A DNA stretch of 64,000 nt. Origin: Candidatus Nitrotoga sp. CP45. Lineage in GTDB: Bacteria; Pseudomonadota; Gammaproteobacteria; Burkholderiales; Gallionellaceae. Every line of letters begins with the position of its first letter. Position 1 is the stretch's first letter. Location: the NCBI GenBank assembly GCA_003402375.1, contig QFXJ01000051.1, positions 31,497 through 95,496 on the forward strand. Direction: 5' to 3'. Positions 1-64,000 of this stretch are shown in pieces. A program made the translations under genes and the position numbers. Below the pieces are notes generated by a model. The model was not told where the DNA came from. It was given only the letters and a program-made list of their open reading frames with translations, and searched no databases.

Positions 1-881
1 AGGCCATGAGTAGACTGGTATTCTTTAATGAGTTGCCGTGAGGTTTGACCGAATATTCCATCCGCTTTAATGTCCACGCCGCGATCCGATAGCCCTAGCT
101 GGAGAAGGCGCACATCCAGCCCGCGTTGCAGAGGCGATTGCAAAGCCAATGGGCGCGTTCCAGGCTGCGGGCCATCGTAGCAGCCGCGAGGAGTGGCTGA
201 AAGTGTTACGTTGGAAATTTCTTGGCCGCGTACAACCAGCGGTAGCTCTAGCCCCCAGTAACCCTGATCAATCAGGCGTTGGAAGGTATCCATGCGATAG
301 ACGGTGGCGCGTAAATCGGCGCGAGTATTTTCGGCCAACCAAGCGCGACGGATGGCTATGTAAGCGGCAATCCATTTCTGCTCGCTGACGCTGGAGATAT
401 CGCCGACTTGTTGTATGGTGCGGGTGCGCATTAATTTCCATGAACCGTGCACGAAACTGTCGTATACCACCGCTACACCAAGTGGACTAGTAATTTTTAA
501 GCGTTCTGCAGTTTGAGCGGCAGGCTGCCAATAGGTTTCATCGAAAAAAGTGTCCTGTGTATCGCGCATAACGTTGTCGTCAGCACTGGCACGTAGCAGG
601 TTATGTAGTTTAAATTCTTTATCCAGCTTAAGGTCGCGTGCCGCAAAGCGTGGCAGGTAGGATTCTAAACGGGAGCTAAAGCGGGCACCCGAGTTGGCGC
701 AATAGCGTTGCATCAACTCATATAGATTACCTGAGCCCAGTGTGGTCTGCGACCGGCCGAAGGTGAGATGTCCAGTGTCACCTGCAATTAGTGTCACCTG
801 GCCGTAATCACCCAGCACTTCGCCGGTCTCGAAGATATTGATGAGAGCCTCGGCGGTTTTCTTTTGGGTTGCTGTCAACAT
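1..881 (-). CDS. GH46-type chitosanase with C-terminal peptidoglycan-binding domain, truncated by window edge
   Basis: The reading frame is open from an ATG at 881 (preceded by GAGGAA) to the window edge, giving at least 293 residues without a stop. Residues 1-70 carry the pattern of family 46 glycoside hydrolases: an acidic residue in FETGE (18-21), then AGDTGHLTFGRSQTT (33-47), where the Asp is a candidate second catalytic acid. From about residue 250 to the edge the sequence fits a PG_binding_1 repeat (LQRGLDVRLLQLGL ... ADGIFGQTSRQ). Family knowledge: GH46 enzymes hydrolyse chitosan; the wall-binding domain suggests action at a cell envelope. No signal peptide is visible, which is odd for a secreted hydrolase. 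The C-terminus lies outside the window. Confidence 0.72.
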   Translation of the reverse strand, partial: MLTATQKKTAEALINIFETGEVLGDYGQVTLIAGDTGHLTFGRSQTTLGSGNLYELMQRYCANSGARFSSRLESYLPRFAARDLKLDKEFKLHNLLRASADDNVMRDTQDTFFDETYWQPAAQTAERLKITSPLGVAVVYDSFVHGSWKLMRTRTIQQVGDISSVSEQKWIAAYIAIRRAWLAENTRADLRATVYRMDTFQRLIDQGYWGLELPLVVRGQEISNVTLSATPRGCYDGPQPGTRPLALQSPLQRGLDVRLLQLGLSDRGVDIKADGIFGQTSRQLIKEYQSTHG

Positions 882-915
882 AATTGTAATTCCTCAGTTT
901 TTGAGTTGATCTTTA

Positions 916-1056
916 GGGCGCCTCTAAAAATTCAAGTTTCTAGGCAAGACAAGGCATGAGTAAAAAATTTGAGCGCGGCATATAATTGATATGTAAGCGA
1001 TAATTTTTTTCGAGTAACGCCGTATTGTGACGAAAATTGGATTTTTAGAGGTGCCC
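916..1056 (+). mobile_element. MITE, copy 1 (141 bp)
   Basis: Non-coding element with near-perfect terminal inverted repeats: GGGCGCCTCTAAAAATT at the left and the complement of GGGCACCTCTAAAAAT at the right. It is flanked by a 4-bp duplication, TTTA (912-915 and 1057-1060). Two relatives lie at 32409 and 49137. It holds no transposase ORF, so it must move, if at all, with an enzyme supplied elsewhere. This is the most diverged of the three copies. Confidence 0.85.
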
Positions 1057-1104
1057 TTTAATATTTTTAGCCTGAAGTTCATATGTCCTGGCTGTGCTGA
1101 ACAC

Positions 1105-1962
1105 TTACCCATCAAATGCCACATCCCCTTCATCCACCATGTCGCCCACATTGATATTCTTGAAGTCAAACAGTTTGCTGTCCATTAGGTGGGAGGGTTT
1201 AACGTTCTGCATGGCGGTGAAAATGGACTGGCTGCGGCCGGGGTACTGGCGCTCCCATGCCGTTAACATTTCCTTGATATTCTGGCGTTGCAGGTTTTCC
1301 TGCGCACCGCACAGATTGCACGGAATGATGGGAAATTTCAGGGTGCGGGCAAAACTGGCAATATCTTTCTCGGCGCAATAAGCCAATGGGCGAATCACCA
1401 CGTGGTCGCCCTTATCCGTAACCAGCTTCGGTGGCATAGCCTTGAGTTTGCCGCCAAAGAATATATTCAGGAACAGCGTTTCTATCATGTCGTCGCGGTG
1501 GTGGCCCAATGCGATCTTGTTTGCACCCAGCTCTCCGGCCACGCGATAGATGATGCCGCGACGTAAACGCGAGCAGAGTGAGCAGGTGGTTTTGCCTTCC
1601 GGGATTTTCTCCTTGACGATGGAATAGGTATCCTGGGTTTCAATGTGATACTCGATGCCAATCGATTTGAAATAGTCGGGCAGGATATGCTCCGGAAAAC
1701 CCGGCTGCTTCTGATCCAGATTCATGGCGATCAGGCGAAAATTAATCGGTGCGCGTTTTTGCAACGTACGCAAAATTTCCAGCAGGGTGTAAGAATCCTT
1801 GCCACCGGACATGCACACCATTATGGTATCGCCTTCTTCGATCATGTTGAAGTCGCCGATAGCGCGGCCAACTTGTTGTTCCAGTCGTCCGCGCAGGCGG
1901 TTAAAATTGCTGGAGTGGTGCTCAAAATGGATGGGGTGTGTGATGGCGTTCATATTGCTCAT
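1105..1962 (-). CDS. ttcA: tRNA 2-thiocytidine biosynthesis protein TtcA
   Basis: TtcA thiolates C32 of certain tRNAs using ATP and an Fe-S cluster. The 285-residue product has the PP-loop ATP-binding motif SGGKDS at residues 52-57 and two CxxC pairs, CSLC (128-131) and CNLC (216-219), which supply the cluster ligands in this family. Length is close to the usual 280-310. The ATG lies directly next to the stop codon of the upstream SDR gene, so the two are probably co-transcribed. The Shine-Dalgarno is weak (TTTGA), so translational coupling is plausible; a second ATG three codons in is an alternative start. Confidence 0.95.
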
Positions 1963-2703
1963 TCAAAGGTTGATACTGCGTCCGCCATCCACCGCGATAA
2001 TTTGTCCGGTAATGTAGGGCGCATCGTTTAATAAAAACTTCACGGTACGGGCAATGTCGTCTGGCTCGCCTTCGCGTTTGAGCAAGGTATGCGCGATGAT
2101 CTTTCTCCGACGCGTCTCATCGTCCCACTCCGCAGTTTCAGGCCACACAATGACGCCAGGGGCAATCGCGTTGACGCGCACCTGTGGGGCCATTTCCTGC
2201 GCCAGCGCGCGCGTGAGCGCCGACAGTCCGCCCTTTGCTATGCTATATAACAAGTGCCCACGCATTGGCCGTTCGGCATGGATGTCCACGATGTTGACAA
2301 TGGCGCCGTGGTTGTGGCGCAACTCCCTCGCTGCCGCTTGTGCGAGCAGCAGTGGGGCTTTCAGGTTGGTGCCAATGAGGTCGTTCCAGTTTTGATCGTT
2401 CACATCGCTTAGTGACGTTGCAAAAAAACTGGAAGCATTATTAACCAGCGCATCCAGACGCCCAAAGTGGCTGATGGTTTCCTCTACCAGCCGGAACAGA
2501 GCTTGCGGATCCAGCAGATCTGCCTGTATGTGCAGCGCAGAGCCAGGACGCTCGGCTTGCAACTCGGACTGCAAAGCCAATGCATCCTGCGCAGAAGAAC
2601 GGTAGTGCAGCGCAATGTTCGCCCCCGCTGCGTGCAGCTTGCGGCAGATCGCCGCGCCCACGCGCTTTGCGCCACCCGTCACTAATACCACTTTACCTTG
2701 CAT
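1963..2703 (-). CDS. Pteridine reductase-like short-chain dehydrogenase (FolM/PTR1 type)
   Basis: A 246-residue classical SDR. The start is set at the ATG at 2703 because GGGGAG lies just upstream and the protein then begins with the usual short lead into the cofactor fold; a longer frame to 2760 lacks support. It shows the NADPH-binding TGGAKRVG near the N-terminus (the Arg after TGGAK is typical of pteridine reductases), NNAS in the middle, and the catalytic YSIAK. Family knowledge: these enzymes reduce dihydropterin or dihydrofolate and supply reduced pterins. It sits immediately upstream of ttcA and diverges from the methyltransferase gene across 55 bp that must hold both promoters. Exact substrate is uncertain. 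Confidence 0.85.
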   Translation of the reverse strand: MQGKVVLVTGGAKRVGAAICRKLHAAGANIALHYRSSAQDALALQSELQAERPGSALHIQADLLDPQALFRLVEETISHFGRLDALVNNASSFFATSLSDVNDQNWNDLIGTNLKAPLLLAQAAARELRHNHGAIVNIVDIHAERPMRGHLLYSIAKGGLSALTRALAQEMAPQVRVNAIAPGVIVWPETAEWDDETRRRKIIAHTLLKREGEPDDIARTVKFLLNDAPYITGQIIAVDGGRSINL

Positions 2704-2758
2704 GGTGCTCTCCCCTAAACTTACGGCTTGTAATTTAACACATCCCCATCGCTCAATC

Positions 2759-3910
2759 ATGTCCTCACTGCCCTTGCCATCCCCCGAAGCCCAAGCGCAC
2801 AGCGATCAACTGCGTGATTTGATTCATCATGATATTGCGCGGCAGGGAGGGTGGATTCCATTTTCGCGTTTCATGGAATTGGCGTTATATGCGCCAGGAA
2901 TGGGTTATTACAGCGCCGGGGCACGTAAGTTCGGCGAAGCTGGGGATTTTGTCACCGCGCCGGAAATTTCGTCGTTATTTGGCCGAACGTTGGCGCGACA
3001 ATTAATTGAAATTATGGCGCAAAGTACTCCGCATATTCTCGAGCTTGGCGCGGGTAGCGGTAAGTTGGCGGTTGATATATTGGGCGAGCTGGAACGGCAG
3101 AATAGTTTGCCCGAACGCTATGACATCCTGGAAGTCAGCGCCGACTTGCGCGGGCGGCAGCAATCATTGCTGCAAGCGCGCTTGCCCCATTTGATTGACC
3201 GCGTGCATTGGCTGGATGCGCTTCCAGATAGCATTTCTGGCGTGCTTGTCGCCAACGAAGTGCTGGATGCGTTGCCAGTGCATCTGGTGCGTTGGACTGA
3301 TGCGAATATTGTTGAACGTGGCGTGGCGAGCGAGGGAGAAAACTTTGTGTGGCAGGAACGTCTGCCGGAAAACTTAATGTTGCTGGAGATTGCCCAACAA
3401 ATCAAAGTGCCTGATGACACGCTCAGTGACGTATCGCTTGCCGTACGTGGTTTGGTTAGCAGCCTGAGCGAGCGCTTACATCAAGGTATGCTGCTATTTA
3501 TTGACTATGGTTTTGGCGCGCGCGAGTATTACCATCCGCAGCGCACACAAGGCACGCTCATGTGCCACTACCGCCATCATGCACATGACGATCCCTTCTT
3601 TCTGCCCGGCTTGCAGGACATTACCGCGCATGTAGATTTTACCGCCGTAGCGGAAGCGGCCATTGATGCAGGATTGCACCTGTATGGCTATACAACACAA
3701 GCCTATTTCCTGATTAACGGCGGAATTACTGACTTATTGGCAGAGACCGATTCTGAAAATATTCGCGACTACCTTCCTCTTTCTGCACAACTGCAAAAGC
3801 TGACTAGTCCTGCTGAGATGGGTGAGTTGTTTAAAATAATTGCTCTGGGCAAGGGAGTAAACATGCCCCTATGTGGCTTTGTATCAGGTGATAAGTCACG
3901 TTTGTTATAA
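2759..3910 (+). CDS. SAM-dependent methyltransferase, MidA/NDUFAF7 family (COG1565)
   Basis: A 383-residue protein starting at the ATG that gives MSSLPLPSPEA; the frame extends further upstream but overlaps the divergent SDR promoter. An N-terminal block (GGWIPFSRFMELALYAPGMGYY) is the hallmark of this family, followed by a SAM-binding LELGAGSGKLA. The central NEVLDALPVHLV and FIDYGFG blocks are also conserved. Mitochondrial relatives methylate an arginine of complex I; the bacterial target is not settled. It is monocistronic. No good Shine-Dalgarno is visible, so the start is likely but not certain. Confidence 0.85.
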   Translation: MSSLPLPSPEAQAHSDQLRDLIHHDIARQGGWIPFSRFMELALYAPGMGYYSAGARKFGEAGDFVTAPEISSLFGRTLARQLIEIMAQSTPHILELGAGSGKLAVDILGELERQNSLPERYDILEVSADLRGRQQSLLQARLPHLIDRVHWLDALPDSISGVLVANEVLDALPVHLVRWTDANIVERGVASEGENFVWQERLPENLMLLEIAQQIKVPDDTLSDVSLAVRGLVSSLSERLHQGMLLFIDYGFGAREYYHPQRTQGTLMCHYRHHAHDDPFFLPGLQDITAHVDFTAVAEAAIDAGLHLYGYTTQAYFLINGGITDLLAETDSENIRDYLPLSAQLQKLTSPAEMGELFKIIALGKGVNMPLCGFVSGDKSRLL

Positions 3911-4031
3911 AAATATTCTTATAAGATTGATACGTCAGCAGCTGGATGTCTGGCTATGGAACCCGCATGTTTTATCAAACACTCTGACTTTGGATTTATA
4001 CTGCATCTAACATAATTCTTGTAAGACACGA

Positions 4032-4511
4032 ATGATGAAGCCACATTACCTATTAGTTTTTCTGTGTGTTGGTTATGTCAGCTGGGCACAGGCGGAAATA
4101 TATAAAAAAGTCGACGCTGACGGGCATGTGACTTATTCCAGCACACCTATTAGAGGCTCCAAGAAGCTTGATTTGGGACCACTGACCATCGTGCCGTCTC
4201 CTGCGCATGCGCGCAATAACGCTACGCCCTCCGATTTCCTTAAGGTAGATTCGGATACACAGAAAAATCGCGATAATTTGCGTCGCAAAATACTTGAAGA
4301 AGAATTATCAACAGAACAAAAGTTGGTCGAAGAAGCTCGCCAGAACCTGATGAATGGGAAAGAACACCCGGAAATTTTGAAGGACAAAGACGGTAAGGGC
4401 TATCGAAATGCGGCCAAATATGAAGAAAATATAAAAGCCTTGCAGGTGCAGGTAACATTGCACCAGAAGAATGTCGAAGCGCTTAAGACTGAACTGCTCA
4501 AACTCAAGTAA
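4032..4511 (+). CDS. DUF4124 domain-containing exported protein
   Basis: A 159-residue protein with a signal peptide ending near AQA-E (residue 22), so it is likely periplasmic. The mature N-terminus (EIYKKVDADGHVTYSSTPIRGSKK) is a classic DUF4124 module, a small domain common in proteobacterial envelope proteins and of unknown function. The rest is charged and predicted coiled coil (LEEELSTEQKLVEEARQNL and onward). Two ATGs in tandem make the start ambiguous by one residue. No partner gene adjoins it on the same strand. Confidence 0.8.
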   Translation: MMKPHYLLVFLCVGYVSWAQAEIYKKVDADGHVTYSSTPIRGSKKLDLGPLTIVPSPAHARNNATPSDFLKVDSDTQKNRDNLRRKILEEELSTEQKLVEEARQNLMNGKEHPEILKDKDGKGYRNAAKYEENIKALQVQVTLHQKNVEALKTELLKLK

Positions 4512-4565
4512 TTATCGTGTGTTTTTCGGATAAATTTGCTGAAAAATTCATATTCGGACATCTTA

Positions 4566-7142
4566 TTACTTAGTCGCGGATTTTTTCGGAGTAGCTGACT
4601 TTTTTGGGGTAGCTGGCTTTTTCGGAGCGACAGGCTTTTTTGGCGCAGTGGATTTTTTCGGAGTAGCAGGTTTTTTCTTGGCTGCGGCTTTCTTCAAAGA
4701 TGGCCCTTTTGCCACACGTTCGGCTAGCAGCGCCAAACCTTCTTGTAATGTTATTTCTTCCGGGGATAAGTCTTTAGGCAGCGTGGCGTTAACTTTTCCA
4801 TGTCTTACGTAGGGCCCATAACGGCCATTGCAGACCTCCACTGGCTTTTGGTCATCAGGATGCGCGCCCAGTTCCCGTAATACAGTATTGGAAGTTCTTG
4901 CCTCTGCTAATAAGGCTACTGCGCGTTCCAACTGTATGGTGAAAACACTGTCTCCCTTGGGAATGGATTTAAATTTTCCATCATGCCCGACATAAGGGCC
5001 GAAACGTCCAATGTTGACGATAATTTTTTTTCCGCTTTCGGGGTGGAGTCCCAATTCCTTGGGAAGTTGCAGCAATTGTGTAGCGGCAGCAAGGTCTGCC
5101 TGTTCTGGAGATAATTCCTTCGGCCAGGAAATACGTTTTGGTTTTGTTTTGGAGCCTGCCTCTACTTCACCGAGTTGTATGTAATACCCATAAGGGCCGC
5201 GCAACAATAACACCGGCAGGCCGCTGACTGGATCGCTCCCCAGTTCTTTGCGCGCTTCCCCTGTATCGGCTTCACCGGCGAGGTTGCGAGTGTAGTCGCA
5301 CTCTGGGTAGGCTGTGCAGCCAATAAAGTTGCCACGTTTGCCCAAGCGGGTAGCTAAAGGCTTGCCGCATTTGGGGCAGGCTTCGTCAATTAATTCTTGG
5401 GTTACATCTTTGCGCTCGATGTTCTTCTTATCTTGTATAAGCGCAGTGAAGGGATGCCAGAAATCGTTTAATACTGGAATCCAGTCGCGCTTGCCATCGG
5501 AAATTTCATCCAGCTCATCCTCCATTTGTGCAGTAAATCCGTAATCGACATAGCGCGTAAAATGTTCCGTGAGGAAACGGATAACAACACGTCCAACATC
5601 GGTCGGCTTGAATCGTTTTTTGTCCAGCATTGCATATTCACGAGCCTGTAGCGTGGAAATGATGCTGGCATAAGTTGAGGGACGCCCGATGCCATGCTCT
5701 TCTAAAGTTTTTACTAAACTGGCTTCGGAAAATCGCGGGGGCGGCTGGGTAAAATGCTGTTCACCATATAATTTATCAAGAGGAATAGTCTCTCCCTCTT
5801 CCAAAGGCGGCAATTTTTTGTTTTCTTCTTCTTCGCTGTCATCCGTGCTTTCTTGGTAGACCGCGATAAATCCAGGAAATATAAGGGTTTGGCCGCTGGC
5901 GCGAAACAGGGTGTCATCCCCGCCGAGGCGGATATCAAGACTGACTGTATCGAAACGCGCGGGAGCCATTTGACAGGCGAGGGTACGCTTCCAGATCATT
6001 TCATAGAGCCGCGCTTGATCTATGGTGAGAAACTCCCGCATGTTCTCCGGGGTGCGTGCAATAGAGGTTGGCCGTATGGCTTCGTGAGCCTCCTGCGCAT
6101 TCTTGGCTTTACTTTTATAGAGCAGTGCTGTTTTAGGCAAATAGTCCGGTGAAAATTGTGCAGCGATATAACCACGTATTTCCTGCAGGGCTTCCTGCGC
6201 CAGCGTGACGGAATCGGTACGCATATAACTGATTAGTCCTACAGCCTGACCGCCGATGTCGATCCCTTCATAAAGCTGTTGGGCGATACGCATAGTGCGG
6301 TCAGTAGGCATACCTAGTTTGCGTGCTGCCTCCTGTTGCAGCGTGGAGGTGGTGAATGGCGCAGCGGCATAGCGCTGCTTAGCTTTCTTTTCCACGCGCA
6401 CCACGCGCGGCGGCAATTTGGCCGCACTGATATTGTCAAAAATCTTCTGGTATTCCGCCTCGCTGGCTATACCTAGCTGCTCCAGTTTTTTCCCTTGATA
6501 TTGAAACAGTTTGGCGGTAAATGGTTGGCTATTTTTCTGGCTGTCGAGATGCACAGTCCAATATTCCTGTGAGCGGAATGCCTCGATTTCTAATTCGCGT
6601 TCTACGATCAGGCGCAGCGCCGGGCTTTGCACGCGTCCGGCAGAAAGCCCGGGGCGTATTTTGCGCCATAGTAGCGGCGACAGATTGAAACCCACCAAGT
6701 AATCCAGCGCACGCCGCGCCTGTTGCGCGTTTACCAAGGGAATCGAAATTTCACGCGGATGTGCCACCGCTTCGCGCACCGCAGACTGGGTAATTTCGTA
6801 GAACACTACGCGCTGCATGGATTTGTTTTTCAAATTGCGCTTGCCTTTGAGCAGCTCAGCGACATGCCAGGCTATGGCTTCCCCCTCACGATCCGGGTCA
6901 GGCGCCAGATAGATATTGTCTGCCTGAGCGGCGGCTTTGGCGATGGCGTCTACATGTTTGCTGTTTCGCGCAATAATTTCGTACTGCATGGCAAAATCAT
7001 GTTCAGTATCGATCGCCCCTGATTTGGGTATCAGGTCGCGCACATGTCCATAGGTCGCCAGTATCTCAAAATCTTTACCCAGATATTTTTTCAGGGTGAC
7101 GGCTTTGGCCGGGGATTCAACGATTAGTAGATTACTCGCCAT
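4566..7142 (-). CDS. topA: DNA topoisomerase I (type IA)
   Basis: An 858-residue TopA that relaxes negative supercoils. Visible parts: the TOPRIM domain (LLIVESPAKA at 5-14, DPDREGEAIAWH at 82-93), the conserved SAGRVQSPALR (168-178), and the active-site tyrosine Y306 in GLISYMRTDS. One clear zinc-ribbon (CPKCGKP ... CTAYPECDYT) is followed by further C-terminal topo modules that have lost their cysteines. The last about 45 residues are a lysine/proline repeat of the PKKSATPKK type, expected to be a disordered DNA-binding tail; such tails occur in many betaproteobacterial TopA proteins. smg lies 21 bp upstream on the same strand. Confidence 0.97.
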   Translation of the reverse strand: MASNLLIVESPAKAVTLKKYLGKDFEILATYGHVRDLIPKSGAIDTEHDFAMQYEIIARNSKHVDAIAKAAAQADNIYLAPDPDREGEAIAWHVAELLKGKRNLKNKSMQRVVFYEITQSAVREAVAHPREISIPLVNAQQARRALDYLVGFNLSPLLWRKIRPGLSAGRVQSPALRLIVERELEIEAFRSQEYWTVHLDSQKNSQPFTAKLFQYQGKKLEQLGIASEAEYQKIFDNISAAKLPPRVVRVEKKAKQRYAAAPFTTSTLQQEAARKLGMPTDRTMRIAQQLYEGIDIGGQAVGLISYMRTDSVTLAQEALQEIRGYIAAQFSPDYLPKTALLYKSKAKNAQEAHEAIRPTSIARTPENMREFLTIDQARLYEMIWKRTLACQMAPARFDTVSLDIRLGGDDTLFRASGQTLIFPGFIAVYQESTDDSEEEENKKLPPLEEGETIPLDKLYGEQHFTQPPPRFSEASLVKTLEEHGIGRPSTYASIISTLQAREYAMLDKKRFKPTDVGRVVIRFLTEHFTRYVDYGFTAQMEDELDEISDGKRDWIPVLNDFWHPFTALIQDKKNIERKDVTQELIDEACPKCGKPLATRLGKRGNFIGCTAYPECDYTRNLAGEADTGEARKELGSDPVSGLPVLLLRGPYGYYIQLGEVEAGSKTKPKRISWPKELSPEQADLAAATQLLQLPKELGLHPESGKKIIVNIGRFGPYVGHDGKFKSIPKGDSVFTIQLERAVALLAEARTSNTVLRELGAHPDDQKPVEVCNGRYGPYVRHGKVNATLPKDLSPEEITLQEGLALLAERVAKGPSLKKAAAKKKPATPKKSTAPKKPVAPKKPATPKKSATPKKSATK

Positions 7143-7163
7143 GGTGGTGTTTAATTTTAATAT

Positions 7164-7619
7164 TTAATGTAAGCGACTGGAGTCAGCCGGAGTAAGCAGG
7201 TCTTCGATTATTAAAGGATCCAAGTCTTGACGTTGATTCCACAACACCATGAGAACGATGAGCTTGATTTTGTCCAGCGGCAAATTTTCACGGTTCAATG
7301 CGACCGCGCGGTCGAGGATCATTTCCCGTTCCACGGGTGTGATTACTTTATTTTGTTCCCAAAATGTCAGAAAACTACGTACCTCAAAGCTAATGCGCTT
7401 GATTTCCAAATCAGCATAAAAACGCTCACCGCTATCGTTAATGGTGGACGGATAGTTTGCTTTGTTTAATTGCTCTAGGCCAGACAGCCAGGCCAGCGCC
7501 AGATGAATATCCTCATCTTCGAATCCGGCGGCGGATAACTTGCGGGATAGCTTGTCGGAATTGGGGTAGCGGCCAGCATGAAAATAACTTTCAAATAAAA
7601 ACACTAAGATGTCAAACAT
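7164..7619 (-). CDS. smg: Smg family protein (DUF494)
   Basis: A 151-residue protein beginning MFDILVFLFESYF, the standard start of the Smg/DUF494 family, with the conserved LSAAGFEDEDIHLALAWLSGL block. In proteobacteria smg is usually found between dprA/smf and topA, exactly as here (dprA on the right, topA on the left, all on this strand), which supports the call. Its biochemical role is unknown. Between it and dprA are about 230 bp of AT-rich sequence with no ORF. Confidence 0.9.
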   Translation of the reverse strand: MFDILVFLFESYFHAGRYPNSDKLSRKLSAAGFEDEDIHLALAWLSGLEQLNKANYPSTINDSGERFYADLEIKRISFEVRSFLTFWEQNKVITPVEREMILDRAVALNRENLPLDKIKLIVLMVLWNQRQDLDPLIIEDLLTPADSSRLH

Positions 7620-7852
7620 AATGTCCCGATAAAAAATTGATTAAGTAGATGATTATTAAACTTAGGTGTAATTAAACCAAGAGTAAGGGATTATGAATAA
7701 TTATAGTTTTTCTTCTCCTGTGATAGGTGTTGTTCACTAGGAGCTTGTCGGATTTCTCTCGTAATTTATTGATTAAATTGGTGCGTCCGTTATTTAATGG
7801 TAATGTATTTATATATAATAAACAATATGTTATGTAATTGACAGTCATAGGT

Positions 7853-8920
7853 TTAATTTATACGCTGGTAAAGCCCTCCTGGTAAAGTTGCGATGTCGCC
7901 ATCCAGTTCCAGTTGTAACAGGATGGCGGATAGCTCTCCAATCGTCAAGCCACTACGCTGGCTCAAGCTGTCCATATCTACCGGATCAAAACCTAAATGT
8001 GTGAATAAAGGGTGTTCTTTGAATACGGAAGATTGCAGGGCTGTGCTGGTGGAGAAATGTCCCAGCTCCTCTAGAATGTCTTGCGCGCACTCTACCAGCT
8101 TAGCGCCCTGCTTGATCAAATGATGGCATCCTTTTGTCTGTGGGGCGTGGATGGAGCCGGGAATGGCGAAAATGTCGCGTCCTTGTTCAGAGGCCATACG
8201 GGCGGTAATCAGTGAACCGCTCTGCAGAGAGGCTTCGACTACTAAACACCCTAAGCTAAGGCCGCTAATAATGCGATTCCGGCGCGGAAAATTTGCCGCT
8301 AGTGGTGGAGTGCCTAATGAAAACTCGGAAACCAACGCGCCTTCCTGTGCCAATTGGTGTGCCAGCTGGCGATTGGCGGCAGGGTAAACTTTGTCCAGCC
8401 CCGTGCCAACGATACCTATGCTGGAACCGTACTCGCGCAACCCTCCGTGATGTGCCGCGGCGTCTATGCCATGCGCCATGCCGCTGACAATGCACAGTCC
8501 AGCAGCGCTGGCTGTCTGGGCAAAAGCTTCCGCATTGCTTAACCCTTGTGGAGTGGCATTACGGCTGCCAACGACGGCGAGCGCCGGGTGGTTAAGCAAT
8601 TCGAGCCGTCCTTTTACATACAGCAGTAATGGTGGGTCGGAAATGTTTAGCAGAGCCTGGGGATAGTCAGGGTCTGCCAGCGTGACAATATGGTTGTGTG
8701 GGTCAGCCAGCCAACTGGCAATGGGTGCTAGTGTTGCTTCGTCCCAACCTTGAGTGATAGTTGCAGCAATGGCTGGCTGAACGACTTGCTGGAGAGTCTG
8801 CAACGGTGTGGCGAAGATTTGGGCGGGAGTACCGAAAGCTTGTAACAGACGGCGCAAACCTTCATTGCCTAAACCAGGTATCCGGTTTAAGGCAAGCCAT
8901 GACGCAAGTTCAGCGTCCAT
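7853..8920 (-). CDS. dprA: DNA-processing protein DprA (Smf)
   Basis: A 355-residue DprA, the loader of RecA onto single-stranded DNA during natural transformation. An N-terminal helix-hairpin-helix region (NRIPGLGNEGLRRLL, 12-26) precedes the Rossmann-like domain with VVGSRNATPQG, VSGMAHGIDAAAHHG and the PRRNRIISGLS segment typical of the family. The C-terminus is a winged-helix-like extension (LSQRSGLTIGELSAILLQLELDGDI) seen in the longer DprA proteins. The next gene upstream on the same strand, a LysM protein, stops 11 bp away, so they probably form an operon. Confidence 0.95.
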   Translation of the reverse strand: MDAELASWLALNRIPGLGNEGLRRLLQAFGTPAQIFATPLQTLQQVVQPAIAATITQGWDEATLAPIASWLADPHNHIVTLADPDYPQALLNISDPPLLLYVKGRLELLNHPALAVVGSRNATPQGLSNAEAFAQTASAAGLCIVSGMAHGIDAAAHHGGLREYGSSIGIVGTGLDKVYPAANRQLAHQLAQEGALVSEFSLGTPPLAANFPRRNRIISGLSLGCLVVEASLQSGSLITARMASEQGRDIFAIPGSIHAPQTKGCHHLIKQGAKLVECAQDILEELGHFSTSTALQSSVFKEHPLFTHLGFDPVDMDSLSQRSGLTIGELSAILLQLELDGDIATLPGGLYQRIN

Positions 8921-8931
8921 AGGTTGGGAAG

Positions 8932-9972
8932 TCAGGGTGTTAGCGCGCTATCCAACAATTGCACAGGCAGTTGGGTTCGCATCACTAGAGCGTAGGCTAC
9001 TTTGTCAAAAGTACGGAATACAAATAACAGGCCATAACGTACATCTGGCAGGATGAAGGTTTCCCCTTTTTCCTTTACCACATCTCCCTTGCGATATAGC
9101 GCCAGTACATGGCCATTTTCCAGGCCATCACGAAGCCCTTTGTTGAGGGTTACGATAGAATGTTGGCCCGCTTGGGAAACGCCCATGTAAATAGAAATAA
9201 CGCGTGCCGCAATCTGGCCGTCTGGAACGCGGGGTATATAGCTTCCGGCAAACTCACTGGAAGCTTGGATAAGTCGATCCCCTTTGTTAATTTCCTTAAG
9301 TGCCTTGGTGATCTTAAGCGTGCTGATATCGGCGAACTTTTCAACTTCTGCATCACCCAAATAAACTGCTTCGTATCCCAACACTTCTTTGTTATCCGGG
9401 TCAAGCAATGTTTTGCCCGGGCGGTAAATTTGCCACAGTACCCCGTGGTCTTTGGACAGGCCGTTAGCGTATGCTATATCTCCGCTGCCCAAAAGGACGC
9501 GTTTTTCGTGGGTGCCAACGATGGCTGGTGCTTTAGCTAGCAAATCTTTCTCAATTATTAGTGGCCTGCTTAGGAAAGGTTCGATGGCACTAGCTGGAAT
9601 ACTGGAGATTGCGTTGTGTGCGTTGTTTTGCACGTGCACCTGGGGGGAAATTTTTACACTGTCTGATGTGCCTGCTTCGGTTGTTTCTTCGATTTTTTTA
9701 ATTTTACCGATGTGCAGTGTACCGTTTGCACGATCCAAATGAACCACATCACCGGGATAAATCCAGTGTGGATTTTTAATGGTATCTTTGTTCAAACCCC
9801 AGATTTGTGGCCATTGCCATGGATCCTTGAAAAACTTGGCGGAGATGTCCCACAGCGTATCTCCTTTCACCACAATATGACTGTCCGGTGCATTGTCATG
9901 GATTTTAACCGTGTCAGCGAAGGCGAAGGTGGGTAATAAACAGCAAATCAGCGATATAATAATCTTATGCAT
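8932..9972 (-). CDS. LysM peptidoglycan-binding protein, exported
   Basis: A 346-residue protein with a signal peptide (MHKIIISLICCLLPTFAFA, cleavage after residue 19) and one LysM domain at about residues 33-80 (VVKGDTLWDISAKFFKDPWQWPQIWGLN), which binds peptidoglycan glycan strands. The remainder contains several small beta-rich segments of no assigned function. The combination of an N-terminal LysM and this C-terminal region, placed next to dprA and divergent from def, is a conserved betaproteobacterial arrangement. Role is probably envelope or wall maintenance; no catalytic site is visible. Confidence 0.88.
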   Translation of the reverse strand: MHKIIISLICCLLPTFAFADTVKIHDNAPDSHIVVKGDTLWDISAKFFKDPWQWPQIWGLNKDTIKNPHWIYPGDVVHLDRANGTLHIGKIKKIEETTEAGTSDSVKISPQVHVQNNAHNAISSIPASAIEPFLSRPLIIEKDLLAKAPAIVGTHEKRVLLGSGDIAYANGLSKDHGVLWQIYRPGKTLLDPDNKEVLGYEAVYLGDAEVEKFADISTLKITKALKEINKGDRLIQASSEFAGSYIPRVPDGQIAARVISIYMGVSQAGQHSIVTLNKGLRDGLENGHVLALYRKGDVVKEKGETFILPDVRYGLLFVFRTFDKVAYALVMRTQLPVQLLDSALTP

Positions 9973-10043
9973 GAAAACTCCATTTTGCGTGGAAACCCAG
10001 TTTTAGAAGTCAGGCTGAGGACAACAAGTATTGTAAGATATTC

Positions 10044-10075
10044 ATGCAATACGCTTTAAATGCAATACGCTTTAA
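10044..10075. repeat. Exact 16-bp tandem duplication upstream of def
   Basis: The unit ATGCAATACGCTTTAA occurs twice in a row (10044-10059, 10060-10075) in the intergenic space between the divergent LysM and def genes. It lies 35 bp before a second tandem duplication that covers the def start codon. Confidence 0.9.
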
Positions 10076-10110
10076 ATTCTGCCCCTAGTTATTTAAATTA
10101 GCAAGCATTT

Positions 10111-10137
10111 ATGGCAATTCTACTATGGCAATTCTAC
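10111..10137. repeat. Tandem duplication over the def start codon
   Basis: ATGGCAATTCTACT (10111-10124) is followed at once by a near-identical copy (13 of 14 bases) whose ATG at 10125 is the def start. The upstream ATG is in a different frame, so the duplication adds a decoy start codon close to the real one. Confidence 0.9.
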
Positions 10138-10628
10138 AAATATTGCAATATCCGGATGAGCGGTTACATACCGTCGCAGTTCCAGTGCCTGTGGTAACTG
10201 CGGCTACCCGCAAGCTGGTCTCTGATATGGCCGAAACAATGTATGCTGCGCCGGGAGTGGGGTTGGCCGCGACTCAGGTAAATGTACATCAACAGATCAT
10301 TGTGATGGACATTTCTGAGACTCAGGATCAGTTGTTAGTGTTCGTTAATCCGGAAATTATTGCCAGCAGTGGTGAGAGCATATGTGAGGAGGGCTGTTTG
10401 TCGGTTCCTGGAGTATATGAAAAAATACGCCGTGCTGGGCATGTCGCCGTGCGCGCACTAAATACGCAAGGTGAATCTTTCACGCTTGAAGCGGACGGGT
10501 TGCTGGCGATCTGTATTCAACATGAGATGGATCATCTTAAGGGTAAGGTGTTTGTTGAGTATCTTTCGCCGCTCAAACAGTCCCGTCTTCGGACCAAGCT
10601 TAAGAAACATCGCCGTGAAACGATGTAG
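10125..10628 (+). CDS. def: Peptide deformylase
   Basis: A 167-residue metalloenzyme that removes the formyl group from nascent proteins. All three family motifs are present: [19 protein letters not shown] (Cys is a metal ligand), and [10 protein letters not shown] (the HExxH ligands and base). It is the first gene of a rightward cluster with fmt, rsmB, a DUF4390 gene and ntrYX, and pairs functionally with fmt, which adds the formyl group. The start lies inside a tandem duplication, and no strong Shine-Dalgarno precedes either ATG. Confidence 0.97.
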
Positions 10629-10714
10629 GTGCTTCAAGAATGTGTCTTGCCCAAGCTTTTGTGTTGCGTCTTGCCTTGAATGAAAGTCGTCATTAATTTA
10701 AAGGTGTTCTGATA

Positions 10715-11662
10715 ATCAACTCTTCCCTAAAGATCATTTTTGCGGGCACTCCAGACTTCGCGGCCACCGCACTAGAGGCGTTACTGGCACAACAATTTGC
10801 TGTGGCTGCGGTGTTGACCCAGCCCGACAGGCCCGCTGGCCGTGGTATGCGACTCACCGCCAGCCCAGTTAAACAGCTTGCCTTGGCGCGTAGCCTGCCC
10901 CTGTTACAGCCCGCTTCATTAAAATCTGTTGATGTACAACAAGAGCTTGCCAATTATGCGGCGGATGTAATGGTGGTGGCGGCTTATGGGCTAATACTGC
11001 CATCAGCGTTACTACAGTTGCCACGCTACGGCTGCCTGAATATTCACGCTTCACTATTACCGCGCTGGCGCGGTGCGGCACCTATTCAGCGCGCTATTCT
11101 GGCGGGTGACGACAAAACCGGAGTCACCATTATGCAAATGGATATTGGGCTCGATACGGGCGACATGTTGCTTAAAAAATCCTGTTTGATCACTGCGCGT
11201 GACACCACGCAAACATTGCATGACAAATTGGCGGGGTTAGGTGCCGAAGCTATCGTCGAGACATTGTGCCTGCTAGAGCAAGGGCAATTGAAGCCAGTGC
11301 CGCAAGATGCGGCCGAAGCGACGTATGCTGCCAAACTTAGCAAAACAGAAGCGCTCATTGACTGGTCAAAAAACGCCACGGAAATCATACGTGCGGTGCA
11401 TGCTTACAACCCTTTCCCTATCGCATATACCATTCTTAATGGGGTACCTGTCAAAATCTGGCAGGCTAGCGTGCGCGAGGAGGTTGAAGGTGAGGCGGGG
11501 ACTGTGCTGGCCATAGAAAAAAACGGCATTATTGTGGCATGCGGCCAAGGGGCATTATGCCTTGAAGTATTGCAGCGCCAGAATGCCAAGGCATTGCCTG
11601 CGATGCAATTTATGCAGGGGTTTACAGTGCATCCGGGCGACCGTTGTACTTCATTCCCCTGA
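10715..11662 (+). CDS. fmt: Methionyl-tRNA formyltransferase, with non-canonical start codon
   Basis: Fmt formylates initiator Met-tRNA. The conserved N-terminus (SLKIIFAGTPDFAATALEALL) is read in frame well before the first ATG/GTG/TTG, a GTG at 10802, which would cut into the Rossmann fold. The in-frame stop upstream is at 10694-10696, leaving only CTG (10709), ATA (10712), ATC (10715) and inner ATC/ATT codons as starts. AAAGG at 10700-10704 is well placed for 10712 or 10715. Starting at ATC 10715 gives 315 residues, the same length as the E. coli enzyme. HASLLPRWRGAAPIQ and DTGDMLL mark the catalytic region. rsmB follows after one base. Confidence 0.88.
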   Translation: MNSSLKIIFAGTPDFAATALEALLAQQFAVAAVLTQPDRPAGRGMRLTASPVKQLALARSLPLLQPASLKSVDVQQELANYAADVMVVAAYGLILPSALLQLPRYGCLNIHASLLPRWRGAAPIQRAILAGDDKTGVTIMQMDIGLDTGDMLLKKSCLITARDTTQTLHDKLAGLGAEAIVETLCLLEQGQLKPVPQDAAEATYAAKLSKTEALIDWSKNATEIIRAVHAYNPFPIAYTILNGVPVKIWQASVREEVEGEAGTVLAIEKNGIIVACGQGALCLEVLQRQNAKALPAMQFMQGFTVHPGDRCTSFP

Positions 11663-11663
11663 T

Positions 11664-12950
11664 ATGCATACCGCACAACGGGGTGCCAGCCAAGTTGTCT
11701 GCCAAGTGTTGGCTGGACGTAATCTGAGTCAAACATTGAGTGCTGCTTTGCAGGCTACACCTGGGCAAATTGTGCCCGAATTGACACCACAACAACGTGG
11801 TGCGCTACAGGATTTGAGTTATGGTACGCTGCGTTTTTACGGTCAGTTAGCGCGCGTGCTGGATCAATTGTTGCATAAACCGGTGCAGGATTCGCAACTA
11901 CGTTGCCTGTTATTGGTGGCTTTGTATCAACTGCTGTATACCAAAGCTGCGCCCCATGCGGTGGTAGATCATGCCGTACGCGCTGTGCGAAAGTGCAATG
12001 CAGCAGCTGGAGGATTGGCAAATGCGGTATTGCGCAATTTTTTGCGCAACCGCGAGGCTTTACTTGCGGCCGCGTCCACGAGCGAGGAGGGCCGCTATGC
12101 CTATCCGCAATGGTGGATAAGTGCAGTCCAGGCGCAATATGGAATGCATTGGGAGGCTATCTTGCTAGCGGGTAACCAGCATCCGCCTATGACACTGCGT
12201 GTGAATTGCCGACGTATTAGCGCGGTAGATTATCTGGCACTGCTTGCGCAGCATGATATTCAGGCCCGCTTGATCGGGCCAGATGCTGTGCTGTTGCAAA
12301 CGCCTCTCCCGGTAAATAAGTTACCAGGATTTTGCGATGGTTTAGTGTCAGTGCAGGATGCCGGTGCGCAATACGCAGCACGCTTGTTGGATGTGCAAGA
12401 CGGTATGCGGGTGCTTGATGCGTGCGCTGCGCCGGGCGGGAAAAGCACCCACCTACTGGAGCTGGCGCAATTGGATCTGCTCGCTTTAGACAATAATGCG
12501 CAACGCTTGGAACGGGTACGTGAAAATTTGCAACGTCTGCAATTGCATGCGCAGCTGCAAAATGGTGATGCGGCACAACCCGATAGCTGGTGGGATGGCA
12601 AACCATTCCACCGAATTTTGGCCGATGTACCTTGCTCCGCCTCTGGCGTGGTGCGGCGCCATCCCGATATAAAATGGCTGCGTCGTCCGGGCGACATTGA
12701 TGGATTCGCGCAACAACAGTTGCATATTCTTTGCGCATTGTGGCGGTTGCTGGAAAAAGATGGAAAGCTGCTATATGTAACCTGCTCCATTTTTGCGCGG
12801 GAAAACCAGCAAGTTATTAATGAGTTCTTAAATCAGCATGATGATGGCAAGCAATTGCCGCTGTCTATGCCCAATTTAAATGAAGGTCAAATTTTCCCGG
12901 ATGACCAGCACGATGGTTTTTTTTATGCATTACTGCAAAAGCACGCATAG
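11664..12950 (+). CDS. rsmB: 16S rRNA (cytosine-967-C5)-methyltransferase RsmB
   Basis: A 428-residue protein starting one base after the fmt stop. The N-terminal about 140 residues form the NusB-like RNA-binding domain; the C-terminal half is the SAM methyltransferase with DACAAPGGKSTHLLELA (motif I), ADVPCSASGVVRRHPDIKW (motif IV, first catalytic-region Cys) and YVTCSIFARENQ (motif VI, the nucleophilic Cys in this family). It methylates C967 of 16S rRNA. The def-fmt-rsmB order is conserved in many proteobacteria. A frame extending to 11532 overlaps fmt and is not used. Confidence 0.95.
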   Translation: MHTAQRGASQVVCQVLAGRNLSQTLSAALQATPGQIVPELTPQQRGALQDLSYGTLRFYGQLARVLDQLLHKPVQDSQLRCLLLVALYQLLYTKAAPHAVVDHAVRAVRKCNAAAGGLANAVLRNFLRNREALLAAASTSEEGRYAYPQWWISAVQAQYGMHWEAILLAGNQHPPMTLRVNCRRISAVDYLALLAQHDIQARLIGPDAVLLQTPLPVNKLPGFCDGLVSVQDAGAQYAARLLDVQDGMRVLDACAAPGGKSTHLLELAQLDLLALDNNAQRLERVRENLQRLQLHAQLQNGDAAQPDSWWDGKPFHRILADVPCSASGVVRRHPDIKWLRRPGDIDGFAQQQLHILCALWRLLEKDGKLLYVTCSIFARENQQVINEFLNQHDDGKQLPLSMPNLNEGQIFPDDQHDGFFYALLQKHA

Positions 12951-13554
12951 CCTGGCGCGATTGCTGGCTGTGCTGTTGGCATTATGGCTAAGTATTTCGG
13001 TCGTCTGTGCCGAGGGCATCACAGTGCGTAAAACGGAGGTGCGGTTTTCTGACGGTAGCTACCAGCTTTCGGCTGATTTCGACATTGGCTTAAATTTTGT
13101 GGTAGATCAAGCGCTAACGCGCGGTGTTCCGTTGTATTTTATTACCGAGTTCACCCTAACCCGTTCGCGTTGGTACTGGCTGGACGAAGTTATCGTAAAG
13201 AATAAACAAACTGCCAAATTATCTTACAACAAACTGACGCGCCAGTACCGCATTACGCGTGGTTCACTGTTTCAAAATTTCTCTAGTCTGGGCGATGCAC
13301 TGCGTATTATAAGTCATCAGTCCGCTCCACCTATTGATGCTACGCTGCTCCAGAATAACGACAATTATATGGCAGCGTTATTACTTCAAAAGGGGGATTA
13401 CATTGCCGCTACGCGAATGCGCCTGGATGTAACACAATTGCCCAAACCGCTGCAAGTCAATGCCTTGGCAACACAAGATTGGAACTTTGATTCCAATTGG
13501 TATCGCTGGATAGTGCGCCCCGCCGTATCTGCTGCAGACCGCGAAAGTGAGTAG
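12925..13554 (+). CDS. DUF4390 domain-containing protein
   Basis: A 209-residue protein if begun at the ATG at 12925 (MHYCKSTHSLARLL); starts at 12913 or 12880 are possible and all overlap the end of rsmB, implying coupled translation. A hydrophobic stretch (LLAVLLALWLSISVVCA) is a signal peptide, so the product is exported. The rest (ADFDIGLNFVVDQALTRGVPLYF ... WYWLDEVI) is the DUF4390 pattern. This gene typically lies between rsmB and ntrY in betaproteobacteria, as here; function unknown. A T8 run sits just before the start. Confidence 0.85.
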   Translation: MHYCKSTHSLARLLAVLLALWLSISVVCAEGITVRKTEVRFSDGSYQLSADFDIGLNFVVDQALTRGVPLYFITEFTLTRSRWYWLDEVIVKNKQTAKLSYNKLTRQYRITRGSLFQNFSSLGDALRIISHQSAPPIDATLLQNNDNYMAALLLQKGDYIAATRMRLDVTQLPKPLQVNALATQDWNFDSNWYRWIVRPAVSAADRESE

Positions 13555-13557
13555 GCA

Positions 13558-15681
13558 GTGAAGTATTTAATTTTCATCAGTGCACTGCTCGGTAGTTTTC
13601 TGCTTTATCTGCTGTCAAGCGCTAGCGCCAATACTGAGTTGTTTTCGCGTAACTACTACGTACTGCTGTCGTTGGCCGGTGTCCTGGCATTGTACCTGGC
13701 CGTGCTGGTTGGCTATCAATTATGGCAGTTACGCGGCAAGCTTAAGGCACACGTGTTTGGTGCGAAACTTACCCTGCGCCTGACACTGTTTTTCATATTG
13801 ATTGCGATTTTGCCTGGTTTGCTGGTGTATGCAGTTTCGGTACAGTTTCTTGATAAGAGCATCGAATCGTGGTTCGACCTTCGGGTAGAAAAAGCGTTGG
13901 AGGGCGGTTTGAACTTGGGCCGAAATGCGCTGGAAACGGGTCTCAATGAACTGAGCAAAAAAGGCCAGTCCACCGCCCTGTTACTTGCCAAACAATCTCC
14001 GGGTCAATACAAAAAAACGTTGGCCCAGCTAATAGGCAAAGGTACGGCCCAGGATGCTGCATTGTTTAACAAAAGCGGAAAGCTACTTGCGTTTGCCAGT
14101 AGCAGCCGCAAGCCGCCTCCAGATGCGCCGGATGCCGAAATGCTGCGTGAGGCAAACCAGCAGGGGCTGCATAGCATTATTGATACACTGCCAGATAACA
14201 GCCTGATATTACGTGCGTTGGTGTTGGTTAAGCCACAACGATCGTTGGCCGGGGCGCGTATCCTGCAGCTGACACAACCCGTGCCCAAGCAGCTTGCCGC
14301 TGACGCAGAAATGGTACGGGCGGTTTATCGCGATTACCAGGAATTGTCACTGTCCCGTTTGGGATTGAAGCGCTTATATGGCATCACGCTTACGTTATCA
14401 CTGTTGATTGTATTGTTGAGCGCGGTGTCAGCCGCTTTTTTTATCAGTGATCGCCTAAGCGCTCCGCTCGCAGCGCTGGCCGAAGGCACACGGGCGGTAG
14501 CGCAGGGCGATTTTTCACGTCAACATCCAATTAAAAGCAGTGATGAGCTGGGTGCCCTGACCGGGCTATTCAACCAGATGACATTACAACTGGCCGATGC
14601 AAAAAATACGAGCGGGCAGCAACAGCGCCAAGCGGAAGATGCTAAAGCCTACCTGGAAAGCATGTTGGCACATCTATCGTCTGGCGTTTTAGTAGTGGAT
14701 GAGCAATTCAGGCTGCGTTCTGTCAACAGTAGTGCGGCGCAGATACTGGGGGCATCGCTCCCGGATATGCAGGGTGTGCCCTTAGCGGAAATCGCTGTGA
14801 AGCATCCTTTGTTGCGCCCTTTTTCTGATGCAGTCATGCAGGCCTTTAATGAAGTGACAAGCGGCGAATGGCAGCGTCAGATTGAGCGGCTCAGCAAAAA
14901 TGGTGATCAGATATTATTAATGCGCGGTACCCGGTTATCCACAGCGATGGACAATAGCTACGTAGTGGTGTTCGACGATATTACCCATTTGCTGCAAGCG
15001 GAACGTCAGGCCGCGTGGGGCGAAGTGGCACGCCGCTTGGCGCACGAAATCAAGAATCCACTGACACCTATTCAATTGTCTGCGGAGCGCCTTCAGCACA
15101 AATTGAGCGCCAAGCTGGACGGTAGCGACGCACAACTATTACAGCGGGCCACGCAGACTATCGTGAGTCAAGTGGCGGCCATGAAAAATATGGTAACGGA
15201 ATTCGCCGATTATGCCCGGGCGCCCGCTCCCAAGTTGGTAGCGCTGGACATGCACCAGCTATTACGTGAAGTGCTCGGGTTGTATGAAGCTAGCAGCAGT
15301 CCGATTATTTTGCGCTTGAATGCGGCCCAAGCTTGGGTGAAAGGGGATGCGACACGCTTGCGCCAAGTGATTCATAATTTGTTGCAGAATTCGTATGACG
15401 CTTTACAAAATGTGGCTCAACGGGAAATTATCGTGAGCACGGCAGAGGAAGGTGGCGCATTAAAATTATGCGTGCAAGACAATGGCTGTGGTTTTCCTGA
15501 ACATTTGCTGGCACGTGCTTTTGAACCTTACAGGACAACTAAACCCAAGGGTACCGGGCTAGGTTTGGCGATCGTGAAAAAAATTGTGGAAGAACACGGT
15601 GGCAGTATTGTGATTGAAAATATAGCAGCCGGTGGAACGCGAGTAAGTGTTATTTTGCCCTTATTGATAGAGGTCGTGTAA
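13558..15681 (+). CDS. ntrY: NtrY-like sensor histidine kinase
   Basis: A 707-residue membrane kinase starting at GTG 13558. Two N-terminal membrane segments (residues about 3-22 and 34-55), a third near 70-95, and a fourth near 280-300 flank a periplasmic sensor part. A HAMP domain follows (SDRLSAPLAALAEGTRAVAQGDF), then a PAS domain, the H-box ARRLAHEIKNPLTPIQLSAERL with the phospho-accepting His at residue 496, and the ATPase boxes (HNLLQNSYDAL, DNGCGFP, GTGLGLAIVKKI). NtrY partners NtrX, which starts 2 bp downstream; the pair responds to nitrogen or redox state in relatives. Confidence 0.93.
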   Translation: MKYLIFISALLGSFLLYLLSSASANTELFSRNYYVLLSLAGVLALYLAVLVGYQLWQLRGKLKAHVFGAKLTLRLTLFFILIAILPGLLVYAVSVQFLDKSIESWFDLRVEKALEGGLNLGRNALETGLNELSKKGQSTALLLAKQSPGQYKKTLAQLIGKGTAQDAALFNKSGKLLAFASSSRKPPPDAPDAEMLREANQQGLHSIIDTLPDNSLILRALVLVKPQRSLAGARILQLTQPVPKQLAADAEMVRAVYRDYQELSLSRLGLKRLYGITLTLSLLIVLLSAVSAAFFISDRLSAPLAALAEGTRAVAQGDFSRQHPIKSSDELGALTGLFNQMTLQLADAKNTSGQQQRQAEDAKAYLESMLAHLSSGVLVVDEQFRLRSVNSSAAQILGASLPDMQGVPLAEIAVKHPLLRPFSDAVMQAFNEVTSGEWQRQIERLSKNGDQILLMRGTRLSTAMDNSYVVVFDDITHLLQAERQAAWGEVARRLAHEIKNPLTPIQLSAERLQHKLSAKLDGSDAQLLQRATQTIVSQVAAMKNMVTEFADYARAPAPKLVALDMHQLLREVLGLYEASSSPIILRLNAAQAWVKGDATRLRQVIHNLLQNSYDALQNVAQREIIVSTAEEGGALKLCVQDNGCGFPEHLLARAFEPYRTTKPKGTGLGLAIVKKIVEEHGGSIVIENIAAGGTRVSVILPLLIEVV

Positions 15682-15683
15682 AA

Positions 15684-16331
15684 ATGGCAACTAAAGAAAT
15701 TCTAGTAGTCGATGATGAAATCGGAATACGCGAGTTGCTCTCGGAAATCTTGTTTGACGAAGGTTATCGTGTACATCTGGCTGAAAATGCTATCCAGGCC
15801 CGCGAGTTTCGCAACCGGCAGGTGCCGGACTTGGTTTTGCTCGATATTTGGATGCCACATACCGATGGCATCAGTTTGCTTAAAGAATGGGTAGGTCAGA
15901 ATTTGTTGACTATGCCAGTGATCATGATGTCGGGGCATGGCACCATAGAAACAGCGCTTGAGGCGACACGCATCGGTGCGGTGGATTTCCTTGAAAAACC
16001 CATTGCGTTACAAAAATTGTTGGATACGGTTACCAAGGCAATCAGGCTGAGCGCAATTCCCCATCCCCAGCAGGAAACTACATCAGCAGCCGGCAAGGGA
16101 AGCGCAGCGGCTATTTGGGAGGCTGCGGCACAATTTCCATTGCCGCTTGACCTGCCCTTGCGCGAAGCGCGTGAACATTTTGACTGCCTTTACTTTAGTT
16201 ATCATATGCAGAAAGAGAACGGCAATATGACCCGCGTGGCAAAAAACGTTGGGTTGGAGCGTACCCATTTATACCGCAAATTAAAACAACTCGACGTTAT
16301 GTTTACCAAAAAAGACTCGGACAAAAATTAA
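15684..16331 (+). CDS. ntrX: NtrX-like response regulator lacking the AAA+ domain
   Basis: A 215-residue regulator directly after ntrY. The receiver domain (1-120) has acidic DDE at 10-12, the phospho-acceptor Asp54 in LVLLDIWMPH, and Lys in FLEKPI. The C-terminus is a Fis-type helix-turn-helix (GNMTRVAKNVGLERTHLYRKLKQLDV). The central sigma-54-activating AAA+ domain of classical NtrX (about 450 residues, GESGTGKE and GAFTGA) is absent, so the protein should not activate sigma-54 promoters directly. Frame and spacing are clean, which argues for a natural short form and not recent damage; short forms are known in betaproteobacteria. A perfect palindrome (16333-16349) follows the stop. Confidence 0.85.
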   Translation: MATKEILVVDDEIGIRELLSEILFDEGYRVHLAENAIQAREFRNRQVPDLVLLDIWMPHTDGISLLKEWVGQNLLTMPVIMMSGHGTIETALEATRIGAVDFLEKPIALQKLLDTVTKAIRLSAIPHPQQETTSAAGKGSAAAIWEAAAQFPLPLDLPLREAREHFDCLYFSYHMQKENGNMTRVAKNVGLERTHLYRKLKQLDVMFTKKDSDKN

Positions 16332-16537
16332 CACTTTCAAATTGAAAGTCCGGCAATGCAGGCGGCAATCACAATCTCGTTAGTGACTTTTGTGCTGATA
16401 AAAGTAGGAATCCAGTGTTTTTTATCGTTTATCCATGTGTTTGACAGTCAGTTTGGCTTCCAGTACATTCATTCCATATGGAAAAAGAGTGTTTACTTTT
16501 CCTCTCCGCTAATCCTTTATAAATAAAATATTTAATT

Positions 16538-17599
16538 ATGAATATAGTGCCAGCCGGAAGTAATAATCAGAATTTATCCATTTCAGATTTATCCCGTATT
16601 TTAGAAACAAAGCTTTCAGGAAAAAGCGTTGGCTTTGCTTATGTGATTTCCTACAAAGATAAATTTGGAACGGGAAATTCTGGGGGTTTTTGTAGGCTCC
16701 AACAAGATAAGCCAAGCCGAGCAATGACTATTTTTGAAGCCTATAACTGTGCCTCGGTAAGTAAGCCAATCAGTGCTGCTGCGCTTATGTTACTTTTATA
16801 CAAAACTGATGGTGTTGGCCTAAACTCATTGATGTGGAATTACTTACCTTCACATTGGCCAAAAGGATCAGGTATTAAAACAATTACTTTTAAAGAATTA
16901 CTTACTCATCACTCTGGTTTTAGAACCAGTGCACGATCGTATTCCGACCTTAAAAAATTGGTGGCAGCGGGTATAAATAGCCACGATAAAAAGGAAGGTT
17001 CCTATAACAACAGTAACTATGCGCTGCTTCGGCTTATTATTCCTAAACTCGCCAAATACCCTATTGCCTCTTTGAAAGGCAAAACGGGAATTGAACTAGT
17101 ATTAGGTGAACCCATTCAGGCTCAGGCATTTGCTGATGCTTATATAGATTATCTAAAGAAAAATTTATTTGATAAAGTCGGAAGTATGTTCGAGGTAGAC
17201 TGCAATCAAAATGGGATTGAGCCTCCCCTTTTTTATTCATTCACTGATCAAACATTAAAGGGAAAAAACATGGGCGACCAAACCTTAAATGCAGGTTCGG
17301 GTGGCTGGGTAATGTCTACCGCGCAGATGGCCGATTTCTTTAGAACGCTGCATCATACTGAAGAAATAATGAAAAAATCATTGTCAGACAGGCTTATTGA
17401 GGAACACCTAGGTTATGGAATTGAAAAAATAGAAGGCTTAAATTGTTATTATAAATCAGGCCTTTCAAGTGTCGATGGCCGCGATTTTTGTTCATTAACG
17501 ATGGGTTTTGAAAACGGTATTCAATTTGCAATGATGTCAACCTCAAGCCTGGGACTAAAACATATTGCTTGGGACGCATTTAAAGAGTGGTATCACTAA
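16538..17599 (+). CDS. Serine hydrolase of the beta-lactamase/PBP family
   Basis: A 353-residue protein with the beta-lactamase fold motifs: SVSK (S-x-x-K, with the likely nucleophile Ser) in CASVSKPISAAAL, a YNNSNYALL segment in the place of the YxN motif, HHSGF in the usual LLTHTSG position, and GSGGWVMSTAQMADF. No signal peptide is apparent, unusual for this family. The sequence is clearly more AT-rich than ntrYX before it, suggesting acquisition. Substrate cannot be told from sequence: esterase, peptidase and beta-lactamase activities all occur in this fold. Flanking gaps of about 200 bp show no operon partner. Confidence 0.75.
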   Translation: MNIVPAGSNNQNLSISDLSRILETKLSGKSVGFAYVISYKDKFGTGNSGGFCRLQQDKPSRAMTIFEAYNCASVSKPISAAALMLLLYKTDGVGLNSLMWNYLPSHWPKGSGIKTITFKELLTHHSGFRTSARSYSDLKKLVAAGINSHDKKEGSYNNSNYALLRLIIPKLAKYPIASLKGKTGIELVLGEPIQAQAFADAYIDYLKKNLFDKVGSMFEVDCNQNGIEPPLFYSFTDQTLKGKNMGDQTLNAGSGGWVMSTAQMADFFRTLHHTEEIMKKSLSDRLIEEHLGYGIEKIEGLNCYYKSGLSSVDGRDFCSLTMGFENGIQFAMMSTSSLGLKHIAWDAFKEWYH

Positions 17600-17783
17600 A
17601 TTTCACCCAAATTCACTATTGCAGTTTTTTTCCGCAACGGGAAAATAAAAAAGTAGAGTAGAAGACACGCTTGCACCATTCCTCCCGCATCAAATCACCG
17701 TAAATGCGGTTTTGCGGGGTTTTGCTTCGCAGAAGCCCTGCCAACCCCCATTCCCGCACATCGCTTTCTAATGTTCTGCACAC

Positions 17784-18668
17784 TTACCGTCCCGGTTTTT
17801 CTTCCATTAACTGTTGGCGGATCGACAGCAAATCTTGCTGACGTTTGGCATTCGTCTTTGGATAGCTCATTTCGAGGGACTTAAACGTATCGAGAATAAT
17901 ATTTGAAACAATGAGCCGTGCGTTTTCCTTGTCATCGGCTGGCACCACATACCATGGTGCTAGTTTTGTGCTCGTTGCGCTCAGGCATGCCTCATAGGCC
18001 TGCATATATTGGTCCCAGAATTTTCTTTCAACGATGTCTGCCTGATCGAATTTCCAGTTTTTTTCGGGGTCGTCGATACGTTCGAGAAAGCGCTTGCGCT
18101 GCTCATCTTTCGAAAGGTGCAGGAAAAACTTGATGACCCGTGTGCCGTTGCGGTGGAGATGGTCCTCCAGGTTTACGATGGAGAGATAACGTTCCTGCCA
18201 AATTGTTTTATCGTCAACCAGTCCGTCCGGTAATCCCTGTCCGTGGAGAATTTCAGGATGTACACGGACGATTAATACCTCTTCATAATAGGATCGGTTA
18301 AAGATGCCGATGCGGCCGCGTTCCGGCAGGCACTGGGTGGTGCGCCACAGAAAATCATGATCCAATTCCGTAGCGCTGGGATGCTTGAAACTGAACACCT
18401 GGCAGCCTTGTGGATTTATACCGGACATCACATGCCGAATGACCCCGTCCTTTCCTGCCGCGTCCATGGCTTGAAAAATTAGCAGTAAAGAATGGCGGTT
18501 GGACGCATACAGCAGTTGCTGCAAGTCGCTTAATTCCGACACCTGTTCTGAAAGAAGTTTGTTGTAACTCTCCTTTGATTTGTAAATCGGCTTCACCAAT
18601 GTCGGCCATTTTTTGAGCTTGACCTGTTCACCTTCTTGAACCTGGAAATCTTTTGAATTTACTTTCAT
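17784..18668 (-). CDS. ppk2: Polyphosphate kinase 2 family protein
   Basis: A 294-residue P-loop kinase that transfers phosphate between polyphosphate and nucleotides. The Walker A motif reads [13 protein letters not shown], followed by the lid-type SGINPQG and Walker B-like [17 protein letters not shown], all diagnostic for PPK2. The start is set at the ATG at 18668 because AAAGGGTGA precedes it; the frame continues 15 codons upstream without support. By motif and length it resembles the single-domain AMP/ADP-phosphorylating classes, but class and direction cannot be fixed by eye. It stands alone. Confidence 0.9.
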
Positions 18669-18892
18669 TTTCACCCTTTCGGTAAGCATCAAACCTGCGC
18701 TACTGCGCATCATCTTTCGCTATTCTGAATTTCCATCGATCCTCTTGCTCTGCCATACCTCTATAACTCTCCTCCATTTTACTGGCCCATCCAACTATTC
18801 CATCGGGTTATGCCCATCAGCAAAATATGGCGATAATTAATTATTGCGTAGCGGCTTTATCTGCCTCTACAGATTTTACGCTGCAGTGCATT

Positions 18893-19072
18893 TCAGCAAA
18901 TCTCTGTATCGTCGTCGGAGGGCATGGTCGTCAGTGCCAGTTCAATGTTTGAGGCAAGCTTCTCCGCATATTTTTTCGCCTCAAATAGATGAAGCGATTC
19001 GTAGTATTTTGCTTTCAACCGAAAATGATCGATATCGTCCAATAATATTTTTTTTGTTTCGTCATGTTTCAT
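18893..19072 (-). CDS. Small acidic/lysine-rich helical protein, 59 aa, unknown
   Basis: A 59-residue ORF beginning at an ATG at 19072 with a strong CAGGAG six bases upstream. The sequence (MKHDETKKILLDDIDHF, then KAKYYESLHLFEAKKYAEKLA) reads as two amphipathic helices with an acidic tail and does not resemble an out-of-frame shadow, since no gene lies on the other strand. No family is recognised. It lies between PPK2 and the cbpA/cbpM pair on the same strand, but about 220 bp from either, so it may be independent. Confidence 0.55.
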   Translation of the reverse strand: MKHDETKKILLDDIDHFRLKAKYYESLHLFEAKKYAEKLASNIELALTTMPSDDDTEIC

Positions 19073-19292
19073 TAAACTACTCCTGAGTTAGCTGATGTAG
19101 AGATGAGCCGATAATAGGCGCTCGTTAAAAATGTGAACGGTTGCCGCCGCTCACGACCGTCTGCTTTGACGCAACTGAATACATCGCACTAGACCGAAGA
19201 TGATTGATTCTTAAAATACCGGAACCTCGACTGCTATTTAACGATAAATTTGGGGTGGCGGATTTTACGGCCGATTCGGCGCAATTGATCGC

Positions 19293-19616
19293 TCAGTATT
19301 CGCCACCCACCGCCCGCAGACGGGTGCGCAGCGATTCAATCTCATCCATTAATTCCAGCGCCAATGCCGCCCCAGCGAGACCGATATCCAGATCACGCTG
19401 CAAGCGCAAAGCTTTGCGTGCGCGGTGCAGGCTGGCACCGGCGAAAATCCAGCGCGCCGGTTCACGACCCTGCGGCTCCAGCACGCCCGCATCCACCAGC
19501 TCGATGATCTGTTGATCATGAACGGAACAGGCGCCGCACAGATCGGCCAGCGTCAGCTGGGTTTGTTCTTCCAGTATGCATATGGAAAATTGTGGCAAGT
19601 TATTTTCTGTATTCAT
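19293..19616 (-). CDS. cbpM: Chaperone modulator CbpM
   Basis: A 107-residue MerR-HTH-like protein (LTLADLCGACSVHDQQIIELVDAGVLEPQG) followed by a helical arm (ARKALRLQRDLDIGLAGAALALELMDEIESL), matching CbpM, which binds the J domain of CbpA and restrains it. It starts 11 bp after the cbpA stop, the standard cbpA-cbpM operon. Confidence 0.9.
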   Translation of the reverse strand: MNTENNLPQFSICILEEQTQLTLADLCGACSVHDQQIIELVDAGVLEPQGREPARWIFAGASLHRARKALRLQRDLDIGLAGAALALELMDEIESLRTRLRAVGGEY

Positions 19617-19627
19617 TTCCCATACTC

Positions 19628-20578
19628 CTATTTTGGCACTCCCAGTTTGGTGCGCGGATTGAAATCAAGCTCCTGTTCCATTTTCCGGTACAAGTCCTTT
19701 TTTGCTTCGGTATCGGCTGGCGGCAACGCGATGGACAAAATCACATAGCAATCGCCGGGCGGATTGCCCGTTATGCCGCGTCCCTTCAGCCGCATCTTGC
19801 GCCCGGAAACTGAGCCCTCGGGTATCTTGAGTTCCACGATACCGCCGAGTGTCGGCACCTTCACCGTTGCGCCCAGTGCCGCTTCCCAAGGTGACACTGG
19901 CAGCTCAAGATAAAGATCGCGGCCATCGACCCGGTAAAGCGGATGAGGACGGAATTCGATCTCGAGATACAGATCCCCCGCTTTGCCTTCTCCAGCCCCC
20001 GGGCTGCCCTGTCCGCTGAGGCGGATATGCTGGCCTGCGCGGATGCCTTTGGGAATGGCTACGTTGAGAATGCGATCTTTGATGACGACATGGCCTTGCG
20101 CATCCATCACGGGAACCCGCAGCGTGATAGTCCGGGTTGCACCCTGAAAAGTATCTTCCAGGTCAATGAGCACCCTGGCGTGATGATCCTCGCCTTTGGC
20201 ATGTGGAGAAGCGTGTCCTGCTCCGCCGCCTTGAAAGTTCTTGCCAAACAGGGATGCGAAAAAATCGCTGTAGCCTGCCGCATCATCTCCGGTAGAACTT
20301 CTGCCGCTGAATTCGAAACCCGTGTTCCAGTCCGGCGGCGGACGAAATTCCTGTCCGCCTTTATAGCTGGCACCGAGTTGATCGTAAGCCGCGCGTTTCT
20401 CCGCATCCTTCAACACCTCATAGGCCTCACCCAGCTCTTTGAAACGCGCTTCTGCGTCGGCCTCCTTGCTGACATCAGGATGATACTTGCGGGCCAGTTT
20501 GCGGTAGGAACGCTTAATCTCATCCTGTGTCGCATCGCGCGCGACTTCCATGATCTTGTAGTAGTCCTTGAATTCCAT
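19628..20578 (-). CDS. cbpA: DnaJ-like co-chaperone CbpA
   Basis: A 316-residue J protein. The J domain occupies residues 1-70 with the HPD signature in KYHPDVSKEAD, which stimulates DnaK ATPase. A Gly/Phe-rich linker (70-130) and two substrate-binding beta domains follow (about 130-300); there is no cysteine zinc finger, which separates CbpA from DnaJ. A Shine-Dalgarno AAGGAG precedes the ATG. Together with cbpM and the MtfA-like gene just upstream it forms a leftward cluster. Confidence 0.95.
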   Translation of the reverse strand: MEFKDYYKIMEVARDATQDEIKRSYRKLARKYHPDVSKEADAEARFKELGEAYEVLKDAEKRAAYDQLGASYKGGQEFRPPPDWNTGFEFSGRSSTGDDAAGYSDFFASLFGKNFQGGGAGHASPHAKGEDHHARVLIDLEDTFQGATRTITLRVPVMDAQGHVVIKDRILNVAIPKGIRAGQHIRLSGQGSPGAGEGKAGDLYLEIEFRPHPLYRVDGRDLYLELPVSPWEAALGATVKVPTLGGIVELKIPEGSVSGRKMRLKGRGITGNPPGDCYVILSIALPPADTEAKKDLYRKMEQELDFNPRTKLGVPK

Positions 20579-20603
20579 CTGACCAGATCTCCTTTTTAAG
20601 AAG

Positions 20604-21386
20604 CTACGGTATTCTTGCTTGTAATGCAGGCCGGTAAAACAGCGCTAGTTGCTTGTGCACACCGGGATAGCAGTTTTTCAAAATATCCGGCGCGGTAAAA
20701 AAATACTCGTTGCATACCGCAAAGAATTCTGCCGGGCTGGTGGCCGCATAGGGATTGATGCAGCCCGATTTACCCGCCGCCACTTGCCAGCACAATGTAG
20801 TATACGCCGCGTTGAAATCCTCACCCCATCTTTTCCGGCTCATTCCGCGACGCAATGGCGGCAAGCCGTTAGCCACTCCGTTGAGGCCGTCAAGTTTGTG
20901 CGCGAACTCGTGCAACACAACATTGCGACCAGGTTGCGGATGACAAATGTCGCGCTCCACATCGTCCCATGACAGGATCACCGACCCGCGCAACCACGCC
21001 TCGCCGCTTAATATCTTTTTCTCGTGATGTACCAGGCCGATGGCATCCGCCTGTTCATGATTAACCCGAAACGCACCGGGATAGAGGATGACTTCGACCC
21101 AGTTATCAAAGCAATCCGTGTCCAGATTCAAGATCAGCAAACAGGCTTGCGCCGCCACCGCTACACGCATCGCCAGCGTCACCTCCAGTGCCTGCGCCCC
21201 GTTGATCGACTTGTTGTGCAGAAACCATGTTGTCAGTTCGCGCAGATGTGCCATTTGCACCGCGTCCAACCCATGCAGTACGGCAATTTTTCGCGTCATC
21301 CTGTGCCAGACATGGTGGGGGATCGGATTTTGTCGCAGTATTCGGCGCATGTTCCAGCGCCGCAATATGTTGCCCAGTGATTTCAA
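20604..21386 (-). CDS. mtfA: MtfA-like zinc-dependent peptidase (M90 family)
   Basis: A 260-residue cytosolic metallopeptidase. The zinc site HEFAH is at residues 159-163 in NVVLHEFAHKLDGLNG, and a downstream Glu-containing segment (TSPAEFFAVCNEYFF) matches the conserved third-ligand region of MtfA. In E. coli MtfA interacts with the Mlc repressor; whether that holds here is unknown since no Mlc or PTS gene is nearby. It lies 25 bp upstream of cbpA on the same strand. Confidence 0.88.
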   Translation of the reverse strand: MKSLGNILRRWNMRRILRQNPIPHHVWHRMTRKIAVLHGLDAVQMAHLRELTTWFLHNKSINGAQALEVTLAMRVAVAAQACLLILNLDTDCFDNWVEVILYPGAFRVNHEQADAIGLVHHEKKILSGEAWLRGSVILSWDDVERDICHPQPGRNVVLHEFAHKLDGLNGVANGLPPLRRGMSRKRWGEDFNAAYTTLCWQVAAGKSGCINPYAATSPAEFFAVCNEYFFTAPDILKNCYPGVHKQLALFYRPALQARIP

Positions 21387-21444
21387 TTTTTATTTCTTTT
21401 GATCTGTGTCTTGCGCCGCAAAACCATCGAAAAATAAATAACGA

Positions 21445-21738
21445 CTATTTCCACATCACGCCGCAACCATCCTTGACAGCGGCGGCCAGCAAATCGATCA
21501 GAGGCATCGCACGATGCGCCGTGCTCACCACGGGTTCATCCGCATCCTTGTCTGTGTGGGGCGGCGCATTATTCGCCGCGACGGCGGTTTTCAACTGGCG
21601 CAATGCTTCGGGTACATCTTCCGCCCGAAGTGCACCGGGCACGGTTACGCTGTGCCCCATCATTTTCAGCATGGCAATCGCAATATCGCCGAACATGGTG
21701 ATGTCGGCATAGGCTTTGGTTGTAAATGTCACGAGCAT
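21445..21738 (-). CDS. DUF1840 domain-containing protein
   Basis: A 97-residue protein beginning MLVTFTTKAYADITMFGD, the characteristic start of DUF1840, with the conserved AIAMLKMMGHS and a C-terminal helix containing PLIDLLAAA. Function unknown; common in betaproteobacteria. It follows a decayed small gene on the same strand and precedes mtfA by 58 bp. Confidence 0.85.
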   Translation of the reverse strand: MLVTFTTKAYADITMFGDIAIAMLKMMGHSVTVPGALRAEDVPEALRQLKTAVAANNAPPHTDKDADEPVVSTAHRAMPLIDLLAAAVKDGCGVMWK

Positions 21739-21766
21739 TTATAGTTGTCCTCGAATGATTCATTAT

Positions 21767-22068
21767 TTAGCGTTCAATACGCTCGCCCAGTTTCTCCAGT
21801 TGCTAGTCAACGGCATCCCACCCATGGGTCCAGCTTTCTCAATCTTATCCACACGCCAGTTTTCAAGTGGCTTCAGCTGGATTTCGTCCAGAAAACTGGA
21901 AAATTTGTCGCGCTACTGTATCAGATTCGCCAAACTAACCCTGATCTCCACATGTTCGTGGCCTTTGCCGACGGCTTTGTCTGCACGCACAATAAGCCCG
22001 TCTAAATGCTTTATGCTGGATTCATATTCCATCATATTTCCCCGCATCAATTGATTAGCGTCTGTCAT
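21767..22068 (-). pseudogene. Decayed small coiled-coil gene
   Basis: A frame opens at ATG 22068 with AAGGAG upstream (MTDANQLMRGNMMEYESS) and runs as a plausible soluble protein for 52 codons to a TAG that sits where a CAG would read LIQ-Q-RDKFSSFLDEIQLKPLENW. It stays open after that stop, then needs a one-base shift near GGGATGCC and meets a second TAG before ending QLEKLGERIER. Two nonsense codons plus a frameshift mean the gene is dead in this sequence. Original length about 100 residues, coiled-coil-like; family not recognised. Confidence 0.6.
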
Positions 22069-22484
22069 TTCGGTTCTCCTTGTTTGCAACCAGGGTCACC
22101 CCAATGGCTGTCAATTTAGTCTCAGGATCAGACCAAGTTAGTGTGGTGGCGGACATAGCTAATGAATCGGGGGCGATTCACAACGGAATTTGGCCTATCT
22201 CAATGCCTCTAAGACTATTTGTTCTTAACAGGGTATTTCTGTTCGGCACCGCACATAAGGCGATTAGCAGGCGTGCTAGCCTGTTAAAAGATTTATTCTC
22301 ATTAGTCTTGAAATTTTTTTCCGGCATAGTGAAATAAGCGTTCTCAGCAAAACAGGCAAGGGAAGAGATCAATTCGCCCTTTTCTGCGACCCAGGCTGAA
22401 CCGAGCATGCTTCAGTTGATAAGTACTGGATAATGGAAATGTCTGAGTTAGACGGAGCATGATGAAAACATGGTGGAGTTGCTG
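22069..22484. other. Intergenic, no gene recognised
   Basis: About 415 bp between the decayed gene and the PLD protein. No ORF with a credible start or known repeat is seen. It must hold the promoter of the downstream gene. Confidence 0.5.
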
Positions 22485-23888
22485 ATGTGTATAAAGAAAA
22501 TCAGGTTTGTGAGCATCGCAAAATTTGCAGCAGCGTTTGGTCTGGTGTTGCTCATAGCTTGCACGTCAATCCCCACCATGGTTCCCGACATGGCGATGCA
22601 TCCAGCGCATTCTGTGCAGTTCGATGGTGCGCATGGCCCGCTGACGGCCAAACAGGGCAAGGCGATTCTCGCCAGACTAAAAAAGAATGGCGCAGATACG
22701 AATATCTTCGACCGGCATTTGGCACTGGAAGCTGAGATTGTCGGCAGCCCGCTGGTGGTGGGCAACAAGGTGGAACTGCTGGTAGATGGCCCGAAAACAT
22801 ATAACGCCATGTTCGCAGCCATAGAGAAGGCGCAGGACCATATCAACATGGAAACCTACATCATCGAAGACGACGAGATCGGGCGCCATTTCATTGATCT
22901 TTTAATCAGCAAACAACTCAGCGGCGTGCGGGTGAACCTGATTTACGATAGCGTGGGGTCGATCAGCACACCCAAAGAGTTCTTCAAGCCGCTGCAGGCA
23001 AGCGGTGTAAATGTTCTGGAATTCAACCCGGTCAATCCGCTCCTGGCGCGCAAGTACTGGCAAGTCAACCGGCGTGACCACCGCAAGCTATTGATCGTGG
23101 ATGGACAAGTCGCCTTTGTGGGTGGCATCAATATCAGCAGCGTATATTCCAGCGGTTCATCTGGTTCATTCGGCAGATTCAAATCAACCCGGGGCAATGA
23201 GCAATGGCGCGATACCCATGTGCGCATGGCAGGGCCAGTTGTCAGCGAATTCCAGAAATTGTTCATGGCGACATGGAGTGAACAGAACGGCCCGCCCTTG
23301 GACGCCAGCGTTTATTTCCCCGCACCCGCCGACAAGGGCAATGAGGTCGTGCGCGCCATCGGTAGTTCACCCCAGGAGCCTTACAGCCAGATCTATGCCA
23401 CCCTGCTGTCCGCCATTAATAGCTCGGAGACCCGGGTTTTTCTGACCAACGCCTATTTTGTCCCCGACCCTCAATTGCTTGCCGCGCTGAAGGAAGCGGC
23501 TCAGCGCGGAGTAGACGTGCGGTTGTTGTTGCCCGAAAAAATAGATTCGGCCATGGTGTATTACGCATCGCGCTCTTATTACGATGAGCTGCTGAGCGCC
23601 GGCGTAAAAATCTACCAGCGGCAGGATGCATTGTTGCATGCCAAGACTGCTCTCATTGACGGTGTGTGGTCAACCATAGGCTCAACCAATCTCGACTGGC
23701 GTAGTTTCCTCTACAATCAGGAAATAGATGCAATCATATTAGGGCAGGGTTTCGGCGCACAAATGCAGGACTTGTTCGAAAAAGACCTGGAATCGTCCAA
23801 ACTGGTGACACTCGAAGCATGGAGAAAACGCCCTATCGGCTCCCGTATCAGGGAAATGGCAGCGCGCTTGTGGGCACGCTGGCTGTAA
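22485..23888 (+). CDS. Cardiolipin synthase-like phospholipase D family protein
   Basis: A PLD-superfamily protein of 467 residues from ATG 22485, which has GGAG eight bases upstream (an ATG at 22470 is possible). The N-terminus is a lipoprotein-like signal (FGLVLLIACTS), suggesting membrane attachment. Two HxK(x4)D motifs form the active site: HRKLLIVDG in the first half and HAKTALIDG in the second. These enzymes make cardiolipin by phosphatidyl transfer; the layout resembles ClsB/ClsC-like proteins more than the ClsA type, which has two N-terminal membrane helices. It stands alone. Confidence 0.82.
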   Translation: MCIKKIRFVSIAKFAAAFGLVLLIACTSIPTMVPDMAMHPAHSVQFDGAHGPLTAKQGKAILARLKKNGADTNIFDRHLALEAEIVGSPLVVGNKVELLVDGPKTYNAMFAAIEKAQDHINMETYIIEDDEIGRHFIDLLISKQLSGVRVNLIYDSVGSISTPKEFFKPLQASGVNVLEFNPVNPLLARKYWQVNRRDHRKLLIVDGQVAFVGGINISSVYSSGSSGSFGRFKSTRGNEQWRDTHVRMAGPVVSEFQKLFMATWSEQNGPPLDASVYFPAPADKGNEVVRAIGSSPQEPYSQIYATLLSAINSSETRVFLTNAYFVPDPQLLAALKEAAQRGVDVRLLLPEKIDSAMVYYASRSYYDELLSAGVKIYQRQDALLHAKTALIDGVWSTIGSTNLDWRSFLYNQEIDAIILGQGFGAQMQDLFEKDLESSKLVTLEAWRKRPIGSRIREMAARLWARWL

Positions 23889-23931
23889 ACGGTCAGCAGC
23901 GCTGATCCAAACCCGGAATGTTGCCATGCAC

Positions 23932-24022
23932 CAGACTACTCTTAGCCTGGTAGCCCGGTAGATACCGAGCTACCACAGGCTGCGCTTGGGATTAAGCAAG
24001 CGTAGTCTGGGCTAACGTAGAT
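23932..24022. repeat. Cluster of imperfect palindromes (BIME-like)
   Basis: Several short arms complement each other here: TAGCCTGGTAGCCCGGTA, TACCGAGCTACCACAGGCT and CAGACTACTC/GCGTAGTCTGGGCTA. The stretch can fold into nested hairpins and directly precedes a decayed RAYT gene. Confidence 0.5.
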
Positions 24023-24024
24023 AG

Positions 24025-24047
24025 GCGCTGAGCTTGCGAAGCCCAAC
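24025..24047. repeat. Degenerate REP, left flank of RAYT copy 1
   Basis: GCGCTGAGCTTGCGAAGCCCAAC keeps the right arm GAAGCCCAAC of the REP found intact at 24608 and 26012; the left arm has decayed. Confidence 0.55.
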
Positions 24048-24064
24048 ATCACAAGGGAATGCAC

Positions 24065-24602
24065 ATGCGTTACCGACGTGCCGGTGCTGCGGGAGAGGCA
24101 CATACTTCTTCACTGTTAATCTGGCTGAACGGCGCTCCGATTTATTGGTGCGGCATATCGATGATTTGCGTGCAGCCATGAAAACGGTGAAAGACACACA
24201 TCCGTTTGCCATCCTGGCGATGGTGGTGTTACCCGAACACCTGCATGCGATATGGCGCTTACCGCTGGACGATGCCGACTATCCACTGCGCTGGTCGCTC
24301 ATCAAAGCCGGGTTTTCCAGGCGGCTGGCAAGAGGCGAGCACATTACATTCGTGCCAGCCGCCAAGCCAAGCATGAGCGAGATATTTCGTAGCGGCGATA
24401 TTGGGAACATCAAATTCGGGATGAAATTGATCTTGCGCGGCACGTCGATGACATTCATTACAATCCTGTAAAACATGGCTAGGTCACTCACCCTGTTGAT
24501 TGGCCACATTCAACATTGCATGGCTATATTGAGCGGGGGATGGCAGCATCGGATTGGGGTGTGCAAATAGGTGATGGAGTAGATGGTTATGGTGAGCGGT
24601 GA
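24065..24602 (+). pseudogene. REP-associated tyrosine transposase (RAYT), decayed copy 1
   Basis: The Y1 HUH-like domain can be read in pieces. An ATG at 24065 gives MRYRRAGAAG, a one-base shift near GGGAGAGGC leads into TYFFTVNLAERRSDLLVRHI and VVLPEHLHAIWRLP (the HxH metal site), then another shift yields ERDIS-stop-RRYWEHQIRDEIDLARHVDDIHYNPVKHG-stop, ending in ASDWGVQ. Two frameshifts and two nonsense codons make it inactive. It is bracketed by REP palindromes, the known substrate type of RAYT enzymes. A 145-residue open frame here is only a fragment. Confidence 0.8.
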
Positions 24603-24607
24603 GATGT

Positions 24608-24634
24608 GTTGGGCTTCATTTCATTCAGCCCAAC
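24608..24634 (+). repeat. REP palindrome, right flank of RAYT copy 1
   Basis: A 27-bp near-palindrome with arms GTTGGGCT and AGCCCAAC around TCATTTCATTC. It is the exact reverse complement of the REP at 26012-26038, so two RAYT copies have matching REPs in opposite orientation. Confidence 0.8.
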
Positions 24635-24756
24635 CGGGCTATTTGCACGATCTTCTTAACGGTTCTATAGCAAAGTAGAGGCAGTCAAGGCAACCGAAAG
24701 CGGCCAGCGTACACGATATAGAGCGTCATAATCAACGACACAGTAGATACATTCAA

Positions 24757-24782
24757 GCAGGCCGAGATTATCGGCCTCTGCA
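24757..24782. other. Strong hairpin in the gap before the CHRD gene
   Basis: GCAGGCCGA and TCGGCCTCTGC pair around a GATTA loop. No T-run follows on either strand, so it is not a standard terminator. It is the only notable structure in the 350-bp gap 24635-24987. Confidence 0.45.
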
Positions 24783-24987
24783 TAAAATATAAGGGGTTGT
24801 GGGGTAAGAGACCATGCCATTTTTAAAGCAATAGCCGACATTTAACCTCCATAAGTGTTCTACCGCACAGATTTCTTATTAGGCAAGGATAATAATTCCT
24901 CCATTGAATAATGAAATTCAGAAAGATTGAATCATCATTGCTCATCATAAATTGGTAAATTGTTTAATCTTAATGGAGGTAATTTTA

Positions 24988-25455
24988 ATGAATATTATTC
25001 TTAACAAAACACGATCCGTTTTTTATACTGGTACTTTGGCAATCAGCATTTTGATTGGTGGCATTGGCCTTGCATCCGCTGCTGCAATCAATGTAACCCT
25101 AAGTGGCGACGAAGAAGTACCGCCAGTTAGAACTTCCGCGTCCGGTGTAGGAAAAATAGAAGTGGCGGGTGGAATAGCTGGTGACAAATCAATTCGTGGG
25201 TCGATAACTACTACAGGAATCGATGGTACAGCGGCTCATGTTCATGAAGCTCCGGCAGGAAAAAATGGGCCGGTTATTATCACCCTTAAGAAAACATCTG
25301 CCAACGTTTGGGAAATTCCATCTGGCGCATCTTTAACAGACGCGCAATATGCTAATTTCAAAGCCGGGGATCTCTACCTAAACGTTCATAGCGTAGCCAA
25401 TAGGGACGGAGAAATACGCGGTCAGATAAAAAGAAATAAACGTAGCCATAATTGA
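24988..25455 (+). CDS. CHRD domain-containing exported protein
   Basis: A 155-residue protein whose start at 24988 is fixed by ATGGAGG just upstream; earlier in-frame ATGs lack a Shine-Dalgarno. The signal peptide runs to about residue 32 (ILIGGIGLASAAA). The mature part is a CHRD domain: VTLSGDEEVPPV, GTAAHVHEAPAGKNGPVII, and LYLNVHSVANRDGEIRGQI. Such domains occur in chordin and in many bacterial secreted proteins; the role is unknown but likely extracytoplasmic binding. A terminator hairpin follows within 13 bp, so it is monocistronic. Confidence 0.88.
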   Translation: MNIILNKTRSVFYTGTLAISILIGGIGLASAAAINVTLSGDEEVPPVRTSASGVGKIEVAGGIAGDKSIRGSITTTGIDGTAAHVHEAPAGKNGPVIITLKKTSANVWEIPSGASLTDAQYANFKAGDLYLNVHSVANRDGEIRGQIKRNKRSHN

Positions 25456-25467
25456 AACAATAACCTG

Positions 25468-25489
25468 AACCCCATCAACAGATGGGGTT
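25468..25489 (+). terminator. Hairpin terminator after the CHRD gene
   Basis: AACCCCATC and GATGGGGTT form a 9-bp stem around AACA, followed by a short T-rich tail (TGGTGTTCC). Confidence 0.65.
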
Positions 25490-26011
25490 TGGTGTTCCTC
25501 TATACAGAGTAAATAATGTCACGAAATTTCCCAAGTCCTCACCCCGATCAAGAACCTTGAATACCTCCAGAGCCACAGATACACCCGAAACCACACATTA
25601 ACAATCCGCCGCCTTTCGATCCAGATTCTTCCCCATAACAGGAGAAAATGGAAAAGCCTGACGACGAAAGCAAGACATAATTCGAGGAGTAGTTGGAGGC
25701 TGGATTATTGAAAATAAAAAGATGCAACAAAACAAAAAGTAGCTGGGCGGACAGGTATACGTTAGCGCTTTACCTGTCGCGCCTTTTAACTTTTAGTATA
25801 TTTTCCAGGTGCATCTCCCCAACGTTTTTGATCAACTACTGGACCATAATTGTTATGGCTCCAGCTTCAACTCGTTAAACCATTTCAGTACTCCAGCAAG
25901 TGAGCCACGTTTATTTTCCATTGTAGCCAATCGGTTGTTGTTGCTATTACTATAAACAGCATAAACATACTTGCCAGGATGATAATAAGCGTGGTGCTTA
26001 TTTCCAGCCCG
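25490..26011. other. Intergenic, no credible gene
   Basis: About 520 bp between the CHRD terminator and the second RAYT copy. Only short frames are present; a minus-strand Gly/Cys-rich frame (25548-25730) begins with TTG and has no ribosome site. Confidence 0.45.
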
Positions 26012-26038
26012 GTTGGGCTGAATGAAATGAAGCCCAAC
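26012..26038 (-). repeat. REP palindrome, left flank of RAYT copy 2
   Basis: Exact reverse complement of the REP at 24608-24634, with arms GTTGGGCT/AGCCCAAC. It directly precedes the second decayed RAYT copy. Confidence 0.8.
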
Positions 26039-26054
26039 ATCACAGAGGAATGAA

Positions 26055-26434
26055 CACACGCGTTGCCAACGTGCCGATGCAGCGTGAAATACATACTTTT
26101 TTACTGTTAATCTGGCTGAACGGCGCTCCGATTTATTGGTGCGGCATATTGATGATTTGTGCGCAGTCATGAAAACGGTGAAAGACGCACATCCGTTTGC
26201 CATCCTGGAGATGGCGGTGCTACCCGAACACCTGCATGCGATATGGTGTTTACCACCGGGCGATGCCGACTACCCGATGCGTTGGTCGCTCATCAAAGTC
26301 GGGTTTTCCCGGCGGCTGGCAAGAGGCGAGCACATTCGAGCCAGCCGCCAAGCCAAGCGCGAGCGCGGCATCTGGCAGCATAGGATTGGGGTGTGCAAAT
26401 AGGTGATGGCGTAGATGGTTATGGTGAACGGTGA
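26055..26434 (+). pseudogene. RAYT, decayed copy 2 with internal deletion
   Basis: Closely similar to copy 1: TVNLAERRSDLLVRHIDDL, AVLPEHLHAIWCLPPGDAD, RASRQAKRERGIWQ are readable. The ATG is lost (ACG), a shift is needed near the start, and the part encoding RRYWEHQIRDE to ERGMAAS, present in copy 1, has been deleted, joining GIWQ to HRIGVC. The intact ERGIWQ here shows that copy 1 diverged independently. Confidence 0.8.
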
Positions 26435-26437
26435 AAT

Positions 26438-26464
26438 GTTGGGCTTCATTTCATCTGGCTTAAC
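26438..26464 (+). repeat. REP palindrome, right flank of RAYT copy 2
   Basis: GTTGGGCTTCATTTCATC then TGGCTTAAC: the same REP with a slightly degenerate right arm. It sits 106 bp before the dual-OB/DUF488/DUF4326 operon. Confidence 0.75.
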
Positions 26465-26569
26465 CTACTAAGCCATTGGTTTTATATAAAAGCTGTATCA
26501 GTTGAAGACACTGGTGTAGGATAATCGTACTCAAATCGAGCACGCCGTGCATAAATTACTGAGAGAGAT

Positions 26570-27283
26570 ATGCGAATAGTTGTTACTGATCTAACGCGAT
26601 TCCAAAACCAAGAGTTGCTCTGTCTCGCAGGCCTTACAGAAGATGGGCAGCAGTGTATACGCCCATTATCAGCTTCCAAACCAGGCTATCTTTCATTCAC
26701 AATGTGCAAAAAGTTGAATATTCTCCCTGGCACAATTCTGGATGGTACTTTTACCACACCTCTACATATTGATGCGCCTCATATTGAAGATATGCATTAT
26801 TCAGATTTAAAAACAGTAGGCGCAGTCGATTCGACTGAATTTCAATCCATCCTAGAGAAATCTTCCACCACATCAATCAAATCTGGCTTTGGTTGCACGA
26901 GCAAACCAACTGATAAGGTATTAACCACCCCGCCCGCCAAGTCAATCATAACTCTGAAGCTCAATCCAAGACAGTTTCAAGTTGTTCAAAATAAATTCGA
27001 TAACGAAACAATTAAAGCCCATCTGACTGACAGTGATGGTTTAAAGTTGAGCTTCCTTTCAATCTCAGATTTGGGCTTCTACGTGAACGTAGGTCAGTCC
27101 GCGACTCGAAAAATTAGCGCCAAAGAAATTACAGAGTTTATTCAAGAACAAGATGAGCTATTTGTCCGTCTCGGTCTGGGCAGAAAACATATAAGTGGTG
27201 ATGGCAGGGAAGGCTATTGGATGCAAGTTAACGGGATATATACTTTCCCAGATTATCAAAAAATCGTGCGCACATATGAATGA
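26570..27283 (+). CDS. Dual-OB-like domain protein, first gene of a three-gene operon
   Basis: A 237-residue AT-rich gene with GAGAGA before the ATG. It begins MRIVVTDLTRFQNQELLCLAGL and has the pattern GQQCIRPL, a linker, a Ser/Thr-rich middle, and a C-terminal SISDLGFYVN / GREGYWMQVNGIYTFPDY. This resembles the uncharacterised family described as dual OB-fold domains, which would be expected to bind nucleic acid or nucleotides. That family call is from memory and moderate. The gene overlaps the DUF488 gene by 8 bp, so the two are probably made together. Confidence 0.6.
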   Translation: MRIVVTDLTRFQNQELLCLAGLTEDGQQCIRPLSASKPGYLSFTMCKKLNILPGTILDGTFTTPLHIDAPHIEDMHYSDLKTVGAVDSTEFQSILEKSSTTSIKSGFGCTSKPTDKVLTTPPAKSIITLKLNPRQFQVVQNKFDNETIKAHLTDSDGLKLSFLSISDLGFYVNVGQSATRKISAKEITEFIQEQDELFVRLGLGRKHISGDGREGYWMQVNGIYTFPDYQKIVRTYE

Positions 27284-27731
27284 CATGGAAGAGATATTCA
27301 CAATCGGCTTTACAGCAAAACGAGCAGAAGATTTTTTCAAGCTATTAATAAACAAAAATGTTAAGACAGTTCTTGATGTTCGTCTAAATAACAAATCCCA
27401 ACTGTCTGGATTTGCAAAAAAAGATGACTTAAGGTTTTTCTTAAGAGAATTTGGTGGAATTGCCTATATAGAGGCGAGAGACCTCGCGCCAGAAGCTGAG
27501 ATTTTAAAACGTTACCAACGTAAAGAAATATCTTGGGAAGAATATGCTGATCGTTATTTGAATCTCATTAGCAAGAGAAACGTTGAACGGTTGATTGAAA
27601 AAAATCAAGTAATTGGAAGTTGTCTATTATGTAGTGAACATCTGCCTCACCACTGCCACAGGCGGCTGGCAGCTGAATATCTGAATACTCAATGGGGCAC
27701 TGCCCTAAAAATCACTCATCTAGTGAAGTAA
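27276..27731 (+). CDS. DUF488 domain-containing protein
   Basis: A 151-residue protein from an ATG at 27276, overlapping the previous stop (another ATG at 27285 is possible). The DUF488 features are clear: FTIGFTAKRAEDFFKLL at the start, TVLDVRLNNKSQLSGFAKKDDL, and the C-terminal cysteine/histidine cluster CLLCSEHLPHHCHRRLAAEYL. The conserved Cys/His residues suggest a metal- or thiol-dependent reaction, but no DUF488 activity can be assigned here. It sits between a dual-OB-like gene and a DUF4326 gene, 4 bp from the latter. Confidence 0.85.
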   Translation: MNDMEEIFTIGFTAKRAEDFFKLLINKNVKTVLDVRLNNKSQLSGFAKKDDLRFFLREFGGIAYIEARDLAPEAEILKRYQRKEISWEEYADRYLNLISKRNVERLIEKNQVIGSCLLCSEHLPHHCHRRLAAEYLNTQWGTALKITHLVK

Positions 27732-27735
27732 TAGC

Positions 27736-28419
27736 GTGCAAACTGAAAACACAAAAACACATTTACTGATTGCCTTACCTCGCTTGTTTTGCTTTAAGGC
27801 TATTTTTGACAAGACCGTCAGTTCAGTCCTTGATGGCCTTGGAGATGCGGATGTTTCGCTTGTTTCTGACAATGCAGGTAAAGCAAGGAAGTTGTTGGAA
27901 TCCAAAGGACTTACCCCACACGAAGTAAAAATTTCAACCAAGCTAGACGCTAAAAACGCCCTAAAGAAATACAGTCATGTACTCGTATTTTGGGATGGTG
28001 AAGAATTAACGGATATTATTTATTACGCTAAATATTTCAACAAACCCATCCGAATAGTTCCAGTACAAATAACTAAGGTCAGAAACAAAGACCATGACGA
28101 AGCGTTCGACGTTTATATTGGAAGAAAAACCCCGTGGGGCAATCCTTTTCCCATTGAACATGATGCACATGGCGACAAGCGAAAGGAGGTCATTGAAAAA
28201 TTTAAAGTTTACTTTCAAGAGGAATTTATTGATAAACCCGACAACCTAAAACATCTGCTTACTCTTCGAGGAATGAGACTTGGTTGTCACTGTAAGCCGT
28301 TGCCCTGTCACGGGGATGTCATTGCTGACTTCATTAATAATTACTTTGACATTGCCGAACAACTCGATCAAATCGGAGAGAGTCAAACAAATAAGCCGAA
28401 GGTTTCCGAACATGTGTAA
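27736..28419 (+). CDS. SLOG/DUF2493-like domain fused to DUF4326
   Basis: A 227-residue protein starting with GTG 4 bp after the DUF488 stop. Residues about 8-100 look like a Rossmann-type nucleotide-binding domain related to DUF2493/SLOG (VSLVSDNAGKARKLLESKGL, then HVLVFWDGEELTDIIYYAKYFNKPIRIV). Residues 115-205 are DUF4326: DVYIGRKTPWGNPFPI and LGCHCKPLPCHGDVIADFI, with its conserved cysteines. No standard Shine-Dalgarno is seen, consistent with coupled translation. Family knowledge: DUF4326 is uncharacterised and turns up in phage and accessory contexts. Nucleotide binding by the N-terminal domain is an inference. Confidence 0.78.
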   Translation: MQTENTKTHLLIALPRLFCFKAIFDKTVSSVLDGLGDADVSLVSDNAGKARKLLESKGLTPHEVKISTKLDAKNALKKYSHVLVFWDGEELTDIIYYAKYFNKPIRIVPVQITKVRNKDHDEAFDVYIGRKTPWGNPFPIEHDAHGDKRKEVIEKFKVYFQEEFIDKPDNLKHLLTLRGMRLGCHCKPLPCHGDVIADFINNYFDIAEQLDQIGESQTNKPKVSEHV

Positions 28420-28447
28420 TCGAGAATCGATGGGGTTAGGCCTGTAA

Positions 28448-28540
28448 GCTGGGCTGAATGAAATGAAGCCTAAACATCACAGGCTACGGATGAAAAGATA
28501 CTTTACCGACGTGCCGATACAGCGGAAAGCACATGCAATC
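28448..28540 (+). pseudogene. REP plus 5' fragment of a third RAYT copy
   Basis: A degenerate REP (GCTGGGCTGAATGAAATG, then AAGCCTAAAC, 28448-28475) is followed by about 65 bp matching the first codons of the RAYT copies (ACCGACGTGCCGATACAGCGG). The rest of the gene is missing. It closes the right side of the dual-OB/DUF488/DUF4326 island. Confidence 0.65.
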
Positions 28541-28637
28541 GGACCGGAACTAGCCGGATAAACCGTCTTTCAACCATACTACTTCTTGCTCCCCCCTGTT
28601 TTTCTACACCTACCGGTTTCAGGTACAATCGTGCGCA

Positions 28638-31600
28638 ATGACTGACCGCCCATCCCACCCCATTCCCACTGTTGGATCTCTTCAAGCTCGTCGTGCGGCA
28701 CGTATTGAATTGCTTGCTCCAATCGAGTTTCCGCTTGACCTGCCGGTAGTATTGCGGCGTGAAGAATTAGCGCAAGCCATCGTTGCCAATCAGGTGATCA
28801 TCGTGTGTGGTGAGACTGGCTCTGGTAAAACCACGCAGTTACCTAAAATCTGTTTGAGTCTGGGCCGTGGTGTGCAGGGCGTCATTGCCCACACTCAGCC
28901 CCGCCGTGTCGCGGCGCGGTCTGTGGCAACGCGCATTGCGTTTGAACTGAAAACCGAGTTGGGCGGCCTGGTGGGCTATAAGATTCGCTTTAATGACAAG
29001 GTATCGCCGGACACCTGCATCAAGCTGATGACCGATGGCATTTTGCTGGCGGAAATCCAGAGCGATCGGCTGCTAAAAAAATACGACACCATCATCATCG
29101 ATGAGGCGCATGAGCGCAGCCTGAATATCGATTTCCTGTTGGGTTACTTCAAGCAGCTGTTGCCACGCCGCCGTGATCTCAAGCTCATAATTACTTCTGC
29201 AACGCTGGATGCGGAGCGCTTCGCTAAACATTTCAGCGGTGCGCCTATCATGCAGGTCAGTGGCCGCAGTTATCCGGTGGAGGTGCGTTACCGCCCGTTG
29301 CAGGAGAATGCCGAAGGCGAGATGCAGGATATTCCACAGGCGGTGTGTGCCGCGCTGGACGAACTGGCGGTGGATGGTTTGCGCGGCGACATTTTGGTAT
29401 TTTTGCCGGGCGAGCGTGAAATCCGCGACACTGCGGAAGCTTTGCGCAAGCATCATCCTGTTGGCGTGGAAATCTTGCCGCTGTTTTCGCGTCTGTCAGC
29501 TGCTGAGCAGGATCGCGTATTCAAAACTTCCGGCATGCGCCGTGTCGTGCTGGCCACCAATGTCGCGGAGACATCCTTAACCGTACCGAATATCGGCTAT
29601 GTGATCGATAGCGGGCAGGCCCGTATCAATCGTTACAGCATACGGCAAAAAGTCGAGCAATTGCGCGTGGAGAAAATCGCGCGTGCCGCCGCCAACCAGC
29701 GCGCCGGGCGTTGCGGGCGGGTGATGAGCGGGGTATGCGTGCGGTTGTATGACGAGCCGGATTTTCTGGCGCGCACAGAATATACCGATGCGGAAATTTT
29801 CCGTGTGTCATTGGCAACCGTAATTTTGCGTATGAGTGCGCTGGGCTTGGGCGAAGTCGAACAATTTCCATTCATCGAGCCGCCCGGCTCGCGTTCAATT
29901 GCCGATGGTTACCAGTTGCTGGCGCAATTGAATGCGATAAACGAAGAGCGGCAGCTGACACCGCTGGGACGCGAGTTGGCAAAGCTGCCGCTCGACCCAA
30001 AAATCGCACGCCTGCTGCTGGCGGGAAGGCAATATCACTGTCTGCAGGAAATTCTCATCATCGCCAGCGCGCTATCATTGCAGGACCCGCGTGACCGTCC
30101 GTCGGAGTGGCGCAAAGCGGCGGATGACGCGCATCAGCGTTTTAATGATGAGCGCTCGGATTTTCTGGCCTATGTGAATTTGTGGGCATGGTTTCAAGAG
30201 GCAGTGAAGCATAAAAAATCCAAGCGCCTGTGGGCAAATGAATGCCGCGAGAAATTCTTGTCGCCACTGCGTCTGCGTGAATGGCATGAGCTGTATCAGC
30301 AGTTGCACGCGCAGGTTGCCGAGATGGGCATGCGGCTGAATGAAATTCCTGCCAGCTATGAAGAAATCCACAAGGCGCTGTTAACGGGCTTGCTGGGTAA
30401 TATCGGCTGCAAGAGCGTGGACCGCGAAGCGCATTATCAGGGCGCGCGCGAAATAAAATTTTTTATCGTGCCGAATTCGGCGCTGGCGAAAAAAAGCCCA
30501 AAATGGGTCGTGGCGGCTGAATTAACCGAGACGACGAAACTGTATGCCCGTTGTGTGGCGCGCATTGAACCGGAATGGCTGGAAGAAGTGGGTGCGCATC
30601 AGATCAAGCGCCACTATTTTGATCCGCATTGGGAGAAGAAGGCGGCACAGGTAGTGGCATTTGAACGCAGCACCTTGTATGGCCTGATTATCAACCCGAA
30701 AAAGCGCGTGCATTACGGGCCGATGAACGTGGCGGAATCGCGCGCGATATTTATTCGCCAGGCGTTATTGGAGGGCGAATTTCATACACTCGCGCCCTTC
30801 TTCTCGCACAACCAGAAATTAATCCAGGACATTGAAGCGCTGGAGCATAAGGCGCGCCGACCGGATGTGCTGGTAGATGACGAATTGATCTTTGCCTTTT
30901 ACGATAGCATCATCCCGCCGCACATTTACAATGGCGCGGCATTCGAGGCATGGCGCAAGGAGGCGGAACGCGCCAAGCCGCGCCTGCTATATCTGCAACG
31001 TGACGACCTGATGCGCCACGAGGCGGCGGGCATCACCACCGATCAGTTCCCCCCGCAATTGGTGATGAACAACATTAGCTATGCACTGGCTTATCATTTT
31101 GTGCCGGGCAAGAGCGACGATGGTGTGAATCTCACCGTGCCGCAGGCTCTGATTAATCAGGTATCCGCTCCACGTTGCGAGTATTTGGTGCCCGGCCTGC
31201 TGGCAGAAAAAGTGGCGCAATTGATAAAAACTTTGCCGCAGAAGCTGCGCCGCCATATGGTGCCGGTGCCGGAATTCGCCGCCTTGTTTTGTCGTGCGGT
31301 GCCGCCTTCGGATACGCCATTGTTGCAGGCTTTGGCACGCTATATCCGCGAACAAAAACAATTGGAAGTCCTGCTGGATGCATTTCGGTTAGAGCAATTG
31401 CCGGCCCACCTGCTCATGAATTTTTACGTCGTAGACGAGCATGGCAGACAGTTGGGGGTTTCGCGCAATTTCCTTCAGTTGCGTGCCGAGCTTGCGCCCA
31501 AGCTTGCGCCAGCCGCTGCAAAGGGTGCCGCCGCAGAACAAAAGCAGGTGCATTTTACCGATTGGAGTATGGGCGAAAATGGTTTGGGTGAATTCAAGGA

Positions 31601-32399
31601 AACTTCAGAAATACACCGCGCCGGACAAGTTGTAACGCTATTCAACGCCTTGGTGGATGAAGATGATGCGGTATCTTTACGGACATTCGATACCCGCGAT
31701 GAAGCGCTGAGCGCCCATCGTATCGGATTACGGCGCTTATTTATGCTGGCGCTCAAAGAGCAGGTTAAATTTCTGGAAAAGAATCTTGGCTTGCAAGCAA
31801 TGGCAATGCAGTTTTTGTCCTTCGGCAGCATCCAGGATTTGCGCCGCCAGATTTTGGCTGTCACCTTTGATCGCTGCTGCATGAATGAGCCCTGGCCGAC
31901 AAATGAAACCGAATTCGTTGCGCGTTGCAAGGAAGCCAAGAGCCGTTTGACGTTGGTGGCGCAGGAAATCGCGCGGCTGATCGGCGCAATTCTGGCCGAA
32001 TATCAACTCGTATACAAAAAAATACAAGCTACCAAATCAAACGGGCAGGCCGTCCAGGATATGCGCACGCAGTACGAATGGCTGCTGCATAAGGAGTTTA
32101 TCGCACGCATTCCTTACGAGCGTTTACAGCATCTGCCACGCTATCTTAAAGCGATCAATGTGCGGTTGGAAAAGCTGCGCATCGATGCGGCACGTGATGC
32201 GCGTCAATACACGCAAATGCAATCCTTGCAGCAGGCTTGGCAACGTAAAGTAACTGCGCAGCAAGGCAATATTGATGCGCGGATGGAAGAGTTTGGTTGG
32301 CTATTGCAGGAGTTACGCGTGTCGTTATTTGCGCAGGAATTGAAGACGCCGGTGATTGTGTCGGTGAAGCGGCTGGAAAAGTTGTGGGAACAAATGTAG
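28638..32399 (+). CDS. hrpA: ATP-dependent RNA helicase HrpA
   Basis: A 1253-residue DEAH-box helicase, close to the 1300 of E. coli. Motif I is GETGSGKTTQ, motif II DEAHERS, motif III SATLD, motif VI QRAGRCGRV; these lie in the first 350 residues. The winged-helix/ratchet/OB part typical of DEAH helicases follows, then the long C-terminal region specific to HrpA (DUF3418-like, about 650-1253). HrpA acts on stalled ribosomes and mRNA processing in E. coli. Monocistronic; a MITE begins 10 bp past the stop. Confidence 0.96.
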   Translation: MTDRPSHPIPTVGSLQARRAARIELLAPIEFPLDLPVVLRREELAQAIVANQVIIVCGETGSGKTTQLPKICLSLGRGVQGVIAHTQPRRVAARSVATRIAFELKTELGGLVGYKIRFNDKVSPDTCIKLMTDGILLAEIQSDRLLKKYDTIIIDEAHERSLNIDFLLGYFKQLLPRRRDLKLIITSATLDAERFAKHFSGAPIMQVSGRSYPVEVRYRPLQENAEGEMQDIPQAVCAALDELAVDGLRGDILVFLPGEREIRDTAEALRKHHPVGVEILPLFSRLSAAEQDRVFKTSGMRRVVLATNVAETSLTVPNIGYVIDSGQARINRYSIRQKVEQLRVEKIARAAANQRAGRCGRVMSGVCVRLYDEPDFLARTEYTDAEIFRVSLATVILRMSALGLGEVEQFPFIEPPGSRSIADGYQLLAQLNAINEERQLTPLGRELAKLPLDPKIARLLLAGRQYHCLQEILIIASALSLQDPRDRPSEWRKAADDAHQRFNDERSDFLAYVNLWAWFQEAVKHKKSKRLWANECREKFLSPLRLREWHELYQQLHAQVAEMGMRLNEIPASYEEIHKALLTGLLGNIGCKSVDREAHYQGAREIKFFIVPNSALAKKSPKWVVAAELTETTKLYARCVARIEPEWLEEVGAHQIKRHYFDPHWEKKAAQVVAFERSTLYGLIINPKKRVHYGPMNVAESRAIFIRQALLEGEFHTLAPFFSHNQKLIQDIEALEHKARRPDVLVDDELIFAFYDSIIPPHIYNGAAFEAWRKEAERAKPRLLYLQRDDLMRHEAAGITTDQFPPQLVMNNISYALAYHFVPGKSDDGVNLTVPQALINQVSAPRCEYLVPGLLAEKVAQLIKTLPQKLRRHMVPVPEFAALFCRAVPPSDTPLLQALARYIREQKQLEVLLDAFRLEQLPAHLLMNFYVVDEHGRQLGVSRNFLQLRAELAPKLAPAAAKGAAAEQKQVHFTDWSMGENGLGEFKETSEIHRAGQVVTLFNALVDEDDAVSLRTFDTRDEALSAHRIGLRRLFMLALKEQVKFLEKNLGLQAMAMQFLSFGSIQDLRRQILAVTFDRCCMNEPWPTNETEFVARCKEAKSRLTLVAQEIARLIGAILAEYQLVYKKIQATKSNGQAVQDMRTQYEWLLHKEFIARIPYERLQHLPRYLKAINVRLEKLRIDAARDARQYTQMQSLQQAWQRKVTAQQGNIDARMEEFGWLLQELRVSLFAQELKTPVIVSVKRLEKLWEQM

Positions 32400-32408
32400 C
32401 TTTGTTAA

Positions 32409-32550
32409 GGGCGCCTCTAAAAATTAAGAGTTCTAAACAAGACTAGGCGCGAATAAAAAATGTTGACGCAGCATATACATTGATATGTAAGGAAACATTT
32501 TTTGTGAGCAACAACGTATTGTGACGAAATCTGAATTTTTAGAGGTGCCC
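32409..32550 (+). mobile_element. MITE, copy 2 (142 bp)
   Basis: Same element and orientation as at 916, nearly identical to copy 3. Terminal repeats GGGCGCCTCTAAAAATT / AATTTTTAGAGGTGCCC, flanked by a TTAA duplication (32405-32408, 32551-32554). An inner inverted pair AAAAAATGTT/AACATTTTTT and a CATAT/ATATG core make the whole element fold back on itself. It sits directly after hrpA and may act as its terminator. Confidence 0.9.
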
Positions 32551-32707
32551 TTAAGCTTTTTTCTCTTTGGTTCCTGGCCTACCAATGGGAATCCGGGCAG
32601 GGTGGGCTGTCAGGTATAATCCGCGCAACCTCACTGTGTGTGCGTCGTATCGTGAATATGAGTGCGCTGGCGGTAACGGGGGTTCAAATTCATTGTAAGG
32701 AGGTTAT

Positions 32708-32965
32708 ATGCCAGACAAATTAAATGCTCAAGAAGTTGCCATGTTGCGCGAGGAGCTGGAAATATTGATGTATGAGCGCACCGGTCTACTGAAAGTGGTG
32801 GGAGCCGCCGCTGTGCTGGTGGCCAATACCGATGGCCGCAACCTGCCTCCGGAGGCAGCGGAAGCGGCCGAGATGCTATCGAAGTGCGTCAATGATCTGT
32901 CGGAAGAAACTCTGAAAGATGCGCTGGAAACTGTGCATGCTGAGGTTGGTCCGGGCGATTTGTAA
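32708..32965 (+). CDS. Small conserved-looking protein, 85 aa, unknown
   Basis: Starts at ATG 32708 after a very strong AAGGAGG. The product (MPDKLNAQEVAMLREELEILMYERTGLLKVVGAAAVLVANT) is acidic and predicted all-helical, with no cysteine pair or membrane segment. No family is recognised. A TATAAT at about 32616-32621 could be its -10 element. The patatin gene begins 21 bp downstream, so the two are likely co-transcribed. Confidence 0.75.
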   Translation: MPDKLNAQEVAMLREELEILMYERTGLLKVVGAAAVLVANTDGRNLPPEAAEAAEMLSKCVNDLSEETLKDALETVHAEVGPGDL

Positions 32966-32986
32966 ATCCTTGATGGAGGCAGTCAG

Positions 32987-34156
32987 ATGAGTGTGCCAGA
33001 AAAGCTTGGCTTGATTCTGACCGGAGGAGGGGCGCGTGTCGCTTATCAGGTGGGCGTGCTAAAGGCCATCGCCGAATTTTTGCCGCGTCATGCACATAAC
33101 CCATTTCCTATTATCTGCGGAACCTCGTCAGGTTCGCTTAATGCGGTGACGCTTGCGGTGAATGCCCGATCTTTTCGCAAGGGGGTCAAATATCTTCTTA
33201 ACATCTGGAAAAATTCTCGCGTTGACCATATTTATCGCACCGACCCGGTTGGCGTTTTAAAGAACAGTTCGCGCTGGTTTGCAGGGCTAATCTTGAGTAG
33301 CATGGGTATAAATAAGTTGAACCAGGTATCGCTGCTTGATAATGCGCCGATGGTGGCGATGCTGGAAGCAACGCTGCCGTATGAAAAAATCCAGGAGAAT
33401 ATTGATGTGGGACACCTGTACGCACTGAGCATCAATGCTTCGGGCTATGGTTCGGGGTGCTCCGTGACTTTTTACCAGGGAGCGGAGGACATTCCACCCT
33501 GGAATCGGGCGCATCGTCTAGGCATTCCAACCAAGATCGACCCCAAACATTTATTAGCCTCTTCAGCCATTCCGTTTATTTTTCCAGCGGTACTCATCAA
33601 CCGTGAGTATTTTGGCGATGGCTCGATGCGCCAGATCGCGCCTATCAGCTCTGCGCTACATCTGGGCGCTACCCGCGTGCTAGTCATCGGCTTAGGCCAT
33701 AACGAGGAGGAACAACCTAACCGTAGCGATCAATGTGATTATCCTTCGCTAGCGCAGATTGGCGGCCATCTTATGGATAGTATTTTCCTCGACAGTCTGG
33801 AGGTGGATTTGGAGCGGGTGCAGCGCATCAATCATTCGATTGGAATGTTGTCAGAAGATGTTCAGGAGCAAATAAATTGGCGTCATGTCGATGTCCTGGT
33901 GATTAAGCCTAGCCAGGCTATTGAGCAAATTGCTGAGCGTTATGCCATGAATTTGCCGTGGACTATCCGTTTTTTATTGCGCGGGATAGGCGCGATGCGC
34001 CGTAGCGGGGCAAATCTGATGAGTTACCTGTTGTTTGAAAAGAATTTTTGTCGTGCGATGATTGAGCTGGGATACCAGGATGCATTGAAACAGAAGCAGG
34101 AAATCCTGGCTTTTATAAATCAGCGCGAAAAAACGGTGGAAAGTTTGCCGCAATGA
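32987..34156 (+). CDS. Patatin-like phospholipase
   Basis: A 389-residue lipid acyl hydrolase with a Ser-Asp dyad. The oxyanion-hole glycine run is LTGGGARVAYQVG (residues 11-23), the nucleophile elbow is GTSSGS (GxSxG), and the catalytic Asp lies in FGDGSMRQIAPIS. No signal peptide, so cytoplasmic or peripheral. A Shine-Dalgarno GGAGG lies upstream. It overlaps birA by 4 bp (ATGA), a tight operon with birA and coaX that is unexpected by function. Confidence 0.9.
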   Translation: MSVPEKLGLILTGGGARVAYQVGVLKAIAEFLPRHAHNPFPIICGTSSGSLNAVTLAVNARSFRKGVKYLLNIWKNSRVDHIYRTDPVGVLKNSSRWFAGLILSSMGINKLNQVSLLDNAPMVAMLEATLPYEKIQENIDVGHLYALSINASGYGSGCSVTFYQGAEDIPPWNRAHRLGIPTKIDPKHLLASSAIPFIFPAVLINREYFGDGSMRQIAPISSALHLGATRVLVIGLGHNEEEQPNRSDQCDYPSLAQIGGHLMDSIFLDSLEVDLERVQRINHSIGMLSEDVQEQINWRHVDVLVIKPSQAIEQIAERYAMNLPWTIRFLLRGIGAMRRSGANLMSYLLFEKNFCRAMIELGYQDALKQKQEILAFINQREKTVESLPQ

Positions 34157-35187
34157 AAGCTGCCAGCATGGGCGTTCCCCGCCCATGCACCACAATGAAA
34201 CCGCTTACTTTCACCCTGCTACGTTTGTTGGTGGACGGAAAATTCCATTCCGGGGAAATGTTGGCGCAACGTTTGGGCATATCGCGCGCCAGCGTGAGCA
34301 ATGCCTTGCATGGGGTAGCTGACTATGGTTTGGCCTTATACAGCGTGCCCGGTCGTGGCTATTGCCTGGGCAATCCGCCGCAATGGCTGGATGCCGCACT
34401 TATCGCCCGCCACTTAGGTGGGCAGGCGGGACAATTTCAGATTGAAATTTTCGATAACCTGCCCTCCAGTAATACGCTGTTGTTGCAGCGCGCAGCGCAG
34501 GGCGCACCCAGCGGCAGTGTGCTGGCGGTGGAACTGCAAAGCGGCGGACGCGGGCGATTGGGACGGTCATGGCATTCTGGCTTGGGCAACGCGCTTACGT
34601 TTTCGCTGTTGTGGCGCTTTGAACTTGATTTGTCGGCATTGTCTGGTTTGAGCTTGGCAGTCGGGGTGGCGTTGATTCGTGCGTTGCATGCGCTTGGAAT
34701 AGCAAATGCACGGCTTAAATGGCCGAATGATTTGCTGGGTGGGGATGGCGGTAAATTAGCCGGCATTCTGATCGAGGCACAGGGTGACATGCTGGGGCCA
34801 AGTGCTGTAGTGATTGGCATTGGCCTCAACCTGTCCACGCCTAAGCACCTGTTGCCGCAGATTGACCAGCCGGTGTCGAGCCTGGAAGACATGGTAGCGG
34901 ACATGCCGGGAATGAATGTGCCGGAACGCAACTACTTATTCGCGGTAATTTTACGAGAATTGCAGGCAGTACTTTATGAATTTGCCAGTAATGGATTTGC
35001 GGCGCTGCGTGTGGAATGGGAAAGCCATCACGCTTTGCACAACCAGACGGTACGGCTACTGCTGCCGGATGGCAGAACTGAAATTGGCATTGCGCGGGGC
35101 GTAACCGAGAATGGCGCGCTTATTCTGGAAACGGTGGGCGGAACGCAAATTTTTAATGCGGGAGAAATTGGTTTGCGTGCATCATGA
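34153..35187 (+). CDS. birA: Bifunctional biotin ligase/biotin operon repressor BirA
   Basis: BirA attaches biotin to carboxyl carrier protein. The N-terminal winged helix (FTLLRLLVDGKFHSGEMLAQRLGISRASVSNAL) suggests it also represses. The ligase core shows SSNTLLLQRA, GGRGRLGRSWHS (the biotinyl-AMP loop) and LKWPNDLL. An ATG at 34153 overlaps the patatin stop and has GGAAAG before it; the more usual family start would be the ATG at 34195 (MKPLTFTLL). coaX follows with a 4-bp overlap. Confidence 0.93.
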   Translation: MKAASMGVPRPCTTMKPLTFTLLRLLVDGKFHSGEMLAQRLGISRASVSNALHGVADYGLALYSVPGRGYCLGNPPQWLDAALIARHLGGQAGQFQIEIFDNLPSSNTLLLQRAAQGAPSGSVLAVELQSGGRGRLGRSWHSGLGNALTFSLLWRFELDLSALSGLSLAVGVALIRALHALGIANARLKWPNDLLGGDGGKLAGILIEAQGDMLGPSAVVIGIGLNLSTPKHLLPQIDQPVSSLEDMVADMPGMNVPERNYLFAVILRELQAVLYEFASNGFAALRVEWESHHALHNQTVRLLLPDGRTEIGIARGVTENGALILETVGGTQIFNAGEIGLRAS

Positions 35188-35912
35188 AAATGTTATTGAT
35201 TGATGCCGGCAATAGTCGTGTTAAGTGGGCCACAGTAGAAGGCGGCCTGTGGTTGCAGCAAAATGTGCTTGAAAATACGCATGTGTCCGAATTAAGCGCG
35301 GCATTCTCGAAGTTGCCGCCGCCGGACAGAATTCTCATCTCTAATGTTGCTGGCGAGAACATGGCGCACCTGCTATCCGCAACCTGTGCCGCTTGGCAGT
35401 GCCCTATGGAGTTTATCGTGGCCCAAGTAACGCAATGTGGTGTGCGTAACTCGTATGTACACCCGGCGCAGCTTGGCAGCGACCGTTGGGCGGCGCTAAT
35501 CGCAGCCTGGCATCAAGAGTGCGCATCCTGTCTGGTGGTAAATTGCGGCACAGCGACGACTGTGGACGCATTGTCTGCCGAAGGCGAATTTTTGGGCGGG
35601 CTAATCCTGCCGGGTGTGGACATGATGCGAAGCAGTCTGGCCGCAGGCGCTGCCCAATTAGCACAGACAGAGGGTGCCTGGCGCGAATTTCCGCGCAACA
35701 CCGCTGATGCCACGTTCAGTGGCTCAATCCAGGCGACCATAGGCGCTATCCGTTTGCAGTTTGAGGCTTTAGCCATGCATGGGGACGTGCGCTGTCTGTT
35801 AAGTGGGGGCGCAGCGGATAAAGTACAGCAGCATCTCAAATTACCGTCGGTGCGGGTGGATAGTCTGGTATTGCGTGGCTTGCAAATAATTGGCCAGGAT
35901 AATTTATCCTGA
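35184..35912 (+). CDS. coaX: Type III pantothenate kinase
   Basis: A 242-residue kinase for the first step of coenzyme A synthesis. Motifs: DAGNSRVKWA near the N-terminus (phosphate binding), LGSDRWAALIAA, NCGTATTVDALS, and GGLILPGVDMM, all typical of CoaX. The birA-coaX-SPOR order is a common betaproteobacterial arrangement. Translation is likely coupled to birA through the ATGA overlap. Confidence 0.95.
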   Translation: MKMLLIDAGNSRVKWATVEGGLWLQQNVLENTHVSELSAAFSKLPPPDRILISNVAGENMAHLLSATCAAWQCPMEFIVAQVTQCGVRNSYVHPAQLGSDRWAALIAAWHQECASCLVVNCGTATTVDALSAEGEFLGGLILPGVDMMRSSLAAGAAQLAQTEGAWREFPRNTADATFSGSIQATIGAIRLQFEALAMHGDVRCLLSGGAADKVQQHLKLPSVRVDSLVLRGLQIIGQDNLS

Positions 35913-35999
35913 ACGCGTTTTGTAGTTTTTAAATAAACTGCCTGCCTTTCTGATGAATATATTTTCAGGTTTAAAAATCAAATAAAAAATGGAGTAATG

Positions 36000-36686
36000 A
36001 TGAAGTGGCTATTCTGGTTATTGCTGCTGGCAAATTTGATGTTTTTTTCATTTATTCAATGGGGCGAGTTATTGACAGATGAAAATAAAAATTTGAAGCA
36101 TCAACCGTCGCTGAATGCGGAAAAGATCAAGTTACTGGATGCGCCAAATGGAGCGCCAGCAACTTCGTTGCCTTCTTCTGCTGTATTGGCAACATCGCAG
36201 GATCAGCGGGCATTTACGGATGTTTGCCTGGAGTGGGGAGAGTTTTCCGGCACCGATAGCGCACGTGCCACGGCAGCTTTGACCACCTTGAAACTGGCGG
36301 ATAAGCTGGCGCAGCGGCAGACTGAATATGCGATTGGATATTGGGTTTACATGCCGCCCGCACCAACCCGTGTGGAAATGGATAAAAATATCGCCGAACT
36401 CAAGGCGCATAATGTTAAGGACTATTTCACCGTGCAGGAAGCCGGACCATGGAAGAACGCTATTTCGTTGGGCGTATTCAAAACAGAAAAGGCCGCGCGT
36501 AAAGCTTTTGATAACTTCCGGGCAAAAGGCGTAAAAACTGCCATGATGGGAGAGCTTATGAGCAAGTTTAAACTTACGGTATTTGTGCTGAAATCCCCGG
36601 ATGTAGTGACAATTGAAAAAATGGTAACCCTGCAAAAGGAGTTTGCCGGTAGCGCGGTGCATTTAGTGGCGTGTGACCAGACTTAA
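36000..36686 (+). CDS. SPOR domain-containing protein
   Basis: A 228-residue protein with one N-terminal membrane helix (WLFWLLLLANLMFFSFI) and a C-terminal SPOR-like domain (about residues 135-225: YFTVQEAGPWKNAISLGVFKTEKAARKAFDNFRAKGV), which in this family binds denuded peptidoglycan at the septum. GGAG is five bases before the second of two tandem ATGs, so 36000 is preferred over 35997. It follows coaX by about 85 bp. Confidence 0.85.
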   Translation: MKWLFWLLLLANLMFFSFIQWGELLTDENKNLKHQPSLNAEKIKLLDAPNGAPATSLPSSAVLATSQDQRAFTDVCLEWGEFSGTDSARATAALTTLKLADKLAQRQTEYAIGYWVYMPPAPTRVEMDKNIAELKAHNVKDYFTVQEAGPWKNAISLGVFKTEKAARKAFDNFRAKGVKTAMMGELMSKFKLTVFVLKSPDVVTIEKMVTLQKEFAGSAVHLVACDQT

Positions 36687-36796
36687 GCGCTTGGTGCAAG
36701 TACCAGCGCAATTGACAAGTAGCGGTTAAATCTGGAAAATGCCGCGCTCCCCGTAGCAATTTAGGGCGGCTTGACTAAAGCGACGGCATGATTTCA

Positions 36797-36873
36797 GGTG
36801 ATATAGCTCAGATGGTTAGAGCGCAGCACTCATAACGCTGAGGTCGGTGGTTCAACTCCACCTATCACCACCA
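36797..36873 (+). tRNA. tRNA-Met (CAT), elongator type
   Basis: A 77-nt cloverleaf with encoded CCA. The acceptor stem GGTGATA pairs with TATCACC; the T arm is GGTGG-TTCAACT-CCACC; the anticodon loop is CTCATAA. The lowest pair of the anticodon stem is an A-C mismatch (CAGCA/CGCTG). It is not an initiator. A tRNA-Ile2 with modified CAT is an alternative that sequence by eye cannot exclude. Confidence 0.9.
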
Positions 36874-36907
36874 AAATAGTGTTTTAAGCATTCCTGAAAT
36901 GTCTCAT

Positions 36908-36941
36908 AAACCCGCATTGCATATAGCTCTAGCGGGTTTTT
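36908..36941 (+). terminator. Terminator after tRNA-Met
   Basis: AAACCCGC and GCGGGTTT form an 8-bp stem with a 16-nt loop, followed by a T-rich run (GGGTTTTTCTTTG). Confidence 0.75.
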
Positions 36942-37104
36942 CTTTGCCTGTACGTTCCTATCTGTACCATTGCAATCCTGTGTCATTTGACAGTATATTG
37001 TCGGCACAAATCGTACTTATGAAATTAAACGATAATTTACCGAACTATTCTCAATATTGCTAATCGCCCAGAGCAATTCATGAATGATGAGGGAGACCCC
37101 GTCT

Positions 37105-37203
37105 TTAACAGAATCCCCCTTGCGTTAATATCTGTTGCTTAGGTTTTTCAACAGAAGTCGCATCACTATTCTTTTTGTTAACAATTTTCTTTTCAATTGG
37201 CAT
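37105..37203 (-). CDS. Putative 32-aa peptide with GG-FC terminus
   Basis: An ATG at 37203 is preceded by AGGAG and encodes a basic peptide beginning MPIEKKIVNKKNSDATS and ending QQILTQGGFC. The strong ribosome site in a gene-poor stretch is the only evidence. A leader-like ILTQGG followed by just two residues is curious, but there is no modification or transport gene nearby, so no peptide class can be claimed. Confidence 0.35.
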   Translation of the reverse strand: MPIEKKIVNKKNSDATSVEKPKQQILTQGGFC

Positions 37204-37565
37204 ATTGGTTCTCCTAATAAATTTTGATCAGCTTATTTTCATAGTCTGGATAGATTCAGTGTTAATGTTGCGTTAGCTTTTTTGCAGGATGGCGATAAGC
37301 CCTACAGGAGATAAACTAAGGCAAAATCAAAGGTATGTCAGTGTCATAGCGCACGTAACGGTTATGATTTTCTGACTAGCCCTAAAATTCGGCAGCTTGT
37401 CTGGTGAGCCGGTAGAGAGGGGTAACAAGGAGATGCAGCATGAGGATTAAAGTTAGCTTCGGCGTCAGGCTTCCGAACCATGATCAGGTTTCCACTGCGT
37501 CTGTGATCGACTAGAGCATCGTCAATCTCGATCAGAAAGCAAGGGGAGGTTTAATAGCGGACGAT

Positions 37566-37712
37566 TTAACGGTTTTCGATTGGAGGATCACCTTCTGGAC
37601 TTTTGGGATCACGATTTGGAGGAGGATCATTAATGGGATTTGGTTTCGAAGGTGTCTCGAGAGGTACCCGTGGATCTGGAACCGAGTGCTGAATTGGAGA
37701 GTTCTGCGACAT
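37566..37712 (-). CDS. Small proline-rich protein, 48 aa, unknown
   Basis: ATG at 37712 with AAAGGAT upstream. The product (MSQNSPIQHSVPDPRVPLET, then PSKPNPINDPPPNRDPKSPEG) is about a third proline and must be disordered. Low-complexity proteins of this kind occur in related bacteria but no named family is recognised. It is the best small-ORF candidate in the 1.8-kb gap 36874-38699. Confidence 0.45.
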   Translation of the reverse strand: MSQNSPIQHSVPDPRVPLETPSKPNPINDPPPNRDPKSPEGDPPIENR

Positions 37713-37964
37713 TTTTAATCCTTTAAACATGAAGAATGAGCTAATTTGTCAATAGTACTTATGCTATTTCGTTAAATTAGCTTTCCTGAGATAGTCGCTA
37801 GCATGATGCCCTCCACTTAACGCCGTCAGGGGAGACTAAAGTTACAAATAATTTCCAACTCACCGGCAAATTATCTGCACTTAATAGCAAAAGCAGAGAG
37901 CGGTTGCATAGTAATTGTCCATGGTTTTATTATCTGTGCGGTGGCACACAATCGGGGAAATTTT

Positions 37965-38190
37965 ATGGCGGGTTGAGATAGGAATTAAGGCGAGTGCCGC
38001 CACCGTGAATATCACCAGTGTTTTGCCAACGAGTGCGTAGCTACGGCCGCGCACATCTGCGTTTACCACCGCTGCCTCGTCCCCAATGAATCTCCGCACC
38101 TTCCCGCCTTGGCACGCTCCTCGATTGCCGGATATTCATTATCCAGTTAATTCTTTGCTGCCTCCTGGCGTTTTTCATAAGCCTTCTTGC
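37965..38190 (-). pseudogene. IS630-family transposase remnant
   Basis: Read on the minus strand in pieces: AYEKRQEAAKN-stop-LDNEYPAIEERAKAG, then AEIHWG, a one-base shift, and DEAAVVNADVRGRSYALVGKT. This matches the DDE region of IS630-type transposases (WGDE...VRGRSYAPVGKTP), where the Glu/Asp after HWGD is catalytic. A nonsense codon, two shifts and loss of both ends leave a dead fragment about 510 bp upstream of hsdM. Confidence 0.65.
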
Positions 38191-38699
38191 TTGTCAGTCA
38201 GGTGGCGGACCGCCGCCACTTTGCTGCCGCGTAGCGTGGGCTTGATCGTTTCCGCTTTGCCCCCGCTTTACAGGTCAATCACGCCACGTACGGTGTGGAC
38301 ATAGGACAGTGCTGCGGGAACGGCTGCGTTATTGTATGAGCAGCGAGAAGGGTTGAAGCAGGTATAAACGACGTAGTGTGGGTTGGAATATGAAGCGGCG
38401 GGTGAAATCTCTCTTACATTGCGAGAACCTAGACCGTATGCCTTCACACGCGCAGGATTTTTTCCCCTATAAAAAGAAATTCAAATAGTATGAACAGATA
38501 GAAAAAAATGATCTCCGTCTTTAAAAGAATTGAATGGGGGCATAATCGGGGGGTATCTATAAAAATATTAATACGCAGATTGTGCACTAGCGAGGTTTAT
38601 AGCCAATGATTCAATTGCCATATTCACAACATTGATACCGGGTATATTAGCGCCTTCGGCCTCATACAGCCCATCATCCAAGAATAGCGTCTGCCCCCC

Positions 38700-40181
38700 A
38701 TGTTCGAACAAGCTTTCAAAAATATCGACGACGTCCTCAGGAAAGAGGCCGGTTGTGCCAGCGAACTGGACTACACCGAGCAGACCTCTTGGCTGCTGTT
38801 CCTGAAATTTCTGGACAGCCTGGAGCAAGACAAGGCCATGGAGGCCGAGCTGGAGGGCAAGAAGTACACCTTCATTCTCGACGCGCCCTACCGCTGGGAA
38901 AGCTGGGCCGCGCCCAAAGGAGCCGACGGCAAGCTCGACCACAATAAGGCGCTGACCGGCGACGACCTGCGCGATTTCGTCGACCGCAAGCTTTTTCCTT
39001 ACCTGCACGGTTTCAAGCAGAAGGCCAGTGGGCCGAATACCCTTGAATATAAGATCGGCGAAATTTTCGGCGAGATCAAAAACAAGATCCACAGCGGCTA
39101 CAACCTGCGCGAGATCATCGACCACATCGACGAACTGCGCTTCCGCTCGCAAACCGAGAAGCACGAGCTGTCGCACCTGTACGAAGCCAAGATCAAGAAC
39201 ATGGGCAACGCGGGCAGGAACGGCGGCGAGTACTACACCCCGCGGCCGCTGATTCGCGCCATGGTACAGGTGGTGCAGCCAAAAATAGACGAGCGCATCT
39301 ACGACGGCGCCTGTGGCTCGGCGGGCTTCCTGTGCGAGGCGTTCGATTACCTCAAGGCCAAGCCCGGCCTGACCACCAGCAACATCAAAACGCTGCAAGA
39401 GCGCACCTTCTACGGCAAGGAAAAGAAGTCGCTGGCTTACGTCATCGCGATCATGAACATGATCCTGCACGGCATCGAAGCGCCCAACATCGCCCATACC
39501 AACACCCTGGCCGAAAACCTTGCCGACATTCAGGAAAAAGACCGAATGGACGTGATCCTGGCCAACCCGCCCTTCGGTGGCAAGGAGCGCAAAGAAGTCC
39601 AACAAAACTTCCCCATCCGCACCGGCGAAACGGCTTTTCTCTTCCTTCAGCACTTCATCAAAATGCTCAAGGCTGGCGGCCGGGCCGGTGTGGTCATCAA
39701 AAACACCTTCCTCTCCAACACCGACAACGCTTCGGTGAGCCTTCGCAAACTGCTGCTGGAAAGTTGCAACCTGCACACCATCCTCGATTGCCCCGGCGGC
39801 ACCTTTCAGGGCGCGGGCGTGAAAACTGTTGTGCTGTTCTTCGAGAAAGGCGCGCCGACCCTTCGACATGGCTCAGGGCAGGCCCGCAAGATTTGGTATT
39901 ACCAGCTCGATCCAGGCCGCAACATGGGCAAGACCAACCCGCTCAACGACGCCGACCTCGCCGAGTTCATCGCACTGCAAAAGACCTTTGCCGACTCGCC
40001 CAAGAGCTGGTCTGTTGATACCCATGCCCTGAGCGAAGTCGAAGGGTTCGATCTGTCGGTTAAGAACCCGAACGGCTGCGAGGAAATCACACATCGCAGC
40101 CCGCAGGACATCATGGACGAAATCGCCGCGCTGGATGCGGAGAGCGCGGCAGTGCTGGGGAATATCAGGGCGTTGCTGTGA
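38700..40181 (+). CDS. hsdM: Type I restriction-modification methyltransferase subunit HsdM
   Basis: A 493-residue N6-adenine methyltransferase. The N-terminal HsdM helical bundle (MFEQAFKNIDDVLRKEAG ... TSWLLFLKFLDSLEQ) precedes the SAM motif DGACGSAGF (about 202-210), YTPRPLIRAMV, and the catalytic NPPF at 289-292. Two short in-frame segments, LRHGSGQA (388-395) and ALSEVEG (443-449), are translated REP-like repeats in opposite orientation. No Shine-Dalgarno is visible. The gene is markedly GC-rich relative to its left flank. It overlaps the GIY-YIG gene by 4 bp. Confidence 0.93.
   Translation: MFEQAFKNIDDVLRKEAGCASELDYTEQTSWLLFLKFLDSLEQDKAMEAELEGKKYTFILDAPYRWESWAAPKGADGKLDHNKALTGDDLRDFVDRKLFPYLHGFKQKASGPNTLEYKIGEIFGEIKNKIHSGYNLREIIDHIDELRFRSQTEKHELSHLYEAKIKNMGNAGRNGGEYYTPRPLIRAMVQVVQPKIDERIYDGACGSAGFLCEAFDYLKAKPGLTTSNIKTLQERTFYGKEKKSLAYVIAIMNMILHGIEAPNIAHTNTLAENLADIQEKDRMDVILANPPFGGKERKEVQQNFPIRTGETAFLFLQHFIKMLKAGGRAGVVIKNTFLSNTDNASVSLRKLLLESCNLHTILDCPGGTFQGAGVKTVVLFFEKGAPTLRHGSGQARKIWYYQLDPGRNMGKTNPLNDADLAEFIALQKTFADSPKSWSVDTHALSEVEGFDLSVKNPNGCEEITHRSPQDIMDEIAALDAESAAVLGNIRALL
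39861..39883. repeat. REP-like repeat inside hsdM
   Basis: CTTCGACATGGCTCAGGGC, preceded by CC, is the same module as the inverted copy at 40026. Here it encodes LRHGSGQA in the HsdM frame. Confidence 0.7.
40026..40046. repeat. Inverted REP-like repeat inside hsdM
   Basis: GCCCTGAGCGAAGTCGAAGG is the reverse complement, with two or three changes, of the repeat at 39861. It is read as ALSEVEG, the peptide such repeats commonly give when inserted in genes. Confidence 0.7.
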
Positions 40182-40651
40182 AGCAACCTGCCGTCTATAT
40201 TCTTGCCAGCGAACGCAACGGTACACTGTATATCGGAGTGACCTCCGATTTGATTCAGCGAGTTTGGCAGCACAAGGAAGGATTGGCCGAAGGTTTCACC
40301 AAGAAATACGCTGTGAAAATGCTGGTGTGGTTCGAGCAGCATGAGACGATGGAAAGTGCCATTCGCAAAGAAAAGGCTATGAAAAAATGGTTGCGTAAAT
40401 GGAAGTTGAAAACCATTGAACAAACCAACCCGGACTGGAATGACCTCTGGTTTGAAATAATTGGCGAAAAACCCCAAACAGTCGTTCCCGCCCCCGACAA
40501 GAACATTCAAGGGCAGGCTGCGGGAACCCATCCCTCCTCCGTCGTTCCCGCGCAGGCGGGAACCCAGCAAAAAGAAAATGCTTTTGACTCATTAAACCCA
40601 CTGGATTCCCGCATTCGCGGGAATGACGGTGCTCTGGGTGGTGCGCGATGA
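40178..40651 (+). CDS. GIY-YIG domain protein with repeat-derived C-terminal tail
   Basis: A 157-residue protein from GTG 40178 (GTGA overlap with hsdM stop). The GIY-YIG-like domain fills residues 1-95: AVYILASERNGTLYIGVTSDLIQRVWQHKEG and FEQHETMESAIRKEKAMKKW, the form seen in small stand-alone GIY-YIG proteins of about 90-100 residues. The remaining about 60 residues are translated dispersed repeats (VVPAQAGTQ ... LDSRIRGNDG) and are unlikely to fold. It overlaps hsdS by 4 bp (ATGA), so it is embedded in the operon by coupling. Nuclease activity is likely by family but the catalytic Glu should be checked. Confidence 0.82.
   Translation: MKQPAVYILASERNGTLYIGVTSDLIQRVWQHKEGLAEGFTKKYAVKMLVWFEQHETMESAIRKEKAMKKWLRKWKLKTIEQTNPDWNDLWFEIIGEKPQTVVPAPDKNIQGQAAGTHPSSVVPAQAGTQQKENAFDSLNPLDSRIRGNDGALGGAR
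40540..40629. repeat. Inverted repeat pair (BIME-like) forming the GIY-YIG tail
   Basis: GTCGTTCCCGCGCAGGCGGG (40541-40560, then AACCCAG) and CTGGATTCCCGCATTCGCGG (40601-40620, then GAATGACGG) are opposite-facing copies of one palindromic module. A third, broken copy lies at about 40483-40530 (GTCGTTCCCGCC ... GCTGCGGGAACCC). Confidence 0.75.
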
Positions 40652-41868
40652 ATGCAGGTTGGCAGAAAACGACCTTAGGATCAGCATTTGTGACTGTAAC
40701 GGGAAACACACCTCCAAAGAACAATACGGATTTTTACGGGCAGTTTATGCCTTTGGTTAAACCGCCGGAGCTATGCGATGCAATGCTTGATTCTGCGGAG
40801 GATGGTCTCTCAGAGACTGGTGCAAAGGTTGCCCGCACAGTTCCCGCGAACTCCATCTTGGTGTCATGTATTGGCAACTTGGGCAAGATCGGGTTGAACA
40901 CTGTTCCTGTTGCGTTCAATCAGCAGATTAACGCTATCTTGCCAAGCGGTGGCAAAGCAATTCCTGAATTCATGTTTTACCAAGTCCTTTCCAGTTCATT
41001 CAAAGAGCAGTTGGAAGCTTTGGCATCCGGAACCACTGTTCCGATTGTCAATAAATCGAAGTTCAACAGCATAAAGATCGTGTTACCATCGCTCCTCGAA
41101 CAGCAGCGCATCGTCGGCATCCTCGACGAAGCGTTTGACGGCATTGCCGCCGCCAAAGCCAACGCCGAAAAGAACCTTCAAAACGCCCGCGCCTTGTTTG
41201 AAAGCCACCTCCAATCGGTCTTCACCCATCGCGGCCAAGGGTGGCTGGAGAAGAGCGTCGGAGAACTGGTTACCGATGGCGTGTTGGTCAAACCTTTCGA
41301 CGGAAACCACGGAGAGATTCATCCCAAGAAATCGGACTACACTGAGGCAGGCGTGCCATTCATCATGGCGCGCGACCTCCAAGATGGCCTCGTAGATACC
41401 GAGAATTGCATCTTCATTTCACGGAAGCTGGCAGATTCCCTCCGTGTCGGCTTCGCGACAAACGGCGATGTTTTGATTTCACACAAAGGCACGATTGGCC
41501 GGACAGCCATCGTTAGCACCGAGGACGATTACATCATGCTGACGCCGCAACTGACTGGCTACCGCGTCAAGGATTCCAGCAAGCTCTTCAATCGTTTCAT
41601 CCGCTACTATTTCATGAGTCCTGGCTTTCAGCGGGAGATGATTGCTGGCGCGGCAGACGGCTCAACCCGAGCCTACATCGGAATCACGAAACAACTTACA
41701 TTGCGTTTCCGTTTTCCCCCGTTGGCCGAACAAAAACGTATCGCTGCAAAGTTGGATTCCCTCGACCCAGAAACCCAACGTCTCGCCCGCATTTACGAGC
41801 AGAAGCTCGCCGCGCTGGAGGCGTTGAAGAGATCCCTGCTGCATCAGGCTTTCAGCGGGGCGCTGTGA
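40648..41868 (+). CDS. hsdS: Type I restriction specificity subunit HsdS
   Basis: A 406-residue specificity subunit with two target-recognition domains, each followed by a conserved helix. TRD1 is about residues 1-140 with the PSLLEQQRIVGILDEAFDGIAAAKANAEKN spacer (148-180); TRD2 is about 200-360 with FPPLAEQKRIAAKLDSLDPE and a C-terminal helix. The LxEQxRI repeats are the family signature. It sets the DNA sequence bound by HsdM and HsdR; target unknown. About 155 bp separate it from the Fic gene. Confidence 0.92.
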   Translation: MNAGWQKTTLGSAFVTVTGNTPPKNNTDFYGQFMPLVKPPELCDAMLDSAEDGLSETGAKVARTVPANSILVSCIGNLGKIGLNTVPVAFNQQINAILPSGGKAIPEFMFYQVLSSSFKEQLEALASGTTVPIVNKSKFNSIKIVLPSLLEQQRIVGILDEAFDGIAAAKANAEKNLQNARALFESHLQSVFTHRGQGWLEKSVGELVTDGVLVKPFDGNHGEIHPKKSDYTEAGVPFIMARDLQDGLVDTENCIFISRKLADSLRVGFATNGDVLISHKGTIGRTAIVSTEDDYIMLTPQLTGYRVKDSSKLFNRFIRYYFMSPGFQREMIAGAADGSTRAYIGITKQLTLRFRFPPLAEQKRIAAKLDSLDPETQRLARIYEQKLAALEALKRSLLHQAFSGAL

Positions 41869-41973
41869 CTCGGGGGCATCGATGACCTGGACGTGTACAC
41901 GCCATCGACATATCGCCGCCACGTGTCGATGAAATGCTAAGAAATCGACACATCCTCGCCCGCGCCCAACCCG

Positions 41974-42003
41974 ACTTGACGCAAAACTTGACTTATACTT
42001 GAC
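41974..42003 (+). promoter_or_regulatory. Three phased ACTTGAC repeats before the Fic gene
   Basis: ACTTGAC starts at 41974, 41986 and 41997, spaced 12 and 11 bp, one helical turn each, ending 20 bp before the fic ATG. This is the geometry of a binding site for a protein contacting one face of the DNA; TTGAC boxes could alternatively be overlapping -35 elements. No terminator separates hsdS from fic. Confidence 0.45.
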
Positions 42004-42022
42004 AGTCATTTAGCCTGCGGCC

Positions 42023-43030
42023 ATGGCGTATGTCCCGCAATTCACCATCACCCCGGCGCTGCTGACGCAAGTCGAGCAGGTGGCGGCCTTGCGTGAGCGA
42101 ATTCAGGGCGCGGTGGTGGATCTGGCCTGGGTGCCGGCCTTGCAGAAGGACACCCGCACCCGCAATGTGCATGCCTCCACCGCCATCGAGGGCAACCCGC
42201 TGACGCTGGAGCAGGTGCGCGCGCTGGAGGAAGGGCGCGAGCTGTCCACCCCCGGCGTGCGGGCCAAGCGCGAGGTGCTCAACTACTTTGCCGGGCTGCG
42301 CTACGTGGAAAAGCACGCGGCCAAAAAGAAAATAGGCCATGCCGACGTGCTGGAGCTGCATCGCATCCTGGCCGGGCAGGTGATGGACCAGGGCGAAGCC
42401 GGCAAGTACCGCATGATCGCCGTGCGCGTGGGCGCCTACCGCCCGCCACCGGCGGACGCCGTGTCGGGCCTGATGTTCGAGGTGCTGGAATGGTGGAACA
42501 CGGCGGCACGGACGCTCTCGCCGGTGCTCAGCTCGACCATCCTGCATTACCGCTTCGAAGCCATCCACCCGTTTGCCGATGGCAATGGCCGCACGGGCCG
42601 GGCGCTGGCCTTGTGGGAGTTGTATCGGCGCGGCTTTGACACGCACCACATTTTTTCAGTCGATGAATATTACTGGGAAGACCGGCCCGCCTACTATGCC
42701 GCGCTGCAAGGCGTGCGCGAAGCGGGCGAGGACATGAGCGCCTGGCTCGAATACTGCGCAGCCGGCTTGCGGCAAACGCTGGAGCGGGTCTGGCTGCGGA
42801 TTCAGACCTTGCAGGTGAAGTCTGCCGACAGGCTGGTGTTGCGCCCCCGGCAGGAGCAACTGCTGCATTTGCTGCGCGACCACGGCGGCATGGCACCGGC
42901 GGACATCTGGGCCGCGCTGGGCGTGTCGCGGCAGGGGGCGATGGACTTGCTGCGCCCGCTGCTGGACGCGGGGGTGGTGGAGAAGGTCGGCGGCAGCAAG
43001 ACCGGCCGCTATGTGCTGAAACACTCATGA
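42023..43030 (+). CDS. Fic family AMP-transferase-like protein
   Basis: A 335-residue Fic protein. The catalytic loop HPFADGNGRTGRALA starts at His182 and is complete. The inhibitory motif, Ser52...Glu56-Gly57 in STAIEGNPL, lies N-terminal to the Fic fold, so this is an autoinhibited class II type. The C-terminal about 70 residues form a winged helix (ADIWAALGVSRQGAMDLLRPLLDAGVVEK) that could bind DNA. Such proteins AMPylate Ser/Thr/Tyr on targets. It overlaps hsdR by 4 bp (ATGA), placing it inside the restriction operon. Target unknown. Confidence 0.9.
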   Translation: MAYVPQFTITPALLTQVEQVAALRERIQGAVVDLAWVPALQKDTRTRNVHASTAIEGNPLTLEQVRALEEGRELSTPGVRAKREVLNYFAGLRYVEKHAAKKKIGHADVLELHRILAGQVMDQGEAGKYRMIAVRVGAYRPPPADAVSGLMFEVLEWWNTAARTLSPVLSSTILHYRFEAIHPFADGNGRTGRALALWELYRRGFDTHHIFSVDEYYWEDRPAYYAALQGVREAGEDMSAWLEYCAAGLRQTLERVWLRIQTLQVKSADRLVLRPRQEQLLHLLRDHGGMAPADIWAALGVSRQGAMDLLRPLLDAGVVEKVGGSKTGRYVLKHS

Positions 43031-45381
43031 ACGAAGCCGAAACCCGCGCCGAACACATCGACCCCGCTCTTGCAGCGGCAGGCTGGGGTGTGGTTGAAGG
43101 CAGCCGTATCCGCCGCGAATATCCGATCACGCTCGGCCGCATTGAGGGCCACGGCAAGCGCGGCAAAGGGCTTACTGCCGATTACGTGCTGGAGTATCGC
43201 AACACCAAGCTGGGCGTGATTGAAGCCAAGGCGTGGGACAAGCTGCTGACGGAAGGTGTGGGACAGGCTAAGGATTACGCTGGCAAGCTGGCCGTTCGCT
43301 TCACTTATTCCACCAACGGGCAGAGTATCTACGGCATCGACATGCACACCGGCATCGAGGGTGAGTTGGCGCGCTACCCGACGCCGGAGGAATTGTGGAA
43401 CCGCACCTTTTCCGCTCATAACGTTTGGCGCGACCGCTTCGCGGCCGTGCCGTTCGAGGATCGGGGCGGCTACTTTCAGGGACGCTACTATCAGGACATC
43501 GCCATCGAGCGGGTGCTTGAGGCCATCGCCGACCAGAAGCAGCGCATTCTGCTGACACTGGCGACCGGCACGGGCAAGACCTTCATCGCCTTCCAGATCG
43601 CGTGGAAGTTGTTCCACAGCCGCTGGAACCTGGGCGACCGGAAATCGGAAAGCGAACCGACGCGGCGGCCGCGTATCTTGTTCCTGGCCGACCGCAACAT
43701 TCTGGCCAATCAGGCGTTCAACTCCTTTTCCGCCTTTCCCGAAGATGCACTGGTTCGCATCGCCCCGGAGGACATCCGCAAGAAGGGCAGGGTGCCGAAG
43801 AACGGCAGCATTTTCTTCACCATCTTCCAGACCTTCATGGCTTCGGCAGGCACAGCTACCGGACCTGCAGCGATCCCCGAGCCTGTCGAGGGGTATTTCG
43901 GCGAATACCCGCCGGATTTCTTCGACTTTATCGTCATCGACGAGTGCCACCGGGGCGGGGCGAATGACGAAAGCAACTGGCGCGGCATTCTCGACTACTT
44001 TGCCCCCGCCGTGCAGCTTGGCCTGACTGCCACGCCCAAGCGCCGCGACAACGTGGATACCTACGCCTATTTCGGCGAGCCGGTGTTCGTATACTCGCTC
44101 AAGGACGGCATCAATGACGGCTTTCTGACGCCGTTCCGGGTGAAGCAGATTTCCACAACGCTCGACGAGTACGTCTATACGTCCGATGACACGCTGGTCG
44201 AGGGCGAAATCGAAGCCGGCAGGCGCTACGAGGAAGCCGACTTCAACAAGATCATCGAGATCAGGGAGCGAGAGAAGAAGCGGGTTGAAATTTTCATGTC
44301 GCAGATAGACCAGCGGGAAAAAACACTGGTCTTCTGCGTGAACCAGGCGCACGCGCTGGTGATACGAGATCTGATCAACCAGATGAAGAGCAGCACTGAC
44401 CCGAATTACTGCCAGCGGGTGACGGCCGATGATGGCGCGTTGGGTGAACAAACCCTGCGGGATTTTCAGGATAACGAGAAGACGATTCCCACTATCCTGA
44501 CCACCTCGCAGAAGCTTTCGACCGGCGTGGACGCCCGCAACGTGCGTAACATCGTGCTGCTGCGGCCTATCAATTCGATGATCGAGTTCAAGCAGATCAT
44601 CGGGCGCGGTACGCGACTCTATGACGGCAAGGACTACTTCACGATCTACGATTTCGTGAGGGCGCACCATCATTTCAACGACCCGGAGTGGGACGGCGAG
44701 CCGCTTGAGCCGGAACCGAGGGAAGCCGCACCGGTTCCCGCGCCACGTGCGCCCATCGAGGCGCGAGAACTGGCAGCGGAATACCAGGCGCGGCAGAAAA
44801 TCAGGATCAAACTCGCCGACGGCAAGACGCGCACCATTCAGCACATGATGGTGACCAGCTTCTGGCAACCGGATGGCAAGCCGATGTCGGCGCAGCAGTT
44901 CATGGAAGCGCTGTTCGGCAAGCTGCCCGAGTTCTTCAAGGACGAAGAAGAGCTGCGCGCCTTGTGGGGCGCGCCGGATACGCGCAGGAAACTGCTGGAG
45001 GGGCTCGCCGAAAAAGGCTTCGGCAAGGATCATCTGGCCGAAATGCAGAGGATCATCGATGCGGAGAAAAGCGACCTATTCGATGTGCTGGCCCATGTGG
45101 CTTATGCCCTGGCTCCGCTCACCCGCGAAGAGCGCGCGGCCCAGGCGATGGCATTCATCAGCACCCACTTCAACAGCAAACAACAGGTCTTTCTCGACTT
45201 CGTGCTATCGCACTATGTCAGCGTCGGCGTGGAGGAACTCGATTCGGCAAAGCTGAAGCCGCTGCTGTGCCTGAAGTATCACGATTCAATTGCGGATGCC
45301 GTGGCTGATCTTGGCAAGCCGGAAGAGATTGGCAAGGTGTTCAGCGGCTTTCAGAAGTTCCTTTATCAGGAAATTGCTTGA
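43027..45381 (+). CDS. hsdR: Type I restriction endonuclease/translocase subunit HsdR
   Basis: A 784-residue motor subunit. The nuclease core at the N-terminus has Asp52, Glu66 and Lys68 in ADYVLEYRNTKLGVIEAKA (PD-ExK). The helicase follows: Walker A ATGTGKT (about 179-185), DECH box in VIDECHRGG, TATPKR, and QIIGRGTRLYDGKDYFTIYD (motif VI). The C-terminal region fits the EcoEI-type HsdR tail. PEPVEG at 284-289 is a translated REP-like repeat inserted just before the DECH motif in a likely surface loop. Length is shorter than EcoKI HsdR, normal for the EcoEI group. Last gene of the operon. Confidence 0.93.
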   Translation: MNEAETRAEHIDPALAAAGWGVVEGSRIRREYPITLGRIEGHGKRGKGLTADYVLEYRNTKLGVIEAKAWDKLLTEGVGQAKDYAGKLAVRFTYSTNGQSIYGIDMHTGIEGELARYPTPEELWNRTFSAHNVWRDRFAAVPFEDRGGYFQGRYYQDIAIERVLEAIADQKQRILLTLATGTGKTFIAFQIAWKLFHSRWNLGDRKSESEPTRRPRILFLADRNILANQAFNSFSAFPEDALVRIAPEDIRKKGRVPKNGSIFFTIFQTFMASAGTATGPAAIPEPVEGYFGEYPPDFFDFIVIDECHRGGANDESNWRGILDYFAPAVQLGLTATPKRRDNVDTYAYFGEPVFVYSLKDGINDGFLTPFRVKQISTTLDEYVYTSDDTLVEGEIEAGRRYEEADFNKIIEIREREKKRVEIFMSQIDQREKTLVFCVNQAHALVIRDLINQMKSSTDPNYCQRVTADDGALGEQTLRDFQDNEKTIPTILTTSQKLSTGVDARNVRNIVLLRPINSMIEFKQIIGRGTRLYDGKDYFTIYDFVRAHHHFNDPEWDGEPLEPEPREAAPVPAPRAPIEARELAAEYQARQKIRIKLADGKTRTIQHMMVTSFWQPDGKPMSAQQFMEALFGKLPEFFKDEEELRALWGAPDTRRKLLEGLAEKGFGKDHLAEMQRIIDAEKSDLFDVLAHVAYALAPLTREERAAQAMAFISTHFNSKQQVFLDFVLSHYVSVGVEELDSAKLKPLLCLKYHDSIADAVADLGKPEEIGKVFSGFQKFLYQEIA
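43876..43893. repeat. REP-like repeat inside hsdR
   Basis: CCCGAGCCTGTCGAGGGG, a palindromic variant of the repeat in hsdM, is read in frame as PEPVEG. Confidence 0.65.
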
Positions 45382-45437
45382 AATTGTTTTTTCAGGTTGA
45401 GCGACATGCGGTTGATTTCAAGTAGGCTGAAAATTAC

Positions 45438-45456
45438 TCGATTTTAGAGGTGTCCT
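45438..45456. mobile_element. Possible solo end of the MITE
   Basis: TCGATTTTAGAGGTGTCCT resembles the right terminus of the MITE (ATTTTTAGAGGTGCCC) with a deletion and a substitution. No partner end is seen within 200 bp to the left. It lies about 57 bp after hsdR. Confidence 0.4.
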
Positions 45457-45649
45457 ATTGCAATTAACCATATAGAAACGCATATATATATCGTTGAATG
45501 ATATTATTGGGCGTATGGTCGCTTATGGATATTTGCCGCACTGGCAATGCGCAACGCCATGATTCGAAAGTTGAAGGGCGCAGTATAAAAATTAATATGT
45601 ATCAAAAACAATTCAGCCTACATCACAACACGAACAGGAGAACAAAACT

Positions 45650-46060
45650 ATGGCATTTGTGAACGAGTACGTCCCGGAGGAGGACATTAAAAAATACGGA
45701 TTAGAAGAAATTAATCAGTGTTATGACAAATCGAATGTGCGTCCTGATTGGACTATTGATCGTGAGAATGACGTCTATCTTCGATGGATTGTGTCAGGTG
45801 AAGACGAATTCAAGAATCAACATGACTTTACTTTTTATTGGAAAGGAACATTGATATTTGTCCGGCTTAGGATTAGCAATGGAAAAGTGTTGGGTTCCAG
45901 AGGGTGGGCAAACTGGAGGCTGGTTATAATGAACCTGCCAGATGAGTTAGAGGAAAAAAAACCGGAAATTATTGCTGATTTGAAAGCAGCTTTGGCGGTT
46001 TATAAAGATTTTGGAGTGTATTCGACCCTAGTTGAACACACGGCCACTTTTGAGTTTTAA
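45650..46060 (+). CDS. Hypothetical protein, 136 aa
   Basis: Starts at ATG 45650 with GGAG ten bases before it. The acidic product (MAFVNEYVPEEDIKKYGLEE, then YLRWIVSGEDEFKNQHDFTFYWKG) looks like a compact alpha/beta protein with several aromatic residues and a C-terminal helix (PEIIADLKAALAVYKDFG). No signal peptide, no membrane segment, no family recognised. AT-rich compared with hsdR, so it belongs to a different acquired segment. It could be an immunity- or accessory-type protein, but nothing shows that. Confidence 0.7.
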   Translation: MAFVNEYVPEEDIKKYGLEEINQCYDKSNVRPDWTIDRENDVYLRWIVSGEDEFKNQHDFTFYWKGTLIFVRLRISNGKVLGSRGWANWRLVIMNLPDELEEKKPEIIADLKAALAVYKDFGVYSTLVEHTATFEF

Positions 46061-46468
46061 AAAGCTGTGTAATTGCGATTTGATAGGGCGGTATTTCACA
46101 GCACTTAAAAAATATGGCAAGACGTACACATGCTTGTTGACGCCGTGTTTAAAAATGACGAACTAAATTTGTTTGTGCCGGTTGAGTTTTGGTTAGGCAA
46201 TCGCAGCTTGCTTAATATTTAAGCAGAATTAAATAAGAGATGCTGCGATTTTCAGGCGGATATTCGCTTTGGAACACAAGGGGCGCTTCCGCTAAGCGTA
46301 AAAACCTCTCTTTGAAACCCCAAAAGCCTGGCTCGTTAACGGCACTAGAATATATTGTCGCCTTTTTTTGCATTTAACCGTATTGCACCGCGTTTCCTTC
46401 GCACAGAAGGTTGTCACTTTGGTCAATAAACAGCTAGCGCTCCAAAATATTTTTAAATCAACACTAAA
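46061..46468. other. Intergenic with a nested inverted repeat (46199-46250)
   Basis: No ORF is credible in these 408 bp. AATCGCAGC (46199-46207) and GCTGCGATT (46242-46250) form a 9-bp outer stem; inside it GCTTAA-TAT-TTAAGC (46210-46224) forms a second hairpin. No T-run follows. Confidence 0.5.
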
Positions 46469-46822
46469 ATGAAAAAAATCGAAATTAAATTCACCATAAC
46501 GCTTGATGGTAAAAAAGTACCTGAAAAAATCGATTGGAGCTCATCTGATATTCAGGAACAAACTGCAGCCAACGCAATAATGATTGCCCTGTGGGATGCC
46601 GATGCGGTAAATACGCTACGCATTGATTTATGGACCAAAAATATGATGAAAGAGGAGATGAAAAAGTTTTATCATCAAAGCCTTTTATTCATGGCAGATA
46701 ATTTTGAGCGTGCTACCGGAGATGTGGAAGCTTCGCAAGCGATGCGAAATTTTGCCCAAATGCTGGGCGAAAAAATGAATCTGGTTATGGAAAATAAATT
46801 TGTTGCCCTAAAAAATAATTGA
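46469..46822 (+). CDS. GldC-like protein, paralogue 1
   Basis: A 117-residue protein that reads like GldC, a small gliding-associated protein of Bacteroidota: beta strands (KIEIKFTITLDGKKVPEKIDWSSSD), then ALWDADAVNTLRIDLWTKNMMKEEM and FYHQSLLFMADNFERATGD. The central WTKxMMxxEM-FYHQ block is the strongest match. It shares more than half its residues with the next gene, so one arose from the other or both came together. The upstream ribosome site is weak. AT-rich. Its work in a betaproteobacterium without visible gliding genes is unknown. Confidence 0.72.
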   Translation: MKKIEIKFTITLDGKKVPEKIDWSSSDIQEQTAANAIMIALWDADAVNTLRIDLWTKNMMKEEMKKFYHQSLLFMADNFERATGDVEASQAMRNFAQMLGEKMNLVMENKFVALKNN

Positions 46823-47106
46823 ATCAATCTAAAGTTACTACCCTATCCCCAGCACAACGATAACTCGGCGCTATTACTTAAGGATTGCTACATATTGCAG
46901 CCTGAATTCTCTTATGCATAATATTTTTTGTTTATTTCATTTTAAGTTAAGCTTACAAACTTTTTTCGCTACATCAATACTTGGAATTTCAACAGCCTGG
47001 ACTGTGCATAATGGGCTGGTGTAGGCTTTTCAAAGAGGACAGGGATGCCGAATCAAGACCGCTTTAAAGCCTTTCAATCAACATTTATTTAAGGGATCAA
47101 TTAAAA

Positions 47107-47448
47107 ATGACAAAATCTGAAATTAAATTTACGGTCACTCTCGACGACAACATGGTGGCAGAAAAAATAGACTGGAGCGCTTCTGATGCAAAAGAGCACA
47201 ACACAAGCAAAGGAGTCATGATTTCAGTTTGGGACGCTAAGGAAAGCAATACAATGCGGATTGATTTCTGGACCAAAGACATGATGGTTGATGAAATGTG
47301 TCAGTTTTATCACCAGACCTTTTTATCAATGGCTGATACTTTCGAGCGTGCTACCGGCGAAATGGAAGCGGCGAAATCAATGCGAAATTTTGCCCAGCAG
47401 TTTGGCGAAAAAGTGAATCTGTTTACGAAAAAGAAATTTGATGCATAA
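47107..47448 (+). CDS. GldC-like protein, paralogue 2
   Basis: A 113-residue paralogue of the previous gene: MTKSEIKFTVTLDDNMVAEK, SVWDAKESNTMRIDFWTKDMMVDEM, FYHQTFLSMADTFERATGEME. It matches GldC slightly better than paralogue 1 (MMVDEM, FYHQT). 284 bp separate the two genes, so they may have separate promoters. C-terminus basic (TKKKFDA). Confidence 0.72.
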   Translation: MTKSEIKFTVTLDDNMVAEKIDWSASDAKEHNTSKGVMISVWDAKESNTMRIDFWTKDMMVDEMCQFYHQTFLSMADTFERATGEMEAAKSMRNFAQQFGEKVNLFTKKKFDA

Positions 47449-47521
47449 GGTCAACATAAGCAGGGTACAGTGGTACGTTCTTTCACCGTTAGACTAAATT
47501 ATTACAATAAAGAGGAAAGTT

Positions 47522-47743
47522 ATGAAAACAATCGGTGAATTAAGACAGGCTCTTGAAGGCGTGCCGGATGATCGTGTGTTGAAGGCGCAGGTAATAGCCA
47601 TAGATGGGGGCTCGTGGACACTGAATGTCGAGTTTTGCGCTTTAGTACCGGCTGGTTCAAGTATGCCAGGCGGCTCTATGGCGGTGCTGAAATTAACCCA
47701 TCCTGAATTGGAAACCATGCCAGAGTGGCCAGCACCTACGTGA
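47522..47743 (+). CDS. Small hypothetical protein, 73 aa
   Basis: Starts at ATG 47522 with AGAGGAAAG upstream. The sequence (MKTIGELRQALEGVPDDRVL, then DGGSWTLNVEFCALVPAGSS) looks like a short helix followed by beta strands and a Pro-rich end. The N-terminal phrase TIGELRQALEGVPDD resembles small phage- or plasmid-borne proteins, but no family is named. It ends 17 bp before uppP and could be co-transcribed with it. Confidence 0.65.
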   Translation: MKTIGELRQALEGVPDDRVLKAQVIAIDGGSWTLNVEFCALVPAGSSMPGGSMAVLKLTHPELETMPEWPAPT

Positions 47744-47760
47744 TACGTACCTAAATTATT

Positions 47761-48579
47761 ATGGATGTCACTCCGCTTATCCTGGCCTTCATTCTCGGTA
47801 TTATTGAAGGCCTGACCGAATTCCTGCCCATTTCCAGTACTGGCCATCTGATTATTGCTGGCGACTTGCTCAACTTTAATGATGAGAGGGGCAAAGTATT
47901 TATGATCGTAATTCAGTTGGGTGCGATTTTGGCAGTGGTATGGGAATTTCGAGCCAAGCTATTGGCGGTAACGCGTGGCTTAGCTGCGCGTGAACCTGTT
48001 GCTTGGCGTTTTGCCAGTAACGTGTTGGTGGCATTTCTGCCAGCAGTCGTGCTTGGGCTAATATTTCATCATTGGATCAAGACTTACCTATTTAATCCTT
48101 ACACCGTGGCGATGGCGCTAATCGGGGGTGGGTTGGTGATTCTGTGGGTGGAAAAACGAGCGTTTCACCCGCACATCAAAAGTATTGAAGATATGTGTTG
48201 GCAGGATGCGATCAAGGTGGGATTTGCCCAGTCGGTGGCCATGTTTCCTGGCGTTTCCCGTTCCGGCGCAACCATCATGGGCGGGATGATTTTTGGACTT
48301 GACAGACGGGTTGCAACCGAGTTTTCTTTCTTTCTGGCTATTCCTACCATGTTCGGGGCAACTGTCCTCGACCTTTACAAGAACTGGCATCTGCTATCAG
48401 CCGCAGATTTGCCAGTATTCGTAGTAGGCTTTATTGCCGCGTTCGTCAGCGCCTATCTGGCAGTAGCGGCCTTACTTAAGTTTATTTCCAATCATACTTT
48501 TGTGGGGTTTGCCTGGTATCGCATTGTATTTGGCCTGCTGGTGCTGGTTACCGCCTATAGCGGTGTTGTTAAATGGTAA
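47761..48579 (+). CDS. uppP: Undecaprenyl-diphosphatase UppP (BacA)
   Basis: A 272-residue integral membrane enzyme that recycles the undecaprenyl carrier for wall synthesis. Family motifs [16 protein letters not shown] (residues about 16-31) and [14 protein letters not shown] are intact, with about eight hydrophobic segments. Length is normal. No Shine-Dalgarno is obvious. Confidence 0.96.
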
Positions 48580-48615
48580 TTTCCAAGTAATTAGCCATGG
48601 ATAGCCCTTTACCGC

Positions 48616-49068
48616 TTAACTCTGTTCCCACGGTAATTCATGTGCGCGCCAGCCGCCGAGCACATTGCGGTGTTTGTTGGCGTCTTTGTCACCTTCAAAG
48701 CCTTCCAGCACATTGTAGGATTCGGCATAACCGGCTTCGGCCGCAGCTATAGCGGCAGTATGAGATCGGGCACCGCTGCGGCACATGAATAATACTAATG
48801 CCTCTTTGTCCACCTGCTGCTCAAGCTGCGCTACGAAATGCGGATTGGGTTTCATGCCGGGATAGGTAGCCCATTCAATTTCTACCGCATCGGGGATACG
48901 CCCCACCCAGTCCAATTCAGCGCGTGTGCGCACGTCGACCAGCTTTGAGCCGGGCGCAGCTTGCAGTATTTCGTAAGCCTCATTCGGCAACAGGGCACCC
49001 TCATAGGGTACGTTCATTTCTTTGGCGCGTTTTTGTGCGGCGTTTAAAATTTCTGTGATTTTTCCCAT
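48616..49068 (-). CDS. Rhodanese-like domain protein
   Basis: A 150-residue protein with a single rhodanese fold: KLVDVRTRAELDWVGRIPDAVEIEW and the active-site loop VLFMCRSGARSHTAA, whose Cys would carry a persulfide. The extension before the domain (NAAQKRAKEMNVPYEGALLPNEAYEIL) is typical of stand-alone proteobacterial sulfurtransferases. AGAAATG overlaps the start region. Convergent with uppP; no sulfur gene adjoins. Confidence 0.9.
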   Translation of the reverse strand: MGKITEILNAAQKRAKEMNVPYEGALLPNEAYEILQAAPGSKLVDVRTRAELDWVGRIPDAVEIEWATYPGMKPNPHFVAQLEQQVDKEALVLFMCRSGARSHTAAIAAAEAGYAESYNVLEGFEGDKDANKHRNVLGGWRAHELPWEQS

Positions 49069-49136
49069 GACATTTCTCCGCTATTGTTCGATATATAACC
49101 CGCAAGCTTTGCTTGGGGAGGACGACTCATACTATA

Positions 49137-49277
49137 GGGCACCTCTAAAAATTCAGACTTCGTCACAATACGTCGTTACTCACAAAAAATGTTTCCTTAC
49201 ATATTGATTATATGCTGCGTCAACATTTTTTATTCGCGCCTAATCTTGTTTAGAACTCTTAATTTTTAGAGGTGCCC
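49137..49277 (-). mobile_element. MITE, copy 3 (141 bp)
   Basis: Reverse-complement of copies 1 and 2, almost identical to copy 2. Terminal repeats GGGCACCTCTAAAAATT on both ends, flanked by TATA duplications (49133-49136, 49278-49281). It lies between the divergent rhodanese and glnA genes, upstream of the glnA promoter region. Confidence 0.9.
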
Positions 49278-49523
49278 TATACTCAACGTAGCAAAAACCC
49301 TACCCGCTTGGATTCTGCATACGATCAGAATCGAGACTTTATGATGCAAGTTTAGCGAGATTATAACGTTGATACGCTTACTTCAGCTTCTTGCGTCCAT
49401 ATCAATGGTCATGCACAAAAATGGTGCGCGACTATGGCATGTGCCCCGAAAAAGAGCGCATATTTAAATCCATTTATTCTTATGGATATGGCAAAATGCT
49501 CGTTTTAGGCCTGGAATGTGGGG

Positions 49524-49540
49524 TGGAACACTTCGTGCTT
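49524..49540 (+). promoter_or_regulatory. Candidate sigma-54 promoter of glnA
   Basis: TGGAACACTTCGTGCTT has the obligatory GG and GC separated by 10 bases (-24/-12 spacing), 75 bp before the glnA ATG. It departs from the consensus at the C after TGG. It fits nitrogen control of glutamine synthetase, but no upstream NtrC site is evident by eye. Confidence 0.5.
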
Positions 49541-49615
49541 GATTCCCGAGTGTAAGTTTGTTTAATTTCCAGTTTATTTTTGGTTTAGTCGTTAACGTTT
49601 ATGGAGAGAATTATT

Positions 49616-51037
49616 ATGTCGAAGTCGGTTGCTGATGTTCTTAAGTTACTTAAAGACAGCGAAGTTAAATTCGTTGACCTACGCTTCACTGATACCCGTG
49701 GTAAAGAACAGCACGTTTCGATTCCGGCACATGTGGTATCAGATAGTGACGACTGGTTTGAATCCGGCCACGCTTTTGATGGTTCTTCCATCGCTGGCTG
49801 GAAAGGCATACAAGCATCCGATATGCTGCTGATGGCCGATCCTGGATCCGCTTTTCTCGATCCTTTTATGGACGAAACAACATTGGTGATGACCTGTGAC
49901 GTCGTGGAGCCTTCCGATGGCAAAGGTTACGACCGCGATCCACGCTCTATCGCCAAGCGTGCTGAAGCCTATTTGAAGTCCACCGGGCTAGGCGATATTT
50001 GTTACTTTGGTCCTGAACCTGAGTTTTTTATTTTTGATTCAGTAAATTGGCAAGTAGATATGTCTGGTTGCTTCTGCAAGGTTAATTCTGAAGAAGCAGC
50101 CTGGTCCTCAGCAGAAAAATATGATAGTGGCAATACTGGCCATCGGCCCACTGTTAAGGGCGGTTACTTCCCTGTTCCCCCTGTCGATTCGCTACAAGAC
50201 ATGCGCTCAGCAATGTGTTTAATATTGGAAGAAATCGGCGTTCCTGTCGAAGTGCATCACCATGAAGTGGCGACCGCCGGACAATGTGAAATTGGCACCC
50301 GTTTTGACAGTTTGGTGCGTCGCGCCGATCAAACCCAGAAGCTTAAATATGTAGTGCATAACGTTGCACATCAATATGGCAAAACTGCGACTTTCATGCC
50401 CAAGCCGATTGTCGGTGATAACGGCTCCGGCATGCATGTCCATCAATCCATCTGGAAGGACGGCAAAAACCTGTTCGCAGGCAATGGCTATGCCGGGCTG
50501 TCCGAATTCGCCCTGTATTATATTGGCGGTATTATCAAACATGCCCGTGCGCTTAATGCCATCACCAACCCCGGCACTAACTCCTACAAACGTTTGGTTC
50601 CCGGCTTCGAAGCTCCAGTAAAGCTGGCTTATTCGGCGCGAAACCGCTCTGCCTCGATCCGTATCCCCTTCGTGCAGAGTGATAAGGCACGCCGTATTGA
50701 AGTGCGTTTCCCGGATCCGACTGCCAACTCTTATCTGGCTTTTACCGCCTTGATGATGGCTGGTCTGGATGGCGTACAAAATAAAATTCATCCGGGCGAT
50801 CCTGCGGACAAAAATTTGTATGACTTGCCGCCAGAAGAGGATGCAAAAATCCCAACCGTATGTTCCAGCCTCGAACAAGCTTTGGAAGCGTTGGATAAGG
50901 ATCGCGAGTTCCTGACCCGTGGTGGTGTATTCTCCAATGACTTCATCGATGCTTATATTGAGTTAAAGATGGAAGAGGTGACCCGTTATCGCATGACAAC
51001 GCATCCCGTTGAATTCGATATGTATTACAGCCTATAA
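49616..51037 (+). CDS. glnA: Glutamine synthetase, type I
   Basis: A 473-residue enzyme making glutamine from glutamate and ammonia. Start at ATG 49616 is supported by GGAGAG upstream. Signature segments: [57 protein letters not shown] (ATP-binding region) and the adenylylation site Tyr402 in NLYDLPPEE, implying control by GlnE. No ntrBC genes follow. A hairpin without a T-run ends the transcript region. Confidence 0.97.
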
Positions 51038-51054
51038 CCGGTTAATATATTTGC

Positions 51055-51079
51055 AACGGGCTTCCTAGGAAAGCCCGTT
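51055..51079 (+). terminator. Hairpin after glnA
   Basis: AACGGGCTT pairs with AAGCCCGTT around CCTAGGA. No T-run follows, so the efficiency is uncertain. Confidence 0.5.
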
Positions 51080-51164
51080 CGCCCGGATGCGGACCGTTTA
51101 TACGCTTGCTATAGAGCAGAGCGCAAATATTGCGTAAGTAAACAAAAGCCGTTATATTCCAGCT

Positions 51165-51245
51165 ATGCACTTCTCTCGCCACATCTCGCAATTACACTCT
51201 ACATCTAGCCTCTTGGCAGCGCTGCTGCTGCGCGTCGCGCGCTAA
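51165..51245 (+). CDS. Leucine-rich leader peptide upstream of leuA
   Basis: A 26-codon ORF (ATG 51165, TAA 51243-51245) whose end reads SLLAALLLRVAR, with codons CTC TTG GCA GCG CTG CTG CTG. It lies 93 bp before leuA on the same strand. Leu-run leaders sense leucyl-tRNA in attenuation of leucine genes. No clear Shine-Dalgarno and no strong terminator hairpin between it and leuA are visible; only a small CGAAT/ATTCG stem. The mechanism is therefore unproved. Confidence 0.55.
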   Translation: MHFSRHISQLHSTSSLLAALLLRVAR

Positions 51246-51338
51246 ATATACCTCCCCATAGTTTTGAAGCAAATGACATCCGGCCGAATTTTATTCGACA
51301 TGGATCATGCAAATTAGATAATTGCGATGGAGTTCAGC

Positions 51339-52874
51339 ATGAAAGAAAAATTAATAATATTTGATACTACCTTGCGCGATGGCGAACAAAGTCCGGGCGC
51401 ATCCATGACTAAGGAAGAAAAGCTCCGCATTGCACGGCAATTGGAAAAGCTCGGCGTTGATGTTATCGAGGCAGGGTTTGCGGCTGCCAGTCCGGGTGAC
51501 GCAAATGCAGTCCGCAGTGTTGCGCAAATCATCGAGAGTTCTACGGTTTGTTCGTTGGCACGCGCCACTGAAAATGATGTCCGTGCTGCGGGCGAAGCGA
51601 TCAAGCCAGCCAAGTCTGGCCGCATTCACATTTTTATCGCTACTTCACCCATCCACATGAAAATGAAGTTGCGTATGCAGCCCGACCAAGTGGTGGAAGC
51701 GGCGGTGAAGGCGGTGAAGCTCGCATCGGAATATACCGACGATATCGAATTTTCTGCTGAGGATGCGGTGCGTTCGGAAATGGATTTTCTCATCCGCATT
51801 TTTGATGCAGTGATTCAAGCTGGAGCGAAGACCTTGAACGTGCCGGATACGGTCGGATACAGCATCCCCGTTTTGTGGGGCGAACGCATCAAACAGCTGG
51901 TCGAACGCGTGCCGAATTCTGGGAAAGTAGTGTGGTCCACCCATTGCCACAATGATCTCGGTATGGCGGTAGCCAATTCTCTTGCTGCCGTAATGAATGG
52001 CGCGCGTCAGGTGGAATGCACCATCAACGGCTTAGGTGAGCGTGCCGGGAACGCCAGTCTGGAAGAAATTGTGATGGCGGTTAAGACGCGCCGTGATGTG
52101 TTCAGTTGTGACTCGCGCATAGATACCACGCAGATCGTGCCGACTTCTAAACTTGTGTCCAGCATCACCGGTTATCCAGTGCAGCCTAACAAGGCGATTG
52201 TAGGCGCGAATGCTTTTGCGCATGAATCCGGCATTCATCAGGACGGTGTGCTCAAGCACCGCGAGACTTATGAAATTATGCGTGCCGAAGATGTTGGCTG
52301 GAGCATGAACAAATTAACCTTGGGCAAACTTTCCGGTCGCAACGCGTTCCGCACACGGTTGCAGGAACTTGGCATCGTGCTCGAAAACGAGGAGGTGGTA
52401 AACGATGCCTTTGCCCGTTTTAAAGAATTGGCTGACCGTAAGCGTGAAATTTTTGATGAGGACTTGCAAGCCTTAATCAGTGAAAGCGTGGTAGCGCAAG
52501 TTAACGAGCATTATCGTTTGGTATCTTTGCGCGCGCATTCGGAAACTGGCCTTCTGCCTGTGGCGCAGGTGCGATTGAATGTAGGTGGAAAGGAATTTGT
52601 CACCGAGGTTCAGGGAGGTGGGCCGGTCGATGCGACGTTCAAAGCCATTGAACAGATCGTGCAAAGTGGCACCGAATTGCAACTTTATTCAGTAAACAAT
52701 ATTACTAGCGGTACAGATGCACAGGGCGAAGTGACCGTGCGGCTATCCAAGGGTGGCCGTATAGTCAATGGACAAGGTGCAGACACTGATATCGTGGTGG
52801 CTTCCGCCAAGGCCTATTTGCATGCGCTGAATAAATTGGACAATGAAGCGGAGCGCACGCATCCGCAGGTGTGA
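51339..52874 (+). CDS. leuA: 2-isopropylmalate synthase
   Basis: A 511-residue enzyme committing 2-ketoisovalerate to leucine. The start at ATG 51339 is preferred because GGAG lies six bases before it (51327 is in frame without a site). The HMGL-like TIM barrel has [12 protein letters not shown] near the N-terminus, [19 protein letters not shown] (metal-binding histidines) and [13 protein letters not shown]; the C-terminal about 120 residues form the LeuA allosteric domain that senses leucine. A strong terminator follows. Confidence 0.96.
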
Positions 52875-52899
52875 TTTACTGATTGAGTTCAAGCATGAG

Positions 52900-52927
52900 C
52901 GGCACGCCAGGAGGCGTGCCGTTTTTT
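52900..52927 (+). terminator. Intrinsic terminator of leuA
   Basis: CGGCACGCC and GGCGTGCCG form a 9-bp stem with an AGGA loop, followed by six T. Confidence 0.92.
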
Positions 52928-53129
52928 CTGCCCTTACACATAACGGCTTAATGCTAAATCCTCATGGATATGGTGTAATTCCATTTATCTTTCAAAGCGG
53001 CAATAATTATGTGTTGCATTCTATTCTCTGTTGCTATTAGTAGATGCAGTACACAATTCAATATTTCATTATTGATTGATAAATGGAATAAGACCTATTG
53101 ATTCGGCTAGATAATGTTTAAAGTCGGTT

Positions 53130-53180
53130 CGCCTTGAGCCTGTTGAAAGGTGAATGGGCTTCGATAAGCTCAGCCCGAAT
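53130..53180. repeat. REP-like pair in the gap before the acyltransferase
   Basis: CCTTGAGCCTGTTGAAAGG and GGGCTTCGATAAGCTCAGCCC are two opposite-facing copies of the same TTCGAC...GCTCAG module found inside hsdM and hsdR. They are the only notable feature of the 450-bp gap 52928-53377. Confidence 0.7.
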
Positions 53181-53377
53181 GGGGTCAATACTTCACCATG
53201 CCGGATCAAGGGTTTCTTTTAATCCAATGGTCGAGTGCGAGTATTTTTAACTCACACGAAGGCGTGAAACCGCGCAACAGATAAAGAATGTTGAAGGGCT
53301 TTCGGCTGAAGCGGCAGACGCAGTATTTCATCTACGCTAGAGGTGAATTTTTAAGCGAACTGAGGTTTTTTACAGCC

Positions 53378-54514
53378 TCAACGCCGCATGCGGATAAATG
53401 GCCGTTCAATAAACGCATAGGATACTGAAGCTATGGCAACCGTCCCCACCGTAGTAGCCAGTAGTAGCAAGGGTAACCTGTTATCCTGAAGCGCGCTAAA
53501 TAATCCGGTTTCCGAAAGCAACCTGAGCAGGGGAGCATGCCATAAATAAATGCTATAGCTCACAATGCCGGCAAAAACGATAGCTGAATTCCCAAATAAC
53601 CAGCCTATCAACCGATTGCCATTCATACCCGCGATTGCCACCAACATTACCGCGAAGCTGTATACCGTTGTCCAAGTATAAAAAATTAGGCTGTGGTTCC
53701 AATAGTCCATCCATTTATACTGCATCCAACACAGACACAGGAGCAAGATGGCCAAGCCCGCCATTGCTGTCAAGTTATGGTGTCTCGACAACCATGTAGA
53801 TATGCTATTTTTATTGACATGTAACATTGCCCCGAGCATTCCCATGCCAAATGAATCCATAGAACCAGGCAATTGAGATGACATCAAAAAATTACCTGGG
53901 CCGGTGTATATGATTGTTCCCGCGCGCCACAACCACATACTGGTCAACATAAGAACTAGCAATAATAACCAGCGTCTTGGATTGATCAGTCCTGCCAGAA
54001 ATGGCAGCGCTAGATAAAACATGAATTCAATGGGTAATGTCCACCACACGGTATTGATTGGATCGATGCCTATAGGAGGCGGCACAAACAACATGAACAA
54101 GTGTCGCAAAAACGATTCTACATTGGCAATCGGACTGGCTTGGCCTAGTAAATAAGCCCCCCCAAGCAAGATAGCTAACTGGACGTAATAAGCCGGAAAT
54201 ACCCTGGCGACCCGTCGGAACAAATAACGTTCCAGATTAGGCTTCTCGCGTGTTCCTGCCTGCCATTGGGCGAACGGCAGACTAAGTAAAAATCCGGAAA
54301 GCACAAAAAAAATTTGTACTCCCGACCAACCTAATGAGAAGAAAGGCGTTAAGTTAATATTCCATTTGCCAATGGGAAAAGCAACAAGACTATGTTGTGA
54401 TGCCTCATAAACGTGGAAGATCAGCACCCATAAAGCCGCCCATCCACGAAGCCCGGTCAATACACGCAAATGCGATTTGTCTTCTGTGAATAGATGCTTT
54501 TCCGGCGAAGTCAT
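53378..54514 (-). CDS. Membrane acyltransferase (acyltransferase 3 / OafA-like)
   Basis: A 378-residue integral membrane protein with about ten hydrophobic segments. The N-terminus HLRVLTGLRGWAALWVLIFHVYEAS carries the conserved Arg and His of the family, and SGFLLSLPFAQW and FLRRVARVFPAYYVQL follow. Such enzymes transfer acetyl or other acyl groups to surface polysaccharides or lipids; the substrate is not evident. No polysaccharide genes adjoin it, so it is isolated. Confidence 0.88.
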   Translation of the reverse strand: MTSPEKHLFTEDKSHLRVLTGLRGWAALWVLIFHVYEASQHSLVAFPIGKWNINLTPFFSLGWSGVQIFFVLSGFLLSLPFAQWQAGTREKPNLERYLFRRVARVFPAYYVQLAILLGGAYLLGQASPIANVESFLRHLFMLFVPPPIGIDPINTVWWTLPIEFMFYLALPFLAGLINPRRWLLLLVLMLTSMWLWRAGTIIYTGPGNFLMSSQLPGSMDSFGMGMLGAMLHVNKNSISTWLSRHHNLTAMAGLAILLLCLCWMQYKWMDYWNHSLIFYTWTTVYSFAVMLVAIAGMNGNRLIGWLFGNSAIVFAGIVSYSIYLWHAPLLRLLSETGLFSALQDNRLPLLLLATTVGTVAIASVSYAFIERPFIRMRR

Positions 54515-54673
54515 AATTGGGATTTTTAGTTTTTTTCAACGGGAGGGTTGCATGTTACTTTGTTACGGTCAAAGAAAACTACGTCAGATCATAAAAGAAC
54601 GGGGTTCAAATTTGTAGCAAAATACTGGGAGCGGAGGGTGAAGGCGGAAGGGTTGCCAAGAAGTATTTACAGT

Positions 54674-55441
54674 CTAAACAATTTCTCGCCAAGAAAATCC
54701 TTCGTCTTGCGTGGCTACCGCAACCCATGCTGGGTTGCAATTGAGTGTTGTACTTAACGCGTGTACCGCCAGTTCAGGCGTATTATTTTTACGGCTTAGA
54801 TGTGCAGCTACGATGTGCTGCAAACGGCTATAGTCTAACCGTGCCAGCAGCGCTGCCGCGTCTGCATTATTCAGATGGCCGAATCGGCCACCTACACGTC
54901 GCTTAAGGCTTAACGGATAATCACTGTTGGCCAATAGTGCAGCATCATGGTTACATTCCAGGACCAACGCATCACAGCCACTTAGCGTCGATTCAATATG
55001 AGGGGTAGAGCAGCCAATATCGGTCAAGACTCCCAGCCGTTTTGCACCATCGCTGAACATGTATTGTACTGGCTCAGCAGCATCATGCGGCACGAGAAAA
55101 GGGTGCACCAACAGTCCATCGATGGCAAAGGGAAGGTGCGGGTCAATTTTTGTCAGCTGGGGCAAATTACCCAGCAATTTGAATTGTGCCCGAAATGTGC
55201 CGTGAGTCAGCCATATCGGGATTGAATGCTTACTTGCCAACCGTGCCACCCCGGCAATGTGGTCGCCATGTTCATGCGTTACCACGATGCCATTAAGAGA
55301 GTCAGGAGCCAAGCCAAGGCGTGCCAAGCGCGCACAAGTATCAGTTAGGGGAAAGCCGCAGTCCATTAATACGCAGGTACTACCCGCTTGCACTACCAGT
55401 GCGTTACCTTCGCTGCCGCTACCAAGTGAAGCAAAGCGCAT
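54674..55441 (-). CDS. MBL-fold metallohydrolase (YycJ/WalJ-like)
   Basis: A 255-residue enzyme with the metal-binding THEHGDH at residues 54-60, LECNHD, and a conserved opening MRFASLGSGSEGNALVV. Family knowledge: close relatives are exonuclease-like or involved in wall regulation. Third gene of a leftward dapA-bamC-MBL series, with 16 bp to bamC, a frequent betaproteobacterial grouping. Confidence 0.9.
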   Translation of the reverse strand: MRFASLGSGSEGNALVVQAGSTCVLMDCGFPLTDTCARLARLGLAPDSLNGIVVTHEHGDHIAGVARLASKHSIPIWLTHGTFRAQFKLLGNLPQLTKIDPHLPFAIDGLLVHPFLVPHDAAEPVQYMFSDGAKRLGVLTDIGCSTPHIESTLSGCDALVLECNHDAALLANSDYPLSLKRRVGGRFGHLNNADAAALLARLDYSRLQHIVAAHLSRKNNTPELAVHALSTTLNCNPAWVAVATQDEGFSWREIV

Positions 55442-55457
55442 AAATTAAGGACGAACG

Positions 55458-56591
55458 CTATTTTGTCAACTGTTTGTACAATAGTTCTGTGATACGCTGC
55501 GTGGCTTCGTCCTTGCCAGCATCTCCATTGAACGCACTGACTTCAGTGACAGCCTTATTTTCACGCACGGTCACCCGATAGCGAGTTCCATCAACTGAAT
55601 TTTTAGTGGACTTTTGGTCTCTGTCATTACGCCAGAACATCAAATTATTGGCCCAGCCTTTTTTCTTCGCCGTATCCTTGCCTGCGCTCACAAAATATAT
55701 GCCGCTTGCCCTGTCCTTGTCCTGCACCTCGATGTCCGCCTGATCTAGCGCCAGTCCAATCTGGCGCCAACTTTTGTCAAATGGCTCGTTCAATATTATG
55801 GTTTTATGGCCGTTAATTTCTTGTAGTTTTGGCATGGTGGCCGCTGTCAATGACGAGCCGGCGACACTCTCTTGTGATTTAGGTGTTTGCTCGCCGCCCA
55901 ATTTGGCCATCAACAACTGCAACATGCTGGCTTCCAGCCCAGGATCATTCGGGCGCGGCCTCCATTTATAGCCGTTCTTATCCACGTCCAGCACTTCTTC
56001 CATGCCGCGATGGCTAATATAAATTTCCGCACTGCTGCCATCTTTGCTACGCTCCAAGCGAGTGCGATACATATCCTGTTCGCCAGATGAACTAAGCTGA
56101 TTGAATACTTTGCTAAGTATTTTACTTAAACCACTTTTTTGGACTTTGGCTTGTCTCTCGGTCCAGTCTGTTTCGATGATACCAGCCGCAGGATTATCTA
56201 ATTTGATGATAAAACCTTGTTCCTGCCAGAATTCTTTAACTAGCGGCCATACGTTTTCTACCTTGCCTCCTACGACTAGCCAACGTTGGGTGCCGCTACG
56301 TTCTATATGCGCATTTTTCACTTCCGGCAGTACAGTGGCGCCAATACCCGCTTGTGTTGCTTGACCGCCCTTAACAAAATCTGAGAAGTTTGCCGCGACC
56401 TCGCCGTCACTACCCGGGATGATATGTTGATTTTTAGTGACCGGGGTGGTTAGGTCAGGTGGGACTTCTAGGGTCGGCATTTTGTTTGCGGCAGATTTAT
56501 AATCAACGCGCTTATTTTCAATGCCAACGGCACTGCATCCAGCCAAAATCAATAATGAAATAAATAATGCCGTTAAATGTAGTGTTCTCAT
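55458..56591 (-). CDS. bamC: Outer membrane assembly lipoprotein BamC
   Basis: A 377-residue lipoprotein from ATG 56591 (AGGGATG upstream; the frame to 56708 includes no signal sequence before this point). The lipobox LILAGCSAVG puts the lipid-anchored Cys near residue 19. The extended unstructured N-terminal stretch (VDYKSAANKMPTLEVPPDLT) that binds BamD is present, followed by two helix-grip domains. It is part of the BAM complex that inserts outer membrane proteins. dapA lies upstream, as in many proteobacteria. Confidence 0.92.
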   Translation of the reverse strand: MRTLHLTALFISLLILAGCSAVGIENKRVDYKSAANKMPTLEVPPDLTTPVTKNQHIIPGSDGEVAANFSDFVKGGQATQAGIGATVLPEVKNAHIERSGTQRWLVVGGKVENVWPLVKEFWQEQGFIIKLDNPAAGIIETDWTERQAKVQKSGLSKILSKVFNQLSSSGEQDMYRTRLERSKDGSSAEIYISHRGMEEVLDVDKNGYKWRPRPNDPGLEASMLQLLMAKLGGEQTPKSQESVAGSSLTAATMPKLQEINGHKTIILNEPFDKSWRQIGLALDQADIEVQDKDRASGIYFVSAGKDTAKKKGWANNLMFWRNDRDQKSTKNSVDGTRYRVTVRENKAVTEVSAFNGDAGKDEATQRITELLYKQLTK

Positions 56592-56747
56592 GCCATCCCT
56601 GAAATTGATTATTACCGTAAGTTCAATTGGTTGAGCATTGTATAATTTAAAAATGCCCTGACATTTAGGATGCGCAGTAATAGGCGAAAGTTCCGTCACT
56701 TCTCTCATTATGGCGAGGAACTGTACTGGTACTTGGTCTGAAGTAAG

Positions 56748-57626
56748 CTAATTGATCGCTCCTGCCTGGCGCATCGCATTCTCTACTATATTTTGGGAGG
56801 CTGCGGACAGTGGCGTAAGCGGTAGGCGCAGCACATTCTTCATTTTTCCCATAGACGACACAGCCCATTTTACCGGTATGGGGTTGGCTTCAATAAATAA
56901 GTAACGGTGTAATCCAAGCAAGCGGAAATTGATCTCGCGCGCCTTGGCCACTTCACCGTTCAAGGCGGCTAAACACATCTCATGCATTAACTTGGGCGCC
57001 ACGTTGGCGGTAACGGAAATCGTGCCATGTGCGCCCAACAGTATCAGTGCCAACGCGCTTGCATCATCACCACTGTATATCGCGAAATCTTTTGGCGCCC
57101 GCTGCAACAGATCACTCCCGCGCTCGATATCACCGCTCGCATCTTTGATGCCAACGATATTGGGAATCTGTGCCAAACGCAGCACAGTATCGTTATTCAT
57201 GTCCGCACAGGTGCGTCCAGGCACGTTATATAGGATATGTGGCATATCCACAGCCTCGGCAATGGCTTTGAAGTGCAAGTACAAACCTTCTTGTGTCGGC
57301 TTGTTATAGTATGGCACTACTGTCAGTGAAGCGTCTGCGCCTGCCTTTTTTGAAAAAGCCGCCAATTCGATAGCTTCTTTGGTTGAATTCGCGCCTGTTC
57401 CGGCAATCACTGGAATGCGCCCGGCCACATGCTCCACTGCCACCTGAATTAACAATTCATGCTCGGTTAAATCCACTGTAGGCGATTCACCCGTGGTGCC
57501 AACCACTACAATGCTATCCGTGCCTTGCATAATATGAAAATCAATCAATGCGCGGAAAGCAGCCAAATCCAGGCTGCCGTCCTCGTCCATTGGGGTCACG
57601 ATTGCAACAATACTGCCCTTAATCAT
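56748..57626 (-). CDS. dapA: 4-hydroxy-tetrahydrodipicolinate synthase
   Basis: A 292-residue DapA, which condenses aspartate semialdehyde with pyruvate in lysine and diaminopimelate synthesis. The ATG at 57626 gives [17 protein letters not shown]; the longer frame starts with TTG. Motifs [16 protein letters not shown] and GIKDASGD (Schiff-base Lys) are intact. About 155 bp separate it from bamC. Confidence 0.95.
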
Positions 57627-57798
57627 GGTGTCCAACAATACAGAAATTGGATCGATTATCTGGCGAACTGTCTATTTTTGAATTTTGTATACGCATAGGA
57701 ATTATTTTTTATAGAAAAATATTTTATCTAGGTAGAAAAAACAGATAGTTATCATTTGTTATGATAAAACTCCGGTAAACACCTAGATCATTTAGGTT

Positions 57799-58248
57799 TT
57801 AGCGGACACCGAACAATTCAACATCAAAAATTAATGTGGCATTTGGCGGGATGGCGCTTCCTGCGCCTCTTGCGCCATAACCCAAGTCAGCTGGAATAAT
57901 CAGTGTGCGTTGGCCACCGACTTTCATACCAGCAACGCCTTGATCCCAGCCTTTAATTACGCGTCCCCCACCTAATGGAAAGGAAAAATGTGCGCCACGA
58001 TCAAGAGAACTATCAAACTTCGCCCCTTTATTGCTTGGCGCGGTCGCACTATAAAGCCAGCCTGTGTAATGTACGTCAACCGTTTTACCTGCTACGGCTT
58101 CTTTGCCATCGCCAACTTTGAGATCTTTTATAATAAGTTTTGTAACGGCAGTTGCCGCATTATCAGTGGCAGAAAATGCGCTTTGGGTTAGCGACATCAT
58201 AGGCAGAAAAAATATGCCAGAGAAGAATAATGCTTTAATTTTATGCAT
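57799..58248 (-). CDS. FKBP-type peptidyl-prolyl cis-trans isomerase, exported
   Basis: A 149-residue protein beginning at ATG 58248 after GAGG. It has a signal peptide (ALFFSGIFFLPMMSLTQSAFSA) and one FKBP domain: VDVHYTGWLY, FDSSLDRG, FPLGGGRVIKGWDQGVAGMKVGGQR, YGARGAGSAIPPNATLIFDVEL. These match functional FKBP residues. It likely helps periplasmic protein folding. Confidence 0.93.
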   Translation of the reverse strand: MHKIKALFFSGIFFLPMMSLTQSAFSATDNAATAVTKLIIKDLKVGDGKEAVAGKTVDVHYTGWLYSATAPSNKGAKFDSSLDRGAHFSFPLGGGRVIKGWDQGVAGMKVGGQRTLIIPADLGYGARGAGSAIPPNATLIFDVELFGVR

Positions 58249-58609
58249 AATCAAACCTCAGAAAAAATTTAAGTTTGCAATAATATCATTATTAAGTTGT
58301 ATCTAGCAGCCCTGGCGTCTTCATCAATATGATATGAGTCTAAAAGATAGGCTGTAAAAACGGGTTCCAACGTTTCTGTTACAAACCGAAAATGAATGAC
58401 TCAGAGTATTTGGTTTATGTCAGCGCCATGAATTTTAAGACAGACGAGCAAGGGTACGATGCGGTATGTTCAGTGCTGCCAGCCGTATGCGATGTGTAAA
58501 TTTTGAATATGATAAATTATTCCAATACGCATGGCCACACCCCAAAAAATATCCCACACAATATACGTGTTAAAATTAATTCCAATTTAATCAACATAGT
58601 TAAAGCTAT
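58249..58609. other. Intergenic, no credible gene
   Basis: About 360 bp. A 36-codon frame (from about 58391) reading MNDSEYLVYVSAMNFKTDEQ has no ribosome site and no relatives that I recognise. The gap must hold the promoters of the divergent FKBP and xthA genes. Confidence 0.45.
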
Positions 58610-59374
58610 ATGAAAATTGCAACTTGGAATGTGAACTCGCTTAAGGTGCGTCTACCACATACATTGGACTGGCTGGCGGTTAATCAGCCGGATGCGCTGT
58701 GTTTACAGGAAACTAAGCAAGAGGACAGTAAATTTCCCCTGGCAGAGTTACAACAGGCTGGCTATCAAGCTGTGTTCAGCGGGCAGAAGACCTATAACGG
58801 TGTTGCCATTATCAGCAAGGCTGTGCCTGAAGACGTAATGCACGGTATACCGAATTTCCTGGATGAACAAAAACGAGTAATTGCTGCCACGCTCAACGGC
58901 ATACGTGTGGTATGCATTTATGTGCCGAATGGTCAAAGCGTAGACTCAGATAAATATCAATACAAATTGGCATGGCTGACTGCTTTGCTGAAGTGGTTAA
59001 AGGACGAGCTGGTTCGTTATCCTAAACTTGTGTTACTTGGCGATTACAACATTGCGCCTGAAGACCGTGACGTGCACGATCCACAGGCATGGGTAGGCAA
59101 TGTGCTGGTGAGCGAGCCTGAGCGCGCGGCGTTCAGGGCGCTCGAACAACTTGGGCTGCGCGATAGTTTCCGCCTGTTCGAGCAGCCGGAGAAATCATAT
59201 ACCTGGTGGGATTACCGCATGATGGCCTTCCGCCGCAATATGGGATTGCGCATTGACCACATTTTGGTGAGTGAAGCGCTGGTACCGAATTGTACTGCCT
59301 GTTCGATAGACCGCACGCTACGAAAGTTGGAGCGTCCCTCAGATCATACGCCGGTGGTGGCGGATATCGTCTGA
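58610..59374 (+). CDS. xthA: Exodeoxyribonuclease III
   Basis: A 254-residue AP endonuclease/3' exonuclease. Active-site motifs: WNVNSLKVRLPHTLDWL, LQETKQED (metal Glu), LGDYNIAPEDRDVHDP, RIDHILVSEAL and PSDHTPVVADI (catalytic His). It repairs abasic sites and damaged 3' ends. Monocistronic; the next genes face it on the other strand. Confidence 0.96.
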   Translation: MKIATWNVNSLKVRLPHTLDWLAVNQPDALCLQETKQEDSKFPLAELQQAGYQAVFSGQKTYNGVAIISKAVPEDVMHGIPNFLDEQKRVIAATLNGIRVVCIYVPNGQSVDSDKYQYKLAWLTALLKWLKDELVRYPKLVLLGDYNIAPEDRDVHDPQAWVGNVLVSEPERAAFRALEQLGLRDSFRLFEQPEKSYTWWDYRMMAFRRNMGLRIDHILVSEALVPNCTACSIDRTLRKLERPSDHTPVVADIV

Positions 59375-59390
59375 ATTGGGCGGCATCTGG

Positions 59391-59609
59391 TTACCTACCG
59401 GATTGCCATTCTTGATAGAACGAAACATCCTTATCATCCTGTAACCACGGAACGTCATGTGAGCACCAGATGTGCATAGTAGGCTTGGTGCCAGGGTTTT
59501 CATCAAGTGTTGCCACACACACAATGACGTATGGCTGTGCGAAGTGCCCAGCTCCAATCTTCCGAAGCACTGGGGAGATTTCCCAGGGAGTAAGGTACGT
59601 CACTTTCAC
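59391..59609 (-). pseudogene. GFA-like C-terminal fragment
   Basis: A 72-codon frame beginning at GTG, without a ribosome site, ending in VATLDENPGTKPTMHIWCSHDVPWLQDDKDVSFYQEW. That ending resembles the last part of glutathione-dependent formaldehyde-activating (GFA) domain proteins, but the cysteine-rich zinc-binding front part is missing. The frame runs back to the stop codon of the next gene, so nothing upstream can restore it. A remnant is more likely than a working gene. Confidence 0.4.
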
Positions 59610-59654
59610 TGCACGAGCGCCGGGTTTTAGGAAGGTGAAAGCTGCACATTTGTT

Positions 59655-60089
59655 TCAAATTCGCGATTTGGCAAACTTGTACACGGCAGTTACGACACCA
59701 CCGACCGCAATTACACCGCCAGCAATTGCTACAGGAACTGCCCATGCCGGTGCAGTGCCAATACCAACGACTGCCAGAGCAGGGCCAGCCCAACCACCAA
59801 TAGCCGCACCTGCTGCCGCAAATGGAACAGTAGCAGCCATGCCTACGCCACCTGTGGCGAGTCCAACCCCCGACCCTAAAACACCGCCTGCGATCCCACC
59901 AATTGTCGCGCCAGCGGCGCTGATTGCGCCCGTAGCCGAAGTGCCGGCAGCAATTACGCCTACAGCTGTAGCGGCAGTACCTCCTGCGACCGTGACACCA
60001 ATTGCGGCGTTTTCTACCTTGTTTCGAGTTGGAGTTTGTGACGGCGCTCCGCTCTTTGCTCCTAGTGATTTATCGTTTGTCGGCTGCAT
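59655..60089 (-). CDS. Gly/Ala-rich hydrophobic protein, 144 aa, unknown
   Basis: From ATG 60089 with GGAG ten bases upstream. After a soluble N-terminus (MQPTNDKSLGAKSGAPSQTP), almost the whole protein is a repeated glycine/alanine-rich hydrophobic stretch (VIAAGTSATGAISAAG, GGVLGSGVGLATGGVG, AVVGIGTAPAWAVPVAIAGGV), ending with a basic FAKSRI. It resembles membrane-inserting or glycine-zipper proteins; no family is certain. It overlaps the lipoprotein gene by 20 bp. Confidence 0.65.
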   Translation of the reverse strand: MQPTNDKSLGAKSGAPSQTPTRNKVENAAIGVTVAGGTAATAVGVIAAGTSATGAISAAGATIGGIAGGVLGSGVGLATGGVGMAATVPFAAAGAAIGGWAGPALAVVGIGTAPAWAVPVAIAGGVIAVGGVVTAVYKFAKSRI

Positions 60090-60336
60090 ATTGTTGGCTC
60101 TCCAATATGGAAAATTTTTCGTTACACTTCTCTTTTGCTTCACTGACAATGTGATTGTAGGTGGCGTTCATGCCGACACCTGCTGAATAACCAATATCGT
60201 CACCGCATTTATACAATATCTTCGGTGCTCCCAGTAATTTGTATTTTTCGTAGAACTCATCAGAGATGCCGGATGGCTTTCCGTTGCAAGCGGCCAAAAG
60301 GCAGCCAATAGAGCCGAACAATATGACTTTTTTCAT
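60070..60336 (-). CDS. Small putative lipoprotein, 88 aa
   Basis: Starts at ATG 60336 after AAAGGGG. The signal MKKVILFGSIGCLLAACNG has a lipobox LAAC, so it should be lipid-anchored. The mature part has two further cysteines (YKCGDDIG, KEKCNEKF) that could form a disulfide. No family is recognised. Its 3' end overlaps the Gly/Ala-rich gene, so the two make a coupled two-gene unit. Confidence 0.7.
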   Translation of the reverse strand: MKKVILFGSIGCLLAACNGKPSGISDEFYEKYKLLGAPKILYKCGDDIGYSAGVGMNATYNHIVSEAKEKCNEKFSILESQQYAADKR

Positions 60337-60588
60337 TGGTTAACCCCTTTGTAAAGGACTGCGTGATAAATGCCTAACGAATAGCGTTTGTCTACCACCC
60401 TTCCAAAACTTGTTAAACCCGCGACCTTATCGGCGGCGGATAAAATTTGTTGGACGGCACACAAACTGTCCAGCCAAAGTGCCATTCTGTTGCATGGACA
60501 AACAAATCCGACGAGCGTTTGTAGTACTCGCGAGTACGCTCACCGTCACCAAGTAAGATTTTTGTGTGCGTGTTGTAAACCCGCGCAG

Positions 60589-62088
60589 CTATATGGCATA
60601 TCCTGTTTCGCCCGCATTATCCAGCCCAGCCAGCACCATCTCGGCAGCACGCAGCACGGCGCGTGCTTTATTTTGTGTTTCTGTCCATTCGCTAGCCGGT
60701 ACGGAGTCGGCTACTAAGCCCCCCCCGGATTGGACATAAAGAACACCTGCTTTAATCACGGCAGTGCGGATGGCGATGGCAAGATCCATGTCGCCGTTGA
60801 AGCCAAGATAGCCGACTGCGCCCGCATAGATGCCACGCTTGGAAGGCTCTAATTCGTCGATGATTTCCATCGCGCGAACTTTGGGTGCGCCGCTCACCGT
60901 GCCAGCCGGAAAGGTGGCTTTCAAAACCGCAATTGCATCAAGCCCCGGTTTGAGCGTGCCTTCGACATTGGACACAATGTGCATCACGTGCGAATACCGT
61001 TCAATCACCATTTTCTCGGTGAGTTTCACCGTACCTTGCTGGGCAACGCGGCCAACATCATTACGCCCGAGGTCTATGAGCATCAGGTGTTCCGCCAGCT
61101 CCTTTGGATCGGTTAGCAGCTCTTGCGCCAATTGGATATCCTGTTGTGGGGTTTTGCCGCGCGGACGTGTGCCAGCAATGGGGCGTACGGTCACATTGTC
61201 ACCTTCCAGTCGCACCAGAATTTCCGGCGAAGCGCCGACCACATGATGATCGCCCATGTCGTAATAGAACATGTAGGGTGAGGGGTTGATGGAACGCAGC
61301 ACCCGGTAAAGGTTGAGCGGTGACGCAGGGAATGGCTGGCTCATGCGCTGCGAAGGCACAACCTGCATGATGTCGCCATCGAAAATATAGCGCTTGGCCT
61401 TTTCTACAGCCTGTTTGTAAGCTTCCTCACCGAACTCGGATACGGCCTGCTGAGGGGGAAATTGCGGGGCACGTGGTATTTCAACTGGTTGGCGCAGCAA
61501 TTGTGACAATTCTTGCAGACGTTGCCGAGCCAAAGCATATGCATTGGGTAGTTCCGGATTGGCATATACGATGAAGATAAGCTTGCCGGACAGATTGTCC
61601 ACTACCGCCAATTGCTCGGTGAGCATTAGTAGTATTTCCGGTGTGCCGAGTACATCCTGTTTTTGCGTTTTGGCCAGACGTGGCTCGATATAGCGTACGG
61701 TGTCATAGCCGAAATAACCAGCCAATCCACCAGTAAAACGCGGCAGGCCGGGCAGCGGCGCAACCTTGAAATGCGACTGGTAATCCTTGATAAAGTCCAG
61801 CGGATTGTCTGTATTTTGGGTGGTTTCGCCAGTCGCAGTGGTGAGCGTAATATGCTTGCCGCGCACCGTAATGTGTGTATCGGCGGGTAGGCCGATGAAG
61901 GAATAGCGACCGAAGCGTTCACCCCCTTGCACTGATTCCAGCAGGTAGGAATAAGGTTTGTTGGCGAGCTTAAGATATAGCGACAGCGGCGTGTCTAGAT
62001 CAGCAAAGGTCTCTGCCACCAGAGGGATACGGTTATATCCTTGCTCAGCAAGTTGATCGAAAGCTTGTTCAGAAATGGGATTCAACAC
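60589..62088 (-). CDS. trpE: Anthranilate synthase component I
   Basis: A 499-residue TrpE that makes anthranilate from chorismate. The N-terminal [18 protein letters not shown] carries the Trp feedback-site residues; the chorismate-binding half has [45 protein letters not shown] and [18 protein letters not shown]. It needs TrpG for the glutamine reaction, but trpG, trpD and trpC do not follow; the downstream side has only the small accessory pair. gph and rpe lie upstream on the same strand, separated by a repeat-filled gap. Confidence 0.96.
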
Positions 62089-62240
62089 GAATGGCTCCTA
62101 ACTCAAAAAATGGGAAGACGGCAGCACTAAAACGGGGCAGCCACACCGAACGGAGTGGTGGTCACCATCGCCATGCAGTAGTTTCTTTCCAGATTTTGAA
62201 ATTTTCGTGTGTCATCAGGTCAAAAACTGTTCGTTTAACC

Positions 62241-62335
62241 GTTCGTGGTGAGCCTGTCGAACCACCAGCCATTCGCCCGGAGCCCATCGACAATGCCTTC
62301 AGTCCTGAGCAAAGTTGAAGGGTCTGGGCGAACGG
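62241..62335. repeat. REP-like cluster between trpE and gph
   Basis: GTGAGCCTGTCGAACCAC, CCTGAGCAAAGTTGAAGGG, and the outer arms GTTCG...CGCCC / GGGCG-AACGG belong to the same TTCGAC/GCTCAG repeat family as those at 53130 and inside hsdM and hsdR. The cluster fills most of the 278-bp gap. Confidence 0.65.
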
Positions 62336-62366
62336 AATTTCTTTAACCGAACAGTATCGCATCAGG

Positions 62367-63053
62367 TCATGCTTTTTGAATCAGCTTGATTACATCTGGC
62401 AGCGTGTTAATCACCGCATCCAGATCCAGCCTATCCACTGGTTCGCCGTGATTGTAACCATAGGGCACGCACACTATTGGACAACCAGCTGCACGCGCCG
62501 CAACCGAGTCATTAAGTGAATCGCCGATTAGCAGCACTTGCTCCACCGGAACGCCAAAAAATTTTGCAGCGTGCAGTAAGGGCAGCGGGTGTGGTTTTTT
62601 TTCCGGAAGGCTGTCGCCGGACAGCACGATCTCGAAATAATGCGCAAGTCCTAAACCCTCAAGCAGGGGCTCAGTGTAGCGTTTTACCTTGTTAGTGATG
62701 CAGCCTAGGCGGAAACCAGCCGCCTGCATAGCGTCCAGCCCGGCGATCACTCCATCAAACGGTTTACTCTGTAATAGCAGCTCATTGTAGTGCTGTTCGA
62801 AAATCGGCAGCGCCTGTTCATATAGATTTGCATCCGGCTCGGCATGCATGTCACCCGTCAGCGCGCGCTTCACCAGCCAACTGACCCCATTACCGATGTA
62901 GCTTGTCAGCAAATCTTGCGACACGGCAGGACGGCCCAGGTCACGTAACATGCAATTAGCAGAAGCCACCAGTTCAGGCGCAGTGTGAAGTAACGTGCCA
63001 TCCAGATCGATGAGGATAGCGGAGATGCTCAGTGGGAAATGTGCTCGCTCCAT
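62367..63053 (-). CDS. gph: Phosphoglycolate phosphatase
   Basis: A 228-residue HAD-family phosphatase: motif I is LIDLDGTLLHTAPEL (nucleophile and acid Asp), motif II CITNK, motif III KKPHPLP and motif IV LIGDSLNDSVAARAAG. It salvages 2-phosphoglycolate. Its ATG overlaps the rpe stop by one base (TAATG), the conserved rpe-gph pair. Confidence 0.93.
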   Translation of the reverse strand: MERAHFPLSISAILIDLDGTLLHTAPELVASANCMLRDLGRPAVSQDLLTSYIGNGVSWLVKRALTGDMHAEPDANLYEQALPIFEQHYNELLLQSKPFDGVIAGLDAMQAAGFRLGCITNKVKRYTEPLLEGLGLAHYFEIVLSGDSLPEKKPHPLPLLHAAKFFGVPVEQVLLIGDSLNDSVAARAAGCPIVCVPYGYNHGEPVDRLDLDAVINTLPDVIKLIQKA

Positions 63054-63736
63054 TATTTGCTTACTTTAGCTAGTTCGGCGCGCAAAGCGGCGATGATGGA
63101 ATCATAGCGGTGCGGATCCGTGTCCTTGCCAGCACCATACACAGCGGAGCCGGCTACGAAGGTATCGCAACCCGCAGCAGCAATTTCCGCAATATTGCTG
63201 GTATTCACACCGCCATCGATTTCCAGCATGATGTCGCGTCCACTTTCATTAATCTTTTGGCGCGCGGTGCGTAGCTTGTTCAATGCGTCGGGGATAAATT
63301 TCTGGCCACCAAAGCCAGGGTTCACTGACATAATCAGGATCAGGTCAATTTTGTCCATGACATGATCGAGATAGCTCAAGGGTGTGCCAGGATTGAATAC
63401 TAGCCCGGCCTTACAGCCGTTTTCCTTGATCAAGCTGAGAGTGCGATCGATGTGCTCAGACGCTTCCGGGTGAAAGGAGATAATGTTGGCTCCAGCTTTG
63501 GCGAAATCAGGGATGATACGGTCCACCGGCTTGACCATCAGGTGTACGTCGATCTCTGCTTGGGTAATCGGACGAATGGCAGAACACACCAGCGGACCAA
63601 TGGTGAGGTTGGGTACGTAATGGTTGTCCATCACGTCGAAGTGGATAATATCCGCGCCGGAGGCAATGACATTGATTACCTCTTCACCGAGCTTGGCGAA
63701 ATTGGCGGAGAGAATGCTAGGTGCGATTTTGTACAT
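63053..63736 (-). CDS. rpe: Ribulose-phosphate 3-epimerase
   Basis: A 227-residue TIM-barrel enzyme that interconverts ribulose- and xylulose-5-phosphate. Motifs: [33 protein letters not shown] (metal ligands), [21 protein letters not shown] and [16 protein letters not shown]. All expected catalytic residues are visible. First gene of the rpe-gph-trpE series. Confidence 0.97.
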
Positions 63737-63880
63737 GGCGACGCCTTTAACAAGTTTGAATTTGAAACGCGCATTCTACCCGAAACTTATCCGATGAATA
63801 AATCCAACAGGTGCAGCTCACCGCTTTTATCATGTTATTCGGCCATTGTTACTATTGATCCGGCCACGTTTATCCGTGAA

Positions 63881-64000
63881 TCACGATGCATATTTTACTC
63901 GTGAATCTTGAAAGTATTTTTTGACGCGTTCAGGTGAGTTTTCTAGCGTTTTCATATGCTCGGTTGCTGCCGCTTTTAACTTTGCTTTTGTGCGTACTGG
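63881..64000 (-). CDS. C-terminal end of an unidentified gene, truncated by window edge
   Basis: A frame enters from the right edge and runs 39 codons to a TGA at 63881-63883, reading PVRTKAKLKAAATEHMKTLE and ending YFQDSRVKYAS. It is basic and helical. It is too short to name; the open frame to the edge and the protein-like composition are the only evidence. Confidence 0.4.
   Translation of the reverse strand, partial: PVRTKAKLKAAATEHMKTLENSPERVKKYFQDSRVKYAS

Follow-up and report, generated by a model that had tools for sequence, protein, structure and literature searches.

A conserved, modular operon of DuOB, DUF488 and mSLOG-DUF4326 genes in Candidatus Nitrotoga sp. CP45 as an unlisted branch of a candidate defence system

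Three adjoining genes in a 64,000-nucleotide stretch of the genome of Candidatus Nitrotoga sp. CP45 (the whole of the analysed DNA, hereafter the window), which encode a DuOB protein, a DUF488 protein and an mSLOG-DUF4326 fusion, constitute one conserved operon. The operon is real, conserved and modular, and belongs to a candidate defence system as a branch that is not yet listed. For the more specific proposal that it is a likely horizontally transferred anti-phage system, in which the DuOB, a predicted nucleic-acid binder, would recruit DUF488 and DUF4326, both predicted cysteine enzymes, to invading nucleic acid, we regard the chances as even.

Results

Upon re-examination of the ORFs of the window, the three genes were found intact at the positions given in Table 1, with genes 1 and 2 overlapping by 8 bp (27276-27283) and genes 2 and 3 separated by 4 bp (27732-27735), as the preliminary description of this DNA had claimed. 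Its statement that the operon is AT-rich and unlike the adjoining hrpA is likewise borne out by a GC content of 0.399 for the operon versus 0.542 for hrpA and 0.497 for the window, an AT content that about 1.3% of windows of 1850 bases reach, counting the one that holds the operon. That everything around is decayed, on the other hand, is wrong, as hrpA (1253 aa), a 472-aa ORF (22470-23888) and a 389-aa ORF (32987-34156) are open; two stretches, at about 24.0-24.6 kb and 25.9-26.5 kb, do look broken and appear by eye to be remnants of REP-associated tyrosine transposases.

Table 1. Features of the operon and its flanks (positions in the window).
Feature	Position	Strand	Basis
Gene 1, DuOB, 237 aa, window-type subfamily	26570..27283	+	ORF list, Pfam, homologue alignment, AlphaFold2 model
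Gene 2, DUF488, 151 aa, 'active DUF488-N3' kind	27276..27731	+	ORF list, Pfam, PADLOC
DUF488 loop C116-R129, CLLCSEHLPHHCHR, probable active site (predicted)	27621..27662	+	alignment
Gene 3, mSLOG-DUF4326 fusion, 227 aa, GTG start	27736..28419	+	ORF list, Pfam, AlphaFold2 model
mSLOG domain, residues 9-115, Rossmann-like, likely nucleotide-binding (predicted)	27760..28080	+	
DUF4326 domain, residues 117-197	28084..28326	+	Pfam E 5.4e-23
DUF4326 loop CHCKPLPCH, residues 184-192, probable active site (predicted)	28285..28311	+	alignment, model
Left repeat copy	26011..26094	.	repeat comparison; inverted copy 26436-26465
Right repeat copy	28438..28534	.	repeat comparison; congener alignment begins here (28434-28459, 8 loci)

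An alignment scan of named genomes for the DuOB yielded 69 loci, the parts of which were then assigned by profiles. Rather than occurring together rarely, which the preliminary description had named as the case against its suggestion that the three genes act together, homologues of all parts keep company: in 55 of the 69 loci a DuOB, a DUF488 of the window's kind (DUF488C) and a third gene adjoin on one strand, so that the association of the genes is beyond chance and the suggestion gains support. The third gene is an mSLOG-DUF4326 fusion in 19 and a second, divergent DUF488 of about 200 aa (DUF488B) in 36 of these trios, and never both. In four of the 55 the DuOB is matched in part or across two frames (L060, L062, L069 and L057, the last lying at a contig end), and L004 and L005 are near-duplicates that differ at just 195 places. 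The remaining 14 loci include some cut by contig ends (L038, L061 and L064), fragments (L046, L059, L067 and L068) and solo or two-gene forms, namely L055 and six loci at one Chlorobiaceae site (L035, L041, L042, L045, L051 and L053). This chromosomal site, which L026 and L044 share and which has the same neighbours by eye throughout, holds either the full DuOB-DUF488B-DUF488C, DuOB and DUF488B, or DuOB alone, and is a case of stepwise loss or gain at one fixed place. The gene order DUF488B-DUF488C-DuOB is found in eight loci, five of them from Campylobacterota and the others being L002, L003 and L011.

A survey of the window's own class, 369 genomes in all, found DUF488C (E < 1e-50) in 11, and the adjoining DuOB is intact in nine, in pieces in one (G042) and not found in one (G357). 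Two of the nine intact DuOBs were assigned by the window-type profile; the seven others are classical, five being confirmed by Pfam (E 2.5e-46 to 4.6e-70) and two by a local profile. Of seven genomes with the mSLOG-DUF4326 fusion, six have it adjoining DUF488C, which is truncated in one (G183), and in the seventh (G042) a contig break splits the fusion, a fragment, from DUF488C. A weaker DUF4326 match stands alone in two more genomes, and some DUF488 match is present in 60 of the 369.

Trio relatives are spread over many bacterial phyla, with parts exchanged around the constant DUF488. All four combinations of the two DuOB subfamilies, window-type and classical, with the two third genes were found, the window-type DuOB with mSLOG-DUF4326 (19) or DUF488B (36) in the named genomes and the classical DuOB with mSLOG-DUF4326 (3) or DUF488B (4) in the class survey. 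The DUF488C tree (64 rows) mixes phyla and requires no fewer than 4 changes of third gene and 5 of DuOB subfamily. These counts lean on a partly resolved tree, in which 19 inner branches out of 61 are open and the well-supported ones taken alone force only 2 or 3 changes per label. As the four labels taken jointly need 9 changes versus 22.9 in shuffles, they are clustered yet not fixed on this tree. Since DUF488B replaces mSLOG-DUF4326 in the sister form, a pair of such predicted cysteine enzymes seems to be required. A viral contig (L190:13-1787) carries a rearranged trio with mSLOG-DUF4326 first, followed by a classical DuOB and DUF488C.

The calls of dual-OB-like, DUF488 and SLOG-like/DUF4326 domains made in the preliminary description agree with Pfam, the DuOB protein matching PF22557 at E 1.1e-4 with 22.7 bits, which is below the family cut-off of 27 bits. 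Of the 13 homologues nearest to it (77-87% identity), 12 have PF22557.3 as a precomputed annotation, and the window-type subfamily is marked by the motif TDLTRF...CIRP...GYWxQVNGIYTFP. The best-ranked structural matches of the AlphaFold2 model of the DuOB (pLDDT 93.7), weak and with about 10% identity, are DNA-binding tandem-OB proteins, and we infer that the DuOB is a nucleic-acid binder. No match to it was found in 50,697 phage records and 72,556 plasmid records. A distant, lone DuOB-like protein (L125:5657-6385, genome G177), recognized by the window-type profile at E 8e-37 and with no Pfam match at E 0.1, is encoded next to what appears by eye to be a toxin-antitoxin pair.

The DUF488 protein matches PF04343 (E 9.5e-24), the 'active' DUF488-N3a family PF22751 (E 1.9e-10, 41.5 bits, above the cut-off of 27 bits) and the PADLOC model PDC-M45C (E 3.5e-59). 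Its C116, C119, C127, H128 and R129 are identical in all 41 aligned rows, the window's included, whereas an alignment of 15 DUF488B sisters shows only C113, C121, H122 and R123 retained and nothing in the position of C116. In the third protein, the mSLOG part matches PF22565 (E 8.6e-10, 39.2 bits, above the 27-bit cut-off) and the second part PF14216 (81.9 bits, above the 25-bit cut-off); DUF4326 residue C184 is present in 59 of 59 aligned rows and H185, C186, C191 and H192 are each found in at least 90%. The AlphaFold2 model of the fusion (pLDDT 91.1) places the DUF4326 loop between a strand (181-184) and a helix (192-218). No rhodanese is among the structural matches (VIA) of this model, a list that covers mostly the mSLOG half.

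Conserved Cys/His motifs in DUF488 and DUF4326 had been noticed before, and the alignments confirm their conservation; as mere binding clusters they are less well supported, as the pattern of conservation in DUF488B, DUF488C and DUF4326 agrees better with a loop at an active site, and judged from these sequences the clusters are probably the active-site loops of enzymes. A zinc-finger reading was set aside, not disproved, because the aligned DUF488B sisters are devoid of an equivalent of C116 and the DUF4326 loop is located between strand and helix.

Kinship of DUF4326 with the rhodanese-phosphatase proteins is stated in print. Profile comparison with hhalign gave 12.0% for DUF488 and rhodanese (at the DVR strand) and 8.7% (20% in another run) for DUF488 and DUF4326 (at the Cys loop), the 12.0% and 8.7% exceeding unrelated controls (0.1-1.5%) and being below significance, and 1.1% for DUF488 and RapZ-C, 0.2% for DUF4326 and RapZ-C and 0.8% for DUF4326 and rhodanese. 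The test has little power, since RapZ-C and rhodanese, which are published kin, reached only 1.8%. Sequence search retrieved no credible solved structure for any of the three profiles, the sole structure row, 2ygg (E 0.71), being a chance match, and NCBIfam gave no match for the three proteins. A literature search found no published function for the trio, a text search of the collected papers did not find the name 'PDC-M45', and none of the papers listed for DUF488 or rhodanese-phosphatase describes the trio in its title or the start of its abstract.

Part of the fusion matches 1854 of the 50,697 phage records, in one case over at least 80% of its length, and among the 20 phage matches listed the matching part is DUF4326. 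The annotation under the DUF4326 match is nrdA(.1), ribonucleotide reductase or thymidylate synthase in 12 of these 20, for example nrdA.1 in Acinetobacter phage Acj61, which hints at a nucleotide substrate.

With respect to mobility, DUF488C is present in one of 19 genomes of the genus, the window's, and absent from the 18 others, four of which are less than 90% complete; five of the 18 contain a weak DUF488 match. Alignment of the congener loci upstream of hrpA with the window begins just beyond the operon in 8 of 18 (Table 1) and at 28503 or beyond in the others, and the interior of the operon has no match in the 18 loci, each of which comprises about 1.5 kb or less upstream of hrpA. In the congeners this site upstream of hrpA is empty, and in one of them (L161) transposase-like DNA lies directly at the junction beyond the operon. 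On either side of the operon lie copies of two repeats, one 24 bases long with 96% identity and one 45 bases long with 73%. The operon has likely been horizontally transferred. The putative transposase remnants, with shared repeats, flank it, and the same repeat is found upstream of hrpA in several congeners.

The neighbourhood of the relatives was assessed by scanning 224 of the 249 genes selected around the loci (per locus no more than four, each encoding 150 aa or more and lying within 6 kb; PADLOC E <= 1e-10). Against 22 PADLOC families among 119 control genes, for which 18 segments were picked arbitrarily in genomes of the same class, there were 204 among 119 neighbours and 198 among 105 neighbours, numbers that amount to an excess and not a rate because the families are redundant and the control comes from one class. 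Eight of ten neighbours picked by eye were a type I REase, OLD, GajB, GajA, a type III methylase, HsdS, an HmaB-like protein and a type I methylase, and in G026 a DuOB-DUF488B-DUF488C trio is situated between a PglX-like Eco57I methylase and PglZ with BrxL, i.e. inside a BREX locus. Many other trio neighbours have a housekeeping look by eye. Directly upstream of a Neptuniibacter trio (L047:3338-9911) are two ORFs of 1482 and 706 aa with no PADLOC match at 1e-10, possibly another unlisted system. Among the window's ten neighbouring ORFs the single PADLOC match is DrmC (6e-17) in the 472-aa ORF, probably a generic phospholipase-D match; the window's own neighbourhood is no defence island and its neighbours are not defence genes. 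The association with defence islands or phages that the preliminary description had proposed to look for is seen in several of the relatives (BREX, Gabija, R-M and Hma-like neighbours; phage-borne copies).

Phage-borne copies were found in IMG/VR, where the DuOB scan gave 2 loci and the best 80 of 486 loci of the fusion scan were considered. Twelve viral loci (L182-L193) have the fusion or the DuOB near full length and 11 of them have the trio, the twelfth (L191) beginning at DUF488C; the other 70 of the viral loci considered contain DUF4326 without the other parts in the stretch examined. A scan of ten neighbours in five of the viral loci showed portal, terminase or capsid families near the trios of L185, L188 and L189; in L187 the families were those of replication and anti-repressor proteins, and the neighbours in L184 and L186 are of unknown function. 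By gene order, we take L188 and L189 to be P2-like. P2-like phages are described as a hotspot of antiviral cargo (PMC9122126).

Discussion

A putative role in phage defence is likely because relatives of the trio span phyla with exchanged parts and, in a number of cases, adjoin anti-phage genes or sit in phage DNA. The initial suggestion of an accessory system that handles nucleic acid, possibly for defence, gains support from the linkage of the genes, the defence neighbours of relatives, the phage copies and the accessory presence. In such a system the DuOB would bind phage DNA, its ends or single-stranded parts, and deliver DUF488 and DUF4326 to the invading nucleic acid. The loops of the two proteins would provide catalytic cysteines of the rhodanese-phosphatase type, which may transfer or remove phosphate or sugar-phosphate at DNA or RNA ends or on a nucleotide, while mSLOG might sense or position a nucleotide, with the outcome that use of the phage DNA would be blocked. 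If this is true, three uncharacterised protein families gain one common, testable function, the constant-plus-swappable layout singles out DUF488C as the first protein to purify, and readers and partners are predicted to be exchangeable. More tentatively, and with the chances rather against it, the operon may stand for a combinatorial immunity with new chemistry, in which an invariant DUF488 with swappable DNA readers and partner enzymes would rewrite phosphate or sugar at phage nucleic-acid ends, unlike restriction, phosphorothioation or NAD depletion.

Alternatively, the substrate could be a small molecule and not DNA, mSLOG and DUF4326 sensing and degrading a signal derived from NAD or ADP-ribose with DUF488 as partner and the DuOB as nucleic-acid trigger. 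For this, the Rossmann-like nature of mSLOG, the annotations described above for 12 of the 20 phage matches listed and PMC7824862 can be cited; but as no recurrent fourth gene such as a NADase or cyclase is seen by eye in the neighbour list beside the trio, and as mSLOG is missing from the sister form with DUF488B, we consider it unlikely. Less likely still is a function that aids a phage or mobile element and not the host, for example anti-restriction or protection of DNA ends: trios near phage structural or replication genes, the phage records that match part of the fusion (DUF4326 among the matches listed) and the repeats flanking the operon are consistent with it, whereas several trios adjoin host defence systems and the DuOB has no match in the same 50,697 phage records.

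We give little credence to sulfur transfer, by which rhodanese-like cysteines would thiolate host or phage nucleic acid akin to DNA phosphorothioation. The printed kinship of DUF4326, the two Cys-rich loops and the proximity of trios to modification systems would suit it, but neither Dnd nor Ssp is among the neighbour families listed (25 of 204 and 25 of 198), and the loops end in CH[R/G], which presumably differs from the sulfurtransferase loop. A non-defence accessory operon of DNA repair or nucleotide metabolism, compatible with the housekeeping-like neighbours of many trios, the window's own neighbours and the occurrence of some DUF488 match in 60 of 369 genomes, is to be doubted just as strongly in view of the patchy distribution, with 1 of 19 genomes of the genus positive, the mixing of phyla in the DUF488C tree and the excess of defence neighbours over the control.

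If the trio is an anti-phage system, several known systems invite comparison. Burroughs and Aravind in 2023 reportedly delineated a clade of RapZ-C, DUF488 and DUF4326 with predicted DNA-end-processing conflict systems, from which the Pfam families DuOB, mSLOG and DUF488-N3 presumably derive; the DUF488 and DUF4326 of the operon would both belong to this clade. HIN-200 DNA sensors, RPA and baculovirus LEF-3, the structural matches of the DuOB model, have tandem OB folds and bind nucleic acid, but at such weak similarity likely only the general arrangement is held in common with the DuOB. With BREX, Gabija, Hma and R-M islands, in which some trio relatives reside, no component was seen in common, and the trio looks like embedded cargo.

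The closest likeness is to PDC-M45, an unvalidated phage-defence candidate in PADLOC. Passages of a 2026 paper (PMC12988326) present PDCs as unpublished putative candidates from guilt-by-embedding, mostly unvalidated. By matching, the PDC-M45 models A, B and C correspond to classical DuOB, DUF488B and DUF488C, as exemplified by L119, whose classical DuOB and DUF488B match PDC-M45A at E 3.8e-96 and PDC-M45B at 5.6e-91, respectively. Neither the DuOB nor the mSLOG-DUF4326 fusion of the window has a PADLOC match at E <= 1, hence no match to PDC-M45A and PDC-M45B, respectively; the window-type DuOBs of L033 and L025 likewise have no PDC-M45A match at 0.001, in contrast to two classical DuOBs that match. 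The branch of the window has probably been missed, because defence scanners based on PDC-M45 would score one of three genes in this form. The two forms resemble each other in the constant DUF488C, a first gene of the predicted dual-OB type and a second partner of the DUF488/DUF4326 type, and differ in that the window has a DuOB without PDC-M45A match and mSLOG-DUF4326 in place of DUF488B as the third gene; with neither its DuOB nor its fusion covered by a PDC-M45 model, the window's form is an unlisted branch next to PDC-M45.
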